A program made the position numbers and the translations under genes. Of a stretch of DNA of 27,637 bases, positions 1-27,637 are shown in pieces. The DNA is taken from positions 1 through 27,637 of the IMG/VR virus record IMGVR_UViG_3300033571_006933. The stretch is one strand, 5' to 3'. The notes beneath the pieces are model-generated. The model was not told the origin of the DNA and did no database searches. It saw only the letters and a list, made by a program, of their open reading frames with translations. Each line of letters opens with the position of its first letter. Position 1 is the first letter of the stretch. The DNA comes from a virus.

Positions 1-90
1 CACCGGTCCCACTGGCTCGACAGGAGACACAGGACCCACCGGTCCCACTGGCTCGACAGGAGACACAGGACCCACCGGTCCCACTGGTTC
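1..90 (+). repeat. 36-bp tandem repeat encoding collagen-like Gly-X-Y triplets
   Basis: Two identical 36-bp units (1-36 and 37-72) are followed by half of a third that then diverges (73-about 90). Each unit encodes 12 residues, four Gly-X-Y triplets (reading [12 protein letters not shown]). The array runs off the left edge, so the true copy number is unknown. Exact identity at the DNA level suggests recent duplication or recombination between copies. Confidence 0.9.
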
Positions 91-394
91 GAGTGGAGGA
101 TTTGATTCTACGCAAACAATCGAGTCTGTTGGAACAAGTAGATCTTTAACGTCCGCAGATGCAGGAAAGTTAATTACAAATTCTGCTGCCATTACTATTA
201 CAGTTACCGGACTTTCTATTGGACAACAAGTTGATTTTATCCAAACAAATGCTTCTCAAATAACTTTTTCTGCTGATACAGGAATTACTCTTTATAGTAA
301 AAATTCTTTATTAAAAACTAGTGGTCAATATGCAGTAGCATCTATTAAATGTATAGCAACAAATACATATGTTTTGGCTGGAGACTTAGGATAA
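2..394 (+). CDS. Collagen-like tail fibre protein, C-terminal part
   Basis: The reading frame is open from the left edge and ends at TAA 392-394, giving 130 visible residues; the start lies outside the window. The first 30 or so residues are Gly-X-Y triplets rich in Pro and Thr. About 100 residues follow, beginning near [11 protein letters not shown], with alternating short hydrophobic stretches ([31 protein letters not shown]) that look like a beta-structured tip. This C-terminal type (values set, hydrophobic strand pairs, ending in YVLAGDLG) is common in phage fibres and structural head decorations. The next gene starts 4 nt after the stop, so the two are co-transcribed. Collagen-like phage fibres form trimeric stalks; that role is inferred here. 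Without the N-terminus, attachment to tail or head cannot be decided. Confidence 0.8.
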
Positions 395-397
395 CTT

Positions 398-1600
398 ATG
401 GCTCACAGTATGGCACTATTAGGGGCAGCTTCTGCGAAGCCTCTGCAATTTATAGCAACTGGCCTTGGATCTGGATATGGGTCAGCAGTTACAACTATCG
501 ATGGCCCAACCTATGTACAAAGCTATGGAACCACGTATAAATTAAATAAAAATGGAAATGTTGTTTGGGGAGTACAATTTTCCGGAACTGGAAATAAGCA
601 GGGATTTGGAATAGATACCAGTCAAAATGTCTATATAGCTGGAAATAGTAGTTTTGTTGCATCTTTAGATGCAAATGGAAATGCTAGATGGCAAAGAACA
701 ATTGGAACTGGAATTTCTTGGCAATCTTTGGCTGTAGATAGCGCAGCTAATCAAATTTATGTTTGTGGTACAAATGGAAGCTATGGTCACATAGCCGCCC
801 TAAATGCGTCAAACGGTTCGGTAGTGTGGGGCATTAGAACTTCTACAGTAAATATAGAGTTTACTGGCATAGAATCTGATGTTACAGGTAAAGTCAGCGC
901 AACGGGATATATTTCAAACGGAACAACACTTGATAGTCATTTAATTGAGCTAAACTATATTGGAAATATTATTTTCCAACGTAGATTGTCTTTAGGGACA
1001 TCGAATTATGTTTTTTCTCAGTCGGTAGCAAGATCTTCATCCACTAATCAAGTAGTTGTATCCGGGTTTCAGCTAACCCCAAGAGTAAATTTTTTAATTC
1101 AATTTAACACAAGTGGATCTGCTATTTCTTCATTAGTAGCCACTTCCACTGGAGGTTATTTAGACTCTGCCTATGGAACAGTTGGCTATGATGCCAGTAA
1201 TTTTTTGTATCTTTCTATGTATTCTATATATGACAACTATATTCCATATAGTAAGGGCGCTGGCTACACAAGATTTTTGGGGAGTACTCCACAAAAAACA
1301 GTAAATTTTAATGATTTAGCCGGCGGACTAAGAATATCTACATCTAAAACAGACAGAACTATAGCTATAATGGGAACACAAGGAATTATAAAAGTTTTAG
1401 GAGATGATTCAATACCGACTGGAACCTACGGATCTTATAACGTTGCAGAGGACACCGAGGGATATGGATATTCAACTTCTAGTATTTCAGTTTCTACCGA
1501 TGGAGTCTCATACATGAATTCTGGCATAGGTTCTAGTGCTTCATCTTTCTCAGTGGTTCAATCTGGTGGAACATCAACAGTTACGTATTTAGGACAATAA
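398..1600 (+). CDS. Repeat-rich, propeller-like tail/adhesin protein
   Basis: A 400-residue protein with no signal peptide or membrane segment. It is built of repeated blocks of roughly 40-50 residues with the pattern hydrophobic strand, D.NGN, W, e.g. KLNKNGNVVWGVQFSG, SLDANGNARWQRTIG, ALNASNGSVVWGIRTS, ELNYIGNIIFQRRLS. Paired strand motifs such as NQIYVCGTNG and NVYIAGNSS lie between them. This resembles PQQ/SBBP-type beta-propeller blades, so a receptor-binding or scaffold disc is likely. The blade assignment is by eye. It lies between two collagen-like fibre genes, which supports a tail-fibre-complex role. The start ATG at 398 is 4 nt after the upstream stop; a second in-frame ATG at 410 is possible. 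The stop abuts the next ATG directly. Confidence 0.7.
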   Translation: MAHSMALLGAASAKPLQFIATGLGSGYGSAVTTIDGPTYVQSYGTTYKLNKNGNVVWGVQFSGTGNKQGFGIDTSQNVYIAGNSSFVASLDANGNARWQRTIGTGISWQSLAVDSAANQIYVCGTNGSYGHIAALNASNGSVVWGIRTSTVNIEFTGIESDVTGKVSATGYISNGTTLDSHLIELNYIGNIIFQRRLSLGTSNYVFSQSVARSSSTNQVVVSGFQLTPRVNFLIQFNTSGSAISSLVATSTGGYLDSAYGTVGYDASNFLYLSMYSIYDNYIPYSKGAGYTRFLGSTPQKTVNFNDLAGGLRISTSKTDRTIAIMGTQGIIKVLGDDSIPTGTYGSYNVAEDTEGYGYSTSSISVSTDGVSYMNSGIGSSASSFSVVQSGGTSTVTYLGQ

Positions 1601-1930
1601 ATGTTAATTTTTATAGACCCTCAAAATAATTACCCAAGATTTATTGGTGACATAAATATTCAGCATCCAAATTGGAACGCAGGAGACTCGCTGCCAGAGG
1701 GTTGGACTCAAGTAGAAGAGGTTACTCCACCTCAACCACAAGAAAATGAGGTTTTAGAGGAGCAATTTCCAGAACTTATTGATGGAATTTATAAGCAAAA
1801 ATGGGCACTTAGGACAAAAACAGAACAAGAACTTTTAGCAGAGCAGGCACCGCAATCAGCCCGACAAAAGTTAAAAAATCTGGGGCTAACTGATATAGAA
1901 ATAGATGCTCTAGCTAGAGGATTGAGATAG
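1601..1930 (+). CDS. Small tail-fibre-associated protein, function unknown
   Basis: A 109-residue acidic, Pro/Glu-rich protein whose ATG follows the upstream TAA without a gap, implying translational coupling. The N-terminus ([18 protein letters not shown]) is a short beta-like stretch. The middle is PPQPQENEV-type linker, then a Trp-containing strand-like motif ([18 protein letters not shown]). It ends in a helix ([23 protein letters not shown]) resembling the C-terminal helix of small proteins encoded beside phage fibres, including the XkdW and fibre-assembly-chaperone types. Location between fibre genes makes a fibre chaperone or accessory subunit reasonable, but no diagnostic motif proves it. 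Confidence 0.6.
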
Positions 1931-1943
1931 GTCAAATAAAACT

Positions 1944-2945
1944 ATGCCAACAATAAATTTTCCAGATAACCCGCTAATAGGGCAGGTGTTTACAAGTGGG
2001 TCTCAATCATGGACCTGGAATGGTACCTACTGGGAAGCAAATAAAACATCAGTAGTGCCCGGCCCAACAGGACCGACTGGACCTACTGGCCCAACAATTA
2101 CTGTAAATATAGGAAACGTAACCCCAGTAGCATTTGGTTCGGCAAATGTTATCAATTCTGGCAATAGTTCAGTAGTTATTTTAGATTTTGAGGTTCCTCA
2201 GGGTCCTCAGGGGGCGCCTGGAGCTAATTTAAATATAGTTTCAAATTCTCCAGATGTAGAGTCATTGCCAGACGAAGGCAACCAAATTAATGATGCTTTT
2301 ATTGTAGAAGAAGATGGCTGCCTTTACATTTGGACAGGAGTATTTTGGAATAATGCTGGCCCAATTATTGGTCCAACCGGCCCGATTGGTCCAACCGGCC
2401 CAATAGGATTGACTGGAGCCGATAGCGAAGTAACTGGCCCCACCGGACCCCAAGGAGATACCGGCCCTACAGGACCTGAAGGAGCAACCGGTCCTACTGG
2501 AGCAGATAGCAATGTTACTGGTCCCACTGGCCCCGCCGGACCAGAGGGCTCTTTAGGTCCCACTGGCCCCACTGGGCCGGAAGGCGCTGCAAGTACAGTT
2601 CCCGGCCCAACTGGCCCTACTGGAGCTACTGGCCCTACTGGACCACAAGGAGTTCAAGGCTCCGAAGGAGCAACTGGCCCTACTGGAGCTGCTAGCACTG
2701 TTGCCGGCCCAACTGGCCCTACTGGAGCTACTGGTCCACAAGGTGTACAGGGTCCAACAGGTCCAACTGGCCCCACGGGAGTTGGAGCTTATTCAGGTAC
2801 TACACCAGTAAATATTTCTGGAAGCTCAATTTCTTTGTCTGGTGGATATGCTTTTTATCAAGCTGGTAATTCTTACCCTGTAATATATGTAGGAACAACA
2901 GCTCCATCCAGCCCAAATACTGGAGATATCTGGATTAGCTTCTAA
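1944..2945 (+). CDS. Collagen-like tail fibre protein
   Basis: A 333-residue protein. Residues 1-33 contain a short beta module with paired Trp residues ([16 protein letters not shown]), a motif often found at the start of phage fibre and baseplate-associated proteins. A brief GPTGPTGPT block follows near 46-51, then a globular segment of about 90 residues (WTGVFWNN near its end). A Gly-X-Y collagen region covers about 143-275, broken by short inserts (ADSEV, ADSNV, AASTV). The final 50 residues end in [17 protein letters not shown], a motif recurrent at phage fibre C-termini. Frequent Thr and Pro in the Y and X positions fit bacterial/phage collagen stabilised without hydroxyproline. A trimeric fibre that presents the tip to the host surface is the likely role. 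Confidence 0.85.
2370..2780 (+). repeat. Degenerate Gly-X-Y coding repeat
   Basis: The stretch is built of 9-nt Gly-X-Y units (GGN CCN ACN and variants). A larger near-repeat is visible: the block around 2600-2640 (GGC CCA ACT GGC CCT ACT GGA GCT ACT) recurs around 2706-2740 with almost identical bases. The larger repeats are degenerate rather than perfect, in contrast to the 36-bp array at the left edge. Minus-strand open frames in this stretch are by-products of the biased composition. Confidence 0.8.
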
Positions 2946-2964
2946 AAAGATTAGGTAGGGTAAA

Positions 2965-4557
2965 ATGGGTTCTTATTATGTAAGAGCTAATTTTAGCCTA
3001 CGTCCTCAATATTCTATAGATTTAGATATAACTACCAGTTTTCAAACTTCTGGTGGTGTTACTGGAACAGTAGTAAATGTTGTTGCTACTGGTGTAAAGC
3101 ACACGTCAGTCAACAACGCCCCGACAAGCACAGGCTCACCAAGATCATATAACGTTCCAAATGGAAGAGTAACAAACGTAAATGGAACACTAACTCCAAC
3201 TGGAAGCGATAGTTCCTGGGCATTTACGTTTACCACTGGAGCGGTGCCCCAGTATCAACCAATTTGGAGTGGATTTAACAGATACGTTAGACATAGTGAT
3301 GCTTCTACAATCAGCGCTAGCGTTTCTGCCTCACACAGCCTTCTGGGAGATGCAACAGCAACTATAAGTAGCATTCCGCATGTACATAGAATTACATTCA
3401 ACGGAAATGGTGGAACCGCCTCTAGCTCCTCTGTAGACGCAGATAGTGGAACGTTTACCTCGCTACCAAGCGCTACCCGAAGTGGCTATAACTTCAACGG
3501 ATGGTACACAGCAGCTTCCGGCGGGACACTCGCCGGGCCGGCAGGAGACCCATATTACGTTTCAGCAACTACTACATTGTATGCTCAATGGTCAGTTGCT
3601 TATAGTCCAGCCTCTATAACTGATGGAGTATCTAATCAATCCTACAAAGTTGGAGATTCAGTTTATGAGTATATTGCTGCAACTAATACAAACTCCACTC
3701 TAGGTATTGGCGGGTCTAGCTTTAGCTTAAGCACCTCTATTCCTGGAATTTCTTTAACCGATTACGGGTCTTACGCTGAGATTACGGGAGTAGTTGGAGC
3801 TACTTCTACCAGTAACTATTCAGTTTCAGTTACTGCCTTAGGCCCAGGTGGAAATGCAAGCAGCACTGGCACCTGGTCTATTAGTCAAGCCTTACCGTCA
3901 TGGACAGATACAACCTTATCGAGTGGAAGAAAAGGAGTTTCTTATAGCTCTACCTTCACTGCAGCCAGGACTACATCTTGGAGCATATCGGGAGTGCCAC
4001 CGGGCCTAAGCGCTTCTGGAACAACTGGAACTACAGTAACAATTAGCGGAACTCCAACTGGATTTGGTAGCTACGCAATTACTGCTACCCCAAGAAATTC
4101 AGACAATGTTGCTGGCGATACGCAAATAATTTCTTTTAATATTTTGGATTCATCTTTGTCATGGGCAGACCAAATATTAGCAACAAGTTTAGTTACTCAG
4201 GGAGTGTCGTACTCGGACGGGGTTTCCGTATCGGCCGGTCCTACAGTAACTTACTCGCTTTTTAGCGGTTCCTTACCACCAGGACTATCTTTAAATTCAT
4301 CAACTGGAACAATAACAGGTACCCCCACAACGCCAGGAACTTATAATTTTGCAGTTAGAGCAACAAATGGGTCAAATGAAACCATCAATACTAACACTTT
4401 AACAATAACTGTCGAAGCGGGTGGAGGATACGCAAAAATTTGGAATGGCTCCGCATGGGTAGATGGAACTGCCTATGTTAGACAGTCAGGCCAATGGGTA
4501 GAAGGAATTATAAAACTTAGGAATGGTGGAACCTGGGGAGATAGTTTTTCTAACTAG
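2965..4557 (+). CDS. Multi-domain tail adhesin: InlB-B-type repeat plus putative Ig domains
   Basis: A 530-residue protein, probably exposed on the virion. Residues 1-140 are Ser/Thr-rich beta-like sequence. About 141-211 matches the Listeria-Bacteroides (InlB B-repeat, Flg_new-like) pattern: ITFNGNGGT, then SATRSGYNFNGWYTAASGG, ending in TTTLYAQWS. Three repeats then resemble putative Ig (He_PIG-type) domains: about 212-305 (weak), 310-395 (VPPGLSAS...TISGTPTGFGSYAITA) and 398-484 (LPPGLSLNSSTGTITGTPTTPGTYNFAVRA). The final 45 residues have Trp-centred repeats (IWNGSAWVDG, QSGQWVEG). Such Ig-like modules bind surface carbohydrates in phage virions. The last 8 bases overlap convergently with the next minus-strand gene. 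The preceding AGGTAGGG is a modest ribosome site. Confidence 0.8.
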   Translation: MGSYYVRANFSLRPQYSIDLDITTSFQTSGGVTGTVVNVVATGVKHTSVNNAPTSTGSPRSYNVPNGRVTNVNGTLTPTGSDSSWAFTFTTGAVPQYQPIWSGFNRYVRHSDASTISASVSASHSLLGDATATISSIPHVHRITFNGNGGTASSSSVDADSGTFTSLPSATRSGYNFNGWYTAASGGTLAGPAGDPYYVSATTTLYAQWSVAYSPASITDGVSNQSYKVGDSVYEYIAATNTNSTLGIGGSSFSLSTSIPGISLTDYGSYAEITGVVGATSTSNYSVSVTALGPGGNASSTGTWSISQALPSWTDTTLSSGRKGVSYSSTFTAARTTSWSISGVPPGLSASGTTGTTVTISGTPTGFGSYAITATPRNSDNVAGDTQIISFNILDSSLSWADQILATSLVTQGVSYSDGVSVSAGPTVTYSLFSGSLPPGLSLNSSTGTITGTPTTPGTYNFAVRATNGSNETINTNTLTITVEAGGGYAKIWNGSAWVDGTAYVRQSGQWVEGIIKLRNGGTWGDSFSN

Positions 4558-4900
4558 CTTTTTTTCTTGATTTTCTAATAATTGGTTTTGAAAGTGGGGC
4601 AATATCAGTATTAGCAGTTTGAATTCCCATAGTAATATCTTTGATAAATTCTATTTCAGTTGAAACTTTAACAACGTGCTTTTCAATATTACTTACTCTA
4701 TCCGCCAGGGAACTGCCGCCATTTTCCCAAAGCTGATATTCTACTCTTTCTAGTCTTTCTGAGACAGTTCTTCCCTCTTTATCGAGACCAACTGCCCCAT
4801 CTATTCTTTTGGCAATTCTATATATTGCAGTTAGAGAGCCGATTAAAACACCAAACGCCGTTATTGTTGCGCTAATGGCTAGTAGTAGTTCAGAAGTCAT
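4550..4900 (-). CDS. Small membrane-anchored coiled-coil protein, holin-like candidate
   Basis: A 116-residue protein on the strand opposite its neighbours. Residues 4-28 (LLLAISATITAFGVLIGSLTAIYRI) form one clear membrane helix. A basic turn (AKRI) follows, then a predicted amphipathic coiled coil (about 45-95, with VSERLERVEYQL, ADRVSNIEKHVVKVSTEIEFI). The C-terminus is a basic tail (IIRKSRKKAS). One N-terminal helix, coiled coil and basic tail resemble actinophage DUF2746-type proteins and single-span holins or spanin-like partners; the function is not settled. No endolysin lies in this window. It is transcribed away from a divergent region that contains a TACAAT box 45 nt upstream of its ATG. 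Confidence 0.6.
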   Translation of the reverse strand: MTSELLLAISATITAFGVLIGSLTAIYRIAKRIDGAVGLDKEGRTVSERLERVEYQLWENGGSSLADRVSNIEKHVVKVSTEIEFIKDITMGIQTANTDIAPLSKPIIRKSRKKAS

Positions 4901-4944
4901 GTATACTGGTCCTAGGAGAGGAAGTAATTAGATTTGCTTCATCT

Positions 4945-4963
4945 ATTGTAACCTAATAAGGTT
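4945..4963 (-). promoter_or_regulatory. Possible minus-strand minus-10 abutting a palindromic operator
   Basis: On the minus strand TACAAT (4950-4945, 5 of 6 to TATAAT) lies about 45 nt upstream of the ATG at 4900. Immediately upstream, sharing one base with it, is the inverted repeat AACCT-AATA-AGGTT (4950-4963). No good minus-35 was found at 16-18 nt. A palindrome abutting a minus-10 would suit a regulator. On the plus strand the same palindrome is followed by TTTTT-C, so it could instead act as a weak terminator. Confidence 0.25.
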
Positions 4964-4993
4964 TTTCTTATTTAGGCAGTATGGCTCATTAAA

Positions 4994-5023
4994 TTGACAC
5001 TTGTCTAAATTTTTAAAAATATT
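4994..5023 (+). promoter_or_regulatory. Candidate promoter for the primase operon
   Basis: TTGACA (4994-4999) is a perfect minus-35. AATATT at 5018-5023 (4 of 6 to TATAAT) gives an 18-nt spacer. Transcription would start near 5030, giving a leader of about 24 nt to the GTG at 5054 or about 80 nt to the GTG at 5111. The flanking DNA is A/T-rich. The perfect minus-35 is the main support; the minus-10 is weak. Confidence 0.4.
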
Positions 5024-5035
5024 TTGAATTTTTAG

Positions 5036-5054
5036 CCCTATTTTTGTTTTAGGG
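5036..5054 (+). promoter_or_regulatory. Stem-loop at the first possible primase start codon
   Basis: CCCTA (5036-5040) and TAGGG (5050-5054) are exact complements around a 9-nt T-rich loop. The second arm includes the G of the GTG at 5054. A 5-bp stem is weak alone. No ribosome-binding sequence sits upstream of 5054, whereas GAAAGAAG lies 6 nt before the in-frame GTG at 5111, so the hairpin argues for the downstream start. Confidence 0.3.
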
Positions 5055-7792
5055 TGTATTATTTTGGAGATTTAGATGAAGTTTTTTATTGGCTTAGAAA
5101 GAAGCATATAGTGGCAGGCTGGGAGAGCGCAGAAGGAAGACTGGCTTCTGGAGCCGCCTGGTACGCAAAAAAGGGTTGGCACGTATTGCCAGTGCATGGT
5201 ATCGATAAAAATGGCATGTGTACATGTGGCAAAACCCACAAAGAATCAAAAGAAAATGCAAAGCACCCATCGTCTACCAATGGGCAAAAAGATGCCACTA
5301 CTGACCTAGCTAAAATTGAAAATTGGTGGACAGAAAATCCAGATTACAACATTGGAATTTTTGCAAAAGACTCTGGATTTTTTGTTATAGATGTTGACCC
5401 TCGCCACGGAGGTCACGAATCCTTAATTAAACTCGAAGAATTAGCTAATGGAAATTTACCAAAAACCGTAGAAGCAATTACTGGAGAGTACTCAACAAAA
5501 ACCGGCCCCATGAGAGGTAAACACCTTATTTATAGGTGCGACCCAAATGAAAAATTTATTGGGAGTTTCAAGGCTCAGGGATTAGACGGAATAGACCTCA
5601 AACACAACGGATATGTTCTTGTTGCACCGTCTAGACACTCGACAGGTCACTGCTACGAGTGGAAGCCCGGTCACGCCCCCTGGGAGATTGAAATTGCAGA
5701 GGCTCCTGAAGATCTTTTAAATGTAATAAGAGCGAGAAGCCTAAAGCGTCAAGGAAAATATAGTGGAAGCAATTATGAAACAAGCGATTGGGAATTTCTT
5801 CGTGATTTAAATTTTGGTAGCACTGGAAATAAACTTGACATAGACAAGATTCTTGAAGAGGGAATTGATGAGGGCGGAAGAGCTGTTGGCTTATACCAGT
5901 TAGCATGTGCTCTGGCTAACAAGTTTGGTACCGACACTGCCGGAAGAACTTCTGTAGAAGCAATGATGCTTAAGTTTAACGCTGAAATGGTAAGACCACC
6001 ACTAGACGTTGAAGGTAGTAACGGACTATTGATGCACACCAGGCGTGCCATCGAGTTTGTGGCAGACAATCCAGTTTGGGAAAAATGGTGGGATGGACTA
6101 AAAGACTATATTCCAGAGAACGGAATGGAGTGGGCCAAAAAAGCTCAGGAAAACTTTGTAAAGTCTCCATCCCCCTCAACATCTTTTAACTACACCTATA
6201 GTGCAGAAGTTGTTGATGAAGACTCTTTAGAGGTATATGAATCTGCAAATGCGGTAGGAGACCAAGTTGCATCATTGGCAGCTAAAGGTAGGTCAATTAA
6301 AGATATTACTTCTGGTGGAAATCTCGATTTACCAAAAGATCCGGACGCTATTAGCACCGAGGCAGGTGGAAGACCTGGAGGGCGAAGCCTAACTGATGTC
6401 GGAAATGGTAGACGACTAGTAGATTCTTTTGGTTCAACTATTCGCCACACTGATAGCGTTGGTTGGTTTGTCTGGAACGGAAATTATTGGAAACCAGACG
6501 GACAAATGACTCAAATCCGAGAAATTGCTAAATCAGTTTCTACGGTAATTGCTAGAGAAGTTGCAGAACTAAAAAGCGCTGATGACCCCCGCGGCGGCGA
6601 GCTAGTTAAATGGGCAAATTCTGCTAAATCAAATGGCAGAATAAACGCCCTTATCGAGCAAGCCACCACTGACCCAAGAATAACTATGGACCTTGAGGAG
6701 TGGGACAAAGACCCCTATTTGCTTGGTGTAAGAAATGGTGTAGTCGATTTAAGAACTGGAGCACTACAGCGCGGCGATATAGAATCTCACATCACTAGAG
6801 TTTCTCCTATTTCATATACCCAAGGCCTTACAAATGTTCGTTGGACAAACTTTTTGAATGAAGCATTCAATGGTGACCAAGAATACATAAACTGGGTACA
6901 AAAAGCAGTTGGATATACTGCCACAGGTCTTAACAATCAAGACGTAGTCTTTTTAATTTATGGCCCTCCCGGTTCTGGTAAAAACACATTTATTGAAACC
7001 ATATTCGAAGCATTAGGAAAAGCTCAGCACGCCTGGGCGCTAGATTCCAACGTTTTAGCACTTGGCGACAGAATGAGCAACACCGACGAATACCACATGG
7101 CAGAACTTCGCGGTCGTCGAATGATTTGGGTAGATGAGTTGCCGGAGAATGAGCGTATAAAAGAAAACCAAGTTAAAAAGCTGACTGGGTCCGGAACCAT
7201 TCAAGGTCGTTCTCCAGGAGAAAAGCCAATTCAGTTTACGTCTACTGGAAAGCTTTGGATATCTACTAACCACAGGCCAATTATTACCGATGATGCCATG
7301 TGGCGTCGTTTGCTTCCAGTACCCTTAACAAATAAGCCAGCTAAGCCAGACCCTGGACTCAAAAAATATCTTGCTGACCCAGACGGGGCGCTACCAGCAG
7401 TTTTAGCTTGGATTGTCGAAGGAGCGGTTAAGTATTTAGCTTCTACATTTAGCCAGCAGAACCCCCTAGAAATGTGTACAGCAGTTAGAAATGCACACGA
7501 AATCTATAGGAAGAATGAAGACAGAATTGGTGCTTTCATGGAGGAAGAGACTGTCGCCGGAGAGAGTGTAAATGTAAATACTCTATACAAGCGATATAAG
7601 ATATGGTCAGATTCCAGAGGAGAAAGACCAGTCACTCAAATTGGATTCCACAGAAAGCTTGCCGACCGAGGTCTGGAAGTTATTGGAAATGGAAACAGGG
7701 CAATTGTAAATGGAATCGCTTTAGCCCCTCACGAAATTTTCATGGGAGAACAAACTGACTTTGCCACAGCGGCAAGGTTCTACTCACCCTAG
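5054..7792 (+). CDS. Prim-pol / SF3 helicase, bifunctional primase-helicase
   Basis: A 912-residue replication protein. The N-terminal bifunctional primase/polymerase domain starts near AAWYAKKGWHVLPV (35-47). It shows CTCGK...AKHP (56-72, with some Cys of a Zn-binding insert), metal-binding DVD at 113-115 (VIDVDPRHGG), the K-T-G...GKHLIY motif ending at H157-Y160, and DLKHNGYVLVAPS (181-193). The C-terminal half is a P4/D5-type SF3 helicase: Walker A GPPGSGKN (637-644), Walker B VDE (693-695), and the STNHRP...WRRL sensor region (737-750). It synthesises primers and unwinds the fork, and pairs functionally with the DNA polymerase encoded on the other strand at 19122-20942. The longest frame starts at GTG 5054, but GTG 5111 has a better ribosome site and begins just before the conserved domain. 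Length is normal for the family. Confidence 0.92.
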   Translation: MYYFGDLDEVFYWLRKKHIVAGWESAEGRLASGAAWYAKKGWHVLPVHGIDKNGMCTCGKTHKESKENAKHPSSTNGQKDATTDLAKIENWWTENPDYNIGIFAKDSGFFVIDVDPRHGGHESLIKLEELANGNLPKTVEAITGEYSTKTGPMRGKHLIYRCDPNEKFIGSFKAQGLDGIDLKHNGYVLVAPSRHSTGHCYEWKPGHAPWEIEIAEAPEDLLNVIRARSLKRQGKYSGSNYETSDWEFLRDLNFGSTGNKLDIDKILEEGIDEGGRAVGLYQLACALANKFGTDTAGRTSVEAMMLKFNAEMVRPPLDVEGSNGLLMHTRRAIEFVADNPVWEKWWDGLKDYIPENGMEWAKKAQENFVKSPSPSTSFNYTYSAEVVDEDSLEVYESANAVGDQVASLAAKGRSIKDITSGGNLDLPKDPDAISTEAGGRPGGRSLTDVGNGRRLVDSFGSTIRHTDSVGWFVWNGNYWKPDGQMTQIREIAKSVSTVIAREVAELKSADDPRGGELVKWANSAKSNGRINALIEQATTDPRITMDLEEWDKDPYLLGVRNGVVDLRTGALQRGDIESHITRVSPISYTQGLTNVRWTNFLNEAFNGDQEYINWVQKAVGYTATGLNNQDVVFLIYGPPGSGKNTFIETIFEALGKAQHAWALDSNVLALGDRMSNTDEYHMAELRGRRMIWVDELPENERIKENQVKKLTGSGTIQGRSPGEKPIQFTSTGKLWISTNHRPIITDDAMWRRLLPVPLTNKPAKPDPGLKKYLADPDGALPAVLAWIVEGAVKYLASTFSQQNPLEMCTAVRNAHEIYRKNEDRIGAFMEEETVAGESVNVNTLYKRYKIWSDSRGERPVTQIGFHRKLADRGLEVIGNGNRAIVNGIALAPHEIFMGEQTDFATAARFYSP

Positions 7793-7815
7793 TTAGTGGT
7801 ATAGGATAGGTTATT

Positions 7816-8646
7816 ATGAAATTATATATTGCAACTCCCATGTATGGAGGAATAGCAAAAAATCCGTACACAATTAGTCTTCAAAATCTAATAGTAAAGC
7901 TATCTCAGGCCGGTCACACCATTTCTACTACAACAGTGGGAAACGAGAGCTTGATTACAAGAGCTAGAAACACTCTTGTACACAAGTTCATGAGTACCGA
8001 CTGCGAAGCGCTTCTATTCATAGATGCTGACCACGGCTGGGACGCAGATGATGTACTAAAAATGATTGAGTCTGGAAAAGATTTAATTGGCGCTATCTAC
8101 CCCATGAAAGGCATCAACTGGGAAAACGTTAGAATTGCAGCTTTAGTTGGTAAAAAAGCAGAAGAACTAGAAGCCTACTCGGGATATTTTGCCATAAATC
8201 TTTTGCCAGAAAAAGACCAGCAATTTGATGTAAACCAACCATTTAAGGTAAAAGACATTGGAACTGGCATGATGTTTGTTACTAGAAAAGTTTTTGAGGA
8301 TTTAGAGCCTCACTGTAAAAAGTATAAAAATAACAATGTAGGAAACACTGGAATTGCTTTTGGTGACATGGTAACCGAGTACTTTACTACTTTTATTGAT
8401 GAAGGAGGAATTCTTTTGTCGGAAGACTATGCATTTTGCAGAATGTGGCAAAACATAGGTGGAGAAGTTTGGTCGGCTCCTTGGGTTAAAATCACCCATT
8501 CCGGAGATTATAATTTTTCAGGTCAATTTCCAAAAATGCTTGAAGCAAATAATCTTAAAAAGGCCCTCTCTGAAGCCGAAAGACTTCGAGCAGAAGCTGG
8601 ACTAAATAGTACAGAAGAAAAAGTAAAAGAACCTTCTGCAGAATGA
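7816..8646 (+). CDS. Glycosyltransferase-like protein (GT-A fold)
   Basis: A 276-residue soluble protein. It starts with a beta-strand and loop (MKLYIATPMYGG). It has a conserved-looking SLITRARNTLVHKFM segment, then the hydrophobic strand ALLFIDADHGW with a DxD-type D70-A-D72 that would bind Mn2+ and a nucleotide-sugar. Further motifs are DIGTGMMFVTRKVFE, and LSEDYAFCRMW followed by KITHSGDYNFSG, the acid and His region of many GT-A enzymes. This arrangement recurs in phage proteins annotated as glycosyltransferases, with unknown acceptors. The last 35 residues are charged and low-complexity. The gene follows the primase by 23 nt with GGATAGG upstream of its ATG, so it is in the same operon. 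Substrate is unknown. Confidence 0.7.
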   Translation: MKLYIATPMYGGIAKNPYTISLQNLIVKLSQAGHTISTTTVGNESLITRARNTLVHKFMSTDCEALLFIDADHGWDADDVLKMIESGKDLIGAIYPMKGINWENVRIAALVGKKAEELEAYSGYFAINLLPEKDQQFDVNQPFKVKDIGTGMMFVTRKVFEDLEPHCKKYKNNNVGNTGIAFGDMVTEYFTTFIDEGGILLSEDYAFCRMWQNIGGEVWSAPWVKITHSGDYNFSGQFPKMLEANNLKKALSEAERLRAEAGLNSTEEKVKEPSAE

Positions 8647-8654
8647 GAAAATAG

Positions 8655-8679
8655 AATCTAAGGGAGATACCCTTAGATT
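8655..8679 (+). promoter_or_regulatory. Perfect 10-bp stem-loop just before a ribosome site
   Basis: AATCTAAGGG (8655-8664) and CCCTTAGATT (8670-8679) pair perfectly around the 5-nt loop AGATA. It starts 8 nt after the glycosyltransferase-like gene's stop. It is followed not by a T-run but directly by GAGGT (8680-8684), the ribosome site of the mini-gene starting at TTG 8694. It is more likely an RNA processing, stability or translation-control element than an intrinsic terminator. Confidence 0.7.
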
Positions 8680-8693
8680 GAGGTAACTGAATA

Positions 8694-8810
8694 TTGGCTA
8701 ATGTAAAAGACTATATCTGTGCAGTCTGCTCAAAGCAACATGTTGTCCCTAGTTTGGCAAGAGATTGTGAGAAGAAACACCAGGTAGTAATTTTACGAAA
8801 AGCAAGCTAA
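8694..8810 (+). CDS. 38-residue Cys/His mini-protein, possible zinc-binding
   Basis: A short reading frame of 38 residues starting at TTG 8694, with an in-frame TGA immediately upstream (8688-8690) and stop TAA at 8808-8810. GAGGT (8680-8684) precedes it by 9 nt, a fair ribosome site. The protein contains C9-x2-C12, then C25-x3-H29, a CCCH-type zinc-knuckle layout (ICAVCSKQHV...RDCEKKHQV), and ends in a basic tail (LRKAS). Similar tiny zinc-ribbon proteins occur in actinophage early regions. The Cys/His spacing, ribosome site and position in a plus-strand operon support a real gene; the non-ATG start and small size keep confidence moderate. Role unknown; nucleic-acid binding is a guess. Confidence 0.6.
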   Translation: MANVKDYICAVCSKQHVVPSLARDCEKKHQVVILRKAS

Positions 8811-8811
8811 A

Positions 8812-8827
8812 ACTACATTGTTGTAGT
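8812..8827 (+). promoter_or_regulatory. 6-bp stem-loop after the mini-gene
   Basis: ACTACA (8812-8817) and TGTAGT (8822-8827) flank the loop TTGT, starting 2 nt after the mini-gene's stop. No T-run follows. It is the second of three inverted repeats in about 200 nt, which makes chance less likely than for a lone hairpin. Confidence 0.4.
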
Positions 8828-8835
8828 AACATAGT

Positions 8836-8856
8836 TTCAACCTAAGGTTGAAGGAG
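8836..8856 (+). promoter_or_regulatory. 17-bp palindrome overlapping the ribosome site of the HTH-like gene
   Basis: TTCAACCT-A-AGGTTGAA (8836-8852) is a perfect 8+1+8 palindrome. Its right arm ends in the first bases of AAGGAG (8851-8856), a strong ribosome site 6 nt before ATG 8863. As RNA it would partly pair the ribosome site; as DNA it is a fitting dimer operator. The gene just downstream encodes a possible DNA-binding protein, so autoregulation is one reading. Confidence 0.55.
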
Positions 8857-8862
8857 AGGACT

Positions 8863-9141
8863 ATGGCTCTAGCCCAACGACTAAAGACTGCTCAAGACGA
8901 GTATGTCAACAACACCACCCTATGCAAGCTCGCGTCTGTCGTATTAAGCCCAAGGCTTACGGAGGAAGACGTAGAGTATCTAACCAAAGTAATTAATACT
9001 CGTCCTGGTGACGCGGAGTATGTGCCGAACTCACGCATCTCGCAAGCGCTTCGTGACGAAGGATTTGATGTAAGCAATAGCGCAGTAGACAGGCACAAGG
9101 CAAAACGTTGCTCCTGCTACAGAAAGCCAGGAAACAAATAG
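8863..9141 (+). CDS. Small HTH-like DNA-binding protein
   Basis: A 92-residue protein. I place the start at ATG 8863, because AAGGAG (8851-8856) is ideally spaced; an in-frame TTG at 8848 would add five residues and lie inside the palindrome. Residues about 32-45 (RLTEEDVEYLTKVI) form a helix. The segment SRISQALRDEGFDVSNSAVDRHKAKRCSC looks like helix-turn-helix with a basic recognition helix (SNSAVDRHKAK) followed by CSC. Proteins with this [IL]..AL...G..VS...V.RH....C.C signature occur in actinophages and are annotated as HTH or terminase-small-subunit-like; the role here is undetermined. The stop TAG shares its G with the GTG start of the metallophosphoesterase, so the two are translationally coupled. 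Confidence 0.7.
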   Translation: MALAQRLKTAQDEYVNNTTLCKLASVVLSPRLTEEDVEYLTKVINTRPGDAEYVPNSRISQALRDEGFDVSNSAVDRHKAKRCSCYRKPGNK

Positions 9142-10337
9142 TGTCAATCTCGGAAAGACTAGAAAAACTTCGCTCACCTGGCGTGAGTGGGTCAGATACA
9201 AAAGTTATTAAGCAACCAGAAGACTGGCGTCCAAGGATGGACATTGACAGCCAGCGCGGCGGATTTGTTGTTGGCTCTCCGAGACCAGAGCACGAAATGG
9301 TAGACGCCACTACTGTATTAACCGAGTTCGGACTAAATCCAGCGGAATGGGCAGTAACTTCTCTGAGAAGAGGTAAGTGGCAAAAGTTTGATGGTGAGTG
9401 GCTAGAGTCAGTTCGAGTAAATATAGTTCCAGCAAACTATATGGCTACTGACAATCTTGACTTAGAGCAACTGGTTGATCACATTAAAAAGTGGCGTCCC
9501 GCTAAAGGAACTAAAAAGTCCACCGGCGAGGGCGCTTTTCTTATTGCGCCTAGCGACCAGCAGATTGGTAAAAAAGCCAACGGTGAAGGAACGGGTCAAT
9601 CTGTAGATAGAATTCTCGCTCTTACAGAAAAAGCTGTAAATCGGTTTTCACAAAATCTTAAAGCTGGAATAAACCCTGGAACAATATGCCTAGCATTACT
9701 AGGGGACCACGTAGAGGGAACTACAAGTCAGAATGGAAGACTCCAAGGACAAGCAGCTTCAGACCTTGGAATAACCGAGCAAACCAGAGTTGCTAGACGC
9801 CTTCTCCTTGCTCAAGTTAAAGCTTTTGCACCACTTGTAGATAAGTTAATAGTTCCTGTCATAAATGGAAACCACGATGAAGCAACTCGTCAAGTTGTTA
9901 CCGACCCAGCTGATGGTTGGAACGTAGAAATTGCTTCTGCTGTTCAAGATATCTGTGCTGAAAATTCAGAACTATCTCACGTAGAATTTAGGTACCCGAG
10001 CAGCGGACACCAGACACTAACAATAGATGTTGAGGGAACCATGATTGGAATGTTCCACGGACACCAAGCAAATCAGAATAATACACTTAGATATTTATCT
10101 CAGCAAGCTGCGGGCCAAACAGCTTTAGGGCAAGCAGACATTTGGATATCTGGACACTTTCACAACTTTAAAACTATGGATATTGGCGAGCGTTTATGGA
10201 TACAAGCTCCAACCACCGACCCAGGAAGTGAGTGGTTTAGAGATAGAGCTGGAATGAATTCTAAGCCAGGACTTCTAACATTGATGGTAGGCGGCAGTTA
10301 TGAGCCTAGAGAACACATCTGCGTTTTAGGATTGTAA
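9141..10337 (+). CDS. Calcineurin-like metallophosphoesterase
   Basis: A 398-residue protein when started at GTG 9141, which overlaps the upstream TAG by one base with CCAGGA 8 nt before it; an upstream in-frame TTG at 9108 has no ribosome site. About 120 residues of variable N-terminal region precede the catalytic domain. Phosphoesterase motifs in order are SDQQIGK (D139), LLGDHVEG (D189, E192), INGNHDE (N244-H245-D246), MFHGH (H306) and SGHFHNF (H339, H341). The first motif is DxQ instead of the classical DxH, as in many actinophage members. Such enzymes cut phosphodiesters or phosphomonoesters, often in nucleic acids, with two metal ions. Nuclease or nucleotide-processing in replication is likely but unproven. 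The next gene's ATG follows the stop with no gap. Confidence 0.88.
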   Translation: MSISERLEKLRSPGVSGSDTKVIKQPEDWRPRMDIDSQRGGFVVGSPRPEHEMVDATTVLTEFGLNPAEWAVTSLRRGKWQKFDGEWLESVRVNIVPANYMATDNLDLEQLVDHIKKWRPAKGTKKSTGEGAFLIAPSDQQIGKKANGEGTGQSVDRILALTEKAVNRFSQNLKAGINPGTICLALLGDHVEGTTSQNGRLQGQAASDLGITEQTRVARRLLLAQVKAFAPLVDKLIVPVINGNHDEATRQVVTDPADGWNVEIASAVQDICAENSELSHVEFRYPSSGHQTLTIDVEGTMIGMFHGHQANQNNTLRYLSQQAAGQTALGQADIWISGHFHNFKTMDIGERLWIQAPTTDPGSEWFRDRAGMNSKPGLLTLMVGGSYEPREHICVLGL

Positions 10338-11405
10338 ATGAAAGTAGCAGTCTATACAATTGCGCTGAACGAAGAAAAATTTGTAGAGCGATGGTATGAA
10401 AGTGCTAAAGATGCTGATTATCTTTTAATCGCTGACACCGGGAGCACAGATGGAACTCAAGAAACTGCTCAAAAACTTGGAATAAATGTAATCACTGTAG
10501 CAGTTAGACCTTGGCGATTTGACGATGCTAGGAATGCTTCTTTAGTTGCAATTCCAGAAGATATTGATTATTGCATAGCTTTGGATATGGATGAAATTTT
10601 ACTTCCAGGCTGGAAAAAAGAATTAGAAAAAGCCCTTAAAAATAATTGGACTAGGCCTAGATATAAATACACTTGGAGCTGGACTGATTCAGAGGAGACA
10701 ATTCCAGGCCTTCAATACGGCGGCGATAAGATTCATGCTAGAAAAGGCTACAGATGGACTCACCCAGTCCACGAAGTATTAAAGACCTATGGGAGTACAG
10801 AAGAGACTCAAGGGTGGGTGGGCCTAGAAATACATCACCACCCAGACAATACAAAGTCTAGGGGTCAGTACTTTCCGCTGCTGGCAATGGCAGTTGCAGA
10901 GGCACCAAATGATGATAGAAACGCCTATTATTACGCTAGAGAGCTTTACTTTAACGGGATGTATAAAGAGGCCTCCGAGCAATTTAAACGCCACCTAGGG
11001 CTTCCTACGGCCGTTTGGGGGCCAGAAAGAGCCGCATCCATGAGATACCTAGCAAAGCTCGAGCCAGACGCAAGAAAAGAGTGGCTAACCAAAGCACACC
11101 TAGAAGCACCCCACAGAAGAGAGGCCTTAGTGGAGCTTGCTCAGCACATGTACGAGACTAAAAACTGGGAGCAATGCCTGGAGTATGCTAAAAGAGCGTT
11201 AGATATCAAAGAAAAACCATTAGATTATTTATGTGAAGATTTTGCCTGGGGCTGGCTCCCATGGGACTTAGCAGCAATTTCCTCATACTATATTGGCAAT
11301 TATAACCAAGCTTTAAAGTATGGAAATACTGCGTGTCAGTTAAATCCATTTGATGAAAGACTAAAAACTAATCTTCGCTATTATTCTGTAAAAGTTTCTT
11401 CTTAA
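10338..11405 (+). CDS. GT2 glycosyltransferase with C-terminal TPR-like repeats
   Basis: A 355-residue protein starting immediately after the phosphoesterase stop. The N-terminal GT-A domain has VAVYTIALNEEKFVERW, LIADTGSTDGT (residues 30-40, the nucleotide-binding segment of family 2) and ALDMDE with D83-x-D85 for metal. RKGYRWTHPVHEVL and IHHHPDN further along match the WaaE/SunS-like GT2 branch. From about residue 195 to the end, helical repeats resemble TPRs (RNAYYYARELYFNGMYKEASEQFKRHL, WEQCLEYAKRALDI, YYIGNYNQALKYGNTACQLNP). GT2-TPR proteins glycosylate peptides or cell-surface glycans; the acceptor here is unknown. The last 38 bases overlap the 3' end of the convergent whiB-like gene. 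Confidence 0.85.
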   Translation: MKVAVYTIALNEEKFVERWYESAKDADYLLIADTGSTDGTQETAQKLGINVITVAVRPWRFDDARNASLVAIPEDIDYCIALDMDEILLPGWKKELEKALKNNWTRPRYKYTWSWTDSEETIPGLQYGGDKIHARKGYRWTHPVHEVLKTYGSTEETQGWVGLEIHHHPDNTKSRGQYFPLLAMAVAEAPNDDRNAYYYARELYFNGMYKEASEQFKRHLGLPTAVWGPERAASMRYLAKLEPDARKEWLTKAHLEAPHRREALVELAQHMYETKNWEQCLEYAKRALDIKEKPLDYLCEDFAWGWLPWDLAAISSYYIGNYNQALKYGNTACQLNPFDERLKTNLRYYSVKVSS

Positions 11406-11847
11406 TTTCTATAGAATGGTAAGCATCTACAGCATTGGCGCTAGTCCTGCTTTGCCAAGTGAAATGGCAGTCATCACATCGTACAATTTTCATTGTTGAC
11501 CACCTTCCGCCCTCCGGTCTATCTACTGTTGCAGTTTTTAGCTTGTCAGTTTTAGCTTTGCAATATGGGCACAAAGGAAATCTTTTATATCTCATTTCCT
11601 GGCCGTCCCAATTGACGGATAGGGTATTTCTTATTTGTTTGTAATCAAGACCGCCCCAAATACCCCAAAGCTGCTTGTTGTCTAGAGCCCACTTAAGGCA
11701 GTCTTTTCTAACAGGACATTGATTACATATCTTTTTTGCTTCCCACTGTTGGGACGGCTTATTGGCAAAAAAGTTATTTATCTTATTTCTATTTTCATAT
11801 TTAGAGCATTCAGCATCTTCATGCCACTCTGGAGAATCAAAGAACAT
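11368..11847 (-). CDS. whiB: WhiB-family Fe-S regulator with C-terminal zinc-ribbon extension
   Basis: A 159-residue protein. The N-terminal WhiB-like domain has four cluster cysteines C14, C41, C44 and C50 (ICNQCPVRKDC) followed by the GIWGG turn at 62-66. WhiB proteins carry an oxygen/NO-sensitive [4Fe-4S] cluster, bind the primary sigma factor and alter transcription; phage members can repress host whiB genes. Beyond the domain, which usually ends after a short basic tail, about 70 more residues contain CPYC (93-96) and CDDC (124-127), a two-knuckle zinc-ribbon layout. This extra module is unusual. WhiB is restricted to Actinobacteria and their viruses, so it gives the host range. It overlaps the upstream gene by 11 nt and is last in the minus unit. 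Confidence 0.85.
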   Translation of the reverse strand: MFFDSPEWHEDAECSKYENRNKINNFFANKPSQQWEAKKICNQCPVRKDCLKWALDNKQLWGIWGGLDYKQIRNTLSVNWDGQEMRYKRFPLCPYCKAKTDKLKTATVDRPEGGRWSTMKIVRCDDCHFTWQSRTSANAVDAYHSIEIKKKLLQNNSED

Positions 11848-12175
11848 ATGGCACCTCTACAAAAGTAGCGTCCCAGTCGTAATTAGGGTCAGATTCATTG
11901 CAATATATTGGAAATCTTTCATCCCCGTCGTCATAGTAATATCCAGCTCTAGACACCCATGCCAAATTTATTAAGTTGTAGCCATCAAATAAAGAAGTAG
12001 CTATTCCCTCCCTTTGAAGCTGTCTGGCCAAAGATTTTTTAGCAATATCATCAGATTCTAAATAAATATGCTCATTTAAATAAAAAATTATAGAGTCAGA
12101 ATGAAATTTACTGGGAAAGTCATCACCCTCCCAGATAAGCCAAATCGGGTCAGCAATTATCTTTTTACGTCTCAT
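11837..12175 (-). CDS. Hypothetical protein of 112 residues
   Basis: An unrecognised protein that starts basic (MRRKKIIADPIWLIWEGDDF). It has a helical middle (DDIAKKSLARQLQREGIA) and an aromatic, acidic C-terminal half (RAGYYYDDGDERFP, DWDATFVEVPYVL). No catalytic motif, membrane helix or Cys pair is visible. The ATG lies inside a perfect 17-bp palindrome and has no clear ribosome site: the nearest purine-rich GGAG is over 20 nt upstream. Its end overlaps the whiB-like start by 11 nt, so it is coupled to that gene. Coding is supported by the uninterrupted frame and its fit between tightly packed genes. Confidence 0.6.
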   Translation of the reverse strand: MRRKKIIADPIWLIWEGDDFPSKFHSDSIIFYLNEHIYLESDDIAKKSLARQLQREGIATSLFDGYNLINLAWVSRAGYYYDDGDERFPIYCNESDPNYDWDATFVEVPYVL

Positions 12176-12189
12176 ACATTAAATGTATG
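12173..12189 (-). promoter_or_regulatory. Perfect 17-bp palindrome over a start codon
   Basis: CATACATT-A-AATGTATG is an exact 8+1+8 palindrome. Positions 12173-12175 are the start codon (minus strand ATG) of the 112-residue gene. In the transcript the start codon would be paired. It has the same 8+1+8 geometry as the palindrome at 8836-8852, with different bases. Confidence 0.6.
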
Positions 12190-12215
12190 GGCAACTCCAG
12201 TAAACTTACCGTAAA

Positions 12216-12707
12216 TTACAAAACTGGCCAGATGTAATCATAAGACTCCGGTCGCTTGCCAGTATCCTCAGGCCACCCAAACTGTGAGTACCACTCATAG
12301 TCTTTGTTAAGTAGGGCTAATCGGTGACTTGATGCGATTTTGTCGAACAGGTCTTTATCACGCATCCATTCCGGATATCTGTGGCTTTCGGCCGTTATTC
12401 TTCCAAGCTTGACTGCCTGTATGTAGGTGGTAATTGCTTTGTCAGCTATAGTGGATTTATAGCCGCGCTTCTCCCACTCCATAACCATTTTTACTATGTA
12501 GACAAGAAGAGCGCCTTCGTGGCCCCGCCACATTTTAACGGCGGGGTGGTTGCGCCAGCCTTTAGCTGTGCGGTGATTTCCCTGTGGGTCCAGTTCCACA
12601 AGGTTCATTAGAATTTGCCAGCCCTCTAGGGCCTGCTTATTGAGCCTGGCGCGGTCAAGAACCTGTGCGGTGTCCGCCGAGCCAAATAGCGGTACAAATG
12701 TTTGCAT
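12216..12707 (-). CDS. Pyr_excise-like protein (pyrimidine-dimer DNA glycosylase family)
   Basis: A 163-residue protein. The sequence MQTFVPLFGSADTAQVLDRARLNKQALEGWQIL, then GWRNHPAVKMWRGHEGALLVYI and MEWEKRGYKST, matches the actinobacterial MSMEG_6728-type branch of the Pyr_excise family. Its best-known member is T4 endonuclease V (DenV), which removes the base and nicks at UV dimers. DenV uses a Thr exposed at the N-terminus (Thr2) as the nucleophile; here position 2 is Gln and Thr is third, so the DenV mechanism cannot be assumed. Conserved RLNKQ, H/P and RG residues remain. A repair or DNA-modification role is likely. The family is usually about 140-160 residues, so it is full length. Confidence 0.75.
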   Translation of the reverse strand: MQTFVPLFGSADTAQVLDRARLNKQALEGWQILMNLVELDPQGNHRTAKGWRNHPAVKMWRGHEGALLVYIVKMVMEWEKRGYKSTIADKAITTYIQAVKLGRITAESHRYPEWMRDKDLFDKIASSHRLALLNKDYEWYSQFGWPEDTGKRPESYDYIWPVL

Positions 12708-12728
12708 GACTACAAGCTAGCAAAGACT

Positions 12729-12992
12729 TTAAGATTTGTCAAATCCAAATGGTTTGGCTACGCTCTGTTTTAGTGACCCATAAACTACTACCTGAAAAAT
12801 GCCAGTTTCCACTGACTGTTCAATTTCTACTAGTGTTTCGGCCTCCGGATATGAAACTTTAAGCTCTAAAGAAACCTTATTTTCTACGTCTTCTTCTGGA
12901 ATACCTAGAAATCTGCCAACTTCAGCTATAGCAGTCTTTTTTGCTTTATCTAAAGTATTAGCAAGTATTTTTAGCTCAAAGCTAGTTCGCAT
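12729..12992 (-). CDS. Hypothetical protein of 87 residues
   Basis: A small protein with an alternating pattern: strand (MRTSFELKILANT), helix (LDKAKKTAIAEVGRFLGI), then paired strands (VSLELKVSYP, VEIEQSV, FQVVVYGSL). This suggests a compact alpha/beta fold of ferredoxin-like size. No catalytic motif is evident. The ATG shares its A with the last base of the upstream stop (TAATG), and AAGGAAG lies 6 nt ahead, so translation is coupled. Similar small proteins are common in actinophage minus operons; function unknown. Confidence 0.65.
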   Translation of the reverse strand: MRTSFELKILANTLDKAKKTAIAEVGRFLGIPEEDVENKVSLELKVSYPEAETLVEIEQSVETGIFQVVVYGSLKQSVAKPFGFDKS

Positions 12993-13426
12993 TACTGCTT
13001 CCTTACGCGCTTCTCTAGTTTGTATGGGGAGTAGTGGACGCCCCTAAGTTCTGGCTTTTTTCCGTCGGTGTCATTGAAGATGACGTCTCCATAACGAACT
13101 GCAACCACTGTGCCGCGGCGGCCGTTGTGTATGGGTCCGAGCTTGTCTGAGTAAGCATCTGCCTTAACTCTGACGATATCTCCAACGACGATTTGTCCTG
13201 GCTGGAGCGGGGTCCATGTGTAGTCATTTTCGTTTTCTTCTATCTTTAGTGTGTGCCCTCGGGCTATAGCCGGGAAAACAGTTAAAACTTCTTCGGTCAT
13301 GTTTTCGCTAAGTTCTGGAATCTCATTCCAAGCTTCTAGTAGACGCATAATTGCTTTACCAGAGCCAACTTTAACCTTGGCGGCCTCGAGCTGTTCGGCT
13401 ACCCAATCTCTATCAATCTGTGGCAT
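12992..13426 (-). CDS. Hypothetical protein with SH3/KOW-like beta-barrel segment
   Basis: A 144-residue protein. The first 60 residues are helical (DRDWVAEQLEAAKVKVGSG...IMRLLEAWNEI). The C-terminal half looks like a small beta-barrel of SH3/KOW type: PGQIVVGDIVRVKADAY, then HNGRRGTVVAVRYGDVIFN, then VHYSPYKLEKRV. Such barrels bind nucleic acid or protein, but the partner is unknown. The start has GAGAGGA about 11 nt upstream. It overlaps the next gene by 1 nt and lies 6 nt after the glycosyltransferase-like gene, all in one unit. Confidence 0.65.
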   Translation of the reverse strand: MPQIDRDWVAEQLEAAKVKVGSGKAIMRLLEAWNEIPELSENMTEEVLTVFPAIARGHTLKIEENENDYTWTPLQPGQIVVGDIVRVKADAYSDKLGPIHNGRRGTVVAVRYGDVIFNDTDGKKPELRGVHYSPYKLEKRVRKQ

Positions 13427-13432
13427 TTAAGG

Positions 13433-14437
13433 TTATATCCTCTCTAATGTAGATACTATCAGAATTTTTTCTATTTCATCTTGTAATTCTTTATTTGATG
13501 GCAATGCTTCTAAATATACCCCCCGCTGGGTGGATGCCAACTGCTGTCTTTGAGCAGGAGACATATCTTCTATTTGGTAGGGAAGCAACGACCAGCTATC
13601 ACTAAAGTTTTTAGTGTCTTGCCAATAGGTTGCAATTGGGGTTGATGTGTTTAGAGCTTGAATAATTCTATAATTCCACCAAGTTGTTGAATTTCTTTCT
13701 TGAGGGGGAAGAATTAGGCCTATTCCGCTTCTTATAGTTTCTAAAGCATAATTATCATCGGTTTTTCTTCCTAGTTTTGTAGGCTCTTTTGGAAACACTG
13801 TTGATTTATTTAAAGTATCTATCCAGCTGCTTTTTATGTTTTCAACTGACCAATAATCTTTTCTACCAATTCGAGGAGATTCTGGTTCAATATACAGTGA
13901 ATCAAAGTTTAGGCCAATAACTTTGTTTTTGGTGCCGAAACCTAGAATCGACGATATCTTTTCGTCACTATTCCAAGGTAGGGAAGGGTAAATAATGGTT
14001 GGCCACTCTGATACGAGCATATGTGCAACGGCTTTTTCTACAATAGCTGGATTTTTTAAAACCTTTTGATATCCCTCTCTTTTAGCATAAAAATTGCCAA
14101 AAAGAATTGAAGGGTTTTTAACAGACGCAGCTATGCTGTTTTTATACTGCCAAACCTGAGGGCTGTCTACAACTAGTTTTAGTTTTGGAGAGTCAAACAT
14201 TAGACCCAAAACATGGAGTGCTCCGTAGAGTTTGTTAGCACTAAGAGATGTTGGTGGCAGCATGCCAAAAATAATTTGATCGTATTTTTCTAAATCATCT
14301 CTAGTCCAAGATACGTCGGGCGACTTCCAAACAACCTCGCCGTACTGAGATAGAAAAGAATCTAAAATGCTAAAAAAACTAACATTAGATGGTTTCTTAC
14401 AGTGATGGGAGCCCATACCAGTAAATAATATTTTCAT
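13433..14437 (-). CDS. Putative glycosyltransferase (GT-B-like)
   Basis: A 334-residue protein beginning with the Rossmann-like MKILFTGMGSHHCKKP and continuing with YDQIIFGMLPPTSLSANKLYGALHVLGLM. The C-terminal half has SGIGLILPPQERNSTTWWNYRIIQALNTSTPIATYW. The G.GL..P......WW..R..QAL..gTPI pattern is typical of the donor-binding helix-loop of GT-B enzymes. No substrate can be inferred. It follows the SSB-like gene after a 59-bp gap that contains a strong hairpin. The weak ribosome site (TTTTGGA) and the hairpin suggest reduced or separate expression relative to the upstream replication genes. It is the third sugar-transferase candidate in the window and the only one on this strand. Confidence 0.6.
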   Translation of the reverse strand: MKILFTGMGSHHCKKPSNVSFFSILDSFLSQYGEVVWKSPDVSWTRDDLEKYDQIIFGMLPPTSLSANKLYGALHVLGLMFDSPKLKLVVDSPQVWQYKNSIAASVKNPSILFGNFYAKREGYQKVLKNPAIVEKAVAHMLVSEWPTIIYPSLPWNSDEKISSILGFGTKNKVIGLNFDSLYIEPESPRIGRKDYWSVENIKSSWIDTLNKSTVFPKEPTKLGRKTDDNYALETIRSGIGLILPPQERNSTTWWNYRIIQALNTSTPIATYWQDTKNFSDSWSLLPYQIEDMSPAQRQQLASTQRGVYLEALPSNKELQDEIEKILIVSTLERI

Positions 14438-14458
14438 TTTAAATCCAAAATTAGTTTG

Positions 14459-14495
14459 GGCGGGGCACCCGGAGACAGGGCACCCCGCCGTTTTT
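14459..14495 (+). terminator. GC-rich hairpin plus T-run, oriented for plus-strand RNA
   Basis: GGCGGGG (14459-14465) pairs with CCCCGCC (14483-14489). After a 2x2 CA/CA internal loop, CCC (14468-14470) pairs with GGG (14478-14480) around GGAGACA. TTTTT (14491-14495) follows on the plus strand, a textbook intrinsic terminator. Yet both flanking genes are on the minus strand, where only AAACTAATTTT follows the stem. It sits 2 nt past the SSB-like stop codon. It could block antisense RNA, or serve the minus strand as an RNA 3' end or attenuator. Confidence 0.65.
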
Positions 14496-14496
14496 A

Positions 14497-15045
14497 CTAG
14501 AAAGGAGCATCTCCGGTTTCAGCTACAGGTGAGGCAGGAGCAGGTGCCGGCGCTGGAGCTGGAGCAGGAGCAGGAGCAGGAGCTGGAACTGCAGCACCTG
14601 CTGTAGTAGCAACAGAAGCTCTACCAGCACCAGAAGATGCATAGTAGCTCTTGATGTCATTACTTGATTTTCCTTGGTAAGTTCTGATTTCAACCCTACC
14701 TCGGAAAGTACGGCCCAACAAAGCCTGCTCTACCATTGCTGGAGACGGATTTGCTAGCCAGTAGTCCTTGGTTAAGCCAATAGCAGCGGCCTTCCCAAAG
14801 AAAATGTTCATAGCAACTTCGTTGTCTGGGCTTACAACCCACTGGTCCCAAACGCGACGCTTGTCGTGTGGTCCACCTTGAACTTCGCTAGTTATCTTAA
14901 ACATCAACTTTCCAGTTGATGCAGTAGTGGCCGTAGCCTCAATTACCTTGAACTCGTAGTCACCCTCTGGGAGTGGCTCGTAGTTAGTTTTTGCAGCTGC
15001 ATCTCCAGCTTTCTGGACGAGCGCTGCGAAATTAACAGTAGTCAT
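14497..15045 (-). CDS. SSB-like protein (DUF669-type) with Pro-Ala linker and acidic tail
   Basis: A 182-residue protein. Residues 1-135 resemble phage DUF669/ssDNA-binding proteins: a helical start, then LPEGDYEFKVIEATAT...GKLMFKITSEVQGG...RRVWDQWVV, and a C-terminal strand set with GRTFRGRVEIRTYQGK. A Pro-Ala repeat (154-171) forms an extended linker. The chain ends in ETGDAPF, resembling the acidic (D)D(I)PF tip of bacterial SSB that recruits partner enzymes. Start is supported by AAGGAAGG 5 nt upstream. It lies 11 nt after the Sak4-like ATPase gene; in many phages SSB-like proteins work with Sak4 annealing proteins. Coating ssDNA at forks and recombination intermediates is the likely role. 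Confidence 0.75.
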   Translation of the reverse strand: MTTVNFAALVQKAGDAAAKTNYEPLPEGDYEFKVIEATATTASTGKLMFKITSEVQGGPHDKRRVWDQWVVSPDNEVAMNIFFGKAAAIGLTKDYWLANPSPAMVEQALLGRTFRGRVEIRTYQGKSSNDIKSYYASSGAGRASVATTAGAAVPAPAPAPAPAPAPAPAPASPVAETGDAPF

Positions 15046-15056
15046 AACTGCCTTCC

Positions 15057-15824
15057 TTAACTTGCTTTCTTAGTTGTTTGTGTCTTCTTTTCGCCGAAGA
15101 CCATGTCCAGCATGCGTTCGACCCCAAGGTCTCCCTGCTGTACTACCTTTCCTAGACGTCCCTGAACGCGCTCTCCAGCTTCATATTCTGGTGTGCGCTC
15201 TACATACATGCGACGCACCTTGTATGGTGGCTGTAGTGGGTCAGGATTTGGCTCCGTCTCCACCGTAATTGCACCAAGGATGTCATAGAAATATGGGGCC
15301 TGAATCGCTAGCTGGCCCTGTAGGTAAGGACGGTAGACGCCATCCTGCCCCTTACGTGCCATAGCGGTCAGTACTACAGCCTCGAGAGGCTGAGTTGGGT
15401 GCATTGTTAGGTCACGGAGATCACGAAGTAGTGCGCCCATGTGACGAAGTAGTTCGCCCCACTGTTGCATCTTCATTTGCTCTGTGCCTGCAATATTCTC
15501 CATACACTTGACCTGAAGCTCCGAAATGGAGTCAATAATCAAGGATTTGAAGTGGTGCTTTCCTGACTGAAGCCACTGGAAGGCCTTAATAACAACGTCG
15601 TAGCTATTTACTTTCACTACAACCGTGTCCCAAGTGCCGTCAGCTAGTGGTGGTTCTTCGATCAGGGGGTCCCAATACTTAATGTTAATGGGCAGAAATC
15701 TGTGTCCACCTTCAACGTCAAGCATGAGGCGTGGGTATGGTGCCGTTACTGCAAAGCTGGATTTACCAACCTTGGATTCGCCATAAACCATAATTGTTAA
15801 GCTGCGATCCACTGCATTAGACAT
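15057..15824 (-). CDS. Sak4-like RecA-fold ATPase (recombination)
   Basis: A 255-residue protein with Walker A GESKVGKSS (15-23) and Walker B SLIIDS (94-99). MLDVEGG is near residue 34, LTAMARKGQDGVYRPYLQGQL near 170 and RRMYVERTP near 219. It fits phage AAA_24/Sak4-type single-strand annealing ATPases, a minimal RecA core without the N-terminal oligomerisation domain; the length is typical. It probably pairs strands with the SSB-like protein encoded just downstream. The ATG shares a base with the stop of the Cas4/RecB-like nuclease gene (TAATG), and GAAGGGA serves as ribosome site, so nuclease, ATPase and SSB should be made together. Confidence 0.85.
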   Translation of the reverse strand: MSNAVDRSLTIMVYGESKVGKSSFAVTAPYPRLMLDVEGGHRFLPINIKYWDPLIEEPPLADGTWDTVVVKVNSYDVVIKAFQWLQSGKHHFKSLIIDSISELQVKCMENIAGTEQMKMQQWGELLRHMGALLRDLRDLTMHPTQPLEAVVLTAMARKGQDGVYRPYLQGQLAIQAPYFYDILGAITVETEPNPDPLQPPYKVRRMYVERTPEYEAGERVQGRLGKVVQQGDLGVERMLDMVFGEKKTQTTKKAS

Positions 15825-16759
15825 TACTCACTTCCCTTCTCTTTTTCTATTCCGTAGTATCCGTAAGGGTCGGCGACCTCAAACGCATCGCTAATTGCAG
15901 CCTCTGCAGCGCTTCCGTCATCAACCAACGGGCAAATAGCGAAGAATTGGCACTTCCACTTGCAGTCCCTAGTAGGACGTGGATATGCGTGCTTATAGTG
16001 ACTCTCGCCAGCATCTAGAGCATCGCGGACACGAAGAATGTCTTCCAGTGTTCCCTCTAGACGCTCATAAAAAGAGCGGAGTGCAAATTTATTGTGTCTA
16101 ACTTCAATCTGGTCGTAGAAAGGTGGCTTAGCATATGCACCACGCTTTACTTTGCGGAGCATTGTGAAGATACCACCCTCGGAACGCTCGCCATCTTGAT
16201 TCTGGGCTTCTTCCAAAGTCATGTATGTCAAAATCTGCTCATTCATGTGCGCCTGCGAACCAAAGTCAGCAAAAGAACCACCAACAGTTTTGAAGTCACG
16301 GAACATACGAACACCATCAATCTTTCGGCGAACACGCATGTCAATCTTTCCTTGAAGAATCACTCGGCCGTCCATCATCGGGCGCTCGATTATTTCTTCT
16401 GTAGAAATTTTTTCTAGTTCAGAGTCAATACCATTTAGCTCTACCCACTCTAGGTAGCCTTCAAGCATCACCCTCCCGAGCTCAGCCTCGGTTTCTAAAG
16501 TAGATGTGTCACGATAAGCATCATTCATCTTTTTCATATCCTCTTGAACCAGCTCAGCGTGGGCTTCAAGCAAATCCTGACCAGTTGAATAGTACCTATC
16601 TAAGGCTTCGTGAATTCTAGACCCGAGAGCTAGTGCTCCAGTAAACTCTTCTACTTTTGGTCTAAGTCGACGGTAGTAAGTAAACCACCAGCGTCGGCGG
16701 CAATCTTTGAATGTTTGAATTTCTGAATTAGAAATTCTTATTGGTCCGGGAGATGTCAT
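15824..16759 (-). CDS. Cas4/RecB-like PD-(D/E)XK nuclease with predicted Fe-S cluster
   Basis: A 311-residue protein. Nuclease motifs in order are LGSRIHEAL (H50), GKIDMR (D140), MFRDFKTVG (D155-x-K157) and QILTYM (Q175-xxx-Y179). Cysteines C20 (KDC), C266, C270 and C276 (DCKWKCQFFAICP) are arranged like those of AddB and Cas4, where four Cys hold a [4Fe-4S] cluster around the nuclease fold. A 5' to 3' or end-processing exonuclease that makes ssDNA for the annealing ATPase is the likely job. It starts inside the stop of the SNF2 gene (TAATG) with AAGGA 6 nt upstream. No CRISPR array or cas1 is near, so it is a phage recombination enzyme, not an adaptation protein. Confidence 0.9.
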   Translation of the reverse strand: MTSPGPIRISNSEIQTFKDCRRRWWFTYYRRLRPKVEEFTGALALGSRIHEALDRYYSTGQDLLEAHAELVQEDMKKMNDAYRDTSTLETEAELGRVMLEGYLEWVELNGIDSELEKISTEEIIERPMMDGRVILQGKIDMRVRRKIDGVRMFRDFKTVGGSFADFGSQAHMNEQILTYMTLEEAQNQDGERSEGGIFTMLRKVKRGAYAKPPFYDQIEVRHNKFALRSFYERLEGTLEDILRVRDALDAGESHYKHAYPRPTRDCKWKCQFFAICPLVDDGSAAEAAISDAFEVADPYGYYGIEKEKGSE

Positions 16760-18597
16760 TAAGCGTCCTTAAGAATTTTCAATAGTTGTTCTTTATCTTT
16801 CACTATTTGCTGGAAATTGTAGTCTTTAGCTCCCAGCGTGTCAATTACCTTTTCCTCTACAGTTCCTTCTGTAACGTAGTCAGTAATTACAATGGAATCG
16901 TGAATCTCAGAGCCAATCCTGTGAACTCGGTCCAAAGCCTGCTTGTAGTCAACAAGTGACCATGGTCTCTGAAGCATAACAAGTCGACGTGCCGCTGTCA
17001 AAGTAACACCAACACCGCCAGCCTGCGCAGTGAAAAGAATCCATTTGACTCGTCCAGTCTGGAAATCGTCAATTGACTGCTGTCGCTCATACTCACTTTG
17101 TGCACCCGTGATAAGTCCGTGTCTTATTCCTTCTTTAGTCATACGAGCACTCAGAAGTTCAATAAGCTGCCTAGAAACAGCACATACAGCCACCGAGTCG
17201 TCTCCGAAGTCTCCATTTGAAATGTCGTCCATTAGAGCATCGACCTTACAGGATGGGTCTGACAGCAACATCTTTTCGCCATCCTCGGTTAACTCTATTT
17301 GACCATATGCACTGGCAAACTGAATTAGTCTGCCCATCTGTACCATTGGATTAGTTGCAACAATTAAGTCACCAGAGTAGTCGCTTTCTTGCATTTCTAG
17401 GCTATCTAGCTCTCTATCTGAAACTGACTCCAACATAGCCATCATGTTATCCAGCATTTGTCGGTAAGCTTTTTCTTGCTTAGGACCCATCTCGACATCT
17501 CTTCGGTCATTAATAACCTCTGGAAGCCAGGGTAGAACTCTAGCTTTTAGCATTCTTCTCATTCGTGGATTAATACCGGCAAAGAATTCTGTTTCCATAG
17601 CGGGCTTTAATCCCAAGACCATTAATGCTCCAAAAGCATTAGGGAAAGTGTTGACATACCTGTCAATCCACTTGGTTTTACTTGGCCACTCTTTTTCGTC
17701 TAGCCAGTGAAGGATGGGCCATAGGTCTACAACATTATTTGCAATAGGAGTTCCTGTAAGGGCAAATCTAAATTCAGCCTGACCAGAGGCAGCCCACAGC
17801 GCTCGGGTCTGTTTTGATTTAGGATCTTTAGAGCGGTGAATTTCATCAGCAATAACTGATTTAAAATTAATCATGTTTAGTTCCCGAGTGTGAACCTCAC
17901 ATCTCGCTGGAGTTATTTTAGAATCGTGACCGCCGCATTCTGTGCATCGAGCTAGAGCAATAGAGCCATAAGACACAAGCTTTGAGTGAGTTCTTAGCGA
18001 TTCCCAGTTAACAACATAAACCTGGGCTTCGTGGTCGAAGGCTTTTCTTCTTTGAGTAGCAGAGCCTTTAATAATTTGTACATCAATTCCAGGCCACCAT
18101 TTATCGAACTCTCGTTCCCAGTTAGTTTTTAGGGTGTTAGGGCAAACAACTAGCAGAGGAAAAATATCCTCTCCGTTCTCGTAAAGTTTTTTTAATCCTC
18201 GGATAGCCTGAGCAGTTTTGCCAAGCCCGGGCTCATCAGCTAGTAGTCCCTTTCTAGCGGCCACAATCCACTCAACACCAGCTCTTTGGTGGGGGAAAAG
18301 GTCTTGGTCGCCATCCTCCATTGCCTCAATTTCTCGTAGAACATTGCAGGGGTCAATTCTTAAGGCTTTTTCGTTTTTTGCCCATTCGGCTAATTTTGGT
18401 CCAATTTCTAGTTGCTGCCCAAACGTTGACCTAAGCGACAGGCAACCAGTCCATGAAACCGGAATTCTCCAAACATTCTTGTCAGAATCCCATCTGGAAC
18501 CTGGTAGGGCTCGGCAAACTTCTTTTAAACGCCACTCAGCGTTAATAATTATGTGGTCGTTATCGAGTTCTACATAAACACCCAAATTGGGCTCCAT
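16759..18597 (-). CDS. SNF2-type DNA helicase/translocase with zinc-finger insert
   Basis: A 612-residue SF2 ATPase. N-terminal residues 1-60 (RWDSDKNVWRIPVSWTG) resemble the HARP-type segment of annealing helicases such as SMARCAL1. Then come FPHQRAGVEW, DEPGLGKT (121-128, motif I), DEIH (251-254, motif II), LTGTPIANN (motif III) and, in the C-terminal lobe, FTAQAGGVGVTLTAARRLVM and DRVHRIGS (motifs V-VI). Between motifs Ia and II sit C218-x2-C221 and C233-x2-H236, a CCCH zinc-finger candidate. SNF2-HARP proteins reanneal or remodel forks, matching the neighbouring nuclease, ATPase and polymerase. The start at ATG 18597 has a weak ribosome site and follows a 64-bp gap with a promoter-like box. 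Confidence 0.92.
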   Translation of the reverse strand: MEPNLGVYVELDNDHIIINAEWRLKEVCRALPGSRWDSDKNVWRIPVSWTGCLSLRSTFGQQLEIGPKLAEWAKNEKALRIDPCNVLREIEAMEDGDQDLFPHQRAGVEWIVAARKGLLADEPGLGKTAQAIRGLKKLYENGEDIFPLLVVCPNTLKTNWEREFDKWWPGIDVQIIKGSATQRRKAFDHEAQVYVVNWESLRTHSKLVSYGSIALARCTECGGHDSKITPARCEVHTRELNMINFKSVIADEIHRSKDPKSKQTRALWAASGQAEFRFALTGTPIANNVVDLWPILHWLDEKEWPSKTKWIDRYVNTFPNAFGALMVLGLKPAMETEFFAGINPRMRRMLKARVLPWLPEVINDRRDVEMGPKQEKAYRQMLDNMMAMLESVSDRELDSLEMQESDYSGDLIVATNPMVQMGRLIQFASAYGQIELTEDGEKMLLSDPSCKVDALMDDISNGDFGDDSVAVCAVSRQLIELLSARMTKEGIRHGLITGAQSEYERQQSIDDFQTGRVKWILFTAQAGGVGVTLTAARRLVMLQRPWSLVDYKQALDRVHRIGSEIHDSIVITDYVTEGTVEEKVIDTLGAKDYNFQQIVKDKEQLLKILKDA

Positions 18598-18661
18598 CCG
18601 TCATTCTGTCTATTTATATTATCACAAAAAAATTACGCTTGCACGTTATTTTTGATAATAA
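18598..18661 (-). promoter_or_regulatory. AT-rich gap with possible internal promoter
   Basis: In the 64 bp between the RuvC-like and SNF2 genes, the minus strand reads TGTGATAAT (18626-18618), an extended minus-10, about 21 nt before the SNF2 ATG. No convincing minus-35 sits at 16-18 nt. The inverted repeat GTTATT/AATAAC (18645-18662) covers the end of the RuvC-like stop codon. It is one of the few gaps in the replication unit, so extra control here is plausible but weakly supported. Confidence 0.3.
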
Positions 18662-19129
18662 CTAGTTTTCCAGCAATTTTACTGGTTTCCAGCCTATTTT
18701 TACTAATCTCAGTAGGGCGTGTCGGATTGCGTCTAAAGCGTGGCCGCCACCTCCTACATACCAGTATTCTAGTTTCTTAAGCTTCTTGTTGTCAAACATA
18801 GTCATGGCATCAGCAGGAGCTTGAAAGAAAATGTCGTCCATTGAACGCCCATTATCCTTTAGGCACTGCTTAACTATCCCTATAACCTCAAGAGAGTACG
18901 GGGCTTGGGAGTTCCTAACTGTCTGGGCATTTATAATAAATCTTTCACAGACAACGTCCAGCTGAAAACGCTTCTCAGGAGCCCATAAAACGCTCCGTAC
19001 GGCCTCGGCAACCTCGTCCTGTTCTAGCTCCTTAGCCCACTCTAAAACCGGCTCAGAAAGGCTCTCAAGGCTAAATAAGGCCATTCCAGTTACCTTTCCT
19101 GGATCTATGGCTAAAACGTACCTAGGCAT
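18662..19129 (-). CDS. RuvC-like Holliday junction resolvase
   Basis: A 155-residue protein with the RNase H-like fold signature of RuvC. IDPGKVTGMALF gives D9 on the first strand. VVCERFII gives E62. The C-terminal GGGGHALDAIRHALL gives H130 and D133, matching the acidic/His residues of RuvC helix motifs. The length is close to bacterial RuvC (about 160-170). It would cut branched DNA made during replication and recombination, or clear branches before packaging. The start overlaps the polymerase 3' end by 8 nt in another frame, so expression follows the polymerase. Confidence 0.85.
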   Translation of the reverse strand: MPRYVLAIDPGKVTGMALFSLESLSEPVLEWAKELEQDEVAEAVRSVLWAPEKRFQLDVVCERFIINAQTVRNSQAPYSLEVIGIVKQCLKDNGRSMDDIFFQAPADAMTMFDNKKLKKLEYWYVGGGGHALDAIRHALLRLVKIGWKPVKLLEN

Positions 19130-20942
19130 ACTTAGCGCCCCAGTTCACAAGAGGTCCGTCTACGTCAGCGGTGAGTGGCACCGCCCATCCCTCGCTAGTT
19201 GTCATGCATTTTCTTACTAGTCGTTTAATCTCTTCAGCGTCTTCTTTTGGTGCATTTAGCACGATTTCGTCGTGTACTGGAACAATAAGCAAATCTGTTA
19301 AATCTTGCTGGTCTAATTTAATCAAATTAGATTTAAACACTTCCGCTGCCCCGCCCTGAATCAGATAGTTGACTAATGTATAAACCTTGTTATCATCGCA
19401 AGGCAATCTACGTCCAGTCCAAGTATTTACGTAGCCCTGCCCCTCTGCCTCTAGTCGCATTAAGCCCTTTTGCTCGATGGTTTTTTGAAAGCGCTGCATG
19501 CCAGGATAGCTATCGTCAAAAGCATTAGAAACAGCACGCATCTGCTCCTCAGGTACACCAGCAGTAAGAGCTTGCTTTGCAACGCCCGCACCGTAGAGAC
19601 GACCATATACAACACCCTTAATAAGGGCACGGCGCTTGTCAGACTTTTGCATAGCCGGGTCACGATAAACTTCACGACCAATTTCAGTAAATGGGTCAGA
19701 GCCTGTTGCATCGGCTCGCTTAAACAGCTGAATCAAATTCGGGTCTTGCGATAGAGACGCAAACATACGGAACTCAACCTGGTCAAGGTCGGAAGTAACA
19801 ATGACGTGGTCATCATCTTTAGGTAAGAACGCACGGCGGACAGTGTCGTCACCCTTCGGGAGAGTTTGTAGCGCAGGGTTTTGGATAGACATACGCCCGG
19901 TGCGGGCGCCCATTGTGTTGATGGATGGGTGTACAAATCCATTGATGTTGTCATTTATAAAGTTAGAAAAATATGTATTAGCCAACTTAAGAGACTGTCG
20001 ATAGTTGAGCGTAGTTCTAGCAAGTTCTTGTGCCTCTGGATTACCGTCACGAACAATCATTTTCAACTGGTCAGCATTTATAGACTTTTGTCCTTTTTCA
20101 GTTCGTTCTGTAATTTCTACGCCCATTTTTTCAAACTGAACTACAAGCTGCTGATTACTTCCAATGCTTAATTTGTAAGAAGACTCTGCCCAAGATGCAA
20201 CATCTTCAGTGTATTTAATTAATTCAGAGTATTTTTTCCTTGAGTAATTAAGGTCCAAACGAGCACCGTTTAACTCCATCTTTGTTGCTATTCGCCTAGT
20301 ATTCATTTCAAGTTCGTAAGCGAAACTGTATGGCTTCCCCGGGGCGCAGTTTTCCCAAAAGCGCTCAAATAAACGCATTGTCAAAACGGGGTCCAAGGCA
20401 CCATAAGACCAGTAAGGCTCAAAATTAATTGGAACAGTTCCCCAGCTCCAACCGTTCTCCAAGAGGGTGGAATCAAGAACAGACTGTAGTGCGGCAGCCC
20501 GTGGGTCAACAATTGATTCAGTTAAAGTCTTTAGAGCACCCGAGCCAAGTGGGTCAATAATCTTGGCCATAAGCATTGTGTCATGTGCTCGGTGCCATGG
20601 CATTTTCCACCGAGACTGCTGGTCAAACCATTTAGCTTCGAACGCTATGTTGTGACAAACAATAGGGCCGTCAAAGCGGTCCATTGCATCATAGAAAACG
20701 CCCTTCCACTCATCCCACGGGATAGCCCAGCCCTGCCTAGCATCTCCAACCTGAACCAGACGCAGGCGTCCGTGCCAAGGCGATAGGGCATCATTTCTGG
20801 GATTGCCTGGAAGTTCTCCAGTTTCAGTGTCAATTGCAACGGCATCGAGCGGGCGTCTCTCACCTAGCCAGCTGATAAATTGGCTGGCTTTTTCTACTGA
20901 ATTAACTAGGTGGAGTTCAACTCCGTCTAGTTCATTTGTCAT
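19122..20942 (-). CDS. polA: Family A DNA polymerase with 3'-5' exonuclease domain
   Basis: A 606-residue polymerase lacking the 5' nuclease domain of bacterial Pol I, as usual for phages. Exonuclease motifs: AIDTE (D38, E40), CHNIAFEAKWF (97-107, Glu where Asp is common) and YGALD (Y180, D184). Polymerase motifs: A, SDLDQVEFR (D385); B, R438-xxx-K442-xxx-Y446-xxx-Y450-G451; C, VHDE (D558-E559). Y446 aligns to E. coli Phe762 and T7 Tyr526, the position governing sugar discrimination and often Tyr or Phe in lytic phages. It replicates the genome with the primase-helicase at 5054-7792. The ribosome site is weak (GCGAAAGACG). The neighbouring resolvase, helicase, nuclease, ATPase and SSB-like genes form one replication-recombination unit. 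Confidence 0.95.
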   Translation of the reverse strand: MTNELDGVELHLVNSVEKASQFISWLGERRPLDAVAIDTETGELPGNPRNDALSPWHGRLRLVQVGDARQGWAIPWDEWKGVFYDAMDRFDGPIVCHNIAFEAKWFDQQSRWKMPWHRAHDTMLMAKIIDPLGSGALKTLTESIVDPRAAALQSVLDSTLLENGWSWGTVPINFEPYWSYGALDPVLTMRLFERFWENCAPGKPYSFAYELEMNTRRIATKMELNGARLDLNYSRKKYSELIKYTEDVASWAESSYKLSIGSNQQLVVQFEKMGVEITERTEKGQKSINADQLKMIVRDGNPEAQELARTTLNYRQSLKLANTYFSNFINDNINGFVHPSINTMGARTGRMSIQNPALQTLPKGDDTVRRAFLPKDDDHVIVTSDLDQVEFRMFASLSQDPNLIQLFKRADATGSDPFTEIGREVYRDPAMQKSDKRRALIKGVVYGRLYGAGVAKQALTAGVPEEQMRAVSNAFDDSYPGMQRFQKTIEQKGLMRLEAEGQGYVNTWTGRRLPCDDNKVYTLVNYLIQGGAAEVFKSNLIKLDQQDLTDLLIVPVHDEIVLNAPKEDAEEIKRLVRKCMTTSEGWAVPLTADVDGPLVNWGAKYA

Positions 20943-20957
20943 TTACGTCTTTCGCTA

Positions 20958-21431
20958 CTAAGGAATTATTTCAACATTGTATACCTGGCTAATGCCAGAG
21001 TCAACTCTAGCGGCTTGTTGAAGTAGCCGCTGAGCAACGCTCGTTAGGTAGTACGCTCCGTTCGTCTCGTCATATTTATACAGTGAATCTAAAACTGCTT
21101 CTGGCTGGTCACTTACCTGAGCCCAGTATCTGTATTTTTCTGGAAATATCAAATCTAAGCTATCGTCTGGTTGACACTCTTCGCACGGTACAGCTTTACT
21201 AGAAAGACTTTCAGATGCAGATTCGTTTAACCTGTATTTTGAAACTATAGCGCACGCGGCTCCATGGTAAATAAGAGAAACACCTATTCTAGAAAGAATA
21301 TAGGAGCCGCTTTCAGTTTTATAAAGCTCGAACTCTATCCAGCGATAAGCACCACGTCTTTCGGAGGTAGATTTAGCTAATAAAGTGCCATTAAATTGCA
21401 GCACTCTATCGCCATCACGAACTTCTAACAT
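20958..21431 (-). CDS. Hypothetical protein of 157 residues
   Basis: An unrecognised acidic protein. The N-terminal half looks beta-rich (MLEVRDGDRVLQFNGTLLAKS, YRWIEFELYKTESGSYILSRIGVSLIYHG). A short CEEC pair is at residues 83-86, possibly half of a metal site. The C-terminal part is helical and strand-like (AVLDSLYKYDETNGAYYLTSVAQRLLQQAARV). It lies 15 nt before the polymerase and 1 nt after the 52-residue gene, hence one transcript with both. Gene order suggests a DNA-replication link, but no motif supports a specific role. Confidence 0.6.
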   Translation of the reverse strand: MLEVRDGDRVLQFNGTLLAKSTSERRGAYRWIEFELYKTESGSYILSRIGVSLIYHGAACAIVSKYRLNESASESLSSKAVPCEECQPDDSLDLIFPEKYRYWAQVSDQPEAVLDSLYKYDETNGAYYLTSVAQRLLQQAARVDSGISQVYNVEIIP

Positions 21432-21432
21432 T

Positions 21433-21591
21433 TTATTTTTGCTCTAAATCGCTAATTTTCTTTTTTAGCTCTACTATTAAAGCTTCCAACTCTGTGTTCT
21501 GAAAAGTAGCAAGAGCTAGTTTTTTTCTTGTAACATCTAAAAGAATAGCTATATCAACGCTATTTTCGTTTTCTTTGTCATTTTCTGTCAT
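21433..21591 (-). CDS. 52-residue coiled-coil protein
   Basis: A frame of 53 codons including the stop, with ATG at 21591 abutting the upstream stop and TAA ending at 21433. GGAG lies about 8 nt before the ATG within GAGGAGAAATAA, a good ribosome site. The protein is Glu/Lys/Asn-rich at the start (MTENDKENENSVDIAILL). It then shows heptad-like hydrophobics (LALATFQNTELEALIVELKKKISDLEQK), a likely two- or three-stranded coiled coil. Small coiled-coil proteins beside S74-type fibres often assist fibre assembly, which is only inferred from position here. Too small for family assignment. Confidence 0.65.
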   Translation of the reverse strand: MTENDKENENSVDIAILLDVTRKKLALATFQNTELEALIVELKKKISDLEQK

Positions 21592-24500
21592 TTATTTCTC
21601 CTCTAGTGCAGTTATTTTAGTTTCTAATTCTTGAATTGCTTTAACAAGATACGGAATTAAGTGTATATGCTCTACAGACCTCAGCGGGTCACCTTCAATG
21701 TCAAACGGCACATCGGTAGTTCCTGGCGGTATTTTTGATACAATTACTAAATTATCGTCAAAAATTTCTTCCAGTTCCTGAGCTATAAATCCAGGAATTC
21801 TTCTGTCAGTATCGTCAACAATAGAGTCAAATGTAACTGGATTTATTTGTTTAATCAAATCTAGTGCAGAAGCTATTGTTTCAATGTTTTTCTTAAGTCT
21901 AGCATCCGAAGATGAAATGGCTAAAGCAGAACCATTTGCACCTCTTACGTTAGCTGCTAATGTACTCGACCCAAATGTGGCTACTGTAATGTTTCCATTG
22001 GTGTTTAATGTTGACCCAAGTCCAGCGCCAGATCGAACAAATGTGTCGGCCACAATAGATGTAGTGGTTGTTATACCTCCAACTACGTCTAAATTACTAT
22101 TAAAAGTTTTTCCAGTAGAGAGAGCCATTCCAGTGCTACTTATTGAAAGTGTTGCAATGTTATCTACTTGAAATACGTGGAGTCCACCAGTCAAATAATT
22201 TAGAGAAGAAGAAGATTGTCCAGTTATTCTTCCAACTTCGCTGCCAGAATCATTATAAAAAACTAATGCATTACTAGCGGCACTCATCAAAACTCTTCTT
22301 CCAGAGGAAGCAGTTCTAAAAGTTCCACCAGTAAATGTTCCACCGGTAACCGTCCCATTTACAGTTGCAGTGTCAATAAACACGTCGTCTGCATAAAAAT
22401 CACCCCCGGCGGTAAGTCGGAAACTTGTAGTTCCGTTTGACCTAAAAGCTGCAATTCTGTCCTTTGTTAAGCTAATTTTTGGATTTTGATTTGTTACAAA
22501 GGCAGATAGTCTAATTTCTCTACCATTAAAAACATAGGTGCTTATGGCATCTGCTTGAATTTTGTCGGCAGTAATTGCATCTGCAGCTATTTTATCTGCG
22601 CTGATAGCACCCGCCGAGATTTTTACGGCAGTAATAGCTCCGGCATTAATTTTGTCAGCTTCAACCGCGTTAGCGGCTATTTTTCCTGCAGTAATAGCTC
22701 CCGCAGCTATGGTTGCGGCAGTTACTGCATCTGCTCCAATTTTTCCGGCAATAATAGCCCCAGCAGCTATTTCATCAGCCCCAATAGCACCAGCGGAAAT
22801 TTTATCTGCGGTAATTGCATCAGCTGCTATTTGCTGAGCACCAATAGCCCCGGCTGTAATTTTTTCGCTAGTTATAGCGCCCGCAGCTATTGTTGCTGCA
22901 GTTACAGCGCCCGCCGCTATTTTACCGGCTGTAATAGCTGAAGCTTCAATGGCGGGTCCAGTTACAGCATTAGCTGCTATGGCTGCCGAAGTGACGGCAT
23001 TAGCTGCTATTGCTAAAGCAGTTACGGCACCATTTGCTAAGGCCTGCGCTTGAACAGCGCCGCCCAAAATCTTAGACGCAGTTACGGCACCATTTGCTAA
23101 AGCATTTGCAGAAACAGTTCCGTCAACAAAAGGCCAAGTGTTTAGGGTTGAATAAATTAAGTCTGTGTTAACTAACGGAGAAACCTGAGCGGTGACTTGC
23201 TCGGAGGGGGACCCTTCAACTCCAGAAGTATTTACTAAAGATATTTTTATGTAATAAGAAGTATTGTAATTTAAATCTGTAAGAACATCAAATCCACCCT
23301 CTGGACCAAATACTCTAGTGCTTAAAGCCAAATTGGTAGGCCCAGGAGTGAACCCAGAAACCGTTGAAAGATAAATTTTCATCACAACTATGTCAGCTGG
23401 AGCAGCTACGGTTGTACTCGGACCTGTCTTTAAAAACCCATCCCAAGTAACAGTAATTGTTCCCAATCTGCTGGTAGCAATGGGAGGAGTTGGTGGATAA
23501 GTAGTGTGGTCGCCCGTTTTTAGCTGGGTAGTGTGAGTAGCAGTGGCGGGGTCAGAGTCTTGGCTACCAGAGTCTCTTGCATATAGTTCAAAATAGTAAG
23601 TTTCACCCTGCTCCAAATCAAAATTAGGGCCAAATACAAATGACGATGCAGAAGTGGTAGGTAAAAAGTGGCTATCCCAGTCGGCAGTCGGACTAGTTCG
23701 GTATTTAATTACATAACCTATTAAGTCTGTTAGAGGCTCTCCTGCTTCAGTTAAAGTCGGGGCAGTCCAAGTTAGTGTTACTTCAGAATACGAATTAAAA
23801 AGAGGGCCATGTACTTTTGGAACAGAAGTAATTTGTAAATTTGTTGGAGCTGCGGGAGGGTCTCCATCTCTAATGGGGTCAGCAACAGTAGAAAAATCTA
23901 CCCAACGAATGCCGTCCCAATAATAGATTTTACTATTAGTGCTATCCGCCCACGTGGAACCAATTGGAAGATATTCTCTGGCAACTGGAAATACGTAGCT
24001 AGCAGAAACAGGGGCAGTGGCCGGAACTGGAGTAACTACGCCCGCTGGTAGAGTATAGACAAGAGTGTTGCTCGTTACAGAATCAATTTTGAAAAGACCA
24101 TCTAAGCCAAAAACAGTTGGACTAGAGGAAAACAAGTCAAAGAAAAGTATATCTCCAGCTTTAAAACTATGAGCAGAGCTTGTAGTGATAGTTGCAGTGG
24201 TGCCAGTAATTGCATACGTGCTTATTAGTCGTTTAGTTGAAAGCCTTTTTCTAGCACTTAAAGTGGTAGGAGCCTGAGTTTCGGGGACAAATGAATATGT
24301 GTTTGTAATCGTTACGCCAGCAAGCTGATCTTGAGTAGGGTCGTGCTTTACTCTTGGCGGAGTAACTTTAATTGGAAGATTTCTGTTGTCCCAGGGTGGA
24401 GTGTCAGTATGTTTTACGTCAAAAGTTCCATCTACATCTATCTGTAAACTGGCGTCAGTGGTGATATAGATGCCTCGTACTTCAATTTTTTCATTTGTTT

Positions 24501-24780
24501 CTACACCTAAATCTGACTCTAGATATATTTCAACTCGGTCCTGCTGGGTTCCGGCATGTTTTGCCGTATATAAATAAGCGTCTTGTATTTTTCTAAACTG
24601 CCCCGGGGCATCTGGACCGACCACGGAAGCAGGAGTTTCGGGGGCAGTGTCTATTGGTAGTAAAGCTTGTATTTCACTGTTAGTTAGAAGATTAGTAGAG
24701 CGCATCTCGACGGAACGAACGCGTTGCTCCAGTCTGCTCATTAGACTAGTTAATTTTCTGCGACGACGACGAATTCCCAT
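21592..24780 (-). CDS. Tail fibre with FN3 domains, 10-residue repeat array and S74 autochaperone
   Basis: A 1062-residue protein. The N-terminus is Arg-rich and coiled (MGIRRRRRKL, SRLEQRVRSVEM). Two FN3-like domains follow at about 305-420 (SYSEVTLTWTAPT...LEQGETYYFELYARD) and 430-530 (TITVTWDG...NYNTSYYIKISLV). Residues about 555-745 are about 19 copies of a 10-residue unit of type AITADKIAAG. A beta-rich tip follows (TATVNGTVTGGTFTGG). The C-terminal 105 residues are a peptidase S74/endosialidase chaperone: SSDARLKKNIE with S958 and K963/K964, then RIPGFIAQELEEIF. In this family the Ser-Lys pair cleaves the chaperone off after trimerisation. It shares 1 nt with the hub-like gene (TAATG), so it probably attaches to that hub. 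Confidence 0.9.
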   Translation of the reverse strand: MGIRRRRRKLTSLMSRLEQRVRSVEMRSTNLLTNSEIQALLPIDTAPETPASVVGPDAPGQFRKIQDAYLYTAKHAGTQQDRVEIYLESDLGVETNEKIEVRGIYITTDASLQIDVDGTFDVKHTDTPPWDNRNLPIKVTPPRVKHDPTQDQLAGVTITNTYSFVPETQAPTTLSARKRLSTKRLISTYAITGTTATITTSSAHSFKAGDILFFDLFSSSPTVFGLDGLFKIDSVTSNTLVYTLPAGVVTPVPATAPVSASYVFPVAREYLPIGSTWADSTNSKIYYWDGIRWVDFSTVADPIRDGDPPAAPTNLQITSVPKVHGPLFNSYSEVTLTWTAPTLTEAGEPLTDLIGYVIKYRTSPTADWDSHFLPTTSASSFVFGPNFDLEQGETYYFELYARDSGSQDSDPATATHTTQLKTGDHTTYPPTPPIATSRLGTITVTWDGFLKTGPSTTVAAPADIVVMKIYLSTVSGFTPGPTNLALSTRVFGPEGGFDVLTDLNYNTSYYIKISLVNTSGVEGSPSEQVTAQVSPLVNTDLIYSTLNTWPFVDGTVSANALANGAVTASKILGGAVQAQALANGAVTALAIAANAVTSAAIAANAVTGPAIEASAITAGKIAAGAVTAATIAAGAITSEKITAGAIGAQQIAADAITADKISAGAIGADEIAAGAIIAGKIGADAVTAATIAAGAITAGKIAANAVEADKINAGAITAVKISAGAISADKIAADAITADKIQADAISTYVFNGREIRLSAFVTNQNPKISLTKDRIAAFRSNGTTSFRLTAGGDFYADDVFIDTATVNGTVTGGTFTGGTFRTASSGRRVLMSAASNALVFYNDSGSEVGRITGQSSSSLNYLTGGLHVFQVDNIATLSISSTGMALSTGKTFNSNLDVVGGITTTTSIVADTFVRSGAGLGSTLNTNGNITVATFGSSTLAANVRGANGSALAISSSDARLKKNIETIASALDLIKQINPVTFDSIVDDTDRRIPGFIAQELEEIFDDNLVIVSKIPPGTTDVPFDIEGDPLRSVEHIHLIPYLVKAIQELETKITALEEK
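22556..23125 (-). repeat. 30-bp imperfect tandem repeat coding for 10-residue units
   Basis: About 19 contiguous 30-bp units with no gap lie within the S74 fibre gene. The coded consensus is roughly [KT]-I-[AST]-A-[GD]-A-[IV]-T-A-[DGA], with Ile, Ala, Ala/Val recurring at fixed places. Units differ by several bases each, so this is old protein-level repetition rather than a young array. The regular spacing predicts an elongated trimeric beta-helix or coiled shaft, about 190 residues long. Plus-strand open frames here (22555-22941) are shadows. Confidence 0.85.
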
Positions 24781-26900
24781 TACTCTAGTATTGCCTTTCC
24801 GTCAATAATTTGAATCCCGCTAATTGGAATAGAGGGCTCTGTAACTAAGTCTAATGAAACTTCTTCGGGGTAACTCGGGGTATCTGGAATAGTAACTGAG
24901 TATGAAATTATCTTTCTAACCAAAACCCCGCTATCAGTCCCATAATCTTGCTCTAAATAACTATTCGCCCTTAAACTTACAAAATCATCATTTAGCTTTA
25001 CAGAACACCAGTCTCCCGGTTTATATGAACCCAGTGTTGGATTGGCAGAGCCATTTACAGAAATAGTAAACGTACTTATCGGGGGAACTGATTCTTCTAA
25101 TAATCTAGCAGCTTGTTTCCAAAGCACTTTTTCGTCGGGAGAGTCTAAGTCGTCAACATCGTCAATTAACGGCCACCCCTGATTCAACAGTTTGTGGTTA
25201 GAAGCCGAAGAATAGGGCTGGCTTGCGTCAGAATTTAGATTAGGGTCTTTACCCTTTACAAAAATTCTAGTTGCCGCTTCTTCGGCGTTTTCCTCAAACT
25301 GAGCCTCTAAAATGTTTCCAGGGTATTCAAATATAAGATTTTGAGCACCGTAAGCACTAGCTGGTATATCTCCATTCCATCCTGGAGACAAAGAATCTAA
25401 ATAATCTGAAAGACTCTGAGGAATTAGTGGCAAAAATTTAAAATATTTTTTAAATGTGTTAGTTGCTGCATCGTATTCACAATCAATTCGATACTCAAAG
25501 CCATTTGGTTTTGATGAGTATTCTTCAAGTATTTCTGCGACAGTTTTTAGCTCAAAACCCCTAATAATTGGATTTAGCTCTAATTTTTGGCTAGCAAGTG
25601 GAGCCTGAGACAGGTCAAACCCCAAATCTCCCAAGGTTGTGTGTTCGCCGTATGTTCCATAAGTAATAGCGCCCCGCCTTCTTACTTTTGGAGGGAAGGT
25701 GGTAGAGGTTATGTCAGTATTACTATTTGCAATATTTGCTCCAGCCATTACAACTCTGAAAGTTGTTGAGCTTGGGGCATCGTAAACTTTAAAATAACCA
25801 TCAAAAGTTTCGCTGACATTTTCTATGTAGATTATGTCATCTGCTGCCAAAGCATGAGAAGTTGTAGTTGTGTATTTAGCAATATTTCCGCTTCTACTAA
25901 AAGATTGAACTGTGTATTCAAACGGGCTTATGTTAGAAGTAACATTAGAGCCAGAATTGTTGTATGTAAATGTAGTATCATTTGGAACTGAACGAACAAT
26001 TGCTTCTTTATTGTCAAACCCAGCAATTTCTACATCTGAAATAGAAACTTTTTGGCCAGCAACTAGTTCGTGCTTTTTTGTTAAAACAACTGTAGCAATA
26101 TTGCCAGACCTAGAAACAGAAGCAATCTCATTAAATAGCTCAACACCTGGTCTAATATCGTCATTTGCAAAATCAAAATCAAAAAGGTCAGTCTTTAGCT
26201 CATTGATTAAATCACGAGCATAGTTATAAGTGTCTTGTCTAGTTTCTACAGTAATAAAAGTTTCTTCGCCAGTATCTGGGTCAAGAAATCCAACTGGCAT
26301 ATCTGGAATAGTTTTATTTTGCCCATTTTCATCCACATACGTTGCAGAAGCAGTAAAAAATGACAAACTGTCTTCAACGGTTACTCCAGTGGTTAGTATT
26401 GTGAAATAACCGTTGTATTTAGCATAATTTTTACCCCAATCAATCCAAACTGTTTCGCCCACTGCAAACGGATACTGTCCAAGTTTTAAAGTTACTGTTG
26501 CCGTTTCGCTTTCTACAATTGCAGAAGCTTCGTACGCGCTATTCCAAGTTTTCCATACAACTCTTCTGTTTAAATAGCTAGGAAATTCTGCAGCAGTAAC
26601 AGAAAGAACTTTGTCGATAAGGCTGTAAGTTCTTCCCCAAATTATTCCGCCCCAGACGCAAACCCCATTTCTAACTACATAAAGAGCAGTTTTAGCTGGG
26701 AGTGTGTTTTCATAAATATTTAAGTTGTAAGTATCCTCGGTTACTGCAATATCCCCGGTGAATGTTCCGGCTTCAGTGAGAGACCTAGAATAGGAAACGC
26801 CCCTAAAAGGAATTTCAGCCAAAAGATTGTTAGTCATCAGGTCGCAGACAAAATAACGGTAATTAACCGATTGATTGTCTGGTGAGGTTGATACTGCCAT
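24780..26900 (-). CDS. Tail hub / minor tail protein (Gp37-like)
   Basis: A 706-residue protein. The N-terminus (NYRYFVCDLMTNNLLAEIPFRGVSYSRSLTEAGTFTGDI) and the ALYVVRNGVCVWGGIIWGRTYS segment match the actinophage minor-tail/baseplate family that follows Dit, corresponding to the tail hub (Tal/gp27-like). A central insert (about 255-385) contains repeated beta motifs (RSGNIATVVLTKKHELVAGQKVSISDV and RSGNIAKYTTTTSHALAADDIIYIENV), two copies of one small domain. The last part has GYKPGDWCSVKLNDDFVSLRAN. The ring it forms should plug the tail end and hold the downstream fibre. Good ribosome site AAGGA 7 nt upstream. It comes 35 nt after the Dit-like gene. Confidence 0.8.
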   Translation of the reverse strand: MAVSTSPDNQSVNYRYFVCDLMTNNLLAEIPFRGVSYSRSLTEAGTFTGDIAVTEDTYNLNIYENTLPAKTALYVVRNGVCVWGGIIWGRTYSLIDKVLSVTAAEFPSYLNRRVVWKTWNSAYEASAIVESETATVTLKLGQYPFAVGETVWIDWGKNYAKYNGYFTILTTGVTVEDSLSFFTASATYVDENGQNKTIPDMPVGFLDPDTGEETFITVETRQDTYNYARDLINELKTDLFDFDFANDDIRPGVELFNEIASVSRSGNIATVVLTKKHELVAGQKVSISDVEIAGFDNKEAIVRSVPNDTTFTYNNSGSNVTSNISPFEYTVQSFSRSGNIAKYTTTTSHALAADDIIYIENVSETFDGYFKVYDAPSSTTFRVVMAGANIANSNTDITSTTFPPKVRRRGAITYGTYGEHTTLGDLGFDLSQAPLASQKLELNPIIRGFELKTVAEILEEYSSKPNGFEYRIDCEYDAATNTFKKYFKFLPLIPQSLSDYLDSLSPGWNGDIPASAYGAQNLIFEYPGNILEAQFEENAEEAATRIFVKGKDPNLNSDASQPYSSASNHKLLNQGWPLIDDVDDLDSPDEKVLWKQAARLLEESVPPISTFTISVNGSANPTLGSYKPGDWCSVKLNDDFVSLRANSYLEQDYGTDSGVLVRKIISYSVTIPDTPSYPEEVSLDLVTEPSIPISGIQIIDGKAILE

Positions 26901-26935
26901 CTTTTGTCCTTAAAGTCTTTATATTATTTTAGCAG

Positions 26936-27637
26936 CTAGCCAATCCAGCCAGAGCGGTAAAGAATCGTGCAAGTTGAACCACTTGGAAAATCTGTTAAAT
27001 TTATGTCATTTTCGCCAGGTTGTAAATAAATCCAGTCAATCAAAACAGAAACTTTTGCTCGACCATTAGACACATTAACCACTTTGTTGGGGTCTACGGT
27101 GTCGTACTGAACTTCTAAAACCTCTCGATTGTAAGTATCTATTTCAAGTTTGTTTGTGGCCGAAGTGCCAGCAATAATAGTTATTGACTGGTCATTAGCA
27201 TCATTTGTTATTGTTGGTGGTGCATCTTCCGGGTCAACAACAGCAAAATTTTTGGACAGTTCAATAACAATTGGAACTGGAACATTTCCAATATTTTCTA
27301 TTGTTGCAGTTCCCTGCCCGGCGGTCGGAGTTATGGTTACAGAGTTATAGCCGTCTGGGTGCCCGTCGACAAACTCATACTTGATTGGGTCCACGGCTTT
27401 AAGACCGATAGAAAAGTCATGTCGACCACGAGCATTAACGCTTGCAATTTGAGGGACGCCACTAAGTCTTACATAAGCAGCCTTACCATTTTCATTTGTG
27501 CCGTCTTCATAGACAATTAGCCAACCACCAGTTTTTATCAGACTAATTGCTTCGATAAGAGCATTTCTAGCGGCTGGAGCATCCTCGGGAGACTGAGGCA
27601 TAAATGAACCGTTTAGTGTAAGAATTCTGTTTGACCA
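26936..27637 (-). CDS. Distal tail (Dit)-like protein, 5' end outside the window
   Basis: The frame is open from the right edge to TAG at 26936-26938, 233 residues. An internal ATG at 27601 gives 221 residues, but the preceding codons (WSNRILTLNGSF) continue the conserved domain, so the real start lies beyond the window. The pattern R.LTL.G, then ED.PAARNALIEAI, then IKYEF, is typical of siphovirus Dit/tail-component proteins, where it covers the tail-tube adaptor domain. Residues after about 110 are a beta-sandwich-like domain (GTATIENIGNVPVPIVIEL). A Dit-like ring would connect the tail tube to the hub encoded next. Confidence 0.75.
   Translation of the reverse strand, partial: WSNRILTLNGSFMPQSPEDAPAARNALIEAISLIKTGGWLIVYEDGTNENGKAAYVRLSGVPQIASVNARGRHDFSIGLKAVDPIKYEFVDGHPDGYNSVTITPTAGQGTATIENIGNVPVPIVIELSKNFAVVDPEDAPPTITNDANDQSITIIAGTSATNKLEIDTYNREVLEVQYDTVDPNKVVNVSNGRAKVSVLIDWIYLQPGENDINLTDFPSGSTCTILYRSGWIG

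Follow-up and report, generated by a model that had tools for sequence, protein, structure and literature searches.

Three inverted repeats and a short reading frame crowd the junction between a glycosyltransferase-like gene and an HTH-like gene in an uncultured phage, which raises the question of whether these elements constitute one dedicated control cassette, as the initial annotation had proposed, or whether they belong to separate units. We addressed this question in the window, by which we mean the whole stretch of DNA analysed, an IMG/VR virus record of 27,637 bases. The window encodes a prim-pol/D5 primase, a WhiB-like protein, an MRE11-like metallophosphatase, and tail genes; it yielded no match in Rfam and no tRNA. 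WhiB is a marker of actinobacterial phages (PMC10202952), and homologues of the mini-gene described below are found in actinobacterial genomes (e.g., Xylanimicrobium, Kitasatospora, and Streptomyces). To judge by these genes, the host of this uncultured phage is presumably an actinobacterium.

The three repeats were present where they had been placed, with exact arms (10 bp, 6 bp, and a palindrome of 8 + 1 + 8 bp). Judged by sequence alone they are weakly unusual: the window contains 11 perfect inverted repeats with arms of at least 8 bp versus 4.7 expected and one with 10-bp arms versus 0.4 expected, and such a close repeat pair occurs in 5% of Markov sequences. Because these statistics are weak, we brought in relatives, which were collected by searches with the MRE11-like protein (80 loci), with the glycosyltransferase-like protein (21 loci), and with an alignment of the mini-protein (59 loci). 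The features of the junction are collected in Table 1.

Table 1. Features of the junction upstream of the HTH-like gene, in window coordinates.
Feature	Position	Strand	Description
TGAGAAAAT, predicted extended -10 of the mini-gene promoter	8644-8652	+	Its TGA doubles as the stop codon of the upstream gene
Stem 1, hairpin	8655-8679	+	Arms 8655-8664/8670-8679, 10 bp, 5-nt loop
Core of stem 1, TAAGGG/CCCTTA	8659-8664/8670-8675	+	Begins at the predicted transcription start (about 8659)
GAGGT, Shine-Dalgarno of the mini-gene	8680-8684	+	9 nt 5' of TTG
Mini-gene	8694-8810	+	38 aa, TTG start, single C-x2-C-x12-C-x3-H zinc finger
GCAAGCTAA, -35 position of the HTH-gene promoter	8802-8810	+	Final codons plus stop codon of the mini-gene
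Stem 2, chance inverted repeat	8812-8827	+	Arms 8812-8817/8822-8827, 6 bp, 4-nt loop
TGTAGTAACAT, predicted -10 region of the HTH-like/MRE11 operon	8822-8832	+	TAnnAT hexamer 8827-8832
Repeat 3, operator-like 17-bp palindrome	8836-8852	+	Arms 8836-8843/8845-8852, 8 bp about one base
AAGGAG, Shine-Dalgarno of the HTH-like gene	8851-8856	+	Overlaps the end of repeat 3
HTH-like gene	8863-9141	+	92 aa, first gene of the HTH/MRE11 unit

The TTG-started mini-gene called by the initial annotation proved to be conserved. Its frame is unbroken in 11 relatives with the same arrangement (glycosyltransferase-like gene, mini-gene, HTH-like gene), and two loci (L092 and L096) carry a diverged copy. The start codon is GTG instead of TTG in L108, L109, L092, and L096, a swap that confirms the start site, and GAGGTAAC at the Shine-Dalgarno is unchanged in 12 of 12 aligned leaders. 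Pooled pN/pS was 0.225, and in pairwise comparisons synonymous change far exceeded amino-acid change (dN of 0.01 to 0.21 versus dS of 0.14 to 1.67). We conclude from these alignments that the mini-gene is a real gene under purifying selection with a non-ATG start; gene callers would pass over a 38-residue frame with a TTG start, yet this one is genuine and selected.

Its product resembles a zinc finger. Among 34 members, C9, C12, and C25 are invariant and H29 is nearly so (the His is replaced in L143), and the core signature is VPSLAR[DE]CE. An AlphaFold model (mean pLDDT 78) consists of a beta hairpin and a helix whose closest solved folds are C2H2 fingers, all matched with E values above 1 owing to the shortness of the protein; no curated Pfam entry matched the mini-protein above its cut-off. 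The four ligands, the C-x2-C-x12 spacing, and the predicted fold are those of a beta-beta-alpha zinc finger, with moderate support for the fold. The mini-protein shares the C-x2-C-x12-x-x3-H spacing and the beta-beta-alpha model with a classical C2H2 finger but differs in its third ligand, which is Cys, in standing alone at 30-40 aa, and in its strong VPSLAR[DE]CE signature. The family is present in about 60 viral contigs and widespread among uncultured actinophages, and it gave no match in 50,697 cultured or deposited phage records, making it a small zinc-finger family common in uncultured actinobacterial phages and not found among deposited ones. In L115-L117, L122, and about 45 more viral contigs, the VPSLAR[DE]CE mini-genes often start at, or overlapping, the preceding stop codon.

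Upstream of the mini-gene lies a conserved box of extended -10 form. The form TGnnAnAAT is kept in 16 loci, 36-44 nt 5' of the TTG or GTG start; four of the 16 are other gene contexts with a different upstream gene and divergent flanks (TGAGATAAT, TGTCATAAT). Where the mini-gene is found in other contexts (L115, L116, L117, and L122), the -10-like box comes along. The background chance of a match of this type in a 9-position slot is about 0.002, for a pattern that was picked after the sequences had been seen. The related string TGRGAAAATAG has one or two copies per whole relative contig, and its backward control gave zero. We take the TGnnAnAAT box as a putative promoter of the mini-gene's own, with transcription predicted to start near 8659, 7 nt past the box. 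A sequence likewise of extended -10 form, TGTGATAAT, lies elsewhere in the window (18618-18626, minus strand), after a T-run and about 21 nt 5' of a helicase-like ORF (16759-18597, minus strand).

Stem 1 sits between this box and the start codon, and GAGGT begins on the base after the stem, just as had been described. In its 10-bp form it has a folding energy of -13.6 kcal/mol, equalled by 1 of 200 shuffles. In six close sequences, whose alignment was made gap-free by taking out one bulged A of L105, 95% of cells are paired versus at most 60% with a slid partner, and two pairs show changes on both sides. The divergent group has a shorter inner stem, AGGGA/UCCCU, with a compensatory GC to AU change in L110 and a second double change that rests on an uncertain alignment of L115. 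A covariation shuffle control (33/500 and 47/500) was only suggestive, the sequences being few. A hairpin in the interval from predicted start to Shine-Dalgarno had a shuffle p of 0.003-0.07 in 12 of 15 leaders; L092 and L096 have a different 5-bp hairpin, CTAGG/CCTAG, in the same place and L122 has yet another sequence there, and L115, L116, and L117 have the TGnnAnAAT box and no clear hairpin. Several different hairpin sequences coincide with the predicted start site of the mini-gene. L003 has G-U pairs, and L105, L109, and L113 have one-sided bulges; such features fit RNA better than a DNA site. Searching the exact leader pattern in all viral contigs returned three known relatives only; a match to GAAAATAGTTAC in L061 was set aside as a coincidence, lying within a coding region. 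In these alignments stem 1 is a conserved structure with compensatory changes, and a 5' leader hairpin is its best reading.

In the window group, the outermost four base pairs of stem 1 fall 5' of the predicted start, yet conservation of pairs 2-4 is good; this would call for transcription beginning further 5' or for RNA reading through from the preceding gene. We accordingly weighed the alternative that a single long message covers the primase, the glycosyltransferase-like gene, and the mini-gene and that stem 1 is a hairpin between its cistrons, acting in RNA processing or 3'-end protection. The stem begins just 9 nt past the upstream stop codon; the window group forms all 10 bp of the stem, those 5' of the predicted start included, with partial compensation; and relatives without the mini-gene have other hairpins in the same place (e.g., L009 and L013). 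However, the TGnnAnAAT box keeps its form and its spacing from the start codon under a different upstream gene (L115-L117 and L122), and it predicts a start site at which the hairpin core is located. We consider a hairpin within a long message possible but doubtful, and we continue with stem 1 as the leader hairpin of a message that would begin at the mini-gene's own promoter.

Stem 2 did not survive the comparison with relatives. Its conservation is limited to the right arm (TGTAGT), which is part of a TGTAGTAnnAT box upstream of the HTH-like gene; the left arm is gone and TGTAGTA is kept in L003, L006, L007, L008, L012, L014, L016, L022, L023, L024, and L026. As a conserved hairpin it was rejected, since the left arm is lost in most relatives and a 6-bp stem is expected by chance. 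The box itself, with at most one substitution, is conserved in 35 distinct upstream sequences; TGTAGTA is absent from L015, and more distant loci have other TAnnAT boxes in its place. The exact 12-mer TGTAGTAnCATA has one copy each in 13 of 18 whole relative contigs (the backward control gave one match in all), and being single-copy, TGTAGTA was dismissed as a repeated phage promoter. In many loci with differing upstream ORFs, a GCTAGCTAA-like sequence with an A-rich stretch before it lies 25 nt 5' of the -10 hexamer; this suggests that the -35 region of the HTH-gene promoter overlaps the preceding stop codon. The TGTAGTAnnAT box is, in our reading, the putative -10 of that promoter, with a start predicted at about 8839. 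The two predicted promoters supply likely boxes for a group of freshwater-type actinophages that lack transcript maps. The HTH-like gene that follows precedes the MRE11-like gene in nearly all relatives; its protein has the conserved stretch LREEGYDIS.SAVDRHRR..C.C and an all-helical model, for which a fold search returned no significant match.

Repeat 3 lies across the start site predicted for the HTH-gene message and extends to the Shine-Dalgarno, running into AAGGAG as the initial annotation had noted. The dyad has a p of 0.002-0.010 in the window, L002, L003, and L006, and between the window and L003/L006 there is a T-A to A-T change on both sides. Its core, AACCnnnGGTT, occurs in 7 of 35 promoter regions versus 0.01 expected, in sequences that are related to one another, and also in L092 and L096, giving 9 of 37 sequences in total. 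Six relatives with the same promoter (L004, L005, L012, L014, L023, and L024) have no repeat 3. The core lies 5 nt nearer to the -10 in L018, L020, and L022 than in the window, and this shift (window versus L018) fits a DNA operator better than a fixed RNA hairpin. A DNA operator is the better reading also in view of the transcript, which would retain almost no hairpin if it began at 8839. Repeat 3 appears, from these comparisons, to be an operator-like dyad in part of the phage family, and the HTH-like protein is perhaps its binder, by position only. As a dispersed operator, AACCTAAGGTT was rejected, there being no second copy in the window; AACCTnAGGTT and CAACCnnnGGTTG, checked in nine relative contigs, gave one extra copy, in G009. 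In more distant relatives (L031-L076), the palindrome gives way to repeats of an AATGACA/GACA motif, which stand between the -10 box and the Shine-Dalgarno and are possibly a different operator.

Stem 1 and repeat 3 each directly adjoin a Shine-Dalgarno, as would be expected if either were a translational operator through which the mini-protein or the HTH-like protein blocked the ribosome-binding site. An outer helix in group B, AGUUAC/GUAACU, would pair into the Shine-Dalgarno too, and in L074 (3680-3717) a 10-bp stem of -12.8 kcal/mol, a candidate translation-blocking hairpin, covers the Shine-Dalgarno of the HTH-like gene with its right arm. The group B helix, however, never varies, so that it gains no support from covariation, and it is absent in the window group; the leader is missing from most of the distant mini-gene homologues; and an HTH-gene message from the predicted start keeps almost no hairpin. 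We regard translational blocking as unlikely, and the distant homologues without a hairpin leader also speak against the mini-protein as a dedicated binder of stem 1, a role suggested for it earlier. Quite unlikely is the reading in which the mini-gene alone is real and all three repeats are chance, with which the weak sequence-only statistics and stem 2 agree; the compensatory changes and slide controls of stem 1 argue against it, as does the count of AACCnnnGGTT (7/35 versus 0.01 expected), though these sequences are related. We think it very improbable that the mini zinc-finger protein and/or the HTH-like protein bind the CTAAGG-containing repeats 1 and 3, with the operator co-evolving with the protein; if true, this would link two adjacent promoters, those of the replication genes and of the HTH/MRE11 operon, in a feedback switch.

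The initial annotation had also stated that none of the repeats has a T-run, and this was correct for the + strand of all three. Stem 1 is followed on that strand by GAGGTAACTG, without the T-run that an intrinsic terminator has on the gene strand, and there is no + strand terminator-like site after the mini-gene. On the minus strand, where alone it is T-rich, stem 1 runs into CTATTTTCTC and scores terminator-like. That stem 1 is an intrinsic terminator of antisense transcription seems to us extremely improbable: its 10-bp stem followed by CTATTTTCTC is the best minus-strand terminator-like site in 4000-13000, but no gene lies upstream of it on that strand for about 2.7 kb, and its T-rich tract is the TGnnAnAAT box, which is also kept without a hairpin (L115).

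Rearrangements bear on whether leader hairpin and operator act together. Where the primase module is rearranged or inverted (L008/L115 and L026/L116), the mini-gene moves with the module, and the TGTAGTAnnAT promoter and the position of repeat 3 stay with the HTH-like gene; the mini-gene and the HTH promoter separate upon rearrangement, and therefore stem 1 and repeat 3 belong to different predicted transcription units. In relatives without the mini-gene (L009-L011, L013, and L017), the upstream gene is followed directly by the HTH promoter. Across L008-L081 the HTH/MRE11 unit is fixed and the primase module beside it stands in either orientation; the breakpoint falls immediately 5' of TGTAGTAnnAT. 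A single three-repeat cassette does not fit these data, stem 2 being a by-product of the promoter. What remains of the proposed regulatory role is a conserved stem 1 at the mini-gene's ribosome-binding site and an operator-like repeat 3 before the HTH-like gene. When the locus was compared with its relatives for retained stems, an intact frame, and covariation, as the initial annotation had advised, the mini-gene and stem 1 stood, stem 2 failed, and repeat 3 was upheld in a subset only.

We propose, at about even confidence, that the junction consists of two small back-to-back transcription units with a leader hairpin and an operator, and an accidental stem 2. The first unit would consist of an accessory mini-gene, read from an extended -10 promoter of its own (8644-8652), whose transcript would carry stem 1 at or very near its 5' end, then the GAGGT Shine-Dalgarno and the TTG start. 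Stem 1 would most likely protect this short message from 5'-end-dependent decay and keep the adjoining ribosome-binding site clear of other pairing. The second unit would be the HTH-like/MRE11 operon, with its own promoter, TGTAGTAACAT, and a -35 region in the last codons of the mini-gene. Repeat 3, over the start of this unit, would in this phage branch be a DNA operator to which a dimeric regulator binds (perhaps the HTH-like protein), and stem 2 would be an accident of promoter sequence.

Leader hairpins and palindromes at promoters are ordinary phage gene control, and each part of the proposed arrangement has known counterparts. Morons are phage accessory genes transcribed independently of their neighbours (usage as in PMC6469090). 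The mini-gene is like them in being one small gene with a predicted promoter of its own, found in other contexts in relatives and present or absent at an otherwise conserved junction (11 relatives with it; L009-L011, L013, and L017 without); unlike them, it has no terminator of its own, and the next promoter follows instead. As cited in PMC7509114, Emory et al. 1992 describe ompA-type 5'-terminal stem-loops that stabilise bacterial mRNA. Stem 1 would similarly be a short hairpin at a predicted 5' end beside a Shine-Dalgarno, its structure kept and its sequence changing, here in a phage of an uncultured actinobacterium. Should transcription begin 7 nt past the predicted -10, few or no bases 5' of the hairpin would be unpaired. 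In mycobacteriophage BPs, palindromic repressor operators lie at phage promoters (PMC4557955). Repeat 3 is likewise a short perfect palindrome at a promoter, overlapping or adjoining the start site; as in autoregulated operators, the dyad lies at the start, here a predicted one. It differs from the BPs type in having no second copy in the window and just a single further copy among nine relative contigs.

The SAS and ESAS of cluster K mycobacteriophages are inverted repeats of putative function directly 5' of translation starts, with 11-19 copies per genome and a fixed 13-bp consensus (PMC3203893, PMC12699233). The window repeats, also in an actinobacterial phage, resemble them in place only and differ in occurring once or nearly so per contig. 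The 13-bp SAS, GGGATAGGAGCCC, has 4 matches in the window at up to 3 mismatches versus 4.3 expected, none of them in the interval studied here.

Three further features of the window deserve mention. A second perfect 17-bp palindrome (CATACATT-A-AATGTATG, 12173-12189) lies over the ATG of a minus-strand ORF (11837-12175), and a pyrimidine-dimer DNA glycosylase homologue is encoded at 12216-12707 (minus strand). The WhiB-like protein (11368-11847, minus strand) extends at its C terminus into an extra part with CPYC and CDDC, resembling a zinc ribbon joined to WhiB.
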